Shown here: piece by piece, positions 1 through 64,000 of the stretch | Layout: each line of letters starts with the position of its first letter | Position numbering within the stretch: the stretch's first letter is position 1 | Assembly: GCA_013911885.1 (NCBI GenBank) | Contig: JACESI010000001.1 | Span: 1 to 64,000, forward strand | Direction of reading: 5' to 3' | DNA from: Hyphomicrobiales bacterium | GTDB lineage: Bacteria > Pseudomonadota > Alphaproteobacteria > Rhizobiales > JACESI01 | Length of the DNA: 64,000 nt | Notes under the pieces: generated by a model | Told to the model about the DNA's origin: nothing | The model's database searches: none | What the model saw: the letters and a program-made list of their open reading frames with translations, nothing else | Position numbers and translations under genes: made by a program

Positions 1-954
1 GCCTCGACGACACCGGCGCCCACGACCATGCCCGCAGCGCCGGCTGCCGCCAAGATGATGGCTGAAAACGAAATCAGCCCGCAGAACGTCAGCGGCAGCG
101 GTAAACGCGGCCAGATTCTTAAGGAGGACGTGCAGAGCGCGATAACCCACTCCGAGAGCAAGGCACCTGCGGCAGAAGCTGTTAAGGCGCCTGCGATGGC
201 CGCATCCGAAGTGCCGGCAGCCACAGCGCGCGTTTCTTCCGGCAAGGACGACGAGGCCCGCGAAGAGCGCGTGAAAATGACACGCCTGCGCCAGACCATT
301 GCACGCCGCCTGAAGGATGCCCAAAACACCGCCGCCATGCTGACCACCTATAACGAGGTCGACATGAAGCCGGTCATGGATCTGCGCAACCAGTACAAGG
401 ATCTTTTCGAGAAGAAGCATGGCGTGAAGCTCGGCTTCATGGGCTTCTTCACCAAGGCGGTCACCCATGCGCTGAAGGAGATCCCGGCGGTCAACGCGGA
501 AATCGACGGCACCGACATCATCTACAAGAATTATGCCCATATCGGCGTTGCGGTCGGCACACCAAAGGGCCTTGTGGTTCCGGTGGTGCGCAATGCCGAT
601 GACATGTCGATTGCCGAGATCGAAAAGGAAATCGGGCGCCTCGGTCTCGCCGGTCGCGACGGCAAACTCAGCATGGAAGACATGCAGGGCGGCACCTTCA
701 CGATTTCGAATGGCGGCGTCTACGGCTCGCTGATGTCGTCACCGATCCTCAATGCGCCGCAATCCGGCATTCTCGGCATGCATAAAATTCAGGATCGCCC
801 GGTCGTGGTTGGCGGACAGATCGTCATCCGCCCGATGATGTATCTGGCCCTGTCCTATGATCACCGGATCGTCGATGGCAAGGAAGCCGTGACATTCCTC
901 GTGCGTGTCAAGGAAAGCCTCGAAGACCCGCAGCGTCTCGTACTTGATCTCTAG
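1..954 (+). CDS. odhB: 2-oxoglutarate dehydrogenase E2 (dihydrolipoyl succinyltransferase), 5'-truncated
   Basis: E2 core of the 2-oxoglutarate dehydrogenase complex. It moves the succinyl group from lipoamide to CoA in the TCA cycle, in the cytoplasm. The frame is open from base 1, so the listed ATG at 28 is internal and the N-terminal lipoyl domain lies outside the window. What is seen is an Ala/Pro-rich linker, a peripheral subunit-binding domain (from [20 protein letters not shown]), a second linker, and the full catalytic acyltransferase domain. That domain ends in the active-site motif [16 protein letters not shown] and the typical C-terminus DPQRLVLDL. lpdA (E3) follows in the same direction, which is the usual sucAB-lpd order. 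The sequence resembles succinyl- more than acetyltransferases, and this is a family judgement by eye. Confidence 0.95.
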
Positions 955-968
955 AGGTTTTGTCCGGC

Positions 969-992
969 GGCGGTCGTTCAGCGGCGACCGCC
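969..992 (+). other. Intercistronic hairpin between odhB and lpdA
   Basis: GGCGGTCG and CGACCGCC form a perfect 8-bp stem around an 8-nt loop in the 69-nt gap. No T-tract follows, so it is not a standard terminator. It may stabilise the odhB mRNA end or tune E2/E3 ratios, which is inference. Confidence 0.4.
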
Positions 993-1023
993 TGATCCTG
1001 TGCCAAATCTGGAAGGAAACAGC

Positions 1024-2427
1024 ATGTCCCATGATCTCGTGGTAATTGGCAGCGGCCCCGGTGGTTATGTCTGCGCCATCAAGGCGGCACAACTCGGCCT
1101 CAAGGTTGCCGTTGTCGAAAAACGCCCGACTTTCGGCGGCACCTGTCTCAATATCGGCTGCATCCCCTCAAAGGCGTTGTTGCACGCCTCGGAGTTGTTT
1201 GCCGAAGCCGGACACAATTTCAAGGCGCTCGGCATCGACATTCCGGCTCCCCAACTCAACCTCAAGCAGATGATGGCGCACAAGGACAGCGTCGTTGAGG
1301 CGAACGTCTCCGGCGTTGCCTATCTGTTCAAGAAAAACAACATCGACAGCGTCATCGGCACTGGCAAAATTCTTGGTCCCGGCAAGGTCGAGGTGACCCC
1401 TGAATCGGGCGCGCCCCGTATCCTTGACTGCAAGAATATCGTGATCGCCACCGGCTCCGATGTCGCGGGCATTCCCGGTCTCAAGATCGCCATCGACGAG
1501 AAAGTCATCGTTTCCTCGACGGGAGCGCTGGAACTCGACCGCGTGCCGGAAAAAATCGTGGTTGTGGGTGGCGGCGTCATCGGCCTTGAACTCGGCTCGG
1601 TCTGGAACCGACTCGGCGCGGAAGTGACCGTAATCGAATATCTCGATAAAATTCTCGGCCCGATGGACGGTGAAGTCTCGAAACAATTCCTGCGCATGCT
1701 GAAAAAGCAGGGCATCAAGGTCGAACTCTCGGCCAAGGTCACCAATGTTGAGCGAACCGGGACAAGCGCGACCGTGACCTATGAGCCGGTCGCGGGTGGC
1801 AAGGCTGAAACGATCGGCGCCGACATCGTTCTGATCGCAACCGGGCGGGTGCCATATACAGCCGGACTTGGCCTTGAGGCGGCGGGCATCGCGACCGAGC
1901 GCGGCCGTGTCGTCATCGACCACGGCTACAAGACGAATGTCGACGGCATCTATGCAATTGGAGACGTGGTCGCAGGGCCGATGCTCGCCCACAAGGCCGA
2001 AGATGAAGGCGTTGCCGTTGCCGAAATTCTCACCGGCCAGCGCGGTCATGTGAATTATGATGTCATCCCGAGCGTTGTCTACACGATGCCGGAAGTAGCC
2101 TCCGTCGGCAGAACCGAGGAAGAGCTGAAAAAGGCGGACATCGCCTACAAGGCCGGAAAATTTCCGTTTACCGCGAATGGTCGCGCGCGTGCCATGCAGG
2201 CGACGGACGGCTTCGTCAAGGTGCTCGCGGATGCCAGGACCGATCGCGTTCTCGGGGTTCACATTGTTGGTTTCGGCGCGGGCGACATGATCCACGAGGC
2301 CGCGGTGCTGATGGAGTTTGGCGGCTCGTCCGAGGATCTGGGCCGCACCTGCCACGCCCACCCGACGCTCTCGGAAGCCGTGCGCGAGGCAGCGCTTGCA
2401 ACTTTCGCCAAGGCGATCCACATCTGA
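1024..2427 (+). CDS. lpdA: Dihydrolipoyl dehydrogenase (E3)
   Basis: FAD-dependent E3 that reoxidises dihydrolipoamide with NAD+ for the 2-oxoglutarate dehydrogenase complex encoded just upstream. It has an N-terminal FAD-binding Rossmann motif (VVIGSGPGGYVCAIKAAQLG), the redox disulfide GGTCLNIGCIPSKALL, an NAD-binding VVGGGVIGLELGSVW, the second FAD motif YAIGDVVAGPMLAHKAEDEG, and the C-terminal catalytic CHAHPTLSEAVREAA. The length of 467 residues is normal. ORF prediction begins at 1000, but the ATG at 1024 follows a GGAAGGAA ribosome site and gives the expected MSHDLVVIGSG start. The stop lies 3 bp from the convergent gene at 2431. Confidence 0.97.
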   Translation: MSHDLVVIGSGPGGYVCAIKAAQLGLKVAVVEKRPTFGGTCLNIGCIPSKALLHASELFAEAGHNFKALGIDIPAPQLNLKQMMAHKDSVVEANVSGVAYLFKKNNIDSVIGTGKILGPGKVEVTPESGAPRILDCKNIVIATGSDVAGIPGLKIAIDEKVIVSSTGALELDRVPEKIVVVGGGVIGLELGSVWNRLGAEVTVIEYLDKILGPMDGEVSKQFLRMLKKQGIKVELSAKVTNVERTGTSATVTYEPVAGGKAETIGADIVLIATGRVPYTAGLGLEAAGIATERGRVVIDHGYKTNVDGIYAIGDVVAGPMLAHKAEDEGVAVAEILTGQRGHVNYDVIPSVVYTMPEVASVGRTEEELKKADIAYKAGKFPFTANGRARAMQATDGFVKVLADARTDRVLGVHIVGFGAGDMIHEAAVLMEFGGSSEDLGRTCHAHPTLSEAVREAALATFAKAIHI

Positions 2428-2430
2428 CGA

Positions 2431-2850
2431 TCAATCCGCCGAGCGCACCAGAATATAGCTCTCCCGGGTGCTTTCGCGCTGATCGGAAATATAGTCGGTT
2501 TCAACAAGGACCCGCAGCCGCAGCCCCTGCTTCAGCACCATGATCCGGCGTTTTGCGGTAAAGGTCTGAAAATTCGCAACCAGAACCCCCTCGGCATCAA
2601 TCCGTCCGCCAACCCAGCCCCAGGTACACTTACGCGGTCTGCAGGTCTCAAGCGCCCGTATCGCGATGGCACCATGCGGGTTCTCGGTATCGCAGGTACC
2701 GCGGATATCAAGAGCGGCGAGGGTCTTTATCTCCTCGCGGATATTCTTCCAGCTGCCATCGAAATCGCGAGCCGCGCATTCCCCTGTCGCACCAGGTGCG
2801 TCTGTATTTGAAAAGGCCAGGAAAATGACTGCGCTCGCGATGCGTTTCAT
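2431..2850 (-). CDS. Secreted hypothetical protein, 139 aa
   Basis: Function not recognised. The protein starts with a basic and hydrophobic stretch (MKRIASAVIFLAFSN) that looks like a Sec signal peptide. A small domain follows with paired cysteines (GTCDTEN, ETCRPRKCTWGW). The C-terminal half reads like a small beta-rich domain (GRIDAEGVLVANFQTF, RLRVLVETDYISDQRESTRESYILV). Short periplasmic proteins with a CRPRKCTWG-type core occur in alphaproteobacteria from my memory of the family, but no activity is known to me. The start is 9 nt after the xerC stop with a GGAGAGG just before the ATG, so it is probably co-transcribed with xerC. It converges on lpdA with 3 bp between the stops. Confidence 0.7.
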   Translation of the reverse strand: MKRIASAVIFLAFSNTDAPGATGECAARDFDGSWKNIREEIKTLAALDIRGTCDTENPHGAIAIRALETCRPRKCTWGWVGGRIDAEGVLVANFQTFTAKRRIMVLKQGLRLRVLVETDYISDQRESTRESYILVRSAD

Positions 2851-2859
2851 CCTCTCCTC

Positions 2860-3810
2860 TCAAGCCCGCGGATGGGCTTTTTCATAGATTGCGGCAAGGT
2901 GTTCCATGTCGACGCCCGTATAGACCTGCGTCGTTGAGAGGCTCGCATGGCCAAGCAGTTCCTGAATGGTCCTGAGATCGCCGCCGCGGCTGAGAAGATG
3001 GGTCGCGAAGGAATGACGCAGCGCGTGCGGCGTGGCGGTCGGCGGCAGGCCAAGCGCCCAGCGCATCCGCTCCATGGCCTTCTGCACCAGACGCGGATCA
3101 AGCGCGCCTCCGCGCGCGCCGCGAAACAGCGGCCCGTCCTTCGGCAGGGTAATCGGGCATAAATGGATATAGACGGCAATCGCTTCAGAAATAGCAGGCA
3201 AAAGCGGCACGACCCGCTCCTTGCCACCCTTGCCGGTCACCCGCATCGCGCGGTTATGCGGGGCCGGTGCATCACCGCGCTTCAGCGACAAGGCTTCTGA
3301 AATACGCAAGCCCGCGCCATAGCATAGCGTGAGAACGGCTGCGTCACGGGCGGCAATCCACGGTTCTTCTGCGCCCTGATCAGCAAAGGACACAACCCGG
3401 CAAGACTGTATTTCGCTCAGCGGTTTCGGCAGGGTCTTCGGCCGCTTCGGGCTTCGGATCGCGCTGAAGGCGGAGGCATTAATCATGCCGTTGCGTTCAA
3501 GATAGCGAGCGAGGGAGCGGATGCCGGACAGCGACCGTCCGACACTGCGCGCCCCAGCACCACCGGCGCGGCGGTGGGCGAGAAAGGCCCTGAGATCGGC
3601 CGCTTTGAGATGCCCTATATCGCGGATCGTGGGCGACGCGCCAAGATGTCCCGTCAGGAAGGAAAGAAACTGGGTGACATCGCGGTCATAGGCCTCAAGC
3701 GTGTTCGCAGCGACCATGCGCTCGGTGACCAGCGACATCCGCCAGCGCCCGCAGGCGGCGGCAAGATCAGGCGCGGCAACAACGAGAAAAGGCTCTGGTT
3801 TCCGGGTCAT
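2860..3810 (-). CDS. xerC: Tyrosine recombinase XerC
   Basis: Site-specific recombinase that, with XerD, resolves chromosome dimers at dif next to the division septum. It has an N-terminal SAM-like core-binding domain (TLEAYDRDVTQFLSFL) and a C-terminal catalytic domain. Visible active-site elements are Arg in YGAGLRISEALSL, Lys in GKGGKERVVPL, HALRHSFATHLL with His and Arg, and GHASLSTTQVYT with His and the nucleophile Tyr. The chosen ATG (MTRKPEPFLVV, 316 aa) matches the usual family length. The longer ORF start at 3888 would add 26 residues of atypical sequence. It is transcribed divergently from apaG. No associated mobile element or dif-like site was identified here, so this is the housekeeping enzyme. 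Confidence 0.93.
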   Translation of the reverse strand: MTRKPEPFLVVAAPDLAAACGRWRMSLVTERMVAANTLEAYDRDVTQFLSFLTGHLGASPTIRDIGHLKAADLRAFLAHRRAGGAGARSVGRSLSGIRSLARYLERNGMINASAFSAIRSPKRPKTLPKPLSEIQSCRVVSFADQGAEEPWIAARDAAVLTLCYGAGLRISEALSLKRGDAPAPHNRAMRVTGKGGKERVVPLLPAISEAIAVYIHLCPITLPKDGPLFRGARGGALDPRLVQKAMERMRWALGLPPTATPHALRHSFATHLLSRGGDLRTIQELLGHASLSTTQVYTGVDMEHLAAIYEKAHPRA

Positions 3811-3911
3811 TTTATCAGTCTGCCCGATCAAAATTAAGCGGGGATGAATAACCCTTTGAGGAGAGCAAAAGCGATGATAATAAGGCAAAAGTCGAGGGAG
3901 AGACCAGCCGC

Positions 3912-4304
3912 ATGTACCGGGCGATTACTCACAATATCAAAGTTGAAGTCGAGCCTGTCTATCTCGACCATAAGTCTAATCCGGACGAAAAACACTATTT
4001 CTGGGCCTATCGCGTCGAGATTCACAATCTCAGCCAGGTGACGGTTCAACTGCGCGACCGCTACTGGAAAATCGCAGACGGCAACGGCCATATCGAGGAA
4101 GTGCGCGGGGCGGGCGTGGTCGGCGAACAGCCGATACTTCAACCGGGCGAGAGCTTTGAATATACCAGCGGCTGCCCGCTTGCGACGCCGAGCGGCTTCA
4201 TGATGGGCAGTTACACGATGGTGAGCGAGGACGGCGGCGAATTTGACGTCGACATCCCCGCCTTCTCCCTCGACATTCCCGACGAACCCCGCTTGCTGAA
4301 CTGA
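3912..4304 (+). CDS. apaG: ApaG domain protein
   Basis: A 130-residue single-domain ApaG protein with an immunoglobulin-like beta-sandwich. The signature stretches are present: VYLDHKSNPDEKHYFWAYRVEIHNLS, VQLRDRYWKIADGNG, VVGEQPILQPGESFEYTSG and GFMMGSYTMVSEDGGEFDVDIPAF. The E. coli gene name reflects an old link to cobalt and magnesium efflux and to apaH. The biochemical role remains unclear. The start is supported by GAGGGAGAG about 10 nt upstream of the ATG. It lies divergent from xerC and 84 bp before trkH. From memory, apaG often neighbours hslO in rhizobia. Here the two are separated by trkH and the RND pump. Confidence 0.93.
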   Translation: MYRAITHNIKVEVEPVYLDHKSNPDEKHYFWAYRVEIHNLSQVTVQLRDRYWKIADGNGHIEEVRGAGVVGEQPILQPGESFEYTSGCPLATPSGFMMGSYTMVSEDGGEFDVDIPAFSLDIPDEPRLLN

Positions 4305-4388
4305 TCGAGACCATGTGGTTTTCCCGCTATAAGCCTGCAAGGCAAACAAAGACCATACGGGCAAAGGGGATTCGAAAAGGCAATACTT

Positions 4389-5837
4389 GTGATTGACCTG
4401 CGCCCTATCCTTCTGGTGACCGGTCTCCTCGTCGCGATTTTCGGCGTCTCGATGTTTGTTCCCGCCCTTTTCGATCTCGTGCATGGCAACGAAGATTGGC
4501 GTGTGTTCACGGCGTCGGGTCTGATTGTGAGCCTGATCGGCCTCGGCCTCTTTGCCGCCTGCCGGGGGCATAAGGGCGTTTTGAACCTGCGCCAGGTATT
4601 TTTGATGTCCGTGCTGATCTGGGTTGTGCTGAGCGCCGTCAGCGCCTTGCCGCTTTACTGGTCAAGCCTGATCGACACCTACACGGACGCCTTTTTCGAA
4701 TCAATGTCAGGCCTCACCACGACCGGCTCCACGGTGATGGTGAATCTCGATAGCGCACCCCCCGGCATCCTGATCTGGCGCGGCATGCTGCAATGGTTCG
4801 GCGGCCTCGGCATAATTGTCATGGCAGTCTCGATCCTGCCGATGCTTCAGGTCGGCGGCATGCAGCTTTTCCGGGCGGAGGGCTTCGACACGGCGGAAAA
4901 AATTCTGCCGAGCGCCACCCAGATTTCCGGCAGCCTGACCGCCATCTATGTCGGCCTCACCGTGCTCTGCAGCATCCTTCTGATGATGGCGGGCATGACG
5001 CCATTTGATTCTTTCGTTCATGCAATGACGACAATTGCAACCGGCGGCTTCTCGACCCGCGACGCCTCGATCGGCGCCTTCGATAGTGCGCCGATTGATC
5101 TCATCATTGCCGCTTTCATGATTTTGGGGTCGCTGCCCTTTCTGCTTTTCATAAAAATGGCACAGGGCGACCTTCTGGCTCTGACCAAGGATTCCCAGGT
5201 TCGGGCCTTTCTCGGCACACTTGCGGGATTTATCATCCTCGTCACGGCGCTTCAGATCGCCGACGAAAAACATTTCGGCCTCGAGGCCCTGCGCCACGCG
5301 CTTTTCAACGTGGTGTCGATCATGACCGGCACAGGCTTTACGACCAAGGACTACGCAAGCTGGGGCGGGTTCTCATCCGCCATTTTTTTCTTCCTGATGT
5401 TCATTGGCGGCTGCGCTGGATCGACATCCTGCGGCGTCAAGATATTCCGCTGGCAGGTTCTTTTCGAAGACCTCAAGCAGCATGTGAACAGCATCGTCTA
5501 TCCGCATGGGGTCTTTGTCAAACGCTACAATGGCCGTGAATTGCCGGATAAGGTCTCGCTCGCGGTGATGAGTTTCTTCTTTCTCTATATCTCGAGCTTT
5601 GTGGTTCTGGCCGGGCTTCTGAGCCTTACCGGAATGGACAGTGTGTCCGCCCTATCAGGGGCAGCGACAGCAGTTTCCAATGTCGGGCCGGGACTGGGCG
5701 ACATGATCGGCCCGGCAGGCAATTTCGCGGCGGTGAACGACACCGCGAAATGGCTCCTTTCCCTCGGGATGCTCCTTGGCCGTCTGGAATTCTTTACTGT
5801 TCTGGTCCTTCTAATGCCGGCCTTCTGGCGGAGTTGA
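4389..5837 (+). CDS. trkH: Trk-type potassium uptake protein TrkH
   Basis: Inner-membrane K+ translocating subunit of the Trk system, which normally works with the cytoplasmic regulator TrkA (not in this window). The 482 residues are strongly hydrophobic with four pore-loop repeats: MSGLTTTGSTVM, FVHAMTTIATGGFSTRD, VSIMTGTGFTTKDY and SGAATAVSNVGPGLG. Each carries the selectivity-filter TxG/N pattern of the SKT superfamily. Translation begins at GTG (IDLRPILLVTGLL), with an AAAAGG upstream. The 3' end overlaps the convergent RND permease gene by 44 bp, so the last 14 codons of both genes are constrained on both strands. Whether it sits in an operon with apaG is unclear; the 84-bp gap could hold its own promoter. 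Confidence 0.95.
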   Translation: MIDLRPILLVTGLLVAIFGVSMFVPALFDLVHGNEDWRVFTASGLIVSLIGLGLFAACRGHKGVLNLRQVFLMSVLIWVVLSAVSALPLYWSSLIDTYTDAFFESMSGLTTTGSTVMVNLDSAPPGILIWRGMLQWFGGLGIIVMAVSILPMLQVGGMQLFRAEGFDTAEKILPSATQISGSLTAIYVGLTVLCSILLMMAGMTPFDSFVHAMTTIATGGFSTRDASIGAFDSAPIDLIIAAFMILGSLPFLLFIKMAQGDLLALTKDSQVRAFLGTLAGFIILVTALQIADEKHFGLEALRHALFNVVSIMTGTGFTTKDYASWGGFSSAIFFFLMFIGGCAGSTSCGVKIFRWQVLFEDLKQHVNSIVYPHGVFVKRYNGRELPDKVSLAVMSFFFLYISSFVVLAGLLSLTGMDSVSALSGAATAVSNVGPGLGDMIGPAGNFAAVNDTAKWLLSLGMLLGRLEFFTVLVLLMPAFWRS

Positions 5838-8800
5838 AGCTGCCGCCCGGCGTCTTTCCGGGTGCAGTCAGTCTCGCCGCTTTCCCCTCATCTGGTGTTA
5901 TCGTTGCGGTGCCGTAGAATACCACGGACATGAACCCTTTGACATCGCGGCCAATGCCAAGAAGGCTCGGCACCAGAAACAGCACCAGCATGGTTGCATA
6001 GGCAAGCCCGAAGACAATCGTAATCACCATCGGCAGCAGGAATTGCGCCTGCCTGCTCGTCTCGAACATGAGCGGCGTCAGACCACCGATCGTCGAGAGC
6101 GACGTCAGGAGCACGGCCCGCAACCGATCACGACTGGCGCCGATAGCGGCCTCGTCAATACTGTCGCCGAGTTTGAGACGCTCCTGGAAACGGCTCACCA
6201 AAATGAGAGAGTCATTGACAAGAATGCCGGTCAGTCCAAGCATTCCGACAAAGGAAAGGATCGTCAGCTTAAAGCCGAGAAGATAATGGCCGACGACGCC
6301 GCCCACCACGCCAAAAGGAATGATCATCATCACGGCGAGCGGCGCCAGATAGGAGCCGAACACCCAGGCGAGAATGATATAAATCATCGTGAGCGCAAGA
6401 ACGACACCAATCCTGAGATCGGCAAAGGCATCCGCCCGCTCCTTGTCCTTGCCGTCATAGCGATAACTGATGCCATAGCGCGACGTGATCGCGCGAAGGC
6501 TACCGGTCGACTCCATCTCCTCGATCACGTCGAGCGTGCTGGTGATTGCATTGTTGATATCAGCGGTAACCGAAACGGTGAGTTTGCCGTCCTTGCGCTG
6601 AAGGGCGGCAAAACCCTGGCTCTCGCGGATCACGACAACTTCACCGAGAGGCACGAAATTGCCGGCTGGCGTACGGATCTGGAATTCACGCAGCGCGGCC
6701 GTACCCTGCGGCGGCAGATCCTGCTTGATCCTAAGGGTCACCTCATCGTCGCCTTCCGCCATACGCTGGGCGATTGCGCCCTCATAGGCACTGCGCACCT
6801 GACGGCCGACCGCATCGATGGAAAGACCAAGCGTGCGGCCTCGGTCATTGAGATCAAGGGTGATTTCCGGCTTGCCATAGGGCAGATTGTCTTCAACACC
6901 GGATACACCCGGGATAGCGGCAATGAGTTGCACCACTTCGCCCGCTGCCTTTTTAAGAACATCAACCGGCCCATCCTGCAACTGAATGTCAATATCGCGC
7001 CCCGGTGACCCGCCGCGACGCTCCGAAATCGAAAAACTCTTGAGGCCCGGAATATCCGGCACTGCCTTTTTCCATGCCTGGACGATCACTGGCGTGCGGG
7101 TTTTGCGCTTCTCGGAAACCGTGAGGGCCATCGTGATTTCCGCTACATTCTGTCCGCGATTGACCCCCGCCTGACCGTAATTGATCAACACGCTTTCGAT
7201 GAATTTCTCGCCATTGCCGACTTTCGCTTCAAGCGTCTGCGTCGATTGCTCGAGTTCGGCCAGAATTTCAAGCGCACGCGGGCGCGGTATGCCTGTGTTG
7301 AAAACCACATTGCCCGTGATGGACTCTGCCTCAGGCGTCGGGAAGAAACTGAAGCCAATCTTGCCACCCCGCACCATACCGATCGCGCCGACCATGATCG
7401 AGGCAGCACAAAGTGCGACCGTGACATAGCGCCACTTGTAGGAAAGCTTCAGGAGCGCCGTGAACGGATGATCCCGGAAACCGGCAAAACCTGCATCAAA
7501 GAAGCGGCGCACCGGATTTTCCCGCCCGCCAAAGCGCTGGGATCGCCGGGACCGCCGCAAGGACAAGCCATAAAGAATTGCTTCGATCATCCCGCCGACA
7601 ATGAACGCGAAGAGACCGATCGCAACCGGCGTGTAGGGCCCAGGAAGAAGCCCGCCCACCCATTGCGCGATCGGGATTGCCGTCTCAATGAAGAGCGCCA
7701 GCCCTTCAAGCAATCCGTTGAAAACGTGTGAGGCAAGCGTTGAAAGCCACGAAAAAGCAAGGTTGAGGCTCGCCAGAACCGGTGCGAGGAGCAGTTGCAC
7801 AAGATCGAAGAATTTGATCAGGAGCGTTGCGCCGACGCCCGTTGCAGCCACGAAGGAAACCCAGCTCGGCTGGTTCCACCAGTCCGAAAAGACCTCAGCC
7901 GGCGAGGCAAAGCCCGCAACAGCGCCGCCCGCGGTGCGGATAAGATCACCAACCGCCCAGGCATCCGCCTTCTGGCTGACGACGGCAAGCGCCGCGATCA
8001 GAAGCGAGATCGAAAACTGTCGCCAGGGCGACCAGTGGCGTTGCGCCCGCTCAGCAAGGGAATGTGCGAGATGACCGGGCAGGATCAGGAAACATTCGAT
8101 CAGACTAGCGGTCAGCGCGCAGATGACCACGATCGGGATGACACTCATGATTTGGCCTATTGTATCGCCAATGAGAAGGATCGGCCCGAATGCAGCAGCA
8201 GTCGTGAGGCTCGCCGCTACCACCGGCCAGACCATCCGCCCCGCGCCGCGCTCTGCTGCGAGCAGCGCGGAATCGCCGTGCGCAAAGCGGGTCGCGGTAT
8301 GCTCGCCCACCACAATCGCATCATCGACAATGATCCCGAGCATCATGAGAAGCGCAAACAGCGACACCATGTTGATGGATTGTCCGAGAATCAGCATCAC
8401 CGCGAGCGTCGCGGCAATCGCGACAGGAATGCCCGCCGTCACCCAGAAGGCGACCCGGCCATTGAGAAATACGAAAAGCACCGCAATGACGAGCACAAGC
8501 CCGCCAAGACCATTTTTGATCAGGAGTTGAATACGCGCCCGCAGCGCATCCGGGCGGCTCGATTCAGCCGTGATTTCAAGTGTCTTCGGGAAGGTCTGGC
8601 GGGCTTCGGCGATATAGGTTTCGACGATTTCAGACATTTTGAGCGCATCGCTCATTTCCGCCCGGTCGACCTGCAGCGAAATCGCGGGATTGCCATTGAC
8701 GAGGCTGCGCGCCTGGTTCTTATCATAGGCGCGCTCGACCGTGCCGATATCGCCAAGCGTCAGCCGTTCGCCGGTTTCCGCCGCCTGAATCTCCATTTCC

Positions 8801-9561
8801 CGCAGCCGTTTCACGTCGCCGTCCTCGCCGATCGTACGCAATTGCCGGTCAATCGAGCCCTGAAGGTCGCCGGAGGGAAGATCGCGGGTGTTGTCGCCGA
8901 GAACTGTCGCGACGTCGTCAATCGTCATACCAAGCTGGCGAAGCACCGCAGGGGGTATGTCGACATGGACTTCCTGATCGCGCAAACCGGTGAATTTCAC
9001 CTGATCGACACCACGCGCCAGAAGATCGTCACGCATTCGCTTCGCGAAGGCGCGGATGGTCGATTCTGGAAAAGGCCCGTGCAGGGTCACCGTCGCTACC
9101 CGGTCAAAGAAACGGCCGACGGTTATTTCAGGATCTTCAGAATCTTCCGGAAGCGTCTGAATGGCATCAAGCGCCGATTGGATATCGGCCTCCGCTTCCT
9201 TGAGATCCGCCGATTCGGCGTATTCGAGCGTGATCGCCGCGCCGCCTTCGCGGGCAACGGAATCGATCTTTTTCACATCTTCCAGAAAACGCAGTTGCGG
9301 CTCCACAGCGGCCAGAATATTGGCCTCCACATCCTCCGCGCTCGCACCCGGCCAATTGATGTTGACGACAATCCGATCGACGATGAAATTCGGGAAAAAC
9401 TGGGTGTTGAGCTTCTGAGCGGCGAACAATCCGGCGATCAGAAGAACCACCATCAGAAGATTTGCCGCATTCGGATGGCGCGCGAACAGGCGTACCAGAC
9501 TGCCAATTTCGCCGTTCTCATTCGCCCTTTCCGGCTCATTGCTGGTCTCGCGATCGTTCAT
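5794..9561 (-). CDS. RND-family efflux permease with extra transmembrane insert
   Basis: Proton-driven RND permease of the AcrB/HAE-like group, with the membrane-fusion partner encoded 17 nt upstream. TM1 lies at about residues 33-50, the first periplasmic domain at about 51-345, and TM2-6 at about 346-497. TM4 carries the proton-relay pair in GIIVDDAIVVGEH. TM7 starts near 712, followed by the second periplasmic domain and TM8-12. The 1255-residue length exceeds the usual 1020-1050. The excess sits between TM6 and TM7 at about residues 512-675, where the sequence shows roughly four more hydrophobic segments (for example FSISLLIAALAVV and YTPVAIGLFAFIVGGMIEAILYGL) and ends in an Arg-rich cytoplasmic stretch. 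The substrate is unknown. No outer-membrane factor is nearby. It overlaps trkH by 44 bp tail to tail. Confidence 0.93.
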   Translation of the reverse strand: MNDRETSNEPERANENGEIGSLVRLFARHPNAANLLMVVLLIAGLFAAQKLNTQFFPNFIVDRIVVNINWPGASAEDVEANILAAVEPQLRFLEDVKKIDSVAREGGAAITLEYAESADLKEAEADIQSALDAIQTLPEDSEDPEITVGRFFDRVATVTLHGPFPESTIRAFAKRMRDDLLARGVDQVKFTGLRDQEVHVDIPPAVLRQLGMTIDDVATVLGDNTRDLPSGDLQGSIDRQLRTIGEDGDVKRLREMEIQAAETGERLTLGDIGTVERAYDKNQARSLVNGNPAISLQVDRAEMSDALKMSEIVETYIAEARQTFPKTLEITAESSRPDALRARIQLLIKNGLGGLVLVIAVLFVFLNGRVAFWVTAGIPVAIAATLAVMLILGQSINMVSLFALLMMLGIIVDDAIVVGEHTATRFAHGDSALLAAERGAGRMVWPVVAASLTTAAAFGPILLIGDTIGQIMSVIPIVVICALTASLIECFLILPGHLAHSLAERAQRHWSPWRQFSISLLIAALAVVSQKADAWAVGDLIRTAGGAVAGFASPAEVFSDWWNQPSWVSFVAATGVGATLLIKFFDLVQLLLAPVLASLNLAFSWLSTLASHVFNGLLEGLALFIETAIPIAQWVGGLLPGPYTPVAIGLFAFIVGGMIEAILYGLSLRRSRRSQRFGGRENPVRRFFDAGFAGFRDHPFTALLKLSYKWRYVTVALCAASIMVGAIGMVRGGKIGFSFFPTPEAESITGNVVFNTGIPRPRALEILAELEQSTQTLEAKVGNGEKFIESVLINYGQAGVNRGQNVAEITMALTVSEKRKTRTPVIVQAWKKAVPDIPGLKSFSISERRGGSPGRDIDIQLQDGPVDVLKKAAGEVVQLIAAIPGVSGVEDNLPYGKPEITLDLNDRGRTLGLSIDAVGRQVRSAYEGAIAQRMAEGDDEVTLRIKQDLPPQGTAALREFQIRTPAGNFVPLGEVVVIRESQGFAALQRKDGKLTVSVTADINNAITSTLDVIEEMESTGSLRAITSRYGISYRYDGKDKERADAFADLRIGVVLALTMIYIILAWVFGSYLAPLAVMMIIPFGVVGGVVGHYLLGFKLTILSFVGMLGLTGILVNDSLILVSRFQERLKLGDSIDEAAIGASRDRLRAVLLTSLSTIGGLTPLMFETSRQAQFLLPMVITIVFGLAYATMLVLFLVPSLLGIGRDVKGFMSVVFYGTATITPDEGKAARLTAPGKTPGGSFNSARRPALEGPEQ

Positions 9562-9578
9562 GATGTGGTCGCGCTCCC

Positions 9579-11060
9579 TCAGCCGCGGGGCCTGGTTTTC
9601 ACAAGATCTGCCGATTGTTCTGTAACGTCGCTTGGCGCTGCTTTCGCGGCCTTGTCATCGTCGTCGACGCGGCGCACGAGAAGACCAGGCCCCACTTCGG
9701 CAATCTGCGTGATCAGCACCATATCGCCCTCGACAAGACCGCTCCTGATGATGGCATCGCCTCCATCAAAGGCCGCAATATCGACCGGCCGCACGTCAAG
9801 CCTGCTCTCGTCATTCACGACATAGACCACCGGCCCTTCGAATATCGCCGTCTCCGGCAGGCGGAATGTACCCGGAAAGCTGCGGTCGGGAACGGTAACG
9901 CTGACAAAGGCGCCAGGGCGCAAGGCGCCGGCAAGCGCATCTTCATCGATCCGGGCGAAAACTGAGATGCCGCCCCGGTTTGAGGCAATTTCGGCGCCAA
10001 TCCGGTCAATCCTCGCCTTGTATGAATTCTTCGCGCTGCCGACAGACCAGCTGACGGTGACCTCTTTGCCGATCAGGCTTTTCTCGCCATCGATCAGGCG
10101 GCCATATTGACCATCGGAAAGCACGAAACGCGCGTCCAGCGTATCGGCCTGATAAAGCGTGAGGAGCGAGAGGTTTGTCGCGACGGTTTGACCAATCTCG
10201 ACATTGACCGCCTGTACGACGGCATCGAAAGGAGCCATGAGCGTTGTGTTTTGAAGTTCCCGCTCCGCATTGCGCAGGCCAACGCGCAGCCGCTCAATCG
10301 TTGCCTGACGCGCGTCGATCTGGGCCTTCTGGATTGCGATATTCCCGCCGCTTGTTTGAAAAGAAGCCCTTCGCTGGCTCGCGATCAGTTCGCGCTCCTC
10401 GACTTCGCGCAGGGTGAGCGTGTTGGCACGCACGAGACTGCGGGCGCGGGCAAGGTCCGCCTCGGCAATATCAAGCTGTTCACGCGTCCGCTTGAGACCA
10501 GTCTCCTCCATCCCGAGCCGCGCTTCAGTTTCAGAAAGAGCGGCCTCGGCTTCCTTAAGGTTCGCCCGGGCCTCGTCGCGGGCGATCTCATAGGAAAACG
10601 GATTGATTCTGAGAAGGACGTCGCCTTTTTCCAGCCGCGCACCGACGCGCAGATCGGGGTTGACCTCTATCACCTCGCCGCTGACCAGGGCTGTCAGATT
10701 GAGCGTGCGTCCGGCAACAATGTCCCCGAACACCGTGATTTCCGGTCGGTTCTCAGCCGCCTTCGCCACTACGGCTTCAATCGTATAAACCGCCTCGGAA
10801 GGTACCCGCGCTGGGCGCACTTCGCGCGATGCCTCAAGCTGGTTCATGAGAAATGCCGCCCCGACAAGCACAACAGCCATGATTACAAACTGAAGCGCGC
10901 CGCGCGCGGTCAGAACAGCAGCGCGATAGACCTTTTCATTGCGATCAACATAGACGGCGTCATGACGGGACGCCCCCGCCTTTTCCGGACTGCCGGAAAC
11001 TTGCAGGGTGGTTTCTTCCCCCGTCCGTGTGATGTCTTTCGAGGCCGACGTTTCTGTCAT
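9579..11060 (-). CDS. RND efflux periplasmic adaptor (membrane fusion protein)
   Basis: HlyD/AcrA-type adaptor that should link the RND permease encoded just downstream to an outer-membrane channel. It has a cytoplasmic N-terminus of about 55 residues and one membrane anchor (ALQFVIMAVVLVGAAFLM). The split lipoyl/biotinyl-like half motifs flank a long alpha-helical hairpin with heptad character (roughly residues 150-260, for example ANLKEAEAALSETEARLGMEE). A beta-barrel and membrane-proximal domain follow (VTVPDRSFPGTFRLPETAIFEGPVVYVV). It is anchored by a TM helix rather than by a lipobox. The two genes form an operon. A TATACT -10-like hexamer lies on the minus strand at 11116-11121 in the 162-bp leader. 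The substrate cannot be told from sequence. Confidence 0.92.
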   Translation of the reverse strand: MTETSASKDITRTGEETTLQVSGSPEKAGASRHDAVYVDRNEKVYRAAVLTARGALQFVIMAVVLVGAAFLMNQLEASREVRPARVPSEAVYTIEAVVAKAAENRPEITVFGDIVAGRTLNLTALVSGEVIEVNPDLRVGARLEKGDVLLRINPFSYEIARDEARANLKEAEAALSETEARLGMEETGLKRTREQLDIAEADLARARSLVRANTLTLREVEERELIASQRRASFQTSGGNIAIQKAQIDARQATIERLRVGLRNAERELQNTTLMAPFDAVVQAVNVEIGQTVATNLSLLTLYQADTLDARFVLSDGQYGRLIDGEKSLIGKEVTVSWSVGSAKNSYKARIDRIGAEIASNRGGISVFARIDEDALAGALRPGAFVSVTVPDRSFPGTFRLPETAIFEGPVVYVVNDESRLDVRPVDIAAFDGGDAIIRSGLVEGDMVLITQIAEVGPGLLVRRVDDDDKAAKAAPSDVTEQSADLVKTRPRG

Positions 11061-11222
11061 CCGGTCGCTTTCAGCAATAAGGAACCCGCATCAACCAAAC
11101 TCCTTGGACAGTCCCAGTATATAGGAGGACGCGCGCCAGAAGAAACATCGAAAAAGATCAAACATGCAGCAAAGGCAAATCAAGGTCAAAATCAGGATCA
11201 GCGCCGCCGCATGGCGTCAGTT

Positions 11223-12215
11223 TCATCCGAGCAGCTCGTCCTGGGTAACCGTATAATCCGTGCCACAAAATTCGCACTGGATGGCAATTTTCCCGTCCTC
11301 AACGACTTCCTGCAATTCCGCCTCGCTCATCGAGCGCAGAAGCGCCCAGATCTTTTCACCGGAACAGGAACATTGATCCATGATCCGTTGCGACGGGAAC
11401 AGTCTGAGATCCTGTTCATGAAACAGGCGGAAGGCAAGGCGCTCCGCGGAAATGTCAGGATCTGTCAGTTCGTCGTCCCGGATCGTTGCAAAGAGGCTCT
11501 GCGCCTCAATCCATGCATTGTCTTCATCAACAAAGTGGCCAAGGTCACCATCGCCACCGGGAAGGTCGCGGGTCTTTATCCGCTCTTCGGATTCGGGAAG
11601 GAACTGGATCAGCGCGCCGCCCGCGCGCCAGTGGCTGCGGGTCACGCCTGCATCATCCGCCTTGACGAGCTCGCCAACCCCCAGCCGCACCCGCGTCGGG
11701 ATCTGTTCGGACTGGAGGAAATAGCGGTGCGCCACCTCTTCAAGGCTTTTGCCGTCGAGCGGGACCATGCCCTGATAGCGATGCATATACTGGCCCTGAT
11801 CGACGGTCATGGCCATGATGCCACTGCCAAGCAGTTGCCCGGGGGCGGTTTCACCGCGCTCGATTGCGCCGGCAAGCGCCATCTCGTCAAAGCGCGCATG
11901 CGCGCGAATCTGTCCCGGCGTGCGGAAATCAACGACCAGAAGGCTCACCGGCCCGTCGGTCTGGGTCTGAACGATCAGCTGCCCGTCGAATTTGAGCGAC
12001 GTGCCGAGAAGGACGGTGAGCACCACCATTTCGCCAAGAAGCCGCGCAACCGGCGGCGGATAATCATGGCGCTGGATGATCTGATCGAGCGCCGGGCCCA
12101 TCTGCACCGAACGCCCTCTCGTATCGAGCCGCTCGACGACGAACGGCACGACCGCATCATCGCCCGCAGGCGTGATGGCGCTGATATCGACAGCAATGTC
12201 CTGCGGCGACTTCAT
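11223..12215 (-). CDS. hslO: Redox-regulated chaperone Hsp33
   Basis: Cytoplasmic holdase that binds unfolding proteins during oxidative and heat stress. It is switched on when four zinc-binding cysteines form disulfides. The N-terminal substrate-binding core is recognisable (PPPVARLLGEMVVLTVLLGTSLKFDGQLIVQTQTDGPVSLLVVDFR, LLGSGIMAMTVDQG). The C-terminal switch carries CSCSGEKI and CEFCGTDY, that is CxC and CxxC as in the family. The 330-residue length is slightly long, as in rhizobial members. An AAGGG ribosome site precedes the ATG. It follows argF by 51 bp on the same strand, so argD-argF-hslO is probably one transcription unit. This trio is common in Hyphomicrobiales, from memory. Confidence 0.96.
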   Translation of the reverse strand: MKSPQDIAVDISAITPAGDDAVVPFVVERLDTRGRSVQMGPALDQIIQRHDYPPPVARLLGEMVVLTVLLGTSLKFDGQLIVQTQTDGPVSLLVVDFRTPGQIRAHARFDEMALAGAIERGETAPGQLLGSGIMAMTVDQGQYMHRYQGMVPLDGKSLEEVAHRYFLQSEQIPTRVRLGVGELVKADDAGVTRSHWRAGGALIQFLPESEERIKTRDLPGGDGDLGHFVDEDNAWIEAQSLFATIRDDELTDPDISAERLAFRLFHEQDLRLFPSQRIMDQCSCSGEKIWALLRSMSEAELQEVVEDGKIAIQCEFCGTDYTVTQDELLG

Positions 12216-12266
12216 CTGATCCCTTTGCCTGATGGATATTTCAACAAAATGTCAACGTCCGAGATG

Positions 12267-13202
12267 TCAATGTCCGAGGCACCAGGCGAGGATGCTCTTC
12301 TGTGCATGAAGGCGATTTTCCGCCTCATCGAAAACCACCGATTGCGGGCCATCCATGACCGCCGCGGTGACCTCTTCTTCGCGATGCGCGGGAAGGCAAT
12401 GCATGAAAATCGCATCCGCTTTCGCCGCCGCCATCAGCCGGTTGTTAACCTGATAGGGCATCAGCAGGTTATGCCTGCGTTCTTTCTGATCATCGCCCAT
12501 GGAAACAAACGTATCGGTCATCACGCAATCCGCGCCCGCAACCGCCTCAAAAGGATCGCTGGTGACGCTGAGTCGCGTGCCTTCGGCCTTCGCCCAGGCG
12601 AGAATTTTCGCAGTCGGGCTGAGTTCCGGCGGCGTTGCGACGGCAAGCTCGAAATCGAAACGTTGTGCTGCGTGCACGAGCGATGTCAGAACATTGTTGC
12701 CATCCCCGGTCCAGGCGAGTTTGCGCCCGGCAATCGGCCCGCAATGCTCTTCAAACGTCATCACATCAGCCATGATCTGGCAGGGGTGGGAATCATCGGT
12801 AAGGCCGTTGATAACTGGCACGCTCGCAGCCTCCGCCAGTTCCATAAGGCGGCTGTGTTCGGTGGTGCGGATCATGATGGCATCGACATAGCGCGACAGA
12901 ACACGCGCCGTATCGCCGATCGTCTCGCCGCGCCCAAGCTGCATCTCCGTGCCGGTCAGATTGATCGTCTCGCCGCCAAGTTCGCGCATCCCGACATCAA
13001 ACGAGACGCGCGTACGGGTAGAAGGCTTGTCGAAAATCATCGCAAGCATCTTGTTTTTCAGGGGCTGAAAAGCGCCGCGGCCCTCCTGTCGCCAGTCCTT
13101 TTTCATCGTATGGGCGCGATCGATGATCCGACGCAAAGTCGCGGGATCATGATCCCTGATATCGAGAAAATGGCGGGGCAATTCTGTCAGCGCTGTTGTC
13201 AT
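12267..13202 (-). CDS. argF: Ornithine carbamoyltransferase
   Basis: Catalyses ornithine plus carbamoyl phosphate to citrulline in arginine synthesis, in the cytoplasm, normally as a trimer. The carbamoyl-phosphate loop [17 protein letters not shown], the motif [15 protein letters not shown], the ornithine-binding region around [12 protein letters not shown], and the catalytic [42 protein letters not shown] are all present. The ATG at 13202 ([15 protein letters not shown], 311 aa) is preferred over the ORF start at 13232 because the ten extra residues are not family-like. It lies 33 nt downstream of argD and is likely co-transcribed with it, giving consecutive steps of the arginine pathway. 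Confidence 0.97.
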
Positions 13203-13235
13203 GGAATTTCTTCGGCACCTCGGGCGGAACACCCG

Positions 13236-14420
13236 TCATGCCGCCTTCATGCGCACCGCCTGACAGGCGGCTTCAAGACTATTGAGGGCGGCATCGATTT
13301 CGTCCTCGCTCACAATCAGCGGCGGAAGCACGCGCATGATGTCCGTGCCCGCGGGAACCGTCAGGAGCTTATGATCACGCGCGGCGGCGATGAAATCCAT
13401 GTTCGAGCCGCGGGTCTTGAGACCAAGAAGAAGGCCCTCGCCCCGAACTTCCTCGAGTACATCCGCGTTGGTATCAACGAGACCGGCAAGTTTCTGCTTC
13501 ATCAAGAGGCCCTTGCGCTTGACCTCATCAAGGAAGCCTTCCGCCAGAACCACATCGAGTACGGCACAGCCAACCGCCATGGCAAGCGGGTTTCCGCCAT
13601 AGGTGGTGCCGTGAATGCCGGGTGTTATGCCGGTCGAGGCTTCTTCATTGGCAAGGCAGACACCGACCGGGAACCCGCCGCCAATGCCCTTGGCGACCGC
13701 CATCAGGTCTGGCGCGATGCCCGCTGTCTCATGATAAAAAAGCGTGCCTGTCCGGCCGACGCCGCACTGCACCTCGTCGAAAATCAGAAGAAGGCCATGC
13801 GCATCGCACAATTCCCGCAGCCCGCGCAGGCATTGCGGCGGCACCGCGCGGATGCCCCCTTCACCCTGTATGGGCTCAATCAGAATGGCCGCTGTCCGCT
13901 CATTAATCGCGGCTTGCAGCGCCTCATGATCGCCAAACGGCACCTGGTCGAAACCATCCATATGCGGGCCGAACCCTTCGAGATATTTCTCCTTGCCGCC
14001 GGCTGCGATGGTTGCAAGCGTGCGGCCATGGAAAGCGCCTTCAAAAGTGATGATCCTGTTGCGCTCGACATCGCCCTTGCGCCAGTGATAGCGGCGCGCG
14101 GTCTTGATCGCGCATTCCATCGCCTCCGCGCCGGAATTCACAAAAAACGCCCGGTCTGCGAAGGTTGCTGCGGTCAGCCGGTCGGCGAGCCTGTTCTGTT
14201 CGGCGATGTCATAAAGATTGGAAAGATGCCAGATACCTTCCGCTTGTTTCTGCAGGGCCTGCACGAGGTGCGGATGGGCATGGCCGAGGGCGTTGACCGC
14301 GATGCCCGAGCCAAAATCGAGATAGCGTTCGCCTTTATCGGTCGTGAGCCACGCGCCTTTGCCGCCGACAAAAGTAAGCGGTATGCGATTATACGCATTA
14401 TAGAGAGCCGGCGATACCAT
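13236..14420 (-). CDS. argD: Acetylornithine aminotransferase
   Basis: PLP-dependent class-III aminotransferase that makes N-acetylornithine in arginine synthesis; related enzymes also serve lysine synthesis. Visible features are the cofactor region [18 protein letters not shown], the FEGAFHGRT loop, [13 protein letters not shown] with the PLP-binding Asp, and [13 protein letters not shown] with the Schiff-base Lys. The 394-residue length is normal. The ORF track starts at a TTG (14432), but the ATG at 14420 has a GGAGA six bases upstream and begins [15 protein letters not shown]. First gene of the argD-argF-hslO group. Its leader contains a promoter-like pair and an unusually early terminator-like hairpin, listed separately. 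Confidence 0.96.
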
Positions 14421-14483
14421 CGTTGTCTCCAACAGATAAGAAGGCCGTGTGGCAGGGATAAACCTTCGCCTTGCCCCGGCATA

Positions 14484-14516
14484 TGAAAAAAGAAGAAGCC
14501 GCCCTGAGTGGGCGGC
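14484..14516 (-). terminator. Terminator-like hairpin in the argD leader
   Basis: On the minus strand GCCGCCC-ACTCA-GGGCGGC (perfect 7-bp stem, 5-nt loop) is followed by TTCTTCTTTTTTC, the form of an intrinsic terminator. It lies about 65 nt upstream of the argD ATG and about 10 nt after the start expected from the promoter-like pair at 14534-14562. No upstream minus-strand gene would need it. It may be an attenuator or end a short RNA, which is inference. Confidence 0.6.
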
Positions 14517-14529
14517 CTCTCGCGTTTGA

Positions 14530-15561
14530 ATGATTAAGCACGAAAAGCACCCGATTTGTCAAGATTGTGCGACGGAAGCGCGATTTAGGTCTATAGAAAA
14601 TATCGTCATCCGGCCTTGTCCTGCTGCGGGGAACATCCTGAACAACCATGCGCTGATACCCGGCAGAAAGCCGGAGAGGGAAGTAGCTCCACCTGCTGCC
14701 AATACGCTTCTCGGCGTCATCCTGATGGCGGCAGCGATGCTGATCATCCCGGCCGTCGATGGCATTGCGAAACACCTCTCAAGCAGCCACACGCCGTATT
14801 TCATTGCCTTTGCACGCTATGCGGTTGCGAGCCTCTTCGTTTTGCCCGTGTCGCTGGTCTTGCACGGGCGGAACTTCCTGCCACGACCGCCGCGTGGCAC
14901 GCATCTTTTGCGCACGCTCTTTCTCATTCTTGCCATGACCTGCTACATTTTCGCGCTCGCCCGCATCGAAATGGCAACTGCAATCAGCGCCTTCTTCATC
15001 GGACCGCTGGTTGCGACGCTGCTTGCCGTTGCGTTTTTCAAGGAGCGCATCACATCGCGAAAGGTGTTCAGCCTCGGTCTCGGCTTTGCCGGGGCGCTGA
15101 TCATTCTGCGCCCCGATACGACGCTTAATCCCGGCGTTCTTTTCGCGCTCGCATCCGGTACTTTTTTCGGTTTCTACATGGTGACAACGCGGCTCGCAGC
15201 GCGGGCGAGCGATCCGATCCGCACCCTCGCCTTCCAGAGCCTTGTCGGTGCGGCACTTCTGTTTCCGGCGGCGGCCTTCACCTGGCCGGCCACAAGTGTC
15301 GATGGCGCATCATCCCTTTTTGCGGAATGGCCCCTTCTTCTGGCCCTCGGCGCTTTTTCCGCGACCAGCCACCTTCTGTCGATCACCGCCTTCCGATATG
15401 CCGAAACATCAACCCTTGCGCCGTTGGTCTATCTCGAACTGATTGCGACCGCCGCGATCGGCTTTCAGTTTTTTGACGAACTTCCGGGCTCAACGATCTG
15501 GATCGGCGCCGCCGCCATCATCGCGGGTGGCCTGCTCGTCATGCGGCGCAATCCGTCATAA
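14530..15561 (+). CDS. EamA-type (DMT superfamily) transporter
   Basis: Inner-membrane permease of the drug/metabolite transporter superfamily with two EamA repeats and about ten hydrophobic segments. The first repeat spans [21 protein letters not shown] to [19 protein letters not shown], and the second runs from [22 protein letters not shown] to [13 protein letters not shown]. The substrate cannot be inferred; relatives export amino acids, nucleobases or other small metabolites. The start is doubtful. The listed ATG adds a Cys-containing, non-hydrophobic N-terminus of about 58 residues, has no clear ribosome site and overlaps the argD promoter. The only other in-frame ATG, at about 14725, would begin directly at TM1. 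It is divergent from argD and upstream of gcrA. Confidence 0.85.
14534..14562 (-). promoter_or_regulatory. Putative argD promoter
   Basis: On the minus strand a perfect -35 hexamer TTGACA (14562-14557) is followed after 17 nt by GCTTAA (CTTAAT or TTAATC at slightly longer spacing). The -35 is strong and the -10 only fair. The element overlaps the first codons of the plus-strand ORF at 14530. Confidence 0.5.
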
Positions 15562-15583
15562 TTGACAGGTCACGCGGGCTTGC

Positions 15584-15618
15584 GACTCGTATAGGTTGCA
15601 ACTGATTCGCGACGACTC
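15584..15618. promoter_or_regulatory. Cluster of GANTC (CcrM methylation) sites upstream of gcrA
   Basis: Three GANTC sites (15584-15588, 15604-15608, 15614-15618) fall within 35 bp, and a fourth lies at 15813-15817, in the 289-bp non-coding region before gcrA. About one site would be expected by chance. In Caulobacter, GcrA acts at CcrM-methylated GANTC promoters and gcrA itself is methylation-sensitive. A TTGACA at 15562-15567 and TATAGG at 15590-15595 flank the cluster, but their spacing (22 nt) is long. No gene is supported in this region. Confidence 0.55.
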
Positions 15619-15850
15619 GTTTCGGACCGTTGCTCTCACCGCTCTTCTGGGGACAAATTAGCCAATCGTTAACTTTTGCCGCCTTGGCGTTTGCGGGAGG
15701 AACGGTCGATAGGGTAGCCTTGGAATACGAAGCACGACATTTGGTGTGGCAGTCCAAAAAAATCACAAGCTTTCATGCGGAAGATTATAAAAAATCACCG
15801 CTAAGGAATTTGGATTCTGCCATTTGATCAGGGGTAAGAGAGGGTTTTCC

Positions 15851-16369
15851 ATGTCCTGGACAGACGAACGGGTGGAAGTTCTGAAGAAGCTCTGGAATGA
15901 TGGGTTGAGCGCGAGCCAGATCGCCGCCGAACTCGGCAGCGTGACGCGCAATGCCGTCATCGGCAAAGTTCATCGCCTTGGTCTTTCCGGGCGCGGCAAG
16001 ACATCGGCCGCCGTCGCGCGGACGCGGCCTGCGCGCACCCCGGCAGCGCCGGTGCGCAATCGTCCGGCGACGGGGGGAAGCATCGGCAATGTGGCGCTCA
16101 AGATGACACCGGAAGAAATACCGCAAACCCTTCCCGCGCCGCGCAATGCGCCGTTCGAGGAACTCGTGATCCCGTTTGGCGAGCGCGCCGGCATCATGCA
16201 GCTTACGGAATCCACCTGCCGCTGGCCGATTGGTGACCCGGCTTCAAAGGATTTCCATTTCTGTGGTCGGGGATCCGATAACGGGGTTCCTTATTGCGCC
16301 TATCACCGCCGCATCGCCTATCAGCCATCCTCGGATCGCCGTCGCGAGAAGCGCGCCATTGCCGGTTGA
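15851..16369 (+). CDS. gcrA: Cell cycle regulator GcrA
   Basis: Alphaproteobacterial transcription factor that binds DNA containing methylated GANTC and contacts the sigma-70 RNA polymerase to drive cell-cycle genes. The N-terminal DNA-binding domain is typical (SWTDERVEVLKKLWNDGLSASQIAAELGSVTRNAVIGKVHRLGLSGR). A variable Ala/Pro/Arg linker follows. The conserved C-terminal segment carries TCRWPIGDP, FHFCGRGSDNGVPYCAYHRRIAYQP. The start is the ATG at 15851, preceded by AGAGAGGG, and gives 172 residues. The nine extra N-terminal residues of the ORF track are not family-like. A good intrinsic terminator follows. The GANTC cluster upstream fits methylation-dependent autoregulation. Confidence 0.97.
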   Translation: MSWTDERVEVLKKLWNDGLSASQIAAELGSVTRNAVIGKVHRLGLSGRGKTSAAVARTRPARTPAAPVRNRPATGGSIGNVALKMTPEEIPQTLPAPRNAPFEELVIPFGERAGIMQLTESTCRWPIGDPASKDFHFCGRGSDNGVPYCAYHRRIAYQPSSDRRREKRAIAG

Positions 16370-16416
16370 CGAGCGGCCTGGGCGGCACTGATGCATAACG
16401 ACAAAACAGGCTCTGG

Positions 16417-16446
16417 GCGCGCGGGAAAACTGCCTGCGCGCTTTTT
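16417..16446 (+). terminator. Intrinsic terminator after gcrA
   Basis: GCGCGCGGG-AAAACTG-CCTGCGCGC followed by TTTTT: a 9-bp GC-rich stem with one G-T wobble, 48 nt after the gcrA stop and just before the convergent phoB stop. Confidence 0.85.
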
Positions 16447-16476
16447 GCATTGACACCAGCGGCTTTCATCAGTGGA

Positions 16477-17184
16477 TCAGGATACGAATTCGCGCGAAAA
16501 CTTGTCGTCAAACGCATAGCCCGCGCCGCGCACAGTGCGGATCGGGTCTTTCATCCGGGATTTGTTGATTGCCTTGCGAAGCCGCCCGACATGAACATCC
16601 ACTGTTCTCTCATCCACATAAACATCACGGCCCCAGACCCCGTCGAGAAGTTGTTCGCGCGAGAAGACGCGCCCGGGCCGGTGCATGAGAAACTCGAGAA
16701 GGCGGAATTCCGTGGGGCCGAGATGGATTTCGCGCCCACCGCGATAGATGCGATGAATCTCGCGATCGAGTTCGATATCGCCCGCAGTCAGACGGTTTGC
16801 GACCACTTCGGGTCTCACCCGTCGCAGCATCGCACTCACCCGTGCCATCAGTTCAGGTACGGAAAACGGTTTCACCACATAATCGTCCGCGCCTTCCTCG
16901 AAACCGCGCAGCCGTTCGTTTTCCTCGCCGCGCGCGGTGAGCATGATGATCGGCAGCGCCCGCGTCTCATCCCGCGAGCGCAGCCGACGGCAAAGCTCGA
17001 TCCCCGAAATTCCCGGCAGCATCCAGTCCAGGATCAAAAGGTCTGGAACCGTCTCCTGAAGATAGATTTCCGCCTCATCCCCGCGGCCGACGACATCCAC
17101 CGCGAAATTGCGCGCTTCCAGATTGTAGCGAAGAAGAAGGCTCAGCGGCTCCTCGTCTTCAACAACCAGAACTCTGGGCGTCAT
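16477..17184 (-). CDS. phoB: Phosphate regulon response regulator PhoB
   Basis: OmpR-family response regulator that binds Pho boxes when phosphorylated by PhoR under phosphate limitation. The receiver domain has the acidic pair near D10, phospho-acceptor D53 (LLILDWMLPG), T83 and K105 (VVKPF). A C-terminal winged-helix domain follows (HLGPTEFRLLEFLMHRPGRVFSREQLLDGVWGRDVYVDERTVDVHVGRLRKAI...RTVRGAGYAF). The 235 residues are full length. Its ATG overlaps the phoU stop by 4 nt, implying translational coupling. It is the last gene of phoR-pstSCAB-phoU-phoB, so it is likely autoregulated through the Pho box before pstS. Confidence 0.97.
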   Translation of the reverse strand: MTPRVLVVEDEEPLSLLLRYNLEARNFAVDVVGRGDEAEIYLQETVPDLLILDWMLPGISGIELCRRLRSRDETRALPIIMLTARGEENERLRGFEEGADDYVVKPFSVPELMARVSAMLRRVRPEVVANRLTAGDIELDREIHRIYRGGREIHLGPTEFRLLEFLMHRPGRVFSREQLLDGVWGRDVYVDERTVDVHVGRLRKAINKSRMKDPIRTVRGAGYAFDDKFSREFVS

Positions 17185-17900
17185 TGCGGCACGACCTCAT
17201 CCACTGGCACCCCGACTGCTTCGTAAATTTTCTTGCGCGGATCCGACATAGTCTGTCCGGAGACCAGATAGACGATCGTTTCCGCGATATTTGTCGCATG
17301 GTCGCCAATACGCTCGACATTTTTTGCACAAAACAGAAGATGCGTGCAGAAGGTAATGTTGCGCGGATCTTCCATCATATAGGTCAGAAGCTCGCGGAAC
17401 AGGGACGTGTAATATTCATCAACCTGTTCATCGCGCTGCCAGACAGCGTTCGCAATGTCGATATCGCGTTCGGCAAACCCGTCGAGAACGTCCTTGAGCT
17501 GCGACAGGCTGAGTTCGGACAGATATTCAATCCCGTTGACCAATTGCGACTTGATCAGTTGCCCTTCGATATCAATCACACGGCGGGCAATGTTTTTCGC
17601 CATATCGCCGACGCGCTCAAGATCGTTCGAGATGCGGATGCAAGAGATGATCACCCGCAGATCCTGCGCCATCGGCTGACGTTTGGCGATTGTCAGCACC
17701 GCCGCCTCGTCGATCTCGCGCTGGAGGTTGTCGATTTCCTTGTCGGCAACGATAATCTGGCGCGCCGCGATGACATCCATGCGCACGAGCGCCTGAATGC
17801 TGTCCGCCACCATCCGCTCCACCTTCCCGCCCATTTCAGAAATCCGGGCGGTGAGGCTCTTCAATTCGTTATCGAATGCGCTGACAATATGGTCCGACAT
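17181..17900 (-). CDS. phoU: Phosphate transport regulator PhoU
   Basis: Cytoplasmic helical protein that relays the state of the PstSCAB transporter to PhoR and keeps the Pho regulon off when phosphate is plentiful. Two PhoU repeats are visible: residues ~10-105 (FDNELKSLTARISEMGGKVERMV, QREIDEAAVLTIAKRQPMAQDLRVI, LERVGDMAKNIARR) and ~115-220 (YLSELSLSQLKDVLDGF, DEQVDEYYTSLFRELLTYM, VERIGDHATNIAETIVYLVSG). Both carry the metal-binding ExxxD/DxxxN pattern (ERVGDMAKN, ERIGDHATN). The 239 residues are the usual length. GGAGA precedes the ATG. It follows pstB by 23 nt. Confidence 0.97.
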   Translation of the reverse strand: MSDHIVSAFDNELKSLTARISEMGGKVERMVADSIQALVRMDVIAARQIIVADKEIDNLQREIDEAAVLTIAKRQPMAQDLRVIISCIRISNDLERVGDMAKNIARRVIDIEGQLIKSQLVNGIEYLSELSLSQLKDVLDGFAERDIDIANAVWQRDEQVDEYYTSLFRELLTYMMEDPRNITFCTHLLFCAKNVERIGDHATNIAETIVYLVSGQTMSDPRKKIYEAVGVPVDEVVPQ

Positions 17901-17923
17901 GACGCTCTCCTGTTCGACGAAGC

Positions 17924-18757
17924 TTAGCCGATGCGGCCAGTAATGTAATCCTGTGTGCGCGGATCCACCGGACTGGTGAAAATAGCGTCGGTCAGGCCTT
18001 CTTCCACAAGTGTTCCAAGGTGAAAAAACGCGGTCCGCTGTGACACACGCGCCGCCTGCTGCATGGAGTGGGTCACGATCACGATCGTATAATTCTGCCG
18101 CAACTCGTCAATCAGTTCCTCAACCTTGGCGGTCGCGATCGGGTCAAGCGCCGAACACGGCTCGTCCATCAGGATCACCTCCGGGCTTACAGCAATGGCG
18201 CGCGCGATGCACAGGCGCTGCTGCTGACCGCCGGAAAGGCCCGTACCAGGACTGTCAAGCCGGTCCTTCACCTCGTTCCAAAGCCCAGCCTTCTGAAGGC
18301 TGGTCGCGACCACCTCCTCCAGTTCGGTCTTGTTCTTCACGAAACCGTGGATGCGCGGGCCATAGGCAACATTCTCGAAAATCGATTTCGGAAACGGGTT
18401 CGGCTTCTGAAACACCATGCCGACCCGGGCGCGCAGCTCCACGACGTCGATACTTTTGTCGTAGATGTCCTGGCTGTCCAGGGTTATTTCACCCTCCACG
18501 CGGCATATGTCGATGGTATCGTTCATGCGGTTCAGACAGCGCAGAAAAGTGGACTTGCCGCAACCGGAAGGCCCGATCAGCGCCGTCACCTGGCGATCAA
18601 GCACATCAAGATTGACCTCGAACAGGGCCTGTTTGGTTCCATAGAAGACCGAAACCTTATTGCCGCGCATTTTTACCCGCGCGTTCGAAGCGGACATCGC
18701 ATCAGACTGGCCGTGACCGACCGCTGATTTTACCGTTGTTTTCGTTTGGATCTGCAT
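17924..18757 (-). CDS. pstB: Phosphate ABC transporter ATP-binding protein PstB
   Basis: ATPase of the high-affinity phosphate importer, cytoplasmic face of the inner membrane. Walker [11 protein letters not shown]-loop [15 protein letters not shown], signature [19 protein letters not shown], Walker [14 protein letters not shown], and the switch His in [11 protein letters not shown] are all intact. The FPKSI after the Q-loop is typical of PstB rather than other ABC ATPases. The ATG at 18757 is preceded by AAGGA. The first ~28 residues before [11 protein letters not shown] are a variable extension. It lies 9 nt after pstA. Confidence 0.98.
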
Positions 18758-18766
18758 GAAAATTCC

Positions 18767-20605
18767 TTACCAGCGACGTTCAAATTGTTTGCGCAGAACC
18801 ACCGCGATGGCGTTCATCGCAATCAGGAATGCGAGAAGGACCAGGATCGCCGCGGAGGTTTTCTGCTGAAAAGCCTGTTCCGGAAAATCGGCCCACATGA
18901 AGATCTGGACCGGGAGCACCGTTGACGGATCAAGCGGCCCGCCCGGAACGTCAACGATGAAGGCAACCATGCCGATCATGAGAAGCGGTGCGGTTTCACC
19001 GAGCGCCTGCGCCATGCCGATGATGGTGCCGGTGAGAATGCCGGGCATCGCAAGCGGCAAAACATGATGCAGCACCGCCTGTAATTTCGACGCACCGACG
19101 CCGAGCGCCGCCTCGCGGATCGAAGGCGGAACCGATCGCAAGGCCGCACGCCCGGCGATGATGATCGTGGGCAGGGTCATGAGCGCGAGCACCATGCCGC
19201 CAACCAGGGGCGCGGATCGCGGCAGCCCGAAAATATTCAGGAACATGGCAAGGCCCAGAAGACCGAACACGATCGAGGGCACAGCGGCAAGGTTGTTGAT
19301 GTTGACCTCGATGATCTGCGTGATCCGGTTCTTCGGAGCGAATTCCTCAAGATATATCGCCGCTGCGACCCCGATTGGAAATGACAGCAGGAGCGTCACG
19401 AGCATCGTAAAGAACGAGCCCATCACCGCGCCCAGAATGCCGGCCTGTTCTGCCTCACGGCTCGCGCCGGTTGTGAAAAAAACCGAGTTGAAGCGGGTTT
19501 CGACGATGTCCTTTGATCCCAACTCGTCGAGCCATACAATTTCACGATCAGACAATTTGCGGTTGGCTTCGGGTTTTTCGAGAATATCGAGTTGCCACTG
19601 GCCTGCGGGCACCGGCGTCGCGCTCGCGAGCGGCACAAGCGCTTCGCCGACAACACCCGTCGGCGTCACGCTGGTGATTTTCACGACACCGCCGTTCAGC
19701 TTCACGAGGAACGACGGTACCTCGCTCGTCACCGGTTCGTTGACCCCCGGATTTTCAACACGGTTTTCGATCCCGGCGACTTTCTGCCCCATGGTTTCGA
19801 TCTCTGCCAGCACCCCCTGAAGTGCGCTCCGCGCCGTGTCGAGACGAAGCTGGATCGCGCTTCTTTCCGGCTCGGCAGCACCTGCAACCTGCGCTTCCAT
19901 CGAGGCGATATCGCCTTCCATGCGGGCTTGCGAGCGGCGTTTCCCGGCAATGCGCAAGTTCATGACCTCAGCCTGCTCTGCGATATTATCGCGGATGACA
20001 TTCCGGACACGGATGAAATCGGCTTCGCTGCTCGAAAGCGTGATCGTTCCCGATGTCGCGCTCGGCGTCAGCAAGCCGGTTGTCGGCAAGGTCTCGCGTT
20101 TCGTGATCTGATCCTTGAAATAAAGATCTGCCACATCGTCAAGCTGGACCGGAATATTGACGGTCTTGCCGATCAGCGAGGGATTTTCAAGAACGGCGGC
20201 GCGCAGTTGAATACCGGCATCGGAGGTCAGAAGACCGATGAGCGTGCGGCGGTCCTGGCGTCCCTCGATAAAGGGAAAAACAGCACTCATTGAATCGCGG
20301 ACGACCGCATCGAAATTGGCATTGCCGATCACGGCAGCATCGCCGGTCTTTTCAGGGTCGATGTCAGCCTGGCTCAATGTCACCGGCAGCGATACATAAT
20401 TATAGGTGAAGGCGAGATAGCCTGAGCTCACCACCGTCCACAAAAGAAGGACAAGGAAGAAGACCGCAAGAAGCACCGCGCTCATGCCGAGATATTTGAA
20501 CGATGCCTCGCGGCGGTAGCGCACCTTGAGCCGTTCATGGGCATCGTTCGATGTATGAAGGTCGGCGGCGCGCGCGCGCCCGCTCATGTCAACAAAATCA
20601 GTCAT
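18767..20605 (-). CDS. pstA: Phosphate ABC transporter permease PstA, enlarged form
   Basis: Inner-membrane permease pairing with PstC in phosphate import. The C-terminal part (residues ~400-612) is a normal PstA core of five helices with the EAA loop REAALGVGASKLQAVLHHVLPLAMPGI. The N-terminal part is unusual. After a first TM (about 38-62), about 330 residues precede TM2 and should lie in the periplasm. They include a charged helical stretch with coiled-coil character (about 215-285, for example RMEGDIASMEAQVAGAAEPERSAIQLRLD). Typical PstA has 280-300 residues, and alphaproteobacterial forms are often longer. The start MTDFVDMSGRARA overlaps the pstC stop by 8 nt (ATGACTGA). The ORF start at 20647 would extend this overlap. 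Confidence 0.93.
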   Translation of the reverse strand: MTDFVDMSGRARAADLHTSNDAHERLKVRYRREASFKYLGMSAVLLAVFFLVLLLWTVVSSGYLAFTYNYVSLPVTLSQADIDPEKTGDAAVIGNANFDAVVRDSMSAVFPFIEGRQDRRTLIGLLTSDAGIQLRAAVLENPSLIGKTVNIPVQLDDVADLYFKDQITKRETLPTTGLLTPSATSGTITLSSSEADFIRVRNVIRDNIAEQAEVMNLRIAGKRRSQARMEGDIASMEAQVAGAAEPERSAIQLRLDTARSALQGVLAEIETMGQKVAGIENRVENPGVNEPVTSEVPSFLVKLNGGVVKITSVTPTGVVGEALVPLASATPVPAGQWQLDILEKPEANRKLSDREIVWLDELGSKDIVETRFNSVFFTTGASREAEQAGILGAVMGSFFTMLVTLLLSFPIGVAAAIYLEEFAPKNRITQIIEVNINNLAAVPSIVFGLLGLAMFLNIFGLPRSAPLVGGMVLALMTLPTIIIAGRAALRSVPPSIREAALGVGASKLQAVLHHVLPLAMPGILTGTIIGMAQALGETAPLLMIGMVAFIVDVPGGPLDPSTVLPVQIFMWADFPEQAFQQKTSAAILVLLAFLIAMNAIAVVLRKQFERRW

Positions 20606-22064
20606 ATTGTTCCCGGTATTTTTGAACCACGCGAAGCGCGAAAACATTCAAGGCAAGGGTTACGCAAAACAGAAGCAGTCCAAGCGCGAAGGCGGCAAGC
20701 GTTTTGGCAGAATCGAATTCCTGATCCCCGACAAGAAGGGTGACGATCTGGACCGTTACCGTCGTGACCGCGTCAAGCGGATTGAAGGTGAGATTGGCCG
20801 CAAGTCCTGCCGCCATGACCACGATCATGGTTTCACCGACCGCGCGCGAAATCGCAAGAATCAAGGCTGAGACAATCCCCGGAAGCGCTGCCGGCAGAAC
20901 GACTTTCAAAATCGTCTCGGATTTGGTTGCGCCAAGCCCTGCCGAACCATCCCGCAGCGATTGCGGAACCGCGTTGATCACATCATCCGACAGTGAGGAA
21001 ATGAAGGGAATGATCATGATGCCCATGACGACGCCCGCCGCAAGCGCGCTCTCGGACGAAGCCGGGATAACGAAGCCGAACCAGCTTTCGGTAAAGATAC
21101 TGAGCCAGTCGAACGTATCGCGAATATAAGGCGCAACGGTCAGGGCCGCGAAAAAGCCATAGACCACGGTTGGGATCCCGGCCAGAATCTCTAGCACCGG
21201 CTTGGCAAGGGCGCGCACCCGCTGGCTCGCATAATCGGAGAGATAGACCGCTGAGAGAAGACCGATTGGCGCGGCGACGGAAATCGCGATCAGGGTAATG
21301 AGGAACGTACCCGCAAGCAGCGGAATGGCGCCGAAGACTTCGCTGTTGCGGCTTGCCGCCTCCGCGAGTTCGGCAGCCGACGCGCCCGCCGGCTCATAGG
21401 CACTTTGCGGGCTCCAGTGCAGGCCGAAGAGGAAGTCGAAAATCGGAACTTTCTGGAAAAACAGATAGGATTCAAAAACCAGTGAAAAGACGATGCCCAC
21501 GGTTGTCAGGATCGCAACGGCCGAAGCAGCAATCAGCGCGCCCATACTTACCCGCTCAACCACGTGACGGGTGCGCTTTGCCGCCGATATCTGATTATAG
21601 GCATAAGCAAAGCCAGCTCCCGCGAGAAGCAGGAGACCACCGGCAAGGACCCAGTTGGCCGTCGCCCTGAACGAGGCGGCATAAGCGCCGGCAGCAAGCC
21701 GGACTTCATCGGAACTGCTGCTGATTCCACCACTGGCAATGGCGTTTGCATCGCGCAGAAAAGCCTGTTGCTGCAGCTCAGGCAACAGCGAAAATGTATC
21801 GGCGAATTCCCGCGCCAGCGCCGAATTCAAGAGTTGGGGAAAAGCAATTGTAAAGACGGTGAGAACCAGAATGCCCGGCAGGGCCGTCCACAAACCGAGA
21901 TAGGAGCCGTGGAACCCCGGCAGGGAGTGCAGGTCCCGCGAATTGCCGTTAACGACACGTAGAGCGCGCGCCTTGCCAATATAATAACTGACGATGAAAG
22001 CAACGATCAGCCAGAAAAGCGGGGAAACCAACAACGCGCCTGCAAGGTGAGCAAAGAAAGACAT
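20598..22064 (-). CDS. pstC: Phosphate ABC transporter permease PstC
   Basis: Second permease of the phosphate importer. The 488 residues are longer than the ~320 of E. coli because of an N-terminal extension. Two hydrophobic segments (FWLIVAFIVSYYIGKARALR, LWTALPGILVLTVFTIAF) flank a loop, and a periplasmic stretch and another helix (WVLAGGLLLLAGAGFAYAYNQI) precede the canonical core. The core includes GAIPLLAGTFLITLIAISVAAPIGLLSAVYLSDYA and the EAA-type loop LRDGSAGLGATKSETILKVVLPAALPGIVSA. This longer form is usual in alphaproteobacteria. The 3' end overlaps pstA. The 150-nt gap to pstS holds a strong hairpin. Confidence 0.95.
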   Translation of the reverse strand: MSFFAHLAGALLVSPLFWLIVAFIVSYYIGKARALRVVNGNSRDLHSLPGFHGSYLGLWTALPGILVLTVFTIAFPQLLNSALAREFADTFSLLPELQQQAFLRDANAIASGGISSSSDEVRLAAGAYAASFRATANWVLAGGLLLLAGAGFAYAYNQISAAKRTRHVVERVSMGALIAASAVAILTTVGIVFSLVFESYLFFQKVPIFDFLFGLHWSPQSAYEPAGASAAELAEAASRNSEVFGAIPLLAGTFLITLIAISVAAPIGLLSAVYLSDYASQRVRALAKPVLEILAGIPTVVYGFFAALTVAPYIRDTFDWLSIFTESWFGFVIPASSESALAAGVVMGIMIIPFISSLSDDVINAVPQSLRDGSAGLGATKSETILKVVLPAALPGIVSALILAISRAVGETMIVVMAAGLAANLTFNPLDAVTTVTVQIVTLLVGDQEFDSAKTLAAFALGLLLFCVTLALNVFALRVVQKYREQYD

Positions 22065-22165
22065 GTGCGTTTACCCCTTACGCAACCAATTCCCGGCACG
22101 GGCCCGGCACCGGCAATTTAGACATTCGGATCTGGCCACCAGAAACCGGCCATCGGATCGGAGCC

Positions 22166-22188
22166 GCCGGTCGACCATGTCGACCGGC
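22166..22188 (-). other. Strong intercistronic hairpin between pstS and pstC
   Basis: GCCGGTCGAC-CAT-GTCGACCGGC is a perfect 10-bp palindrome with a 3-nt loop, 27 nt after the pstS stop. There is no T-tract. Other GC-rich inverted repeats fill the 150-nt gap. Such structures often protect the mRNA of a binding protein that must be made in excess over its permease, as with malE. This role is inferred. Confidence 0.55.
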
Positions 22189-22214
22189 AGCGCCTCATCT
22201 TGTCGCTTTATCGC

Positions 22215-23240
22215 TTAGAGAGCGAGCGGTGTCAGGTTTTTCGCTTTTTCAGCAATCGCATCACGATCTGCTTTTGGCAGCGGGATCAGGCCTTTAAGCG
22301 CGAGATAACCATCGTCACCCCAGGCTGCTTCGTTGGTGAACTCAGCAACATATTCGGAGATGCCAGGGATCACACCAACATGCTCTTTCTTGACGTAGAA
22401 ATAGAGCGAGCGAGCGATCGAGTATTCGCCGGAAGCGATTTTCTCGAATACAGGCTGCGATCCATCAACTGTTGCGCCTTTGATCTTGTCGGCGTTCTGA
22501 TCCAGGAACGAGAAACCGAAAATACCAACGGCCTGTGGGTTTGCTTCGAGCTTCTGTACGATCAGGTTGTCGTTTTCGCCTGCTTCGATGAAGGCGCCGT
22601 CTTCACGGATTTCGGTGAAGATTTTTTCAAAAGCCTTCTTGTCGTCCTTGCTCAGCGCTTTCAGGCTGTCGATTTTTTTCGCTCCGCCTTCCATCGCAAG
22701 CTCAACAAACGCATCGCGTGTGCCGGATGTCGGAGGGGGGCCAAGCACCTCGATCTTTTCGGCTGGCAGCGAAGCGTCGATGTCTGACCATTTCTTGTAT
22801 GGGTTGGCGACCATCTTGCCGTCAACAGGTACGTTTTTGGCAAGCGCGAGGAAAATCTGCTTCGAGGTCACGTTGAAGTCGGCGCCGGATTTAGCATTGG
22901 CGAGAACGATACCGTCAAAACCAATTTTGACTTCTACTGGCGTTACACCATTTTCTTTGCATGCCGAGAATTCTTTGTCTTTCATCCGGCGCGAAGAATT
23001 GGTGATGTCTGGCGTTTTTTCGCCAACACCCGAACAGAACAGCTTCAGGCCGCCGCCGGAACCGGTCGATTCAACGACAGGCGTCGTGAAGCCGGATTTT
23101 TTGCCAAACTGCTCAGCCACGGCCGTTGAGAACGGAAATACCGTGGATGAACCGACGATTGAGATTTTGTCGCGTGCGTGCGCGGAGCCTGCGACGAGCA
23201 GAGCGGAAAGCGCGACGCCGATGAATGCAGTTTTTTTCAC
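22215..23240 (-). CDS. pstS: Periplasmic phosphate-binding protein PstS
   Basis: High-affinity phosphate receptor feeding PstCAB. A Sec signal peptide (VKKTAFIGVALSALLVAGSAHA, cut before RDKIS) is followed by the phosphate-binding fold. Ligand-contact motifs are IVGSSTVFPFSTAVAEQFG, VVESTGSGGGLKLFCSG, TNSSRRMKDKEF, GFDGIVLA and GPPPTSGTRDAFVEL. The start is a GTG at 23240, chosen because AGGGAGA lies nine bases upstream and it places the signal peptide at the N-terminus. The ORF track start at 23348 adds 36 unlikely residues. First gene after the triple Pho box. A hairpin follows the stop. Confidence 0.96.
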   Translation of the reverse strand: MKKTAFIGVALSALLVAGSAHARDKISIVGSSTVFPFSTAVAEQFGKKSGFTTPVVESTGSGGGLKLFCSGVGEKTPDITNSSRRMKDKEFSACKENGVTPVEVKIGFDGIVLANAKSGADFNVTSKQIFLALAKNVPVDGKMVANPYKKWSDIDASLPAEKIEVLGPPPTSGTRDAFVELAMEGGAKKIDSLKALSKDDKKAFEKIFTEIREDGAFIEAGENDNLIVQKLEANPQAVGIFGFSFLDQNADKIKGATVDGSQPVFEKIASGEYSIARSLYFYVKKEHVGVIPGISEYVAEFTNEAAWGDDGYLALKGLIPLPKADRDAIAEKAKNLTPLAL

Positions 23241-23384
23241 TGGAACATCTCCCTGGGAGTGATTTACCTGACGTGTCATGACCCGGTTCAAAGGGCCAGC
23301 CGCCTCGAATAACTTTCCATCGATCACTTTCATGTAAGCCAATGGCAAGCTGGCGCCAACTTATGCGCCTCACAATGCCCTTTT

Positions 23385-23412
23385 GTGACGTTTAAATGAC
23401 AATTTAATGACA
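23385..23412 (-). promoter_or_regulatory. Triple Pho box (PhoB binding site) upstream of pstS
   Basis: Read on the minus strand the region is TGTCAT-N5-TGTCAT-N5-CGTCAC. The cores start exactly 11 bp apart (plus-strand ATGACA at 23407 and 23396, GTGACG at 23385), matching the 11-bp direct-repeat Pho box CTGTCAT-N4. It sits 145 bp upstream of the pstS GTG and 26 bp beyond the phoR stop, so it should drive pstSCAB-phoU-phoB separately from phoR. Confidence 0.9.
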
Positions 23413-23438
23413 TAATAAGTATTTGAAAATAAACGTTT

Positions 23439-24809
23439 TTACTTTTTCTCGGTTTGATCAGTCGCCCTGATATAGACGGAGAATTGCGCGCCCTTGCCGG
23501 GCTTGCTGGTCACCTTCATATGAGCGTGATGGCGCGTCAGAATGTGTTTGACCACCGCAAGACCGAGGCCCGTACCCACTTTCCTTTTACTTTCATCGGC
23601 ATCCACACGATAAAACCGTTCGGTCAACCGCGGCAGATGCTCGCTCGCAATGCCCTTGCCATAATCGCGCACATCGATGCGGAAATATGCCCCGCCCTTG
23701 GCATCAAAGCCGGCCGGTGGGCCTGAGGGCTTCACGGCAATATCGATCTTGTCGCCGTCTGACCCGTATTTGCAGGCATTTTCAACAAGGTTCTGAACCA
23801 CCTGGAGGAGTTCGTCGCGATCACCGAGAACGATAAGCGGCTGCGCCGCCATGTCCACACTGATCTTAAGCCCGGCATCGCTTGCAAGCGGCGACAGCGC
23901 GTCGACCACGTGACCAATCACGGCCCTGAGATCGACCCGATCGGTCGGTCGCACATGGCTGCGCATTTCGATCCGGCTCAGCGAGAGAAGATCGTTGACG
24001 AGGCGTGCCATGCGCTGCGCCTGCGCAAGCATGATCTTGAGAAATTTCTCACGGCTTTCCTCGTCGTCACGCGCCGGACCCAGCAAGGTCTCGATGAAAC
24101 CCGTGAGCGAGGCGATCGGGGTGCGTAATTCGTGGCTCACATTGGCGATGAAGTCGCTTCTGAGTTCGTCAAGGCGGAAGCGCTCGGTCTGCTCAAGCAT
24201 GACGACGAAAATGAAATCCGGGCCAGTCTCGCCTGCTTGCGATAAAACTGTTGCAGGCTGGGTCTCGTTGCCACGCGGCAAGGTGATCGGCGAGAAATAA
24301 GCGAGATAATGCCGCTCGGTCGGGAACCGCACCCTATGCATGACAGAGACGGGTCCGCTCGATTCCTGCGCCTTCTTCAACGCCGCAACGATATCGGGAT
24401 CACGGAATTTGAGCGTAAGCGGCTCGCCCTGCACGATGGTGCCGAACACATCACGCATCGGTGCATTGGTGTGGCGCACGATGCCGCGCCCATCAAGCAC
24501 GATGCTTGGCTCAGGCAGGGCATTGACGAAAAGCTTCACCTGCGTTTCCGGCCAGATCCGGCGCGGGTGCTCGCGGATCTCTTCGTCCGGCACGCGCACG
24601 AGCGGCGGCACCTTCCGCCGTGAGAAAGCTGCAACCGCCAGAATGAAGCCATAGGCGAGCGTTAGGCGGAGGCCGCTATCGGGCCATACGGTCGAAAAAT
24701 AGATGAAAACCAGACCGACCGAAAACAGAAGCCAGCGCGCCTCGGCAAGCCGCTGCATCGGCGAGGCGCGGGTGGACAGGCCTGAGAGTTCGTTTGCTGG
24801 ATAAGCCAT
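23439..24809 (-). CDS. phoR: Phosphate regulon sensor histidine kinase PhoR
   Basis: Membrane sensor kinase that phosphorylates PhoB when the Pst transporter signals low phosphate. A short N-terminal membrane region (WLLFSVGLVFIYFSTVWPDSGLRLTLAYGFILAVAAF) is followed by a PAS-like domain (about 90-205, FVNALPEPSIVLDGRGIVRHTN). The dimerisation domain carries the phospho-accepting His in FIANVSHELRTPIASLTGFIETL. The ATP-binding domain has the N box LVENACKYG, G1 DYGKGI and G2 GTGLGLAVVKHI. The 456 residues are normal. It is divergent from ppk2. I find no clear Pho box in the 165-bp divergent region. Confidence 0.95.
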   Translation of the reverse strand: MAYPANELSGLSTRASPMQRLAEARWLLFSVGLVFIYFSTVWPDSGLRLTLAYGFILAVAAFSRRKVPPLVRVPDEEIREHPRRIWPETQVKLFVNALPEPSIVLDGRGIVRHTNAPMRDVFGTIVQGEPLTLKFRDPDIVAALKKAQESSGPVSVMHRVRFPTERHYLAYFSPITLPRGNETQPATVLSQAGETGPDFIFVVMLEQTERFRLDELRSDFIANVSHELRTPIASLTGFIETLLGPARDDEESREKFLKIMLAQAQRMARLVNDLLSLSRIEMRSHVRPTDRVDLRAVIGHVVDALSPLASDAGLKISVDMAAQPLIVLGDRDELLQVVQNLVENACKYGSDGDKIDIAVKPSGPPAGFDAKGGAYFRIDVRDYGKGIASEHLPRLTERFYRVDADESKRKVGTGLGLAVVKHILTRHHAHMKVTSKPGKGAQFSVYIRATDQTEKK

Positions 24810-24974
24810 TCACTCCATCTTATGGTCCGGCATTGGAAAGAGGGAACGCCATTGTTGCACAGAACCAGCAGACCTTGTGGCATCTGCCTTGGTTTTTCCC
24901 GAACACAATCGCCAATCACGCGCCGACACGCTATAGATCGCACTTTCGATATAGATCAATCTTCTAAGGGCAGT

Positions 24975-25925
24975 ATGACAATGAAGAACGACGGCAAGAA
25001 GTCCCAAGACGAGTCCGAGCCGAAAGGTACGCCAAAAAATGCCAGGGCCAAAGCGGCAAGCGCGGCAAAAAATGCTGATCTCATGAGCCTATTCGATCTT
25101 GAAAATCCGGTTCTGGCACCGGAAATCGAAGCGGCCGCCTTCACCTCCGGCGGCTACCCTTACAAGAAACAGATGAAAAACGAGGAGTATTTGCCCGCGA
25201 TCCGGCTCCTCCAGATCGAACTTGTCAAGGTGCAGAAATGGGTCCGCGAAAAAGGCGAAAGGGTCGTCATTGTTTTCGAGGGGCGCGATGCAGCCGGAAA
25301 GGGCGGCACGATCAACGCCTTCAAGGAATTCCAGAACCCGCGCCACACCCGCGTCGTTGCGCTCGCAGCACCGGATCTGCGTGAGCAGGGCGAACTCTAT
25401 TTCCAGCGCTATATTCGCCACTTGCCGACGCGCGGCGAAATGGTGCTGTTCGACCGCTCCTGGTACAACCGCGCCGGGGTCGAGCCGGTCATGGGTTTCT
25501 GCAGCCTCGAAGAAACCGACCATTTCCTGAAGGAGGCGCCGCGGTTCGAGCATATTCTGGTCGAAGACGGCGTCCGCCTGTTCAAGATCTGGCTCAATGT
25601 CGGGCGCGAGATGCAGCTGAAGCGGTTCCACGACCGTCGTCACGACCCGCTGCGCGACTGGAAGCTCTCGCCCGTCGACATCAAGGCGCTCGAAAAATGG
25701 GACGCTTACACCAGGGCGCGCGACGTGATGTTTGCCCGCACCCATTCCTCCCATGCGCCGTGGACGATCATCCGCTCCAATGACAAGAAGCGTGCCCGGC
25801 TCAATGCCATCCGCCACGTGCTGGCCTCGCTTGATTATACCGGAAAGGACGCCGCCGTGATCGGCGATCTCGACCCGAAGATCATCGGTTTCGGGCCCTC
25901 CTTCATCGCCAAAAAGAAAGACTGA
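24975..25925 (+). CDS. ppk2: Polyphosphate kinase 2 family protein
   Basis: Class I-like PPK2 that transfers phosphate between polyphosphate and nucleoside diphosphates, in the cytoplasm. The Walker A-like FEGRDAAGKGGTINAF, Walker B region LFDRSWYNRAGVEPVMGFC, and lid RRHDPLRDWKLSPVDIKALEKWDAYTRARD are intact. WTIIRSNDKKRARLNAIRHVL follows. A Lys/Ala-rich N-terminal tail of about 45 residues (KAASAAKNADLMSLFDLEN) precedes the core. The first ATG lies 4 nt after TAAGGG; a second ATG at 24981 has better spacing, so the start may shift by two codons. It is divergent from phoR, so phosphate sensing and polyphosphate turnover are side by side. Confidence 0.94.
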   Translation: MTMKNDGKKSQDESEPKGTPKNARAKAASAAKNADLMSLFDLENPVLAPEIEAAAFTSGGYPYKKQMKNEEYLPAIRLLQIELVKVQKWVREKGERVVIVFEGRDAAGKGGTINAFKEFQNPRHTRVVALAAPDLREQGELYFQRYIRHLPTRGEMVLFDRSWYNRAGVEPVMGFCSLEETDHFLKEAPRFEHILVEDGVRLFKIWLNVGREMQLKRFHDRRHDPLRDWKLSPVDIKALEKWDAYTRARDVMFARTHSSHAPWTIIRSNDKKRARLNAIRHVLASLDYTGKDAAVIGDLDPKIIGFGPSFIAKKKD

Positions 25926-26033
25926 CCGCAGCACGTCAGACTGCTTAGCATATGCGACAGATCTTGACTCCGGCAAACGGCAGGTGTTGATTGCTCACGT
26001 CCAGTCGGACAGTGTATCCATCGGCCAGGTGCC

Positions 26034-26345
26034 ATGATCGTTTGTCATTGCAACTATATTTCAACTGAGGAAATCGAGGCGGTCATTATGGACCTTCTCG
26101 AGACCGACCCCTGGCAATTGATTGTACCATTACAGGTCTATCATCAGCTGGAGAAGCGGGGACGCTGCTGCGGCTGCTTTCCGAACGTCGTGAACATCAT
26201 CGTCGATACGGTGCGCCGCTATCATGAGCAGCACCTGACCCCGGCAACGGAAATCATTTCGCTGGTCGAGCGGATCAAGGCAAGGCACGAGGCCTGCATA
26301 ACGGCTCAGCGACTGATGCGACGTCGCGTTCAGAGCGCCGCCTGA
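26034..26345 (+). CDS. bfd: Bacterioferritin-associated ferredoxin-like protein
   Basis: Small BFD-like [2Fe-2S] protein. The N-terminal MIVCHCNYISTEEIEAVI gives the CxC pair and RGRCCGCFPNVVNIIVDTV the second pair, as in the BFD fold. A tail of about 40 residues (ERIKARHEACITAQRLMRRRVQSAA) is longer than in E. coli Bfd (64 aa). In other bacteria Bfd binds bacterioferritin and passes electrons to its haem to release stored iron. The bacterioferritin gene lies 168 bp downstream on the same strand, supporting that role. An ICE site and a promoter separate the two genes, so bfr at least has its own transcription start. Confidence 0.85.
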   Translation: MIVCHCNYISTEEIEAVIMDLLETDPWQLIVPLQVYHQLEKRGRCCGCFPNVVNIIVDTVRRYHEQHLTPATEIISLVERIKARHEACITAQRLMRRRVQSAA

Positions 26346-26423
26346 AGGTCGCGCAGTCTTTCCAGCTTGCCCGTTCCAGCTTGGTCTCTTAACCGCACTT
26401 GGCCGCCCCAGCCATCTTTACAA

Positions 26424-26440
26424 ATTAGAATTATTCTAAA
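26424..26440. promoter_or_regulatory. ICE box (Irr binding site) upstream of bfr
   Basis: ATTAGAATTATTCTAAA matches the iron control element TTTAGAA-N3-TTCTAAA at 13 of 14 defined positions and is palindromic (TTAGAAT-T-ATTCTAA). In rhizobia Irr binds ICE sites when iron or haem is low, repressing iron-storage genes or activating uptake. It ends 7 bp upstream of the bfr -35. Confidence 0.87.
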
Positions 26441-26446
26441 CTGATC

Positions 26447-26475
26447 TTTACAGGACAGATGGATGGAACTATGAT
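26447..26475 (+). promoter_or_regulatory. bfr promoter
   Basis: TTTACA (26447-26452), a 17-bp spacer and TATGAT (26470-26475): a good sigma-70-type promoter, placing transcription start near 26482 and leaving a leader of about 30 nt before the bfr ATG. Confidence 0.75.
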
Positions 26476-26513
26476 TCCAGTAAATTCGGTTCAACTGGCA
26501 TGAGGCATAGGCA

Positions 26514-26996
26514 ATGAAGGGTCACGATCTGGTCATCGAGCGTCTGAACGAGGCGCTCCGTCTCGAACTTGGCGCGATCAATCAATATTGGTTGCATTAT
26601 CGGCTGCTTGACGACTGGGGCTATGGCAAGCTTGCACGCAAGGAGAAGGAAGAATCCAAGGAAGAAATGGTCCACGCCGATAAAATCATCGAGCGGATTA
26701 TCTTCCTCGAGGGCCACCCGAACCTTCAGACCTTTGCACCGCTGCGCATCGGTCGCAATGTGAAGGAAGTTCTGGAAGCAGATCTTGCCGGAGAGCGCGA
26801 GGCGCTCGCCTCCTACAAGAAATCGCGCGAAGTCTGCCATGATGTTGGCGACTATGTGACAATGCAGATTTTCGAGGAACTTCTTGTCGACGAAGAAGGT
26901 CACACGGATTTTCTGGAAACCCAGATCGAGCTCCTCACAAAGATCGGCGAGGAACGCTATGGCCTGCTCAATGCACTTCCGGCGGATGAGGCTTAA
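26514..26996 (+). CDS. bfr: Bacterioferritin
   Basis: Haem-containing ferritin that oxidises and stores iron as a 24-mer cage. The 160 residues include the di-iron ferroxidase ligands E18, E51, H54 and, further on, the EREAL and DEEGH glutamates and histidine. The haem-ligand Met52 sits in [23 protein letters not shown], as in E. coli Bfr. It is preceded by an ICE box and its own promoter, with the bfd-like gene upstream. Iron-dependent control by Irr is therefore likely. The stop overlaps the convergent dCTP deaminase stop by 4 bp (TTAA read on both strands). Confidence 0.97.
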
Positions 26997-28153
26997 GGTC
27001 GGTTGACCCTGAAATGTTTCGAGAGTTTGAGACCCTGCCCCTGATAGTTCGACGTCGCGATTGCGCCGTATAGCGTTGTCGGCGGCTCCAGCATCGATTC
27101 GTAGACGAGGCGGCCGATCGTCTGGCCATGTTCGAGAATGAACGGGACTTCATGGCTGCGCACCTCGAGGACAGCACGGCTGCCGCTGCCGCCTGCCGCC
27201 GAATGGCCGAAACCGGGGTCGAAAAATCCCGCATAATGCACCCGGAATTCACCGACCAGCGGATCAAACGGCACCATTTCGGCGGCATAATGGGGCGGCA
27301 CATGCACCGCCTCGTTTGAAACAAGAATATAAAACTGGTCCGGATCGAGGACGAGCGAGCCATAGTCAGGGCCCGAGCCATGGGCATAGATCGGCTCCCA
27401 GAAATCACGCACCTCGAGGGCTGCCTTGACATCCATGTCGATGACGCCGGTGTGGCGTTTGCCGCGATAGCCGACAAGTCCGCCATCGCCGCCATCACGA
27501 CCGCCATCAAGGCCAGCCCCTCCATGCAGATCGATCGAAAGCGCAATGCCATTGCCGATATGAGCCGTGCTCGAGGCGACCAGCGTTTCCGCGCGGTCAA
27601 GATCGGCCAGCGCCGCATCGGAAAGCAGCGCATGGCCGAGCCGGAAGCGGATCTGGCTGAGCCGCGACCCGGTGCGGACAACAACCGGGAAGGTGCGCGG
27701 GCTGACCTCAAGATAGAGCGGGCCGCGATAGCCCGGCGGAACCTGATCGAATTCGCGTGCATGGTCGGTGATGACGCGGGTGAACACGTCAAGCCTGCCG
27801 GTCGAACTTTTCGGATTGGCCGAAGCCGAAAGCCCGGCAGGCAGTGCAAGGCTTTCAAGAAGGGGAATGATATAAACACAGCCGACTTCAAGAACCGCCC
27901 CGGCGAGCAGGGAAATCTCGTGCAGCCTGACCCGCGCGAGACGGTCCGCAACCGTGCGTTCTGTTCCCGGCAGAAAGCTTGCCCGCACCCGATAAGCGGC
28001 CTGCCCAAGGCGAAGATCGAGGCTTGCGGGTTGAATCTGGTCGTCATCGAGCGGACGCGCGGGCATGATCGCGCCGACGTCGACCAGCGCCGCAATATGC
28101 TGGCTTGCCAGAATTCCTGCCGCTCCCGCCTTTTCCAGCGCCGTCAAACCCAC
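26993..28153 (-). CDS. dcd: 2'-deoxycytidine 5'-triphosphate deaminase, two-domain form
   Basis: Deaminates dCTP to dUTP for dTMP synthesis. The 386 residues are about twice the length of E. coli Dcd (193 aa). They form two dUTPase/Dcd-like folds: [25 protein letters not shown] with [16 protein letters not shown] in the first, and [42 protein letters not shown] in the second. This duplicated form is the normal one in alphaproteobacteria. A Gly-rich linker ([19 protein letters not shown]) lies between the halves. Translation starts at GTG ([12 protein letters not shown]) with GGAG ten bases upstream. It is divergent from metZ. Which half carries catalytic residues I cannot decide by eye. Confidence 0.9.
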
Positions 28154-28207
28154 CGCTGCATCACTCCATGCCCATCAGTCAGCCTCTATCCCTAACCAGA
28201 AGGTGAA

Positions 28208-28236
28208 TTGACGCCAAGCCGAAATGGTCATATCTA
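28208..28236 (+). promoter_or_regulatory. metZ promoter
   Basis: TTGACG (28208-28213), a 17-bp spacer and TATCTA (28231-28236). The expected start near 28243 lies directly before the SAM-II aptamer, so the transcript begins with the riboswitch. Confidence 0.8.
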
Positions 28237-28245
28237 AGCGCTTAT

Positions 28246-28299
28246 CCCGTGGTGATTTGAGCGACCAGCTTGCGGCCACGTTAAACAAACAGCTAAACG
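28246..28299 (+). ncRNA. SAM-II riboswitch upstream of metZ
   Basis: The sequence CGTGGTGATTTGAGCGACC continues to GCTTGCGGCCACGTTAAAC and AGCTAAAC, which is the conserved SAM-II (metA motif) core. Stem P1 pairs CGTGG (28248-28252) with CCACG (28276-28280), and the A-rich TTAAACAAACAGCTAAA gives the pseudoknot. SAM-II binds S-adenosylmethionine and shuts off methionine genes in alphaproteobacteria. A terminator hairpin follows within 15 nt, pointing to control by transcription termination. Confidence 0.95.
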
Positions 28300-28312
28300 G
28301 TTGGAACGGGTG

Positions 28313-28344
28313 AACCCGGCCAACTTTTGGTCGGGTTTTTTGTT
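28313..28344 (+). terminator. Riboswitch-linked terminator before metZ
   Basis: AACCCGGCC-AACTTTT-GGTCGGGTT forms a 9-bp stem with one G-T pair and is followed by TTTTTGTT. It sits between the SAM-II aptamer and the metZ ribosome site (AAGGA) and is the likely expression platform. Confidence 0.88.
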
Positions 28345-28358
28345 AAGGATTTTTGACC

Positions 28359-29603
28359 ATGAGCGCACCCGGTAAAACCGATAATCCATCCCTTGACGCG
28401 GCGACCCAGCTTGTCCATGGCGGCACGCTCCGATCCGGTTTCGGCGAGACCAGCGAAGCCCTGTTCCTCACCCAGGGCTTCGTCTATCCGAATGCCGAGG
28501 CGGCGGAAGCGCGATTCTGCGGCGATGATGACGGGTTTGTCTATTCGCGCTACGCAAATCCGACTGTCGCCATGTTCGAGGAGCGCATGCGCCTGTTCGA
28601 AGGTTCGGAGGCGGCGATGGCAACCGCGAGCGGCATGGCGGCGGTACATTCCTCGCTGATGAGCTTCCTGCGCGCGGGCGACCATATCGTCGCGGCAAAA
28701 GCACTGTTCGGCTCCTGCCGCTACATTGTCGAAGAGCTTGCACCACGCTTTGGCATCGAGACGACCCTGATCGACGGCACAAAAGTGAGTGAATGGGAAG
28801 CCGCGATCCGCCCGAACACGAAAGCATGTTTCTTTGAATCGCCAACCAATCCAACGCTTGACGTGATCGACATCGCCGCCGTGTCGGCGCTTGCCCATGC
28901 TGTTGGCGCGAAGGTTATCATCGACAATGTCTTCGCCACACCGCTCTGGCAGCGCCCGCTCGATCTCGGCGCAGATGTCGTCGTTTATTCCGCGACCAAG
29001 CATATCGACGGTCAGGGCCGCTGCCTCGGCGGCATCATTCTCGGCACGCAGGATTATATCGACAAGGTTTTCGCCTATAATAAGCACACCGGGCCAAGCC
29101 TCAGCCCCTTCAATGCGTGGGTTCTCCTCAAGGGCCTTGAAACCCTCACGCTTCGGGTTGAACGGCAGACCGAAACCGCAGGCCGGATCTTTGACGCCTT
29201 GGTCGGTCATAAGGCCTTGTCTCGCGCAATCTATCCAGGATCAGACCGCCACCCGCAGCGCGAACTCATCAAGCGCCAGATGAAAAAAGGCTCGACAATG
29301 CTGGCGCTCGAACTCAATGGCGGCAAGGAAGCAGCCTTTGCCTTCTGCAACGCGCTTCAGATCATCAAGATCTCGAACAATCTCGGCGACGCGAAAAGCC
29401 TCGTCACGCATCCGGCAACGACGACGCACCAGCGCCTTAATGCCGACGACCGCGCCGAACTCGGCATTTCCGACGGTCTTGTCCGGCTTTCCGTCGGTCT
29501 CGAAGCTGTGAGTGATCTGATCACCGACCTTGATCGAGCCCTTGACGTGGCCGACCGGGTGGTGGCGAAAAAGGTGGCAACGAAAGCGGCAAAGGTCGCC
29601 TGA
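28359..29603 (+). CDS. metZ: O-succinylhomoserine sulfhydrylase
   Basis: PLP-dependent Cys/Met-metabolism enzyme that makes homocysteine from O-succinylhomoserine (or the O-acetyl ester) and sulfide. It has AMATASGMAAVHSSLMSFL in the cofactor region, FFESPTNPTLDVIDIAAV, the Schiff-base lysine in YSATKHIDGQGRCLGG, and C-terminal TTTHQRLNADDRAELGISDGLVRLSVGLE. The SAM-II riboswitch argues strongly for methionine synthesis and for sulfhydrylation rather than for cystathionine chemistry. The ORF track starts at TTG 28353; the ATG at 28359 has AAGGA ten bases upstream. Length is 414 aa. Confidence 0.94.
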   Translation: MSAPGKTDNPSLDAATQLVHGGTLRSGFGETSEALFLTQGFVYPNAEAAEARFCGDDDGFVYSRYANPTVAMFEERMRLFEGSEAAMATASGMAAVHSSLMSFLRAGDHIVAAKALFGSCRYIVEELAPRFGIETTLIDGTKVSEWEAAIRPNTKACFFESPTNPTLDVIDIAAVSALAHAVGAKVIIDNVFATPLWQRPLDLGADVVVYSATKHIDGQGRCLGGIILGTQDYIDKVFAYNKHTGPSLSPFNAWVLLKGLETLTLRVERQTETAGRIFDALVGHKALSRAIYPGSDRHPQRELIKRQMKKGSTMLALELNGGKEAAFAFCNALQIIKISNNLGDAKSLVTHPATTTHQRLNADDRAELGISDGLVRLSVGLEAVSDLITDLDRALDVADRVVAKKVATKAAKVA

Positions 29604-29966
29604 CGCAGGACGATCGCCCGCAGCGGGACGACGGGAGTGGTGAGCACGCGCGATAGACCGCAATAGGCCCCCGATTGATCTTTACCCTGATCATGCTTGG
29701 ACAGGGGCTTTTTGCGACGATTGTACCTATTTTACAACACTTCGCCTGAACCGTGCGAAGGACACCATATTCCCGTTGGCAGAACACGATATTTTGAATA
29801 TCCAGAACGCAGATCAGACACCGCAATCGCTCATCAGGCTTGATGTTCAATCGAATTGGCATCAAGCTATGGTGGATTTGGCGGCGGCGGGCGCATTCGG
29901 GCAGCAACCAGGTGCTGACTGCGGCGTTGGACGTTGTGAAACATTTATCGTAATAGGTTGGGGACT
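29604..29966. other. Non-coding gap between metZ and the L,D-transpeptidase
   Basis: 363 bp with no convincing gene. A possible metZ terminator lies at 29667-29713. A short ORF at 29776-30000 would overlap the next gene start and has no ribosome site or family resemblance. Small inverted repeats (for example CTTCGC...GCGAAG) are present, but nothing is recognisable. Confidence 0.5.
29667..29713 (+). terminator. Possible metZ terminator
   Basis: GCCCC pairs with GGGGC, and inside it TGATC pairs with GATCA. TTTTT directly follows the outer stem. The large asymmetric internal loop makes it less convincing than the other terminators here. Confidence 0.4.
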
Positions 29967-30674
29967 ATGGCATTTGATCGTCGCGACTTTCTTAAATTGA
30001 GCCTGAAATCCGGAGGCGCCGCTGCTGCTCTTGCGGCCTTCGCGGGAATTTCTCCCTCCTTCGCAGCAAGCGGAAAAGAAGAAGCGCCAAGCAGCCTCTT
30101 TCTCGACCCGGAAACGCGCGAATGGGTGCCCTACACCCGCGCTCGGGCGCGTCGATACTTCAAGGCAAAAGGTCAGGTTCCCGGTGAATTCCTGCGCCAG
30201 ACCGTGCCCTTCCGCACAACCGAGAAGCCGGGCACCGTCATCATCGACGCGAACCAGCACTTTCTCTATTTCGTTCAGGAAAACAATACCGCGATCCGCT
30301 ACGGCATCGGCGTCGGTCGGGATGGGTTCGGCTGGGCCGGCATCGTCAATGTTGGCCGCACGGCTGAATGGCCACGCTGGACGCCGCCCGCTGAAATGGT
30401 CGCGCGCGATCCGCTTGCGGCAAAATGGGCAAAAGGCATGCCCGGCGGCCCGACAAACCCGCTTGGCGCACGCGCTATCTACCTCTATGAAGGCAACCGC
30501 GACACCATTTATCGCATCCACGGCACCATTGAGCCATGGTCGATCGGCCTCAATATCTCGTCAGGCTGCATCCGGATGGTGAACGATGATGTCATCGATC
30601 TCCACAGCCGCATCAAGGTGGGCGCCAAAGTTGTCGTTCTGAAGCAGAACGCCGCTATCCTGAACGGCGTTTAA
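29967..30674 (+). CDS. L,D-transpeptidase (YkuD domain), Tat-exported
   Basis: Periplasmic peptidoglycan enzyme that forms 3-3 cross-links or attaches proteins to the wall. The N-terminus has a twin-arginine signal (MAFDRRDFLKLSLKSGGAAAALAAFAGI...SFAAS). The YkuD catalytic domain (about residues 90-230) includes VIIDANQHFLYFVQENN, the active-site IHGT and ISSGCIRMVNDDVIDLH with the nucleophile Cys. The 235-residue length is typical of the small single-domain type. The ATG at 29967 is preferred over the TTG at 29958 because it begins MAFDRRDF. A lipoprotein gene follows in 34 nt and may be co-transcribed. Tat targeting of LDTs is common in alphaproteobacteria. Confidence 0.93.
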   Translation: MAFDRRDFLKLSLKSGGAAAALAAFAGISPSFAASGKEEAPSSLFLDPETREWVPYTRARARRYFKAKGQVPGEFLRQTVPFRTTEKPGTVIIDANQHFLYFVQENNTAIRYGIGVGRDGFGWAGIVNVGRTAEWPRWTPPAEMVARDPLAAKWAKGMPGGPTNPLGARAIYLYEGNRDTIYRIHGTIEPWSIGLNISSGCIRMVNDDVIDLHSRIKVGAKVVVLKQNAAILNGV

Positions 30675-30708
30675 CAGAGCGAAGCTTCCGGTCGGAGATC
30701 CATTGAAG

Positions 30709-31029
30709 ATGACACTTTCCTATTTCGCGGCGACGAAAGGCCGTGCCGTGATCCTTAGCCTGGTTGCGGTCGTCCTGGCCGGTTGTACGGCAACGGGCAC
30801 AGGGCCACAGCCGACCGTGCGTCAGACCGTCGAAACAGCGCCTGCCGATCTTCAGCTTGCCTGCGCAACGGAAGCTCAGAAGCGATTCAATATAAAGGGC
30901 AACATTCTGCCATTTACATCATCGCTGAAAGGCGCTCAGGTCTACAGCGTTGGACTGAAATCGCGTTCCAGCAATTATGTCTGCGCCATTGACCGCCGTG
31001 GCTCCATCCTGAGTATTTCGAAAGCCTGA
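30709..31029 (+). CDS. Small predicted lipoprotein, 106 aa
   Basis: Function not recognised. The N-terminus is a lipoprotein signal (AVILSLVAVVLAGCTATG, lipobox LAGC), so the mature protein of about 75 residues should be anchored to a membrane through its Cys. The mature part has two further cysteines (LACATE and YVCAIDRRG) and ends SILSISKA. The ATG at 30709 lies ten bases after GGAGA; the TTG at 30703 is too close. It follows the L,D-transpeptidase gene by 34 nt, suggesting a cell-envelope context, but a functional link is only inferred. Confidence 0.7.
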   Translation: MTLSYFAATKGRAVILSLVAVVLAGCTATGTGPQPTVRQTVETAPADLQLACATEAQKRFNIKGNILPFTSSLKGAQVYSVGLKSRSSNYVCAIDRRGSILSISKA

Positions 31030-31183
31030 TGCGGCTCCTTCCGGGCATGCCACAAATGTCCGCTCGCGCCTTGAGGCCATGTTGCGCAATCGGCGAGGAT
31101 AAGAGAGGCGCCTTTCATGAGAACATGGGCACGCTTCCCCGTTTGAGTTGAACCATTCGGACGAACCATAAGGTGCATTGCCG

Positions 31184-32374
31184 ATGCTGCGTGACTTTTC
31201 GTTTCAGGCAGCCTTCATGGGTTTTCTTGCAGCTTTCGCGGGTTTTGCCAGTTCGTTTGCGGTGATCCTGCACGGGCTGACCGCGGTCGGTGCAAGTACC
31301 GATCAGGCCGCGACAGGTCTCATGGTCAGCGCCCTTGCGATGGGCCTTGCCGGCGTCTTTCTGGCTGGCTTTTCCAAAAATCCGCTGAGCTGCGCCTGGA
31401 CCACGCCCGGCGCCGCCTTTCTCGCTGCGACCGGCGTGCCGGAGGGTGGTTTTCCCGTCGCTGTCGGCGCTTTCATCATGACGGCGATTGCCCTCACCGC
31501 CTGCGGCTTCATCCGCCCCCTCGGGCGGCTTGTCGCGCATCTGCCGGATTGCCTTGCAAACGCACTCCTCGGCGGCATTCTCCTCACGCTCTGCTTTGCA
31601 CCCTTCAAGGCGATCGCCTTTGATCCGTTGCTCGGCCTGCCAATTTTCGCGACCTGGGTCGTGGTCGGCGCCTTCAAGCGGCTTCTGGCAGCACCAGCGG
31701 CCTTGATTGCCTTTGTTCTTGTGGTTACCTTCGGCGTGGAGCGACCGCAGGGCGCATTTGTCGACCTGGCGGCCGCGGGCTTACCGCCGCTGCACTGGAT
31801 TCAGCCGGAATTCACCCTTGCCGGTGTGATCGGCCTTGCCATGCCGCTCTTCATCATCACGATGGCGTCGCAAAATATTCCGGGCATCGCAGCGATGAGA
31901 AGTTTTGGCTATCCCCTGCGCCCCGGTCTCTGGTTCACGACAACGGGCATTGCTTCATTCATCACCGCGCCGCTTGGCGGGGTCGCGGTCAACCTTGCAG
32001 CCATTACCGCGGCGATGTGCGCGGGTGAGGATGCACACCCGGATCCGAAACGCCGCTACTGGAGCGCGATTGTCGCAGGTTTATTCTATTGCCTGTTTGG
32101 ATTGCTCGCCGGTTTCGTGACAAGTTTCGTGGCCCTTGCCCCGCCAATCCTGATCCAGGCCGTCGCGGGCCTTGCCCTCATCGGTGCATTCTCCAACGCC
32201 ACGCTTGCCGCCTTCAGCAATCCAAAAGACCGCGAAGCTGCCGCCGTCACCTTTCTGATGACAGCCGCCGGTGTGACCATTGCCGGAATTTCCGGCGCAT
32301 TCTGGGGCCTCGTTGCGGGCGGCGCCGTCTTTCTGCTGAAGCGGCGCTTCGCGCCTCCATCTGTCAGTCCCTAG
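31184..32374 (+). CDS. BenE-family (benzoate/H+ symporter-like) transporter
   Basis: Inner-membrane permease of about 12 helices belonging to the BenE family. Recognisable stretches are FLAAFAGFASSFAVILHGLTAVGAS, SAWTTPGAA-type motif (LSCAWTTPGAAFLA), GLAMPLFIITMASQNIPGIAAMRSFGY and GIASFITAPLGGVAVNLAAITAAMCAG. The family name comes from a benzoate/H+ symporter in Acinetobacter. No benzoate catabolic genes lie nearby, so the substrate is open. The start is the ATG at 31184 with AAGGTG eight bases upstream (the ORF track uses TTG 31178). The gene is followed directly by a palindromic repeat region. Confidence 0.9.
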   Translation: MLRDFSFQAAFMGFLAAFAGFASSFAVILHGLTAVGASTDQAATGLMVSALAMGLAGVFLAGFSKNPLSCAWTTPGAAFLAATGVPEGGFPVAVGAFIMTAIALTACGFIRPLGRLVAHLPDCLANALLGGILLTLCFAPFKAIAFDPLLGLPIFATWVVVGAFKRLLAAPAALIAFVLVVTFGVERPQGAFVDLAAAGLPPLHWIQPEFTLAGVIGLAMPLFIITMASQNIPGIAAMRSFGYPLRPGLWFTTTGIASFITAPLGGVAVNLAAITAAMCAGEDAHPDPKRRYWSAIVAGLFYCLFGLLAGFVTSFVALAPPILIQAVAGLALIGAFSNATLAAFSNPKDREAAAVTFLMTAAGVTIAGISGAFWGLVAGGAVFLLKRRFAPPSVSP

Positions 32375-32471
32375 GGCGCCTTTCGATCAGGCTGGATCAG
32401 ATCGGCGCTCTCACCCCTTTATTTTGGAGCATAATCTGCCGATCCTCGTTTCTCTCGGGTCGCAACACGCT
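32375..32471. repeat. Palindrome-rich intergenic segment left of the 133-bp element
   Basis: GCGC...CGATC pairs with GATCG-GCGC near 32376-32410. The stretch TTTTGGAGCATAATC...ACACGCTCTAG resembles the short palindromic intergenic repeats common in Hyphomicrobiales, though this likeness is from memory and degenerate. It contains no gene. Confidence 0.35.
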
Positions 32472-32604
32472 CTAGTGGATTGACTCCGACTTTTCGAACC
32501 CGAAAAGTCGGGCCGATCCACCAGCTCAACTCTTTGAGGGTTCGCTTTTCCTCAACAAAACAACCCGATTGAAGTCGGACTGTTTTGTTTCGGCGAACCA
32601 CTAG
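32472..32604. repeat. 133-bp nested palindromic element (MITE-like)
   Basis: Bounded by CTAGTGG (32472-32478) and its complement CCACTAG (32598-32604); the ends match at 10 of 13 positions when extended. Inside is a perfect 11-bp hairpin CCGACTTTTCG-AACC-CGAAAAGTCGG (32486-32511). A second, nested structure follows: GGTTCGC/GCGAACC, then AACAAAACA/TGTTTTGTT, then CCGA/TCGG. No ORF is carried. The right end includes the fsa stop codon TAG. It could be a non-autonomous mobile repeat or a complex bidirectional terminator between convergent benE and fsa. Confidence 0.6.
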
Positions 32605-33254
32605 ACGATCGACTGGCCGGTCTTTTTCCAATCTGCCATGAAGGTCTCAAGCCCCTTGTCGGTCAGCGGATGATGCACCAGCGCCTTCAGCGTCGCGGGC
32701 GGGATGGTTGCAACATCAGCGCCGGCAAGGGCCGCTTCCCGCACATGGTTGACGGTTCGGATCGACGCGGCCAGGATTTCGGTCGTAAAGCCGTAATTGT
32801 CATAGATCGTTCGAATGTCATGGATCACTTCCATGCCATCGATGGCCATGTCATCGAGCCTGCCGATAAAGGGCGAGATGAAGGTGGCGCCAGCTTTCGC
32901 GGCCAGAAGCGCCTGATTGGCGGAAAAACAGAGCGTGACATTGGTCTTGAAACCCTGATCGGTGAGCCGTTTGCACGCCTTGAGGCCATCCAGCGTCAGC
33001 GGCAGCTTGATGCAGATATTTTCGGCAATGGCAGCAAGACGCCTGCCCTCTTCAATCATCGCCTCGGTTTCCATCGCGACCACTTCCGCTGAGACCGGAC
33101 CGGGAACGACCGCGCAGATTTCCGCGATGACTTCCTTCATGTCGCGCCCGGATTTCAGGATCAGTGAGGGATTGGTCGTCACGCCATCGAGAAGACCCGT
33201 CGCCGCCAGTTCCTTGATCTCGGCGATGTCCGCCGTATCGACGAAAAATTTCAT
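32601..33254 (-). CDS. fsa: Fructose-6-phosphate aldolase/transaldolase-like protein
   Basis: TIM-barrel class I aldolase of the TalC/FSA (MipB) subfamily. It acts either as transaldolase in the pentose phosphate pathway or as fructose-6-phosphate aldolase. The 217 residues cover [30 protein letters not shown], the Schiff-base Lys in [38 protein letters not shown] and [28 protein letters not shown] cannot separate the two activities by eye. The ATG at 33254 is preceded by GAGGG; the ORF start at 33278 is too early. Its stop codon lies inside the end of the palindromic element, so the exact C-terminus (KKTGQSIV) may have been set by it. Divergent from priA. Confidence 0.92.
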
Positions 33255-33369
33255 GTTTCTGCCCTCGCGTTCTGACAAACAAATTCTGTCGCATGACTAG
33301 CGGATAACGACGCCCAATGCACCACGCTTTTGCTGGCAATGGGCGGCAATCCTGCGTAAAATTGGCTAA

Positions 33370-35715
33370 ATGACCTCAAAACGATTCCCTTCCGACCCGC
33401 CATCCCTGCTTTCTTCAGGACTCTCCGGCTTTTTTGAAGAAGATGAAGCCCAGACCCTGAAAGGGCCGACCGGTGAAGCCCCCGCCTCAGGCGCAGCCGA
33501 TGCGGCTCGCGCTCCCTCACCAATTGCCGAAGGCGGGATTGTTCCTGTTTTGGTGCCGGTGCCGATCGACGGGCCCTATTCCTATCGGGTCGGCGCGGGC
33601 GAGAGCGTCAGTCCCGGCGCTGTCGTAGATGTGCCTCTCGGGCCGCGAACGGTGACCGGAATCGTCTGGGACGGTGCAGCGCATGGCTTTTCCGAAGACA
33701 AAAAACTGCGCACGATCGCCCGCGTTCATGATGCGCCGCCGGTCGGCGCCGATATCCGGCGCTTTGTCGACTGGGTCGCCCGCTACACGATGTCCCCGCC
33801 CGGCCTCGTCGCCCGCATGGTCGCCCGCACGTCACCCGTCAGGGATGATGAAAAACCGTTGTTCGGCGTCAAAGCGAGCGGCCATGTGCCGGAGCGCATG
33901 ACACCGGCGCGGGGGCGGGTTCTCGCTCTTGCCGGCGATGGCCGCGGATGGTCGAAATCGGGCCTTGCTGCCGCAGCCGGTGTCACCCCCGGCGTCGTCG
34001 ACGGGCTTACCAAGGCAGGTGCCCTTGAGAAAGTTCCCCTGCCACCGAGGCCCGTGGCGGACCGGCTCGATCCTGAACACCTTCCCGGTCCCGGGAAGGT
34101 GCGCCACGTCTTGACCCCCGAGCAAAGTGCGGCTGCGGATAGTCTGCGAAAGAGCGTGCGCGAAGCAGCCTATTCGGTCTCCCTGATCGACGGCGTCACC
34201 GGATCAGGCAAGACCGAGGTCTATTTCGAGGCGATTGCCGAAGCCCTGAAAGGCGGGCGACAGGTGCTTGTGCTCGTTCCCGAAATCGCGCTCACCGCGG
34301 CCTTTCTCGATCGGTTCAAAGGCCGCTTCGGCGGCAGACCGTCGGAATGGCATTCAGACGTTTCGGCAAAGCGCCGCGAGCAGATCTGGCGCGGCGCACT
34401 CAACGGCGAAGTCCGCGTCGTGATCGGGGCGCGTTCGGCCCTGTTTCTGCCATTCAGCGATCTCGGCCTCATCATCCTCGATGAAGAGCACGACATGGCC
34501 TACAAGCAGGAAGACCGCGCGATCTACAATGCCCGCGACATGGCGGTGGTGCGCGGCCATCTCGGCAATTTCCCGGTCGTGCTCGCATCCGCCACACCAT
34601 CGCTTGAGAGCATCGTCAACGCGAATGAGGGGCGCTACCGCCGGGTGGCTCTGCCTGCGCGCGTCGCCAATGCCGAACTCCCGGCGCTTTCTGCCATCGA
34701 CATGCGGGTGGACGGTCCGGAAAAAGGCCGCTGGCTCGCGCCCGCCATGATTGCCGCCATGGGCGAAACCCTCGCCATGGGGCGTCAGTCGCTGCTTTTC
34801 CTCAACCGGCGCGGCTATGCGCCGCTCACGCTTTGCCGCCAATGCGGTTTCCGCTTCCAGTGCCCGTCCTGTTCAACCTGGCTGGTTGAGCACCGTTTCA
34901 GAAACACCATCGAATGCCACCATTGCGGCCATCAGGCGCGAAAGCCCGACCATTGCCCGAACTGTGCGGGCGCAGACACGTTGATTGCCTGTGGTCCCGG
35001 CGTCGAGCGCATTCATGAAGAGGTCAGGGACCTGTTCCCCGAGGCGCGCGCCATTGTTCTCTCCTCCGACATGTTTTCCTCGACAAAGCGGCTGAAGCTG
35101 GAACTTGCCACGGTTGAGCGCGGCGAGGTCGACATTGTTATCGGCACGCAACTCGTCGCAAAAGGCCATAATTTCCCCAATCTCAATCTGGTCGGTGTGG
35201 TTGATGCCGATCTCGGCCTTGCCCATGGCGACATGCGGGCGGCGGAACGCACGTTTCAGATGCTGTCTCAGGTAACCGGGCGCGCAGGGCGCGCAGGCGG
35301 GCGATCGTCAGCATTGCTTCAGACTTATGCGCCGGATCACGCGGTGATGAAGGCACTGCTGTCCGGCCGGCGCGATGATTTTTACGCAGCAGAGACGGAA
35401 GAACGCAGAAATGCCCGCCTGCCGCCGTTCGGGCGTCTCGCTGCCTTCATCATCTCTGCAAATGACAAGAATTCGGCCATGGCCTATGGCCAGCATCTGC
35501 GGCAAACCGCGCCGGGCGATCCGCATATTCTCGTTCTCGGCCCCTCGGAGGCTCCCCTTGCCGTTCTGCGCGGACGATCCCGGGTGCGGCTTCTTGTGCA
35601 GGCCCCGAAACAACGCGATCTTCAGGGCTATATCCGGGGATGGCTTCAGGCCGCCAAACCGCCGCGCGGCGGTGTTCAGCTCCAGATCGACATCGACCCG
35701 CAAAGCTTCTGGTAA
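33370..35715 (+). CDS. priA: Primosomal protein N' (replication restart helicase PriA)
   Basis: Superfamily-2 helicase that recognises abandoned replication forks and reloads DnaB. It has an N-terminal DNA-binding domain (VPVLVPVPIDGPYSYRVG), Walker A GVTGSGKTEVYFEAI, DEEH box (LIILDEEHDMAYKQED), and ASATPSLES. The zinc-binding insert CRQCGFRFQCPSCSTWLVEHRFRNTIECHHCGHQARKPDHCPNC shows eight cysteines. IGTQLVAKGHNFPNLNLVGVVDAD and QVTGRAGRAG follow. The 781 residues include a disordered N-terminal extension of about 50 residues. The ATG at 33370 lacks an obvious ribosome site, so the start is the least certain part. It converges on tesA. Confidence 0.95.
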   Translation: MTSKRFPSDPPSLLSSGLSGFFEEDEAQTLKGPTGEAPASGAADAARAPSPIAEGGIVPVLVPVPIDGPYSYRVGAGESVSPGAVVDVPLGPRTVTGIVWDGAAHGFSEDKKLRTIARVHDAPPVGADIRRFVDWVARYTMSPPGLVARMVARTSPVRDDEKPLFGVKASGHVPERMTPARGRVLALAGDGRGWSKSGLAAAAGVTPGVVDGLTKAGALEKVPLPPRPVADRLDPEHLPGPGKVRHVLTPEQSAAADSLRKSVREAAYSVSLIDGVTGSGKTEVYFEAIAEALKGGRQVLVLVPEIALTAAFLDRFKGRFGGRPSEWHSDVSAKRREQIWRGALNGEVRVVIGARSALFLPFSDLGLIILDEEHDMAYKQEDRAIYNARDMAVVRGHLGNFPVVLASATPSLESIVNANEGRYRRVALPARVANAELPALSAIDMRVDGPEKGRWLAPAMIAAMGETLAMGRQSLLFLNRRGYAPLTLCRQCGFRFQCPSCSTWLVEHRFRNTIECHHCGHQARKPDHCPNCAGADTLIACGPGVERIHEEVRDLFPEARAIVLSSDMFSSTKRLKLELATVERGEVDIVIGTQLVAKGHNFPNLNLVGVVDADLGLAHGDMRAAERTFQMLSQVTGRAGRAGGRSSALLQTYAPDHAVMKALLSGRRDDFYAAETEERRNARLPPFGRLAAFIISANDKNSAMAYGQHLRQTAPGDPHILVLGPSEAPLAVLRGRSRVRLLVQAPKQRDLQGYIRGWLQAAKPPRGGVQLQIDIDPQSFW

Positions 35716-35756
35716 ATGTTGTCGGCGGCTTTTTCGGGCAGTACTTTCAGGGAGTA

Positions 35757-36392
35757 CTACTGCGTCGCCTTCGCCGCGGTGATCAGCGTCTCGACCACCG
35801 GCAAAATTCCCCTGACGATGATGTCCACGCCTGCCGCCTGAGGGTGGATGCCATCAGCCTGATTGAGCGCGGCACTCCCGGCGACGCCTTCGAGAAAGAA
35901 CGGATAGAACAGCGCGCCATATTTTTCTGCAAGTTCGGGAAAGATCGCATCGAACGCCTTGCCATATTCCACGCCCAGATTGGGCGCGGCGCGCATGCCC
36001 GCCAGAACCACGGGAAGGCCCCGCGCCTGAACCTGGCGCAGGATCGCATCGAGATTATCGCGGATATTCTGAACCGGCAGGCCGCGCAGCATGTCGTTCG
36101 CGCCAAGCTCGATGATCACGGCATCCGTGTCCGAACCCAGCGCCCAGTCGAGCCGGGCAAGACCCCCGCTGGTCGTATCGCCCGAAACCCCGGCATTGAC
36201 GATTTCGACATCATGGCCGCGGCTCTTCAGCGCTTTTTCAAGCTTTTCCGCAAACCCATCGGCAGGCGCGAGCCCATATCCCGCTGTGAGACTGTCGCCA
36301 AGCGCCACTATTTTTAGCGGAATGGCCGAGGCCGGCACCGCAAACAGCACAGCGAGGACAACAAAAACACCGCCGAGGGCCTGAAAATTCAT
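35757..36392 (-). CDS. tesA: SGNH/GDSL arylesterase (TesA-like)
   Basis: Exported esterase or lysophospholipase/thioesterase I of the SGNH family. A signal peptide (MNFQALGGVFVVLAVLFAVPASA) precedes block I VALGDSLTAGYGL with the nucleophile Ser, the block II Gly (AGVSGDTTSGG), block III ELGANDMLRG and block V DGIHPQAAG with the catalytic Asp and His. The 211 residues match the family. It is divergent from the ybbA-ybbP ABC pair, the same neighbourhood as in E. coli, which suggests a shared but still unclear envelope-lipid role. It converges on priA with 41 bp between. Confidence 0.93.
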   Translation of the reverse strand: MNFQALGGVFVVLAVLFAVPASAIPLKIVALGDSLTAGYGLAPADGFAEKLEKALKSRGHDVEIVNAGVSGDTTSGGLARLDWALGSDTDAVIIELGANDMLRGLPVQNIRDNLDAILRQVQARGLPVVLAGMRAAPNLGVEYGKAFDAIFPELAEKYGALFYPFFLEGVAGSAALNQADGIHPQAAGVDIIVRGILPVVETLITAAKATQ

Positions 36393-36470
36393 CCGGTTGA
36401 TCCCATATGTGCAAAACTGTTCCCGAATCCAATATAGCGGGGATTTGCGGGATTTTAAGAGGACCAGTCA

Positions 36471-37211
36471 TTGCGAGAAACACCCGAGCCGATCATCCGG
36501 TTGGAAAATGTCCACCTTTCCCTCGGTCAGGGCGCATCCCGCGTCCATATTCTGAAAGGCGTCAGTGCGACGGTTGCGCGCGGCGCGGCGGTCGGCCTCG
36601 TCGGCCCTTCCGGATCGGGCAAATCGACCCTACTCATGGTCATGAGCGGCCTGGAACAGGCCGACCAGGGCCGCGTGCAGGTTGTTGGCGAAGACTTGCG
36701 GAAGCTGGGTGAGGACGCCCTCGCCCGCTTTCGAGGCCGCCATATCGGGATCGTCTTCCAGTCTTTCCATCTGATTGCAAACATGACCGCGCTTGAAAAT
36801 GTCGCCGTGCCGCTTGAGCTTGCCGGCAATCCGCGCGCTTTTGAGCGGGCACGCGCGGAGCTTTCCGCCGTCGGTCTTGCCGAGCGCCTCAGCCATTATC
36901 CGGGCGACCTCTCCGGCGGCGAGCAGCAGCGCGTCGCGATCGCCCGCGCCCTCGTTGCCGAACCCGCGATCCTCATTGCAGACGAGCCGACCGGCAATCT
37001 CGATGCAGACACAGGCCGCAATGTCGCCGATCTTCTGTTCCGGCTTCAGAAGGAGCGCGGCATGACCTTGATCCTCGTCACCCATGATCTTGATCTTGCG
37101 AGCCGCTGTGACGAAGCAATTGAAATCCGCAACGGCGAAATTCGCGAAGTGGGCGAAGGTGCGCCCGCGCTTCTTGATCGGATTGCCGGATCGCGGCGGG
37201 CGGCCGAATGA
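36471..37211 (+). CDS. ybbA: ABC transporter ATP-binding protein (YbbA/LolD-like)
   Basis: ATPase of a MacB/LolCDE-type ABC system. Walker [20 protein letters not shown]-loop [26 protein letters not shown], signature [15 protein letters not shown], Walker [13 protein letters not shown] and the switch His in [11 protein letters not shown] are intact. The FQSFHL..TALENV pattern is that of the LolD/YbbA/FtsE group. Translation starts at TTG with AAGAGGA seven bases upstream. Its stop overlaps the start of the permease gene (ATGA), so the two are coupled. It is divergent from tesA across 78 bp, which should hold both promoters. Confidence 0.92.
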
Positions 37212-39811
37212 ACCTGAGCCCAACCAGGGATATAACATCGGCCGCCGGGACGGGATGGGGCACCCTTTCACGGCTCGGACTTGCCGCTCGCTTTGCCCGG
37301 CGCGAGATGCGGGCGGGCGTGCGCGGCTTTTCGATTTTTGTCGCCTGCCTTGCCCTGGGGGTCGCCTCGATTGCAGGCGTCAACGCGCTCTCCGGCGCGC
37401 TCAATGCGAGCATTGCAACGGAAGGTCAGAAAATCCTTGGCGGGGATCTGCGTTTTTCGCTCATCCACCGTGAGGTCGACAACAAGGAACGCGCCTTTCT
37501 GGAAAGCCTCGGCCCGGTATCCGGTTCTGCGACCATGCGCGCCATCGTGCGGCTTCCGGATGGTTCGGATCAGGCCCTGACGGAACTCAAGGGTGTTGAT
37601 GACGTCTATCCGCTCTATGGCGAGGTCCGCCTCGGTCAAGAAGGCGACCTGCAATCGCTGCTTGCGCGTCAGCCCGATGGCAGCTTTGGCGCTGTGGCCG
37701 AAGCGGGCCTTCTCGCGCGGCTCAATCTGGCGCTCGGCGATCAGGTATCCCTCGGCTCGATCGCCATCAGGATTATGGACACGATCGAGCGCGAACCGGA
37801 CCGGCTTTCCGGCGGGATCGATCTCGCCCCCCGGCTTCTTCTCTCGCTTGAGACCATGCGCGCCTCCGGCCTTGTAAAGCCGGGCAGCCTCGTTCGATGG
37901 CACTATCAGTTGAAACTCGGAGCGGATGCGACGAAAGAAGAGGTCGACGCCGCACGAAAGGCGGCCAGTGATGCCTTTCCGAAAGCCGGCTGGCAGATAC
38001 GCGGGCGGGAAAATGCATCCCCCGGCCTCTCGCGCAACATCGAACGTTCCGCGCATTTTCTGACGCTGGTCGGCCTCACCGCCCTCATTGTCGGCGGCGT
38101 CGGGGTGGCGAATGCTGTCTCCGCCTATCTCGACCGCAAGCGCGAGGTGATCGCGACCCTGAAGAGCATCGGCGCAAGTGGCAGCTTCGTTTTCAATGTC
38201 TACATCATCCAGATCCTGATGATCGCAAGCCTTGCGATTGCCCTCGGCCTTGTCGTCGGCAGTGCCGTTCCGCCGCTGGCCGAGCTTTATCTCAAGCGCG
38301 TGCTGCCGATTGACATCGACACGGGCCTTCAACCGACAGCCCTCGCCCTTGCTGCGGTCTATGGTTATCTCATGACCCTCGTCTTTGCGCTCTGGCCGCT
38401 TGCCCGCGCGCGCGATATCCGCCCGACCGCGCTGTTTCGAAACCACGACACTTCCAGCCGGAAATGGCCGCATTGGCCCTATCTTCTGGCGCTTGCTGCC
38501 TGCATCTTGCTTCTGGTTGCGCTTTCGGTGGGTCTTGCCGACAACCGTCGCATCGCCGCCTATTTTGTTGGTGGAAGCGTCATTTCCTTCGCCATTCTGC
38601 GCGGCGTCGCCTTTGTCATCATGGTGGTGGCGCGGCGGCTGCCCCATGCCCGCTCGCCCGCCCTCCGACTTGCCATCGGCAACATTCATCGCCCCGGCTC
38701 GATCACGCCGTCGGTCATCCTGTCCCTTGGTCTCGGCCTCACGCTTCTTGTCACGATCGCCCTTATCGACGGCAATCTGCGCAATCAGCTGACCGCCTCG
38801 CTTGCGGAAAAGGCGCCGAGTTTCTTTTTCGTCGACATTCAGAACGATGAACTTGCCCCCTTCAAGCAACTCATCCGCGAACAGGCGCCGGAAGGCAAAC
38901 TACAGGCCGTGCCGTCACTGCGCGGTTTCTTTGTCGAAATAGGCGGTCGGAAACCGGACACGATCAAGGTTGACAGCGAACATCAATGGGCGCTGCGCGG
39001 CGACCGCGGCATTACCTATTCGAGCGACATTCCGGAAAATTCAACCCTTTCGGAAGGAGAATGGTGGGCCGCGGATTACAGCGGCCCGTCCCTTGTCTCC
39101 TTCGACGAGGAAATCGCCCGCGCCTTCGGCCTCAAACTTGGTGATACGGTAACCGTCAATGTGCTCGGTCGCGAGATCACCTCGACCCTTGCAAGCACGC
39201 GCAAGGTGGTCTGGCAGTCGCTCGGGATCAATTTCCTGATGGTCTTCTCGCCGAACACTTTCGCAGGCGCCCCCCACGCCAACCTCGCCACGCTTGGCTT
39301 TCCGGATGGTGCCACCGCCGATGCCGAATTTGCGCTCATGAAGGTCATAGCAAGCACATTTCCGACCGTGACCACGATCCGGATCAAAGATGCCCTCGAC
39401 CGCGTAGCCCAGGTTGTGGGCCAGCTAGCCTGGGCGGTGCGCGCTGCGTCCGCCGTTACGCTGATTTCCTCGATACTGGTTCTTGCCGGCGCCCTTACGG
39501 CGGGCCAGCGAACCCAGATCCACGATGCTGTCATTCTGAAGACGATTGGTGCGACCCGCGGCCAGCTTCTCAAAACCTACCTGCTTCAGTTTTCGCTCCT
39601 CGGCGCCCTGACCGCGATCTTCGGCATTCTCGCGGGGACACTGGCCTCCTGGTTCGTTGTCGTCAACGTCATGGAAGATGAATTTGTCTTCATCCCCTCG
39701 GCTGCGCTGAGTGCGACGATTTTGGCGCTTTTCATGTGCATCGGCATCGGCCTTGCGGGAACCTGGCGGATACTGGGTCAGAAAGCCGCGCCCTTGCTGC
39801 GAAATGCGTGA
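37208..39811 (+). CDS. ybbP: FtsX-like ABC transporter permease (YbbP)
   Basis: Large permease with two FtsX domains and a MacB-like periplasmic region, partner of the upstream ATPase. The first TM (GFSIFVACLALGVASIAGVNALSG) is followed by about 230 periplasmic residues. A membrane block then starts with FLTLVGLTALIVGGVGVANAVSAYLDRKREVIATLKSIGAS. A second periplasmic section (about 530-740) and a final block with SILVLAGALTAGQRTQIHDAVILKTIGATRGQLLKTYLLQF complete it. The 867 residues fit the family (E. coli YbbP 804). The proposed role is export or extraction of an envelope lipid or protein, together with TesA; the substrate is unknown. Confidence 0.92.
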   Translation: MNLSPTRDITSAAGTGWGTLSRLGLAARFARREMRAGVRGFSIFVACLALGVASIAGVNALSGALNASIATEGQKILGGDLRFSLIHREVDNKERAFLESLGPVSGSATMRAIVRLPDGSDQALTELKGVDDVYPLYGEVRLGQEGDLQSLLARQPDGSFGAVAEAGLLARLNLALGDQVSLGSIAIRIMDTIEREPDRLSGGIDLAPRLLLSLETMRASGLVKPGSLVRWHYQLKLGADATKEEVDAARKAASDAFPKAGWQIRGRENASPGLSRNIERSAHFLTLVGLTALIVGGVGVANAVSAYLDRKREVIATLKSIGASGSFVFNVYIIQILMIASLAIALGLVVGSAVPPLAELYLKRVLPIDIDTGLQPTALALAAVYGYLMTLVFALWPLARARDIRPTALFRNHDTSSRKWPHWPYLLALAACILLLVALSVGLADNRRIAAYFVGGSVISFAILRGVAFVIMVVARRLPHARSPALRLAIGNIHRPGSITPSVILSLGLGLTLLVTIALIDGNLRNQLTASLAEKAPSFFFVDIQNDELAPFKQLIREQAPEGKLQAVPSLRGFFVEIGGRKPDTIKVDSEHQWALRGDRGITYSSDIPENSTLSEGEWWAADYSGPSLVSFDEEIARAFGLKLGDTVTVNVLGREITSTLASTRKVVWQSLGINFLMVFSPNTFAGAPHANLATLGFPDGATADAEFALMKVIASTFPTVTTIRIKDALDRVAQVVGQLAWAVRAASAVTLISSILVLAGALTAGQRTQIHDAVILKTIGATRGQLLKTYLLQFSLLGALTAIFGILAGTLASWFVVVNVMEDEFVFIPSAALSATILALFMCIGIGLAGTWRILGQKAAPLLRNA

Positions 39812-39922
39812 AATCCCAGAGAGAAATCCTGAGCGAATCAGGCCGGTTTAACCATGTTCAGGATATTATTATCGCCGCATTCAATATTTCAACTTGAGTT
39901 GCAGCCAACACAACACCATATT

Positions 39923-39983
39923 CACTCTCGAAAGATGGGTAAGTCGACAGGTCCGACCAGAACCGATGCCCATCATGAGAGTG
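39923..39983 (+). ncRNA. ybhL leader RNA
   Basis: Nested pairing is visible: CACTCTC (39923-39929) with GAGAGTG (39977-39983), GATGGG (39934-39939) with CCCATC (39969-39974), and inside GTCG with CGAC. It lies 38 nt upstream of a Bax-inhibitor-family (YbhL) gene, where the alphaproteobacterial ybhL leader motif is known to occur. The consensus match is judged from position and architecture, not computed. Confidence 0.7.
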
Positions 39984-40021
39984 TAACAATTATCGACCTT
40001 GATTTGGAGGGTGTTTGATCA

Positions 40022-40795
40022 ATGGCCAATCTGAATAAACAAACGCAATACGGAAACAGCGTCGACGCTCGCTCGGATATCGATCAGGGGCTACGCTCCT
40101 ATATGCTGTCGGTATACAATTACATGGCCATCGGCCTCGCTATCACCGGCATCGCGGCATACACGATCTTCTCCCTCGCGGTTGCAAATGATCCGGCGCA
40201 GGCTGTTGGTCAGTTCGGCAACGGCGTTTACCTGACCGCGATCGGCGCGGCCTTGTGGACAGGTCCATTGAAATGGGTCCTGCTTCTTGCGCCGCTTGGA
40301 CTCGTGTTCTTCCTTTCCTTCCGCGTTCATAAAATGAGCGTTCCGGCAGCACAGCTCACGTTCTGGGTCTATGCAGCGCTGGTCGGCATTTCGCTCTCCT
40401 CTATTCTCGCAATCTATACCGGCCAGAGCGTCGTTCAGACATTCTTTGTCACCGCCGCCGCCTTCGGTTCGCTCAGCCTCTTCGGCTACACAACCAAACG
40501 CGACCTCTCGGGCATGGGCTCATTCCTGATCATGGGCCTTTTCGGCATTATCATCGCAAGCATCGTGAACCTTTTCCTCGCTTCCAGCGCTTTGGAATTC
40601 GCGGTTTCGGTTCTGGGCGTTTTGATTTTTGCCGGTCTCACCGCCTATGACACCCAGAAGATCAAGGAAATGTATCTTGAAAGCGATGACGCGACCTCGC
40701 AGGGCCGCAAGGCGATCATGGGTGCGCTCAGCCTCTATCTCGATTTCATCAACATGTTCCTGTTCCTTCTGCGCTTCATGGGCAATCGCGAGTAA
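40022..40795 (+). CDS. ybhL: Bax inhibitor-1/YccA-YbhL family membrane protein
   Basis: Inner-membrane protein of the BI-1 (TMBIM) superfamily with about seven helices. A soluble N-terminus (ANLNKQTQYGNSVDARSDIDQGLRSYMLSVYNYMAIGLAITG) precedes the helices. Family hallmarks are the FGYTTKRDLSGMG motif, GVLIFAGLTAYDTQKIKEMY with the conserved Asp of the di-aspartyl pH sensor, and ALSLYLDFINMFLFLLRFMG with another conserved Asp. Bacterial homologues have been linked to calcium leak and, in E. coli, to FtsH (YccA). The function of this YbhL type is unsettled. TTGGAGGGTG gives a strong ribosome site. A structured leader lies upstream and an intrinsic terminator downstream. Confidence 0.95.
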   Translation: MANLNKQTQYGNSVDARSDIDQGLRSYMLSVYNYMAIGLAITGIAAYTIFSLAVANDPAQAVGQFGNGVYLTAIGAALWTGPLKWVLLLAPLGLVFFLSFRVHKMSVPAAQLTFWVYAALVGISLSSILAIYTGQSVVQTFFVTAAAFGSLSLFGYTTKRDLSGMGSFLIMGLFGIIIASIVNLFLASSALEFAVSVLGVLIFAGLTAYDTQKIKEMYLESDDATSQGRKAIMGALSLYLDFINMFLFLLRFMGNRE

Positions 40796-40836
40796 AGTCT
40801 GATTTGCTGCCAGAAGAACCAGTGATACCTGATGAA

Positions 40837-40861
40837 AAGGCGGTCCTCGGACCGCCTTTTT
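40837..40861 (+). terminator. Intrinsic terminator after the ybhL-family gene
   Basis: AAGGCGGTC-CTCG-GACCGCCTT is a 9-bp perfect stem followed by TTT, 41 nt after the stop codon. It precedes the next plus-strand gene and marks the end of the transcript. Confidence 0.9.
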
Positions 40862-40900
40862 AATTGCGCGCCGGTCGGAATTCCGGCTAGATCGCCGATC

Positions 40901-41434
40901 ATGGAAACTGAGACCCTTTTGATCCGGGCAGCAAGCGACGCAGATTTTCCGGCAATCACCGCAATCTACCGCGATCATGTGCTGCATGGGTCGGCAACGT
41001 TCGAACTCGATCCGCCGGACGAGGGCGAGATGCGCGCCCGCCGCGACAAGGTCCATGCCGCCGGATGCCCCTATCTTGTCGCTCTCGAGGGCGATCGTCT
41101 CATCGGCTATGCCTATGCCGGCCCCTTCCACCCCCGGCCCGCCTATCGCCTGACGATCGAGAATTCGATCTATCTTGATCCATCCGCCATGGGAAAAGGC
41201 GTCGGCGAGGCACTGATGCGTCATCTCATTGACGCCTGCGAGAAGCGCGGGTTTCGGCAGATGATTGCTCTCATCTCCCGGCTCGATCCGCCAGTATCAA
41301 TCAAGCTGCATGAAAAGCTCGGCTTCCGCCATGCTGGCCTGCTGGAAACAACAGGCTACAAGAACGGACGCTGGCTCGATGTTGTCTATATGCAGCTCAC
41401 ACTTGGCGCTGGCGCAACACTGCCGCCAGAATAG
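40901..41434 (+). CDS. GNAT-family N-acetyltransferase
   Basis: A 177-residue acetyl-CoA-dependent acetyltransferase of the phosphinothricin acetyltransferase-like group. It opens LLIRAASDADFPAITAIYRDHVLHGSATFELDPP, then AYAGPFHPRPAYRLTIENSIYLDPSAMGKGVGEALM with the acetyl-CoA pyrophosphate loop (MGKGVG). PPVSIKLHEKLGFRHAGLLETTGYKNGRWLDVVYMQL follows. Relatives acetylate the amino group of methionine sulfoximine, methionine sulfone or phosphinothricin. The natural substrate here is not known. The start is the ATG at 40901 (METETLLIRAA); the ORF track start lies inside the preceding terminator. Confidence 0.93.
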   Translation: METETLLIRAASDADFPAITAIYRDHVLHGSATFELDPPDEGEMRARRDKVHAAGCPYLVALEGDRLIGYAYAGPFHPRPAYRLTIENSIYLDPSAMGKGVGEALMRHLIDACEKRGFRQMIALISRLDPPVSIKLHEKLGFRHAGLLETTGYKNGRWLDVVYMQLTLGAGATLPPE

Positions 41435-41482
41435 ATGCCCGAATGGCTCGCCAGATGAGCGCCCTGAGGGCAGTGAGGGGGC

Positions 41483-41932
41483 CTAATCGACCAGGCGCAG
41501 ATGCTTTCGCGTCTCCAGCACCTTGAGCACCTGACGCAAGTCATGGCCACGCTTCAAGATCATGCCATTTGTGCTGACAACAGCATAAGCGCCCTGTTTA
41601 CGGGCAAGCCTCGGATCTTTCTCGATCCGATAGACAGGCATTTCGCTGCTGCGCTTGAAAACCGAGAAAACCGCGCGATCCCTTTGGAAGTCGATGGCAT
41701 AATCGCGCCATTCGCCCTCCGCAACGCGCTGGCCGTAAAGACGCAAAATGTCGGACAATTCGCGCCGGTCAAAGCAGACAAGCGGCAGCACCTTTGCCGG
41801 GGGCGTTGCGACAGGCGGGGCAAAGGCGGCGGTTGAAGAGGCGCGGTTACTGAGCCGGGACGAGGCCTCAAGCGGCACGACATCGCAACCTTGATGCGGG
41901 CTTCTGTCTGCCCGCAAATCCTCATTATCCAA
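41483..41932 (-). CDS. DUF2794 protein
   Basis: Conserved alphaproteobacterial protein of unknown function. The DUF2794 core is clear: CFDRRELSDILRLYGQRVAEGEWRDYAIDFQRDRAVFSVFKRSSEMPVYRIEKDPRLARKQGAYAVVSTNGMILKRGHDL. The N-terminal 50 residues are Ser/Ala/Pro-rich. The start chosen is a TTG (41932), because a perfect AGGAGG lies five bases upstream. This gives 149 residues, close to the family's usual 110-130. The ORF track begins at 42043, and an ATG at 42007 also exists, but neither has a ribosome site. It converges on the GNAT gene. Confidence 0.85.
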   Translation of the reverse strand: MDNEDLRADRSPHQGCDVVPLEASSRLSNRASSTAAFAPPVATPPAKVLPLVCFDRRELSDILRLYGQRVAEGEWRDYAIDFQRDRAVFSVFKRSSEMPVYRIEKDPRLARKQGAYAVVSTNGMILKRGHDLRQVLKVLETRKHLRLVD

Positions 41933-41937
41933 GAGCA

Positions 41938-41943
41938 CCTCCT
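41938..41943 (-). promoter_or_regulatory. Shine-Dalgarno site fixing the DUF2794 start
   Basis: AGGAGG (minus strand) ends 5 nt before a TTG codon. It decides between TTG 41932 and the upstream ATGs at 42007 and 42043, which lack ribosome sites. Confidence 0.65.
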
Positions 41944-42210
41944 GTTCGGCAAGGCAATGATTGCCGAAGGCCGCTATCTTGGCAAGCCCGAAAGACAGAT
42001 AGACCATTGACTGGCGAGTTGAATGCGTGTTGCCACAAAGCAACGAAACCGGGCAAAATTTTTCAGGAAAATACCTTTATTCCGCCCTAATTCAGTCAAT
42101 CCAACGCCTGAAACAGCGAGCATTCTATCATCACTACCCAAGACGGCCCGGTATGAAGAGCCTTGGTTCTTTTCAGCCCCCCAGCCCCCCAAGTCCTTTG
42201 TGCTGGGCCT

Positions 42211-42241
42211 CTTGACCCGGGTAGTTTGTTCCTAGCTATAT
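42211..42241 (+). promoter_or_regulatory. Putative heat-shock (RpoH-type) promoter of htpG
   Basis: CTTGACC (42211-42217) and CTATATG (from 42236) resemble the alphaproteobacterial sigma-32 consensus CTTGAC-N17-18-CTATAT. The spacing here is 19, one more than ideal. It lies 135 bp upstream of the htpG ATG. HtpG is a classic sigma-32 target. Confidence 0.5.
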
Positions 42242-42250
42242 GAACAACCT

Positions 42251-42277
42251 TGGTCGGCTTTTGCCGACCATTTTTTT
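42251..42277 (+). terminator. Orphan terminator-like hairpin upstream of htpG
   Basis: TGGTCGGC-TTTT-GCCGACCA (perfect 8-bp stem) followed by seven T. No plus-strand gene ends nearby (the GNAT gene ends 817 bp upstream). It begins within about 5 nt of the start expected from the promoter at 42211-42241. It may end a small RNA or act in the htpG leader. Confidence 0.7.
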
Positions 42278-42376
42278 AATTTCTTCTCCTGCGCAATTTG
42301 AAATTTAATCCCGAAGGAACTACGTCTTTCGGCGACGTTTCACTGTTAACGTGCTGTTTGAGAGAGATCAAAATTC

Positions 42377-44341
42377 ATGACCAATGCTGACACGATAAAA
42401 AAACCCGAACACGCATTCGAGGCAGAGGTTGCCCAGTTGCTTAAGCTCATGGTGCACGCGGTCTATTCGAACAAGGATATCTTTCTGCGCGAGCTGATTT
42501 CCAACGCCGCCGATGCCTGCGAAAAGCTGCGCTACCGCGCCATCGAGAAGCCGGAGCTTCTGAAACACGATCCCGAATTCAAGATCCTTCTGAAAAGCGA
42601 CGAAAAAGCGCGCACGCTTTCGGTAATCGACAACGGCATCGGCATGAGCCGCGATGAAATGATGCAGAATCTCGGCACCATCGCCCGCTCGGGAACCAAG
42701 GCATTCCTCGACGGTCTTTCCGAAAAAAGCGCCGGCCAGGCCCTTATCGGTCAGTTTGGCGTAGGCTTCTATTCCGCTTTCATGGTGGCAGAGCGGGTTG
42801 ACGTCTATTCCCGCAAGGCCGGAGAAAACCCTGACGGGAACAACGTCACGCTGTGGTCTTCAACGGGCGAGGGAACCTATACAATCGAAGAGGCGCCAGA
42901 GGTGCCCGCCGATATGCCGCCGCGCGGCACCATCGTGCGCCTTCATCTTTCCAAGGAGAGCAAGTCCTATGCCGCGCCGGAAAAGGTCGAGGAAATCGTG
43001 CGCGCCTATTCCGCCCATGTGCCGGTTCCGGTCCATCTAAGCGGCGTCCGAACTGTCAAAGGCGAGGACGGCAAGGATCGCAAGGAGCCCTTCACGGATA
43101 TTCTTGGAGACGGCGCAGCCCTCTGGGCGAAGCCGAAGGCGAGCATCACCGAGGAAGAATATTCTGAATTCTACCACAATGTCTCCGGTCAGTACGACAC
43201 GCCGGCCCGCACCATTCATTACCGCGCAGAAGGGCGCCACGAATATACCGCCCTTGCCTTCATCCCGGGCAGCAAACCGTTCGACCTGTTTGATCCGGAT
43301 CGCAAGGGCCGGATGAAACTCTATGTCCGGCGGGTGTTTATTTCCGGCGATATCGCGCTTCTGCCGGCCTGGTTGCGTTTCGTTCGCGGTCTTGTTGATT
43401 CCGAAGATCTGCCACTCAACATTTCGCGCGAAATCCTCCAGGACAACCCGATACTTGAGGCAATCAAAACCGGCCTGACGAAACGCATTCTGTCGGATCT
43501 CAAGAAAATGGCAGACAAGGAAACCGAAACCTACCTAAAGGTCTGGGAGGCTTTCGGCGCCGTCATCAAGGAGGGTCTTTATGAAGACGTGGCAAGGCGC
43601 GATGAGATTTATCAAATCGCCCGATTCAGGACGAGCCGGCCTGCGGACCAAGCAGACACGTCGTCCGGCGATCAATGGCGCTCCCTTGCCGATTATGTGA
43701 AGGATATGAAGGAAAACCAGACGGCGATATATTATGCTCTCGGCGATTCCGTCGAGGCAATCAAGGCAAGCCCGCATCTTGAGGGCTACCGCGCCCGCAA
43801 TATCGAAGTGCTCTATCTCGCCGATCCGGTGGACGCGTTCTGGGTGCGCACCGCGCTCGGCTTTGAGGGAAAACCGTTCAAATCCATCACCCAGGGTGCT
43901 GATGATCTCGACTCCATCAAACCCGCCGATACAAAGGACGCAGACGCGCCGCAGGATGAGCCGGATATCACACCGCTTTTCGCTTTTTTCAAAAAGGCAC
44001 TGGGCGATGACATCGCGTCAGCGCGCGCCTCTTCGCGCCTTGCCGAAAGCCCGGTCTGCCTCGTCGCCTCCGACGGCGGGCTCGATATTCAGCTTCAGAA
44101 AATTCTAAAGGATCAGCCCCATGCGCGCTTTAATCTGGCGCCGGTTCTGGAAGTCAATCCACGGCACGCACTGATAAGAAAACTCGCCGCCCATGTCGCC
44201 TTGGACAAGGAATCCGCACTGGCCGAGGACATCGCCGTCGTGCTGCATGGCCAGGCGCGCATTGCAGAGGGCGAAAATCCGCTCGATCCGGCCCGCTATG
44301 CCCGAGCCCTTGGTCATGTCATGGAAAAGGTGCTGGATTAA
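42377..44341 (+). CDS. htpG: Molecular chaperone HtpG (Hsp90)
   Basis: Cytoplasmic ATP-dependent Hsp90 chaperone. The N-terminal GHKL ATPase domain shows FLRELISNAADACEKLRY with the catalytic Glu and Asn, VIDNGIGMSRDEM, and GQFGVGFYSAFMVA. The middle domain has the RRVFISGD and LPLNISREILQDNP motifs, including the catalytic-loop Arg. The C-terminal dimerisation domain (about 530-654) contains SRLAESPVCLVASDGGLDIQLQKIL and ends HVMEKVLD. The 654 residues are slightly longer than E. coli HtpG (624). AGAGAGAT precedes the ATG. Regulation by RpoH is suggested by the upstream promoter. It converges on the DUF1223 gene with a hairpin between. Confidence 0.97.
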   Translation: MTNADTIKKPEHAFEAEVAQLLKLMVHAVYSNKDIFLRELISNAADACEKLRYRAIEKPELLKHDPEFKILLKSDEKARTLSVIDNGIGMSRDEMMQNLGTIARSGTKAFLDGLSEKSAGQALIGQFGVGFYSAFMVAERVDVYSRKAGENPDGNNVTLWSSTGEGTYTIEEAPEVPADMPPRGTIVRLHLSKESKSYAAPEKVEEIVRAYSAHVPVPVHLSGVRTVKGEDGKDRKEPFTDILGDGAALWAKPKASITEEEYSEFYHNVSGQYDTPARTIHYRAEGRHEYTALAFIPGSKPFDLFDPDRKGRMKLYVRRVFISGDIALLPAWLRFVRGLVDSEDLPLNISREILQDNPILEAIKTGLTKRILSDLKKMADKETETYLKVWEAFGAVIKEGLYEDVARRDEIYQIARFRTSRPADQADTSSGDQWRSLADYVKDMKENQTAIYYALGDSVEAIKASPHLEGYRARNIEVLYLADPVDAFWVRTALGFEGKPFKSITQGADDLDSIKPADTKDADAPQDEPDITPLFAFFKKALGDDIASARASSRLAESPVCLVASDGGLDIQLQKILKDQPHARFNLAPVLEVNPRHALIRKLAAHVALDKESALAEDIAVVLHGQARIAEGENPLDPARYARALGHVMEKVLD

Positions 44342-44352
44342 AACCGCTCGTT

Positions 44353-44394
44353 GAGCACCGCAAAGCCGCCGCGGAAAGCGGCCTCGCGGTGTTC
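44353..44394. terminator. Hairpin between convergent htpG and DUF1223 genes
   Basis: GAGCACCGC pairs with GCGGTGTTC (9 bp with one G-T), and inside GCCGC pairs with GCGGC. It lacks a clear T-tract, so it may be a weak or factor-assisted terminator serving both strands. Confidence 0.5.
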
Positions 44395-44410
44395 TCACTG
44401 TCAGATCCGA

Positions 44411-45193
44411 TCAGCTGTTTTTTGAAATCCAGGAAGAAGCCCCGAGGATTTTTCCGGGAAGCTCGTTCGCCTTTGTCTGAAGAATGACGGCGACTCCATC
44501 ATGACCATCGCCGAGAAGCTGGTTTTTCGGCAGGCGCACGCTCATCGGTGCGCCGGACCATTTGGCAATCGGGCGCATCTCCTTCACGATATTGGTGTAG
44601 GTCACCTTGCGATCCCGGTTTTCGCCCCGCCCGATGGTTACCGAGCCGGTTTTCTGAAACAGGGTAAGCCACACGATTGCCTCGCCCTTCGACTTGTCCT
44701 CACCAATATCAATCACAAAATCCGATCCATCGGCGGTCATCGTAACCGAAACCGGCAGGCTGCCTTCGTTGAGAAGGCCGTTTATTTTCTTCGCATCACT
44801 GCCGACGGTATGGTTTTCACCGTTGATCACCGCCTGTGGCGTGTAGACAGAGCGGTCGCTGCGCCGCTTGGCGTAGCCATACTGCCTGTCGGTGAAGGCC
44901 TGCTGGGCAAAAGTATCTTTCCAGCCGAGATAATCCCAATAGGTCACGGGCATACTGAGTACCAGAAGATCGGGATTGTTGCGGGCATATTCCCCAAGCA
45001 GCTCATCCGCCGGCGGGCAAGACGAGCAACCCTGGCTCGTGAAGAGCTCAATCACGCCTTTTGTCTCCGAAAAGGCCGGGTGAGGCGCCAGCACGGAAGC
45101 GCCGGCAAGGGAGATACCGAGAACAGCCGCGAACCCGCCGAGGCGCGAAGACCCGGCGTGACGTGGTTGCGTGATCAATTTCAAAAGATGCAT
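44411..45193 (-). CDS. DUF1223 thioredoxin-fold protein, exported
   Basis: Secreted protein of about 260 residues with a DUF1223 domain. A signal peptide lies near residues 15-43 (RLGGFAAVLGISLAGASVLAPHPAFS). The domain starts GVIELFTSQGCSSCPPADELLGEYARN, a thioredoxin-like fold with a CSSC redox-type motif. VYTPQAVINGENHTVGSD follows, and the C-terminal half is beta-rich (VTIGRGENRDRKVTYTNIVKEMRPI). The enzymatic role of DUF1223 is unknown to me. A periplasmic thiol function is inferred from the CxxC. The start MHLLKLITQPRHAG (45193) is preferred; the ORF track adds 46 unlikely residues. It lies downstream of acnA on the same strand, beyond a strong terminator, so it is probably a separate unit. 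Confidence 0.85.
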   Translation of the reverse strand: MHLLKLITQPRHAGSSRLGGFAAVLGISLAGASVLAPHPAFSETKGVIELFTSQGCSSCPPADELLGEYARNNPDLLVLSMPVTYWDYLGWKDTFAQQAFTDRQYGYAKRRSDRSVYTPQAVINGENHTVGSDAKKINGLLNEGSLPVSVTMTADGSDFVIDIGEDKSKGEAIVWLTLFQKTGSVTIGRGENRDRKVTYTNIVKEMRPIAKWSGAPMSVRLPKNQLLGDGHDGVAVILQTKANELPGKILGASSWISKNS

Positions 45194-45329
45194 CCCTGGC
45201 GACACCCCGTTCAATTGTGCGGCTTCAACTCCGTATTTTATAGTAGACCCGAAACCAAGATGCGAGTCACGAGTGTTTGATGGTTGGGACGAGGCCCCTT
45301 CAGATCGGGCACAAAGGCGCATCACGCGC

Positions 45330-45357
45330 AAAAAAGGCGGGAAAAATCCCGCCTTTT
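45330..45357 (-). terminator. Intrinsic terminator after acnA
   Basis: AAAAGGCGGGA and TCCCGCCTTTT form a perfect 11-bp stem with a 4-nt loop and a T-run (TTTTTT) on the minus strand, 26 nt after the acnA stop. The symmetry means it could also work on the plus strand. Confidence 0.9.
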
Positions 45358-45382
45358 CTCATTGATGGGGCGAAGGCGCGCC

Positions 45383-48073
45383 TCAGGCGGCGCTGCTCAC
45401 CAGATTGCGCAGGACATACTGAAGAATGCCGCCATTGCGGTAATAATCAAGCTCGTCCTCGGTATCGATCCGCACCAGAAGATCAACCGGCTTCACGGTT
45501 CCGTCAGCATAGGCAAGGCTCGCGGTCAGGGTCATACGCGGCTTGAGACCGCTCAGACCCGTCAGGCTTATCTTCTCGTCACCCCGGATGCCGAGACTTT
45601 CCCAGCTCATGCCATCCTTGAAAACCAGCGGCAAAATACCCATGCCCACAAGGTTTGAGCGGTGGATGCGTTCGAAACTTTCCGCAATCACTGCGCGTAC
45701 GCCGAGAAGGCGCGTTCCCTTCGCGGCCCAGTCGCGCGAAGAGCCGGTGCCATATTCCTTGCCGGCAAAAATCACCAGTGGCACGCCTTCATCGGCATAT
45801 TTCATGGCGGCGTTGTAGATCGGCATCCGTTCGCCGGACGGATGATGCACCGTGACACCGCCCTCGACCCCTGGAACCATCTGGTTCTTGATACGGATAT
45901 TGGCGAAGGTGCCGCGCATCATGACCTCATGGTTGCCACGCCGCGCGCCATAGGAGTTGAAATCGATCGGACGTACCTGATGTTCCCGCAGATAATCGCC
46001 TGCCGGACCATCCGCCTTGATCGAACCCGCGGGCGAGATATGGTCGGTGGTGATGGAATCCTTGAGAAGGCCCAGAACCCGGGCACCAACGATATCCACG
46101 ATCGCTTCTGGCTGCATCGTCATGCCCTCGAAATAGGGCGGGTTCTGAACATAGGTCGAACCGGAATCCCAGCCATAGGTGAGACCGCCCGAAACCTTGA
46201 TGCCCTGCCAGCCCTTGTCACCCTTGAAGACGTCAGCATAGCGCGTGCGGAACATCTCCTCGGTCACAACACGGCGCACTGTCTCGGCGATTTCCTGCGT
46301 CGAGGGCCACAGGTCCTTGAGATAGACATCCTTGCCATCACGGTCTTTGCCAACCGGGTCTTTCGCGATGTTGATTTTCATCGAGCCGGCGAGCGCATAA
46401 GCAACGACCAGCGGTGGCGAGGCGAGATAGTTCGCCCGCACATCCGGGTTGACGCGGCCTTCGAAGTTGCGGTTGCCGGAAAGGACCGACGTCACGACGA
46501 GATCGCTCTTGTTGACCGCTTCGGAGATTTCCTCGTCAAGCGGCCCGGAATTGCCGATGCAGGTTGTGCAGCCATAGCCGACAAGATCGAAACCGAGCGC
46601 ATCGAGATCATCCTGAAGGCCGGCTTTTTTGAGATAATCCGTCACGACCTGTGAACCCGGCGCAAGCGATGTCTTCACCCAGGGCTTCACCTGCATGCCA
46701 CGCGCGACCGCATTGCGGGCGACGAGACCGGCGGCAACGAGCACGTTCGGATTCGATGTGTTGGTGCATGAGGTGATCGCCGCGATCACCACATCGCCGT
46801 GGCCGAGATCATGATCACGACCGTCAACGGCGACCCGCCTGTCCTGCTCATCGCCCTTGTTGAATTCCTTGACCATCGCCTCCGCGAAGGCCGTGTCGGC
46901 AACATCAAGAAGCACGCGGTCCTGCGGGCGTTTCGGACCGGCGAGAGCGGGCACGATTTCTGCCATGTCGAGGGACAGAGTAGCCGAGAAAACCGGATCT
47001 GGCGTCGCATCATCGCGCCACATGCCCTGCGCCTTCGAATAGGCTTCAACCAGCGCAATCCGGTCTTTGTCACGGCCGGTCGTGTTGAGATAGGCAAGGG
47101 TTTCCTTATCGACCGGGAAGAAGCCGCAGGTCGCGCCATATTCCGGCGCCATATTCGCGATCGTCGCCTGATCCTCAAGCGACAGATTGGAAAGGCCGGG
47201 ACCGTAGAATTCGACGAATTTGCCGACGACGCCGTGCTTGCGCAGCATTTCGGTAACGCGCAGGACGAGGTCGGTCGCGGTGATGCCCTCGGCCATCTTG
47301 CCGGTAAGACGGAAGCCGACCACTTCCGGGATCAGCATGGAAATCGGCTGGCCGAGCATGGCGGCCTCCGCCTCGATCCCGCCAACGCCCCAACCGAGAA
47401 CCGCAAGTCCGTTCACCATGGTGGTGTGGCTGTCGGTGCCAACAAGCGTGTCAGGATAAGCGATGGTTTCACCACCCTCTTCTCTGGTCCAGACCGTCTG
47501 GGCCAGATATTCGAGATTGACCTGATGGCAGATGCCGGTTCCAGGCGGCACGACACGGAAATTGTCAAAGGCTTCCTGCCCCCAGCGCAAGAACGTATAC
47601 CGCTCGCCGTTGCGCTCATATTCACGCGCGACGTTTTTCGTGAAGGCATCGGGTGTCGCGTAATTATCGACCATGACCGAATGGTCGATGACAAGGTCGC
47701 ACGGCACGAGCGGGTTGATCCGTTTCGGGTCGCCGCCGAGTGCCGCCGTCGCATCGCGCATGGCCGCAAGATCGACCACCGCGGGCACGCCGGTGAAATC
47801 CTGCATCAGAACACGCGCCGGACGATAGGCGATTTCCTGATCCGAGCGCTTGTCCTTGAGCCATTCGGCACAAGCGCGGATCGCGTCTGCCGTGACCGTG
47901 CGGCCATCTTCGAAACGCAGCAGATTCTCAAGCACGACCTTGAGCGAATTCGGCAATTTGGAGATGCCGGCAAGTCCGTTCTTTTCAGCCTCGACCAGAG
48001 AAAAATAGGTGTATTTTTTTCCGTTTACGTCAAGTGTTTTTCTGGATTTGAAACTGTCGAGTGACTGTGCCAC
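45383..48073 (-). CDS. acnA: Aconitate hydratase AcnA
   Basis: TCA-cycle enzyme that isomerises citrate to isocitrate through cis-aconitate with a [4Fe-4S] cluster. The 896 residues match the IRP1/AcnA subfamily. [21 protein letters not shown] and [11 protein letters not shown] are present, with [33 protein letters not shown]. The cluster cysteines lie in [15 protein letters not shown] and [14 protein letters not shown]. The swivelling C-terminal domain has [32 protein letters not shown] and [14 protein letters not shown]. Translation starts at GTG (AQSLDSFKS) with a perfect AGGAGGT nine bases upstream. No ICE site or other recognisable operator was found in the 208-bp upstream gap. Confidence 0.97.
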
Positions 48074-48281
48074 GAATGACCTCCTGTTGATGATGATGGT
48101 TCGGTTTCGGGCATATTTGCCGCGCCCGCCGCCGAGAACAAGGTCGAAAACCGCCTTAAACGTATTGTTTAATCAGTCTTCGTCGTCGCATTGACGACCG
48201 ATATTTCGGGTTATAGAAGAGTTTCCCGCGCTGCGCCATAGCATGTACCCGCCCTGGATGCGGAATTGATCGGCTGCGGGT

Positions 48282-48944
48282 CTATGCCTCGCGCTTAGGC
48301 TTTTCCCGCACGCCATCAACGTCGGACGCCGCATTTTCAGGCAAAGCATGGCGCGACAGGACGGTAATTTGCGCGAATGCAAAAATCAGCGTGATCGGCA
48401 ATACGCCCCAGACCTTGAACGTCACCCAGAAATCTGTCGATGTGGTGCGCCAGACGACTTCATTCAGAAGCGCCAGAAACAGAAAGAACAGCGCCCAGCG
48501 AAAGGTCAGGATTTTCCAGCCGGTTTCGGTAATCTGAAACGCCGAATCGAAGACATAGGCAAGCAGAGACTTGCCAAAAGCAAGACCCGCAAGAAGCGTT
48601 CCACCGAACAGAAGATTGACGATTGTCGGCTTCATCTTGATGAACGTGTCGTTCTGGAGATAGAGCGTCAGCCCGCCGAAAACGAGAACCACCACGCCGG
48701 TGATCAGCGGCATGACCGGCAGGCTTCGCGTCAGGACAAACGACACCACAAGCGAGAGCGTCATCGCAACCATGAAGGCGGCGGTCGCCATGAAAATCGG
48801 CGCGCCGAGGGCACTGAGAGCCGGAAAAATCTCGGCCAGTCTTGCGCCCTTGAGATTGACAAAAAAGAAAACCATCAGCGGCCCGAGCTCGAGTGCGAAT
48901 TTGAGCAGCGGATTGACCGGTTCCTTGCGGACGTCTGTTTTCAT
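48282..48944 (-). CDS. yciB: Inner-membrane-spanning protein YciB (IspZ, septation protein A family)
   Basis: Inner-membrane protein of five to six helices linked in other bacteria to cell-envelope synthesis and division. Family stretches are [73 protein letters not shown]-rich [31 protein letters not shown], and a charged C-terminus. The ATG at 48944 ([16 protein letters not shown]) is chosen; a GTG at 48968 would add eight residues. Together with ftsY, mtaB and dapF upstream on the same strand it forms a cluster common in Hyphomicrobiales, here interrupted by one plus-strand gene. Confidence 0.92.
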
Positions 48945-49189
48945 GGTTTCTGTGTCTTCGCTTTTCACAAGGTTGCCCCAGTCTTTTTCGAGATTTGATA
49001 TGGACCCGCAATGACACCTTGTCCAGTCCGGGGTTGTTGTGGTCTGATAAGAGCAGAAGCGGTTTCAGGTTCCCGATGGATACCAAACCACGATTGGAAA
49101 GGTGCATGGTTTGTTAACCTTTCACCGGTCTACTTTCTCTTAAGAAGAAACTGCTCTTGGGAGGAACAACACTAGCATGTGAGGTTCTT

Positions 49190-49903
49190 ATGAAGTGTTT
49201 TCGTTTCATTTCCCGCAGTAATGTGTCCCTTTCCCGCGTCTTCTCGCCTTCGTTTCGAACAATATCGGCAGCAATTGCACTTGCGCTGTTCTTTCCGCTC
49301 CTTTCGCAGGAAGCGAAAGCCTGTGAATTTGTCATACCGGATTCGAATGGCAACATCGCGAAAGGCCCCTCCTTCGAGTTGATGGACGACGGGCTTACAA
49401 ACGGTCTTCTGAGTTGCAACGGCGAAATCTTCCGCATGACCATCATGACAATTGCGGTCGACATATCGCAAAAGCATATCGGCGTGCGCGATGATCCGCT
49501 GTTTTCGACCCAGACGATGGGCGAACTCAAAACCGTGGGCAGCGTGCCGATTTCGGACAATGCTCGGATTCATGTCCTTGGCCGTGTCAACCAGTCGCCC
49601 CGCATCGGGCTGCGCCGCGGCTTCGTCCATTTCGCCACCCTTTGCGATGCAGCGGACGCGATGGCCCCGCTCAACTGCTCCCTCGGCAATGCGCGCATCA
49701 AGTTCCGCACCACCACGATGGATACCGATGACGACGAGATCGTCGATCATACCTTCTATGAACTGAGCGTGTACCAGGCGAGCGGACGGCTCTACATGGT
49801 GTCTTTTGCAACGCCGACGCGCGAGCAACTGGATGCGTCGACGGCGGATGTGATCGCGGCGCTGCGCGCCTTCGGTCTTGATGTCTCGCGCCAGGCTGGC
49901 TAA
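49190..49903 (+). CDS. Secreted hypothetical protein, 237 aa
   Basis: Function not recognised. A long N-terminal signal region (RTISAAIALALFFPLLSQEAKACEF) predicts export with cleavage before or near CEF. The mature part has four cysteines (KACEF, LLSCNGE, TLCDAAD, LNCSLGN), enough for two disulfides. Mixed alpha/beta stretches include IMTIAVDISQKHIGVRDDPLF, ARIHVLGRVNQSPRIGLRRGFVHF and FYELSVYQASGRLYMVSFATPTREQ. The ATG at 49190 follows GAGG; the ORF track start at 49157 is too early. The gene is inserted on the opposite strand between yciB and ftsY, and its stop overlaps the ftsY stop by 4 bp. A lineage-specific insertion is possible. Confidence 0.75.
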   Translation: MKCFRFISRSNVSLSRVFSPSFRTISAAIALALFFPLLSQEAKACEFVIPDSNGNIAKGPSFELMDDGLTNGLLSCNGEIFRMTIMTIAVDISQKHIGVRDDPLFSTQTMGELKTVGSVPISDNARIHVLGRVNQSPRIGLRRGFVHFATLCDAADAMAPLNCSLGNARIKFRTTTMDTDDDEIVDHTFYELSVYQASGRLYMVSFATPTREQLDASTADVIAALRAFGLDVSRQAG

Positions 49904-51042
49904 GCGGTAAGCCCGGAAATCGCCCGGGCGAAGTCCGCCGCCCTGAAGGGTTCGAGATCATCTATCCCTTCGCCGACGCCGATGAAATAGACCGGCAGCG
50001 CATGCTTTGCCGCGATTGCGACCAGAATGCCGCCCCGCGCCGTGCCATCAAGCTTGGTCATCACAAGCCCGGTGACACCCGCCTTCTGCCGGAATATCTC
50101 GACCTGCTGGAGGGCGTTCTGCCCCGTCGTCGCATCAAGGGTCAGCAACACAGTATGCGGTGCGCTCGCATCCTGTTTGCGGATAACGCGGATCACCTTT
50201 TCAAGCTCGGCCATCAGTTCAACCCGGTTCTGTAGCCGCCCGGCCGTGTCGATGATGAGGACATCGCTTGCCTGTTTGCGGGCTTCGGTGAAGGCATCGA
50301 AGGCAAGACCCGCAGCATCGGCGCCAATAGCACGGGCAACAACCGGCGAATGGGTGCGCTCACCCCAGATCCGCAGTTGTTCGACCGCAGCCGCGCGAAA
50401 GGTGTCACCGGCGGCGAGCATGACTTTCAGCCCTTCGCGGTTCAATTTCGCGGCAAGCTTGCCGATAGTCGTGGTCTTGCCTGTTCCGTTGACACCGACG
50501 ACCAGAATGACATGCGGCTTGTGGCCAAGATCGAGTTCAAGCGGCATTGCCACCGGCTTCAGCGTCTTCTCCACGTGTTCGGCAAGAACCCGGCGGATTT
50601 CCGCCTCATCGATGGTCTTGTCATAGCGTGATGCAGACAGGGCGGCGGTGATCGAAAGCGCGGTTTCCATACCGAGATCGGCCTGAATCAACACATCTTC
50701 CAGTTCCTGAAGCGTGTCGGCGTCCAGCCGGCGCTTGGTGAAGATGGCGGAGATGTTTTCGGTGAGCGCCGCCGTCGATTTGGAAAGACCGAGATTGAGC
50801 CGCCGGAACCAGGACATTTTCGCCATAAGCGGTTCTGGCTGTGGCTCTGGCGGGCCGGCGGAAATCTCTGCCGTTTCGTCAAAGACAGGATCCGGGACAT
50901 GATCAGGGGTCGCTTGTTCTCCAGCCAGCATATCAGGCAGTTGATTTTCCGGCGCGGGGCTTTCGATCGCCTCTTTCCGGCCATCCTCTTTCCGGCCAAA
51001 CGCAAAGATCCGCTTGAACAGTCCCGGCTTGTTTTCCGTCAT
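49900..51042 (-). CDS. ftsY: Signal recognition particle receptor FtsY
   Basis: SRP receptor GTPase that docks ribosomes making membrane proteins at the inner membrane. A charged N-terminal A domain of about 85 residues (LFKRIFAFGRKEDGRKEAIE...) is short compared with E. coli. The NG domain follows: N helices (MSWFRRLNLGLSKSTAALTENISAIF), G1 VILVVGVNGTGKTTTIGKLAAKL, G2 DTFRAAAVEQLRIW, G3 IDTAGRLQN, G4 VMTKLDGTARGG, and the C-terminal IGVGEGIDDLEPF. It starts 22 nt after the mtaB stop, continuing the dapF-mtaB-ftsY operon, and overlaps a convergent gene by 4 bp. Confidence 0.97.
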   Translation of the reverse strand: MTENKPGLFKRIFAFGRKEDGRKEAIESPAPENQLPDMLAGEQATPDHVPDPVFDETAEISAGPPEPQPEPLMAKMSWFRRLNLGLSKSTAALTENISAIFTKRRLDADTLQELEDVLIQADLGMETALSITAALSASRYDKTIDEAEIRRVLAEHVEKTLKPVAMPLELDLGHKPHVILVVGVNGTGKTTTIGKLAAKLNREGLKVMLAAGDTFRAAAVEQLRIWGERTHSPVVARAIGADAAGLAFDAFTEARKQASDVLIIDTAGRLQNRVELMAELEKVIRVIRKQDASAPHTVLLTLDATTGQNALQQVEIFRQKAGVTGLVMTKLDGTARGGILVAIAAKHALPVYFIGVGEGIDDLEPFRAADFARAISGLTA

Positions 51043-51064
51043 TCATAAACCCCGCATGCATGCC

Positions 51065-52345
51065 TTACGCGGCTGCAATCAATTCCTTGTCGGTCCGGCC
51101 GGTAATCAGCACCGGAACAATTTCCCCCTCCTGGCCGCAATCAAGCCGGACGGGGGTGAATTGCTCGCTCCGGCCAAGCCGCCCGCCATCTTCAAAAACC
51201 CGCTCGACGAGCACGGCTGCCTTTGTGCCCACCGCCTGATCAAGATGGTGCGTGAGGCAGGCCTCGCCCTTCTCACGCATCCTGCGTGCGCGCGCCTTGA
51301 TGATTGCGCCATCGACCGGCGGCATTTTCGCAGCCGGTGTGCCGGGCCGCGCAGAATAAGGAAAGACATGCAAATGCGTAAGCCCGCACGCATCGACAAT
51401 CCGCAGCGAGTTTTCAAACATTGCCTCGGTCTCGGTCGGAAACCCGACAATGATATCGGCACCAAAAATCATATCCGGGCGCCGCTTTCGGACATCGGCG
51501 CAAAAGCGGATTGTATCGGTGCTCAAATGGCGACGCTTCATCCGCTTCAGGATCATGTCATCGCCGGATTGCAGCGACAGGTGAAGATGCGGCAACAGCC
51601 GCCTTTCGCTCGTGATCGCCTCCATCAGCGGCGGATCGACTTCAATCGAATCGATCGAGGAAAGCCTCAGCCGCGGCAGATCGGGCACATGGGCGAGAAC
51701 CGTCTGCACCAGCGCGCCGAGGGTCGGCCGCCCCGGAAGATCCGCTCCATAAGACGTGATATCGACACCGGTGATAACAATTTCACGAAAGCCGTTGCCA
51801 ACAAGGCGTTTCATCTGCTCGACCACGGCACCCATCGGCACCGAACGGGAATTGCCGCGCCCGAAGGGAATGATGCAGAAGGTGCAGCGGTGGTCGCAGC
51901 CGGTTTGAACCTGAACGAAGGCGCGGGTGCGTTCCCCCATCGCCTCCACCATATGCGGTGCGGTTTCCCTCACGCTCATGATGTCGTTCACGATCACCTT
52001 TTCCTCACGGCTCACGCCGAAATCGGGCAAGGCGCGATAGGTTGCGCTCTTCAGCTTCTCTTCATTGCCGAGAACCGCATCGACCTCATCCATCGCTGCG
52101 AATGTTGCAGCCTCGGTCTGCGCCGCGCAGCCGCTCACCACGATTTTCCGGTCGGGATACGCGCGCCGCGCCCGCCGGATCGCCTGGCGCGCCTGGCGCA
52201 CCGCCTCGCCGGTGACCGCGCAGGTATTGACGAGAAGCGTGTTCTCAAGGCCCGCCGCCTCGGCCGCGCGCAGCATGACTTCACTGTCGAGCGTGTTGAG
52301 CCGGCAGCCGAATGTCAGAATATCGAGGGTCTTTGCCTCTGCCAT
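51065..52345 (-). CDS. mtaB: tRNA t6A37 methylthiotransferase MtaB
   Basis: Radical-SAM enzyme converting t6A to ms2t6A at position 37 of ANN-decoding tRNAs. The N-terminal UPF0004 domain carries cysteines that bind a second cluster (FGCRLNTLDSEVM, VNTCAVTGEAV, VSGCAAQTEA). The radical-SAM motif is CDHRCTFCIIPFGRG, followed by ITGVDITSYG and LHLSLQSGDD. A C-terminal TRAM-like part (TKAAVLVERV...GRSEQFTPVRL) ends the protein. The 426 residues are normal, and the sequence matches the MtaB rather than the MiaB group (GCRLN, no hairpin insert). It starts 3 nt after the dapF stop. Confidence 0.94.
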   Translation of the reverse strand: MAEAKTLDILTFGCRLNTLDSEVMLRAAEAAGLENTLLVNTCAVTGEAVRQARQAIRRARRAYPDRKIVVSGCAAQTEAATFAAMDEVDAVLGNEEKLKSATYRALPDFGVSREEKVIVNDIMSVRETAPHMVEAMGERTRAFVQVQTGCDHRCTFCIIPFGRGNSRSVPMGAVVEQMKRLVGNGFREIVITGVDITSYGADLPGRPTLGALVQTVLAHVPDLPRLRLSSIDSIEVDPPLMEAITSERRLLPHLHLSLQSGDDMILKRMKRRHLSTDTIRFCADVRKRRPDMIFGADIIVGFPTETEAMFENSLRIVDACGLTHLHVFPYSARPGTPAAKMPPVDGAIIKARARRMREKGEACLTHHLDQAVGTKAAVLVERVFEDGGRLGRSEQFTPVRLDCGQEGEIVPVLITGRTDKELIAAA

Positions 52346-52348
52346 GCC

Positions 52349-53275
52349 CTATCCCGAACGCGCAAAGCCGAACGGATCATCGGTCTCGACCATTTCCCAG
52401 TCCAGACTATCGAGATTAACCATGCCCGCCGCCTCATAGGTGATAGGTCCGGTCATCAGAAGCCGATCTTCCGCCGTCCATTCGATGGTGAGAACGCCCC
52501 CCGGCAGATGCACATCGACGATCCGCCCGGTCCGCCCGGTCCTGGCGGCGGCGGCAACCGTCGCACAGGCAGCCGAACCGCAGGCAAGCGTGAGACCAAC
52601 CCCGCGTTCCCATACCTTGAGATTGATCTTCGTCCGCGAAACGACCTGCGCGAGCGAGATATTGGCGCGCTGCGGAAAAATCGGATGATTTTCCAAAAGC
52701 GGACCGAACCGCTCCAGCCCATAGGAGTTCACATCATCCCGAACCCAGAAGATTGCATGGGGATTGCCGATATTGACAACCGAGGGCGAGTGCAGGACCG
52801 GCGCATCGATCGGCCCGACCTGCAATTCGATAGCGCGCGTGTCGCGGAACTCCTCGGCAAGCGGAATATCGCGCCAGCCGAATTTGGGCACACCCATATC
52901 AACCGTCAGAAGCCCGTTGTCATGGCGCACGACATCAAGCACGCCCGGCACGGTTTCGATGCGAAGCCGCTCAAGGCGCTCCCCGTCATTGCCGATACCT
53001 GCCGCATTCAGCATCACATCCGCGACACAGCGCGTGCCATTCCCGCAGGCTTCGGCCTCCGAGCCGTCAATGTTGAAAATCGTGACATAGGCGTCAGCCG
53101 CAGCGCTCGGGCGATTGCCGATGGCCATGAGCTGGTCGAAATGCAGCATCGGATTCTCGCCGAGGGCCGCCGCCATGCGCCCGGTCAGCGCCTTGCCGCT
53201 GCCACGCAGATCCGCGACGAGGATTTTATTGCCCGCGCCGTTCATCTTGAATAAAGGTATTACAGTCTCGCTCAT
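52349..53275 (-). CDS. dapF: Diaminopimelate epimerase
   Basis: Interconverts LL- and meso-diaminopimelate without a cofactor for lysine and peptidoglycan synthesis. The two active-site cysteines are in EACGNGTRCVADV and in LTLACGSAACATVAAA, the second with Ser-Ala in place of the commoner Thr-Gly. FKMNGAGNKILVADLRG, VNIGNPHAIFWV and ERGVGLTLACG are typical. The ATG at 53275 (MSETVIPLFKMNG, 308 aa) is preferred over a GTG four codons upstream. First gene of the dapF-mtaB-ftsY group, whose promoter should lie in the 69-bp gap to the methyltransferase gene or inside it. Confidence 0.95.
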   Translation of the reverse strand: MSETVIPLFKMNGAGNKILVADLRGSGKALTGRMAAALGENPMLHFDQLMAIGNRPSAAADAYVTIFNIDGSEAEACGNGTRCVADVMLNAAGIGNDGERLERLRIETVPGVLDVVRHDNGLLTVDMGVPKFGWRDIPLAEEFRDTRAIELQVGPIDAPVLHSPSVVNIGNPHAIFWVRDDVNSYGLERFGPLLENHPIFPQRANISLAQVVSRTKINLKVWERGVGLTLACGSAACATVAAAARTGRTGRIVDVHLPGGVLTIEWTAEDRLLMTGPITYEAAGMVNLDSLDWEMVETDDPFGFARSG

Positions 53276-53344
53276 CGCTTCATTCACCGCGAAAACGACG
53301 CCATCCGTCGATTTCGTCTATATGGCGGATTAAGGCGCCGATTG

Positions 53345-54109
53345 CTAGGCCACCTCTTCAGCATGGTTGAGATAGCCCGCGCGAATGCTGATCGGCCAGC
53401 GGATCGCCATTGTTCCCGCCGGGCCGAGAAGTTTTTCAAGATCCCCCGCCATCGTCTCCAGGATATCGGCGCGCCCATGAGCCGCCGCGCGCTTCGCAGC
53501 CGACCATGTGCCGCAATAATTCATGAAATGGGAAGCCGTCCAGACGCGCTCGATCGCGAGTGCCGGCATCGGCACCGGGGGGAACGGAAAATCGAAATCG
53601 CGATAACCGTTTTCGACATGCGCGCGGCCCTCCGGCCAGAACGGGTGAATATCCCTCCAGTAAAAATCGTGAACCCGGGCCTGTGCCGGACCCTCCACTT
53701 CCAGAACGCCATAGGTGACAAGCGCGATCACGCCGCCCGGACGCGCGATCCGGCGGGCCTCGCGGTAGAATGAGGCAAGATCAAACCAGTGCGCGGCCTG
53801 CCCTGCTGCGACGAGATCAGCGGTCCCGTCTTCGACCGCAATCGCTTCCGCCGATCCCTCACGGTAGACAATCGCCGGGTGGATTGTTGCATTGGCAATC
53901 TGATTCGCGCTCACATCGCTTGCATGGACATGGTCGAAATGCGCCGCCAGAAGTGCCGACAACTGCCCGCTGCCACAACCCACATCGACCGCGAGCCGGC
54001 GACTGGGCGCCGCCGAAGCAAGCGCGAGCGCAAGTTCAGGCGGATAAGTCGGGCGGTAGCGCACGTAATCCTCGCCGCTCTCCTGCCAGAAGGTTTTTCC
54101 AATGCTCAT
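53345..54109 (-). CDS. Class I SAM-dependent methyltransferase
   Basis: A 254-residue methyltransferase with a single Rossmann-like domain: motif I LAVDVGCGSGQLSALLA, motif II region FDHVHASDVSANQI, ADLVAAGQAAHWFDLASFYREARRIARPGG as motifs post I to III. The AAHWFD stretch is typical of the Methyltransf_11 group that includes yeast trans-aconitate methyltransferase. The substrate cannot be assigned. The C-terminal part (about 160-254) has no recognisable extra domain. It lies on the same strand as dapF and is divergent from the ATP synthase operon across 262 bp. Confidence 0.88.
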   Translation of the reverse strand: MSIGKTFWQESGEDYVRYRPTYPPELALALASAAPSRRLAVDVGCGSGQLSALLAAHFDHVHASDVSANQIANATIHPAIVYREGSAEAIAVEDGTADLVAAGQAAHWFDLASFYREARRIARPGGVIALVTYGVLEVEGPAQARVHDFYWRDIHPFWPEGRAHVENGYRDFDFPFPPVPMPALAIERVWTASHFMNYCGTWSAAKRAAAHGRADILETMAGDLEKLLGPAGTMAIRWPISIRAGYLNHAEEVA

Positions 54110-54282
54110 GACGACACCTCCAATCTCGCCAGAATGTCCAAGATTTATACAATAGTCTATTCTCAGTCTGTTCTGGGCCGTATCGGGAAGATTCGTGCCC
54201 GATCACGATGACACCGTGTTGCTTCCCTTATTTCGCTGTGCTACGAAAACGCGAATTTTCCGGAGGCCTTTATTGCACCATG

Positions 54283-54317
54283 ATATTTGTTGCTTTTTTT
54301 CAAAGAAAAACAAATAT
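54283..54317. promoter_or_regulatory. AT-rich inverted repeat upstream of atpH
   Basis: ATATTTGTT and AACAAATAT form a perfect 9-bp inverted repeat around a T-run and A-run (TTTTTTTC-AAA-GAAAAA). It lies 55-90 bp before the atpH GTG, where the operon promoter is expected. It could be an operator, a curved-DNA element or simply the AT-rich promoter core. Confidence 0.4.
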
Positions 54318-54371
54318 TTAGCAAATCGGCACCGGACTGCGTCAAATTAAACCAGAACGAATAGGATTGCG

Positions 54372-54929
54372 GTGTCGGCATCTTCCCCTCTTTCCGGCGT
54401 CGCTGATCGTTATGCGGGTGCTTTTTTCGACCTTTGCACCAGCGCTGCGAAGATCAAGTCAGCTGAAAGCGATCTCGATGCACTTGAAAAAGCGCTGAAC
54501 GAAAGCGCTGATTTCATGCGCTTTGTCAGAAGCCCGGTTTTCTCGACCGATGATCAGGTGCGCGCAATAGACGCTATCCTGACAAAGGCGAATATGAGCG
54601 AGATGACGGCGAATTTCATTCGCGTCGTTGCCCGCAACCGGCGGCTCTTCGTTCTGCCCGCCATGATTGTGGCCTTCCGAACCATGGCAGCAGAAGCGCG
54701 CGGCGAAGTATCAGGCGATGTCACATCGGCTGTAAAGCTCACCGCCGAACAACGCACTGAATTGCAAGCCGCACTCAAAGCCAAGATCGGCAAAGACGTG
54801 GCGCTCAATGAAACCGTTGATCCTTCTATTCTGGGCGGCCTTATCGTCAAGGTCGGCAGCCGAATGATCGACACGTCCATCCGGACGAAACTTAATTCCC
54901 TTAAAATAATGATGAAAGAGGTTGGCTGA
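54372..54929 (+). CDS. atpH: ATP synthase F1 subunit delta
   Basis: Delta subunit (OSCP homologue) that links F1 to the peripheral stalk. The 185 residues show [65 protein letters not shown], and the C-terminal [33 protein letters not shown]. Translation begins at GTG (SASSPLS) with AGGA five bases upstream. It opens the F1 operon atpHAGDC. The F0 genes are elsewhere, as is normal in alphaproteobacteria. Its stop overlaps the atpA start by one base (TGATG). Confidence 0.96.
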
Positions 54930-56458
54930 TGGAAATTCGGGCCGCGGAAATTTCTGCAATCCTCAAGGAACAGATCGCGAATTTCGGCAAGGAAGCAGAG
55001 GTTTCTGAAGTCGGACAGGTGCTCTCCGTCGGTGACGGTATTGCCCGCGTTTATGGCCTTGACAATGTGCAGGCTGGCGAGATGGTCGAGTTCCCCGGTG
55101 GAATTCGCGGCATGGCGCTGAACCTTGAAACAGACAATGTCGGTGTCGTGATCTTCGGCTCGGACCGCGACATCAAGGAAGGCGACACGGTCAAACGGAC
55201 CGGCGCCATCGTGGATGTGCCTGTCGGCAAGGGTCTTCTCGGCCGCGTCGTCGACGCTCTTGGCAATCCGATTGACGGCAAAGGCCCGATCGTAGCGGAC
55301 AAACGCACCCGCGTTGACGTCAAGGCACCGGGCATCATCCCGCGCAAATCCGTGCATGAGCCGATGTCGACCGGCCTCAAAGCGATTGATGCGCTGATCC
55401 CGGTTGGCCGCGGCCAGCGTGAACTCGTCATCGGTGACCGCCAGACGGGCAAGACCGCGATCCTTCTCGACACCTTCCTCAACCAGAAATCCCTGAATGA
55501 AGGCGACGACGAGAGCAAGAAGCTCTACTGCATCTATGTCGCGGTTGGCCAGAAGCGCTCGACGGTCGCCCAGTTCGTGAAAGTGCTGGAAGAACGCGGC
55601 GCGCTCGAATATTCGATCATCGTTGCCGCAACCGCCTCTGATCCGGCGCCGATGCAGTATCTCGCACCGTTCACCGGCTCGGCCATGGGTGAATTCTTCC
55701 GCGACAACGGCATGCATGCGCTGATCGGTTATGATGATTTGTCGAAACAGGCCGTTGCCTATCGCCAGATGTCGCTCCTGCTGCGCCGCCCGCCCGGGCG
55801 CGAGGCCTATCCGGGCGACGTTTTCTACCTCCATTCGCGCCTTCTCGAGCGTTCCGCAAAACTGAACGCCGAGAATGGTTCCGGTTCGATGACCGCGCTT
55901 CCCGTGATTGAGACACAGGGCAACGACGTGTCCGCGTTCATTCCAACCAATGTGATTTCGATCACCGATGGCCAGATCTTCCTTGAGACAGACCTCTTCT
56001 ATCAGGGCATTCGTCCGGCAGTGAACGTTGGTCTCTCCGTGTCGCGCGTTGGTTCGTCCGCCCAGATCAAGGCGATGAAACAGGTTGCGGGTTCAATCAA
56101 GGGCGAACTTGCGCAATACCGCGAAATGGCGGCCTTTGCCCAGTTCGGCTCAGACCTCGATGCGGCAACCCAGCGTCTCTTGAACCGCGGCGCGCGCCTG
56201 ACCGAGCTTTTGAAACAGCCCCAGTTCTCCCCGCTTAAAACGGAAGAACAGGTCGCGGTGATCTATGCCGGCGTGAAGGGCTATCTTGATAAACTGACCG
56301 TCGCACAGGTCGGTCCGTTCGAACGTGGTCTTCTGTCGAGTCTGCGCGGTGATCATGCCTCCCTTCTCGCGCAGATCCGAAAGGAAGAGAAGCTGACTGA
56401 CGAAAGCGAAGGCAAGCTCAAAGCGGCGATCGAAGCTTTCCTCAAGGGCTTTGCCTAA
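54929..56458 (+). CDS. atpA: ATP synthase F1 subunit alpha
   Basis: Non-catalytic nucleotide-binding subunit of the F1 hexamer. The N-terminal beta-barrel is followed by the P-loop [15 protein letters not shown], the stretch [27 protein letters not shown], and the adenine-contact and Arg-finger region [43 protein letters not shown] with the conserved Arg. The 509 residues are full length. It overlaps atpH by one base and is separated from atpG by 73 nt that hold a long hairpin. Confidence 0.99.
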
Positions 56459-56465
56459 CCATCAG

Positions 56466-56496
56466 GGCGCGGTTTCTCCGATGGGAGACCCGCGCC
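56466..56496 (+). other. Intercistronic hairpin between atpA and atpG
   Basis: GGCGCGG pairs with CCGCGCC, and inside TCTCC pairs with GGAGA, around a GATG loop, giving about 12 bp. TTTCCTG follows, which is a poor T-tract. Probable role is processing, stabilisation or partial termination that tunes subunit ratios, which is inference. Confidence 0.5.
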
Positions 56497-56531
56497 TTTC
56501 CTGAATTTTCAAGAAGACCAAAGGGACCTCG

Positions 56532-57407
56532 ATGGCGAGCCTTAAGGATCTAAAAAACCGGATCGCGTCGGTGAAAGCCACGCAGAAGATCACCAAAGCC
56601 ATGCAGATGGTGGCGGCTGCGAAATTGCGCAAGGCGCAGGAAGCGGCACAAGCAGCGCGTCCCTATGCCGAGCGCATGAGCGCGGTCATGGCGAACATTT
56701 CAGCCGGCGTCCAGGGCAATGCCAACGCGCCGCGCCTGATGGCAGGAACCGGCAAGGACGATGTCCATCTTCTCGTTGTCATGACCGCCGAGCGCGGCCT
56801 CTGCGGCGGCTTCAACTCCTCGATTGCGCGCCTTGCCCGGGTCCATATCAACAGGCTCCTCTCCAGTGGCAAAACGGTCAAAATCCTCTGCGTCGGCAAA
56901 AAAGGCTTTGACGCCCTGAAAGGTCAGTATCGTTCGCTCATCATCGACACGGTCGACCTTCGCGACGTCAAGCAGATGGCGTTTGTCAATGCCGATCCGA
57001 TCGGAAAACGCCTGATCGCCATGTTCGATGCGGGCGAATTCGATGTCTGCACGATCTTTTACTCGCGGTTTGAGTCCGTGATCTCGCAAATCCCGACGGC
57101 GCAGCAGATCATTCCGGCCGAAACGCCGGAAATCGACAATGCCGTCGAGCAGATTTACTATGAATATGAGCCGGAAGAAGAAGAAATTCTGAAAGACTTG
57201 TTGCCACGCAACATTTCCATGCAGATTTTCCGTGGCCTTCTGGAAAATGCGGCCTCTGAGCAGGGCGCGCGCATGAGCGCCATGGACAATGCCACACGCA
57301 ATGCGGGCGAGATGATCGAGAAACTGACGATCAGCTACAACCGCCAGCGTCAGGCCCAGATTACAAAAGAACTGATCGAAATCATTTCCGGTGCGGAAGC
57401 GCTGTAA
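56532..57407 (+). CDS. atpG: ATP synthase F1 subunit gamma
   Basis: Central rotor shaft of F1. The N-terminal helix [39 protein letters not shown] and C-terminal helix [44 protein letters not shown] form the coiled-coil axle. The middle Rossmann-like part includes [17 protein letters not shown]. The 291 residues are normal. AAAGGGAC lies upstream of the ATG. Confidence 0.98.
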
Positions 57408-58904
<1,497 letters not shown>

Positions 58905-58906
58905 TC

Positions 58907-59110
58907 ATGACTTCGGCGCGGGCAGACCTTTCGCTTGATGACTGCATCAACGAGACCTGCCCGTGGTCCGGCAAGCCGGTCGATCCGGCAAGCCTGACAC
59001 TCTATAGAGGAAATGTCGTGGGCTTTTGCAACACCGGCTGCCGCGACAAGTTTGACCAGGCCGTCTCGCATTTTGAGACGTCCATGACCAAAGAGAAACC
59101 CAATGGCTGA
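58907..59110 (+). CDS. Small YHS/TRASH-like metal-binding protein within the atp operon
   Basis: A 67-residue protein with four cysteines (DDCINETCPWSGKPV and VGFCNTGCRDKF). The pattern CPxSGKPV...YRGxVVGFCNxGCRxxF is that of a YHS/TRASH-type treble-clef domain, which binds zinc or copper. No signal peptide or membrane segment is present, so it is likely cytoplasmic. It starts 2 nt after the atpD stop (ATG 58907; a GTG at 58901 overlaps that stop). It ends with an 8-nt overlap with atpC (ATGGCTGA), so it is translationally coupled to both. Its role is unknown; possible roles are metal supply or protection, or F1 assembly, but these are guesses. The reading frame is well conserved in composition with its neighbours, so it is unlikely to be spurious. 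Confidence 0.85.
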   Translation: MTSARADLSLDDCINETCPWSGKPVDPASLTLYRGNVVGFCNTGCRDKFDQAVSHFETSMTKEKPNG

Positions 59111-59504
59111 GGCTTTCACCTTCGAACTCGTATCGCCGGAACGGCTGATTTTCTCGGGCAACGCAACTGAAGTCGTGGTTCCCGGGACCGAGGGCTATTT
59201 TACGGTGATGAAGAACCATGCGCCGTTCATGTCGACGGTCAAACCGGGTGTGGTCGAGGCAACACTCGATTCTGGCGACGCGATGAAAGTTTTCGTCCGC
59301 GGCGGCCTCGCCGATGTTTCACCGTCAGGTTTCACGCTTCTTGCTGAAATCGCAGTGCCGGTCGGCGATCTCACAACCGCGATGATTGACCGCGAGATTG
59401 CAAATGCGCGCGAGGATCTGAGCCTCGCAAACGACGACAAGAGGCAATCGGCGCAGGAGCGCGTGGATCAGCTGAATGAAGTCAAATCGAGCCTCGGCCT
59501 CTAG
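59103..59504 (+). CDS. atpC: ATP synthase F1 subunit epsilon
   Basis: Epsilon subunit at the base of the rotor that can inhibit ATP hydrolysis. The N-terminal beta-sandwich (FTFELVSPERLIFSGNATEVVVPGTEGYFTVMKNHAPFMSTVKPGVVEA) is followed by a C-terminal helical part (TTAMIDREIANAREDLSLANDDKRQSAQERVDQLNEVKSSL). The 133 residues are typical. It overlaps the YHS-like gene by 8 nt. An intrinsic terminator follows. Confidence 0.97.
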   Translation: MAEAFTFELVSPERLIFSGNATEVVVPGTEGYFTVMKNHAPFMSTVKPGVVEATLDSGDAMKVFVRGGLADVSPSGFTLLAEIAVPVGDLTTAMIDREIANAREDLSLANDDKRQSAQERVDQLNEVKSSLGL

Positions 59505-59524
59505 ACGCGTCCACCGGACAAAAT

Positions 59525-59552
59525 AAAAGCGGGCCTCGGCCCGCTTTTTTGT
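59525..59552 (+). terminator. Intrinsic terminator of the atp operon
   Basis: AAAGCGGGC-CTCG-GCCCGCTTT, a 9-bp stem extended by an A-T pair, followed by T residues and GTTTT, 20 nt after the atpC stop. Confidence 0.92.
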
Positions 59553-59585
59553 TTTGATGATCAGGATCAGCGCCGGTCTGGGCTT

Positions 59586-59939
59586 TTAGTCTGCAACCGC
59601 GGCGATAATACAGATTTCAACCAGAATGTCCGGGCTTGCCATCCGCGCCTCGACGCAGGCGCGCACCGGCTTCGGGACATCGGCAACCCACGGGTTCCAG
59701 ACCGCATTCATCGCCGCGAAGTCTTTCATATCGCGGATGAAAATCTGTGCCGAAATAAGATGGTGCCGGTCACTTCCCGCATCTTTCAAGAGCGCATCGA
59801 TCTTCGCCAGACATTCCTCTGTCTGAACCCTGATGTCGCCGCTCAGCGTATCCGGCACCTGCCCCGCCAGATAGACCGTGCCATTGTGGATCACGATCTT
59901 GTTGTAGCGTTCAGAATCGTGCATGCGCGTGATGGTCAT
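59586..59939 (-). CDS. RidA/YjgF family protein
   Basis: Small trimeric RidA-family protein. Characterised members hydrolyse reactive enamine/imine intermediates such as 2-aminoacrylate. The 117 residues show YNKIVIHNGTVYLAGQVPDTLSGDIRVQTEECLAKIDALLKDAGSDRHHLISAQIFIRDMKDFAAMNAVWNPWVADVPKPVRACVEARMASPDILVEI. The conserved Arg (PVRACVEA) and Glu near the C-terminus are present. The ATG at 59939 is preceded by GGAAGG. It lies 43 nt downstream of the glutathione transferase gene on the same strand and may be co-transcribed. Confidence 0.92.
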   Translation of the reverse strand: MTITRMHDSERYNKIVIHNGTVYLAGQVPDTLSGDIRVQTEECLAKIDALLKDAGSDRHHLISAQIFIRDMKDFAAMNAVWNPWVADVPKPVRACVEARMASPDILVEICIIAAVAD

Positions 59940-59982
59940 TTCTTTTCCTTCCAATGTCGTATGCTCACCTATACCGCTTGCT

Positions 59983-60612
59983 TCAACCGGCTGGTATCGC
60001 GCCCATGTCTTTCGGCACCTGATAGCCTTTTTGTACAGCGGGACGCGAGGCAATCGCCTGATACCAGCGCCGGACATTCGGATAATCTGAAAGTTTTATT
60101 TTGTGCCATTCATGGCGGGATGCCCACGGCCAGCAAGCCATATCCGCTATACTGTACTCATTGACGATGAAATCGCGCCCTTCAAGCCGCTGATCGAGAA
60201 CCTTGTAAAGGCGCTTTGCCTCGGTTTGGAAGCGTTCTTCCGCATATGCCGATTTGCCCGCATTATAATGCAGGAAATGGTGCCCCTGACCAAGCATCGG
60301 CCCGAAGCCCCCCATCTGCCACATCAACCATTCCATCGTACGCCAACGGTCATCGCCGTCTTTAGCAAGGAATTTGCCATATTTATCGGCGAGATAGACC
60401 ATGATCGCCCCCGACTCCATCAAGGCCATACCGTTGTCGTGATCGAGAATGGCGGGGATTTTGTTGTTCGGGCTGATTTTCAGGAAATCCGGCCTGAACT
60501 GATCATCTGCGCCGATATCGATCGCATGCGCCGTATAGGCTACGCCCAGCTCTTCAAGCAGGATGGAAACCTTGCGACCATTGGGTGTGGTCCATGTGTA
60601 TAAATCGATCAT
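59983..60612 (-). CDS. Glutathione S-transferase family protein (YghU/YfcG-like)
   Basis: A 209-residue Nu-class-like glutathione transferase. The N-terminal thioredoxin fold has LYTWTTPNGRKVSILLEELGVAYTAHAIDI, SPNNKIPAILDHD and ALMESGAIMVYLADKYG with the glutathione-binding Glu-Ser. The C-terminal all-alpha domain includes WLMWQMGGFGPMLGQGHHFLHYN and DFIVNEYSIADMACWPW. TPNGRKV in place of a catalytic Tyr/Ser/Cys is typical of YghU/YfcG (disulfide-bond oxidoreductase) and Ure2p-like members. AAGGAGG precedes the ATG. It is followed by ridA. Confidence 0.92.
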   Translation of the reverse strand: MIDLYTWTTPNGRKVSILLEELGVAYTAHAIDIGADDQFRPDFLKISPNNKIPAILDHDNGMALMESGAIMVYLADKYGKFLAKDGDDRWRTMEWLMWQMGGFGPMLGQGHHFLHYNAGKSAYAEERFQTEAKRLYKVLDQRLEGRDFIVNEYSIADMACWPWASRHEWHKIKLSDYPNVRRWYQAIASRPAVQKGYQVPKDMGAIPAG

Positions 60613-60726
60613 TCAATGCCTCCTTGTAGCACTGCCAGGGGTCAGGCAGCCCCGAGAAGAGAACACAATGGAATGACTATTGGAAGACTGCCAACCGCGA
60701 AGCATGGCGCCCAAAATAGATAAAAG

Positions 60727-61488
60727 CTAGATCGCGAGATATTCGTGCCGAAGATCCTCGTCATCGAGAACTTGTTGCGCGGTTCCCTCGAACACGATAT
60801 TGCCCGTGTCCAAAATGAGCGCGCGGTCGGCAAGTTTCAGCGCCGCCACGGCGTTCTGTTCGACGATGATGGTCGTGATCCCGAGCGCACGCACGCCTTG
60901 CAGGATGCGTTCGATCTCCTGCACGATAACCGGCGCCAAGCCTTCATAGGGTTCATCCAGAAGCAGCAGCTTCAAGTCCCGGGCAAGCGCACGGGCGACC
61001 GCGAGCATCTGCTGCTCGCCGCCCGAAAGGGTGGTTGCAACCTGCATGCGCCGCTCGGCAAGGCGCGGAAAATGTTCATAGACCCGTTCGATTTCCCAGC
61101 CCTTGTTGCCATCGACCTGGCTCAGGATCAGGTTTTCCTCAACCGTCAAACCGCCGATGATACGGCGATCCTCGGGCACAAGCTGAATACCCGCCCGCGA
61201 TGCCTGAAATGATTTCATCTTGTGGATAGCTTGACCATTCAGATAGATTTCGCCTTTCTGCAGCCCCGGATTGTCGAGACGGGCAATCGTGCGCAGTGTC
61301 GAGGTTTTGCCAGCGCCATTGCGTCCGAGAAGAGCCACGATCTCACCTTCGGCGATATCGAAAGAGACCCCCTGCACGATATAGCTCTCGCCATAATAGG
61401 CGTGGATGTCGCGAACCGATAAATAGGCTTCCTTTTTCGGCGCGGTCGCCGGTGTCGCCGCCGGATGGGTCATCGCTTCGGCTTCCAT
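60727..61488 (-). CDS. livF: Branched-chain amino acid/amide ABC transporter ATPase (LivF-like)
   Basis: One of the two ATPases of a HAAT-family importer. Walker A LLGRNGAGKTSTLRTIARL, Q-loop region GIQLVPEDRRIIGGLTVEENL, signature LSGGEQQMLAVARALARD, Walker B LLLLDEPYEGLAP and switch region TTIIVEQNAVAAL (Gln in place of His, as in LivF) are present. The ATG at 61488 has GGAGGA upstream and overlaps the livG stop by one base. The N-terminus has a variable Ala/Pro stretch (MTHPAATPATAPKKE). Confidence 0.93.
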   Translation of the reverse strand: MEAEAMTHPAATPATAPKKEAYLSVRDIHAYYGESYIVQGVSFDIAEGEIVALLGRNGAGKTSTLRTIARLDNPGLQKGEIYLNGQAIHKMKSFQASRAGIQLVPEDRRIIGGLTVEENLILSQVDGNKGWEIERVYEHFPRLAERRMQVATTLSGGEQQMLAVARALARDLKLLLLDEPYEGLAPVIVQEIERILQGVRALGITTIIVEQNAVAALKLADRALILDTGNIVFEGTAQQVLDDEDLRHEYLAI

Positions 61489-62252
61489 CAATGTGCTCCT
61501 CCGAGATAGGCTTCTTGTACTTTCGGATTGCCGCGCACCTGTTCCGGGGTTCCTTCGGCAATGATCTGGCCCTGGGCCAGAACCGAAATCTTGTCGGCGA
61601 GTGAGAACACGACATGCATGTCGTGCTCGATAATGACCTTGGTCATACCGCGTTGTTTCAGCTTTTGCAGAAGTTCGATCGTACGGTTTGTATCGTGCCG
61701 GGCCATGCCGGCTGTCGGCTCGTCGAGAAGAAGAAGCCGGGGCTTCTGGATCAGACCCATCGCGAGTTCAAGCCGCCGCTTGTTGCCGCGCGACAGACTG
61801 CCCGCCTCTGAAAAGCGCTCCTCGAAGAGGTTGACGTCTTCCAGAATATGCTCTGCCTCTTCCTGCAAGGCTTTCTCGCGCACAAGACCCTTCCACGCAT
61901 TGAAACGGAACGCGCCGTCCCGTTTTGCAAGGGCCGGCATCATCACATTGTGGAGGAGGCTCAGTTCCGGGAAAATTTCCGGCGTCTGAAACACCCTGAC
62001 AACGCCCATCTGATTGATCTCATGCGGGGCGTGATTGTCGAGCACCTCACCATTGAAGATCACATGGCCCTGATCGGGTTTGATGCGACCGACGCAGACA
62101 TTGAGAAGCGTGGATTTGCCCGCGCCGTTGGGCCCGATGATTGCGTGCACGGTGCCTTCCTCGATCTGGAGATCGACATCGGTGAGGGCATTCAAGCCGC
62201 CGAACCGCTTGCTCACATCGGCAACATTAAGAACGATGTTCCTGTCTGACAT
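61488..62252 (-). CDS. livG: Branched-chain amino acid/amide ABC transporter ATPase (LivG-like)
   Basis: Second ATPase of the HAAT importer. Walker A IGPNGAGKSTLLNVCVGRI, Q-loop VRVFQTPEIFPELSLLHNVMM, signature LSRGNKRRLELAMGLIQKP (Arg instead of Gly at the third position), Walker B LLLLDEPTAGMARHDT, and the switch His in KVIIEHDMHVV are visible. The C-terminal EGTPEQVRGNPKVQEAYLGG is the LivG hallmark. The start may be the ATG at 62252 or a GTG at 62261 that overlaps the livM stop by 4 nt. Confidence 0.93.
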   Translation of the reverse strand: MSDRNIVLNVADVSKRFGGLNALTDVDLQIEEGTVHAIIGPNGAGKSTLLNVCVGRIKPDQGHVIFNGEVLDNHAPHEINQMGVVRVFQTPEIFPELSLLHNVMMPALAKRDGAFRFNAWKGLVREKALQEEAEHILEDVNLFEERFSEAGSLSRGNKRRLELAMGLIQKPRLLLLDEPTAGMARHDTNRTIELLQKLKQRGMTKVIIEHDMHVVFSLADKISVLAQGQIIAEGTPEQVRGNPKVQEAYLGGAH

Positions 62253-62257
62253 GGGCC

Positions 62258-63436
62258 TCACTCCGCCGCTTGCGCTTCGCCGGAAATCGGCTTTTTGTCC
62301 GATCCCGTCTTACCCAGAAAGAGCCCGGCAATGCGCCGGATTCCTTCCATGACGCCGCCCGGCAGGAATATCACGATTACCATGAACATCAGCCCGAGCG
62401 TAAACTCCCAGCCCTCGCCAACGAACAGCGAAAGAAACTCGACAACGAAGTGTCGTAGTGCATCCGGCAAATAACTGAACATCGCATCAAGCACTCGTTC
62501 ATTGATCGAGGAGAATATCTGTTCGAGATATTTGATGATACCAGCACCGAGGATAGGCCCAACAAGGGTTCCGACGCCGCCGAGAATTGTCATCAGCACA
62601 ACTTCGCCAGACGCGGTCCACTGCATCCGCTCCGCTCCGGCGAGCGGGTCAGTCACCGCCAGAAGCGAACCTGCAAGCCCGGCATACATGCCCGAAATAA
62701 CGAAGGCGACAATCAGATAGGGCCGCGTGTTGATACCGGTATATTTGAGCCGGTTTTGGTTCGATTTAATGCCGCGCAGCATCAGACCGAAATCGGAACG
62801 GAAGATGCGAAGCGAGATATAAAAGCAGATGATCAAAAGCACCGCGCAGAAATAGAACCCCTCCCAGCCGCTCATCTTCATGCCGAAGAGATTGGTGATC
62901 GGAACGCCATGTTCCTGAACCCCGAACATGCTGTCGATGAGGCGCACATCTGCGTCAAGCAGGGATTGCGTACTGCCCGGCTCCCTGAGCGCCCGCAATT
63001 GCAGTCCGGTCTCGCCATTGGTAAGCGGGGTAAGCACAGAATAGGCGAGACTGTAGCTCATCTGGGCAAAGGCAAGGGTGAGGATCGAGAAATAAATCCC
63101 CGACCGGCGCAGGCTGACATAGCCGATAAGAAGTGCGAACAAGCCGGAAAAGGCGAGCGAAAACATCATTGCCGGCAGGACATTCACGGTGAACAGCTTG
63201 AAAGACCACACCGCCGCGTAAGAGCCGATGCCGAGAAACGCCGCATGTCCAAAGGATAGGTAGCCGGTCAGACCGAAAAGGATGTTGAAGCCGATTGCAA
63301 AAATCCCGTAGATCGCGAATTTCTGCAGAAGGTCCGGATAACCGGCTCCGATCGGCGCGAAAATGATCGGCGCACACAGAACCACTGCGCTGAAGGCGAG
63401 CATGAGAATGATGTCATTACGTTCAGAAGAGACCAT
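62258..63436 (-). CDS. livM: Branched-chain amino acid/amide ABC transporter permease (LivM-like)
   Basis: Inner-membrane permease with about ten helices. Typical stretches are [92 protein letters not shown] and [22 protein letters not shown] loop of about 50 residues ([20 protein letters not shown]...GVPITNLFG) is longer than in ordinary LivM proteins, where the equivalent segment is short. GGAGGA precedes the ATG. It lies 2 nt after the livH stop. Confidence 0.92.
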
Positions 63437-63438
63437 CT

Positions 63439-64000
63439 CTAGTCCTCCATCACGCCAGCCCGGCCCATCAGACCGCGCGGCAGGGTTAACAGAATTACGA
63501 CGGCGATAAGATAGATGACGATCTGGTCAATGCCCGGAAAGAAAATCCAGGTGTCCACGAAATCCAGCAATTTGTAGATTGCACCGGCTTTTTCGTCCGC
63601 AGAGGCATTCGGATAGATGAGAATCGCATAGGACGCGACACCCGTGAAGCTCTGCATGATGCCGAGAAGGAAGCCGGCGAACACCGCGCCCGGCAGCGAA
63701 CCCATGCCGCCGACCACGACAACCACGAAGGAAAGCACAAGAAAATCCATCCCCATGCGATAATCGGGCGGGAGTATCGGCGTGTACATCGCGCCGGCAA
63801 GCCCGGCCACAACCGCTGCAATGCCGAAGACAATCGTGAACCGCCGTTCGATGTCTATGCCGAGAATGCCGACGGTCTCCCGGTCGTTCATCCCGGCCCG
63901 AACCACCATGCCGTAAGTCGTGAACTGGAGAAAAGCGAACACGACGCCGATCACGAACGCGGAGAACAGGAAATAGATGAGACGCCACCACGGATAGACC
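63439..64000 (-). CDS. livH: Branched-chain amino acid/amide ABC transporter permease (LivH-like), 5'-truncated
   Basis: C-terminal part of the partner permease; the frame is open to the window edge (start outside). [61 protein letters not shown] and [27 protein letters not shown] are typical of LivH. An extra segment near the C-terminus ([31 protein letters not shown]) sits before the last helix and is not seen in standard LivH. The gene order livH-M-G-F is canonical. No periplasmic binding protein gene is in the window; it may lie upstream of livH. Confidence 0.9.

Follow-up and report, generated by a model that had tools for sequence, protein, structure and literature searches.

An added membrane hairpin predicted at the TM6-TM7 junction of AcrB-type RND permeases in a clade of Hyphomicrobiales

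Hyphomicrobiales is a large order of bacteria mainly of soil and sea, and RND permeases of the HAE type are usually described with twelve helices. A member of this order encodes an RND permease of 1255 aa that departs from the twelve-helix plan: two or more extra helices are predicted at its TM6-TM7 junction. The locus raises the question of what was added, how it was gained and what it may do for the pump. The permease gene (P0001; positions 5794..9561, minus strand) lies in the window, by which we mean the whole stretch of 64,000 nucleotides that was analysed, positions 1 to 64,000 of contig JACESI010000001.1.

The open reading frame matched Pfam ACR_tran in two blocks covering both RND halves (E 1e-148, 497 bits), leaving residues ~510-684 uncovered. 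Both halves were also matched by the solved relatives AcrD, MexK, MdtB, AcrB and OqxB, and the fold was AcrB-like, with Foldseek matches to AcrD, AcrB and OqxB at a TM-score on the target of up to 0.87. The aspartate pair of the TM4 proton relay is kept, D413 and D414 being invariant in 20 orthologs. In contrast to AcrD and AcrB, which carry a lysine in TM10, P0001 has Asn1116 at the aligned position, an asparagine invariant across the family; with this replacement the proton relay may differ, although the lysine is not needed for membership in the wider family. Among the curated NCBIfam RND subfamilies none scored above its cut-off, the best being RND_permease_2 (402 bits vs 1250). By sequence and fold P0001 is an ordinary AcrB-type (HAE) RND permease apart from the stretch between its halves, and it is expected to be a proton-driven exporter. 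It resembles the HAE permeases AcrB, AcrD, MexB, MexK, AdeJ, OqxB and MdtB in both halves, in fold, in the TM4 Asp pair and in having an MFP partner, whereas all of these lack its membrane insert of ~172 aa between TM6 and helix I-alpha.

The partner gene (P0002; 9579..11060, minus strand) lies directly upstream of the permease gene, as it does in nearly all orthologs. It encodes a periplasmic adaptor (MFP) of 493 aa that scored 152 bits against TIGR01730 RND_mfp, over the cut-off, and has an N-terminal TM anchor with a hydropathy peak near residue 54. No outer-membrane channel gene adjoins the permease/MFP pair; the OEP genes found in the genome lie elsewhere, one on C7 next to another RND gene and one on C15 at a distance from the permease locus. 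The pump would be driven by protons and would work with the MFP encoded upstream and presumably with an unlinked TolC-like channel.

A preliminary description had placed an extra membrane block at the cytoplasmic TM6-TM7 junction, at positions 7540-8030. The ortholog alignment, the gap in the ACR_tran match and the excess of ~172 aa all bear this out, and the coordinates are accurate, corresponding to residues 511-674. Between fixed anchors (residues 490-720 of P0001) the TM6-TM7 span measured 231 aa, whereas 58-60 aa separate the anchors in most orthologs without the insert. The ~172 residues that most orthologs lack lie at ~506-680, and with its Arg-rich exit the inserted block takes in residues ~506-686 (7504..8046, minus strand). 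As three other genomes of the same genus carry 169-170 extra residues at the same place and in frame, an assembly or frameshift artefact was ruled out. Elsewhere in Hyphomicrobiales the excess was mostly 78-101 aa (Hoeflea, Oricola, Stappia and others), with a few members at 121-133 or 157 aa. Over residues 512-675 no Pfam domain was matched at E up to 1.

The block opens with a WSxWRQ motif, within which the first added helix, TMa, begins (residues 512-531, including R514; 7969..8028, minus strand; AF2 and hydropathy). It is followed by a genus-specific middle (7648..7968, minus strand), in which short helices and a loop (532-576) precede a hydrophobic to amphipathic segment of ~62 aa (577-638). 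The second added helix, TMb, was drawn by AF2 over residues 644-676 (7534..7632, minus strand), of which ~644-664 would form the membrane part, and it contains E660 (codon 7582-7584). The Arg-rich exit noted earlier is real, spanning residues 669-686, and leads into a conserved amphipathic connector with the motif FRRxFDxGFxxFRDxPF (AF2 helix 683-709; 7435..7515, minus strand; alignment and AF2), which by position matches helix I-alpha of AcrB (described in PMC8277102).

The earlier reading had counted roughly four helices; here the helix number was judged from AlphaFold models and hydropathy. In an Oricola ortholog that carries the hairpin only, AlphaFold drew the added part confidently as a pair of helices (502-523 and 548-578), most of which had a block pLDDT of ~81-89. 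The model of the window protein (residues 18-1212) likewise contained the two outer added helices, its core being excellent, TMa at pLDDT ~55-73 and TMb at 81-83 over most of its length. The middle reached ~51-69 and was drawn as a single 62-residue helix over 577-638; as the inputs were the window sequence and the sampled loci, the AlphaFold alignment held no rows from the same genus for the expansion specific to it. The middle was uniformly and marginally hydrophobic (genus-mean KD ~1.2-1.7, moment 0.2-0.3). With such a middle and its low pLDDT, two added membrane helices, TMa at ~512-531 and TMb at ~644-664, are well supported by the models, and four are possible in the window protein. Two of the four helices first counted thus stand, and the other two fall in the uncertain segment 577-638; the predicted topology of the middle is uncertain between none, one or two pairs of membrane passes. 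The even number of added helices foreseen at the outset is required for an intact second half.

To trace the history of the insert, a tree of 112 permeases was built with FastTree (local support) after removal of the insert columns. It gathered 38 insert-bearing sequences into one group, so the insert defines a subfamily as had been supposed, and forms without it, found across Proteobacteria, lay outside. Three further insert-bearing sequences also fell outside the group, one with 60 aa (L170) and a pair with 83-84 aa (L168/L169, family f21), and therefore further gains or losses are needed. The ancestral form, as read from orthologs in conserved synteny, is a permease of ~1045 aa without insert; the predicted two-helix hairpin of ~80-95 aa arose in a subclade of Hyphomicrobiales that includes Hoeflea, Oricola and Stappia. 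It was enlarged in three lineages, most of all in the genus of the window (169-172 aa, roughly double the length). On the tree, inserts of more than 105 aa need three changes, in the window's genus, in the f13/f25 lineages and in a Rhizobiaceae MAG (L049). A common origin of the three expansions was rejected, as the window sequence showed no similarity to f13 or f25 above shuffles; similarity between f13 and f25 was marginal, 57 of 500 shuffles scoring as high. The insert of the Rhizobiaceae MAG (7468-8190) is 157 aa long and shows four hydrophobic peaks, of which the fourth is weak; a tandem hairpin duplication in it was unsupported (score 22 vs shuffle mean 24.7).

The insert evolves about three times faster than the core and yet retains fixed points. 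Within the genus its segments shared 31-66% identity, against 71-79% for the core halves, the genus-specific middle being at 31-48%, and the insert showed ~2.5-3 times as much nonsynonymous change as the core, synonymous sites being saturated. R514 was found in 38 of 38 sequences of the main clade and in 38 of the 41 that bear an insert; for E660 the counts were 38/38 and 40/41. The helix positions put both residues toward the cytoplasmic side of TMa and TMb, where they may pair.

We propose that a Hyphomicrobiales subclade gained the TMa-TMb hairpin between TM6 and I-alpha, which would bring the permease to at least 14 membrane helices, and that the window's genus then added ~85 residues between TMa and TMb. 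The hairpin is joined to TM6 and I-alpha and would have to sit at the margin of the transmembrane domain. It would pack on the periphery close to TM6/TM7, where a salt bridge between R514 and E660, toward the cytoplasmic face, might hold it in place. It could act as a covalently tethered accessory, tuning conformational cycling or the lateral access of lipophilic substrates. Precedents for such a role exist in other systems. The 14-helix MFS transporters of the DHA2 family (EmrB, QacA, NorC, Rv1410) carry a TMA/TMB hairpin in the cytoplasmic TM6-TM7 loop, between pseudo-symmetric halves as in P0001; their fold is unrelated to the RND fold and the likeness is architectural only. Deletion of TMA/TMB in Rv1410 abolishes transport, the protein not being unfolded (PMC10576003). 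The effect of AcrZ on AcrB is modulatory and concerns part of the substrates (PMC7267776). As an extra membrane helix that touches and modulates the RND transmembrane domain, AcrZ is comparable to the role proposed for the P0001 hairpin; AcrZ, however, is a separate protein of 49 aa with one helix, whereas the hairpin of P0001 is covalent. By analogy, the most likely reading appears to be a hairpin tethered at the periphery and modulating the transmembrane domain in the manner of TMA/TMB or AcrZ, to which we give about an even chance. In its favour we count the single clade of 38 sequences and its synteny with insert-free orthologs, the conserved R514 and E660 within a fast-evolving insert, the Oricola hairpin and retention of the insert: of 298 genomes sampled from the order, 56 have a full-span match to its profile. 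The low-confidence middle counts against it, as do precedents that belong to other folds or to a separate protein.

The fast evolution of the insert would be expected if the TM6-TM7 linker were simply permissive and hairpins were gained and enlarged near-neutrally, with little effect on transport. The several expansions of length, which lack mutual similarity, point the same way, as does a second RND permease encoded in the genome (G000:C15:173791-177126; L047 5777-9310). This protein of 1177 aa has 25-29% identity to P0001 and a two-helix hairpin at the same TM6-TM7 junction, but its hairpin lacks the Glu signature. Between the anchors its orthologs ranged from 69 aa (no hairpin) to 125-153 aa (hairpin). 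A shared origin of the two hairpins was unsupported (hhalign probability 1.8%), and therefore a membrane hairpin has entered this junction on two or more occasions, in separate RND families. Near-neutral insertion does not readily account for the invariance of R514 and E660 in the main clade or for a length kept at 169-172 aa in the genus, and we regard it as unlikely.

The hairpin might instead be where the TM-anchored MFP, or some other partner in the membrane, docks, which would stabilise assembly of the pump. The N-terminal TM helix of the MFP and the adjacency of the two genes are in keeping with this, and in EmrB-type pumps, too, an MFP works with a transporter of 14 helices (PMC13139468); the assembly element reported for EmrB, however, is a periplasmic helix bundle and not TMA/TMB (PMC13139468). 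The preliminary description had suggested that MFP partners might co-vary with the insert. No gross co-variation in length or TM anchor was seen, a TM-anchored MFP of the same kind lying upstream of both Hyphomicrobiales forms, and docking is accordingly a rather improbable explanation. A four-helix membrane module with its own function, such as binding a lipid or a second substrate, along the lines of the preliminary description, is very unlikely in the window's genus: its ~60 further residues are of conserved length and continuous, moderate hydrophobicity and the Rhizobiaceae insert has its four peaks, but the middle segment lacks a clear turn or flanking charges, is drawn by AF2 as one helix at low pLDDT and shares only 33-48% identity within the genus.

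More broadly, and quite tentatively, RND pumps may have repeatedly evolved a functional form of at least 14 helices through a regulatory or substrate-gating hairpin at TM6-TM7, which would parallel, as yet undescribed, the DHA2 expansion of MFS pumps; in the main clade the conserved Arg-Glu pair would be its signature. Profile searches and the open-access literature yielded no described HAE group with this insert, and no RND permease with a TM6-TM7 insert was found in that literature, which is weak evidence of absence. As the insert clade was inherited vertically beside insert-free orthologs in the same operon, it offers a natural experiment on how peripheral helices, such as AcrZ in trans, affect RND transport. 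The linker helices of DHA2 transporters, which one pump or more cannot do without, provide a parallel that opens the question of the hairpin to direct test.

Forms with and without the insert have the gene order argD-argF-hslO-MFP-RND in common, and TrkH and apaG often flank its opposite side; this indicates that the gene was passed on vertically and gained the insert along the way. In the window this order, with TrkH-apaG, spans 2860-14432, and it recurred across much of the Hyphomicrobiales sample and in Sneathiellales and Minwuiaceae MAGs; given this spread, the operon has the look of a long-standing core locus of the chromosome. The TrkH gene (plus strand, 4389-5837) is convergent with that of the permease, the two sharing 44 bases at window positions 5794-5837.
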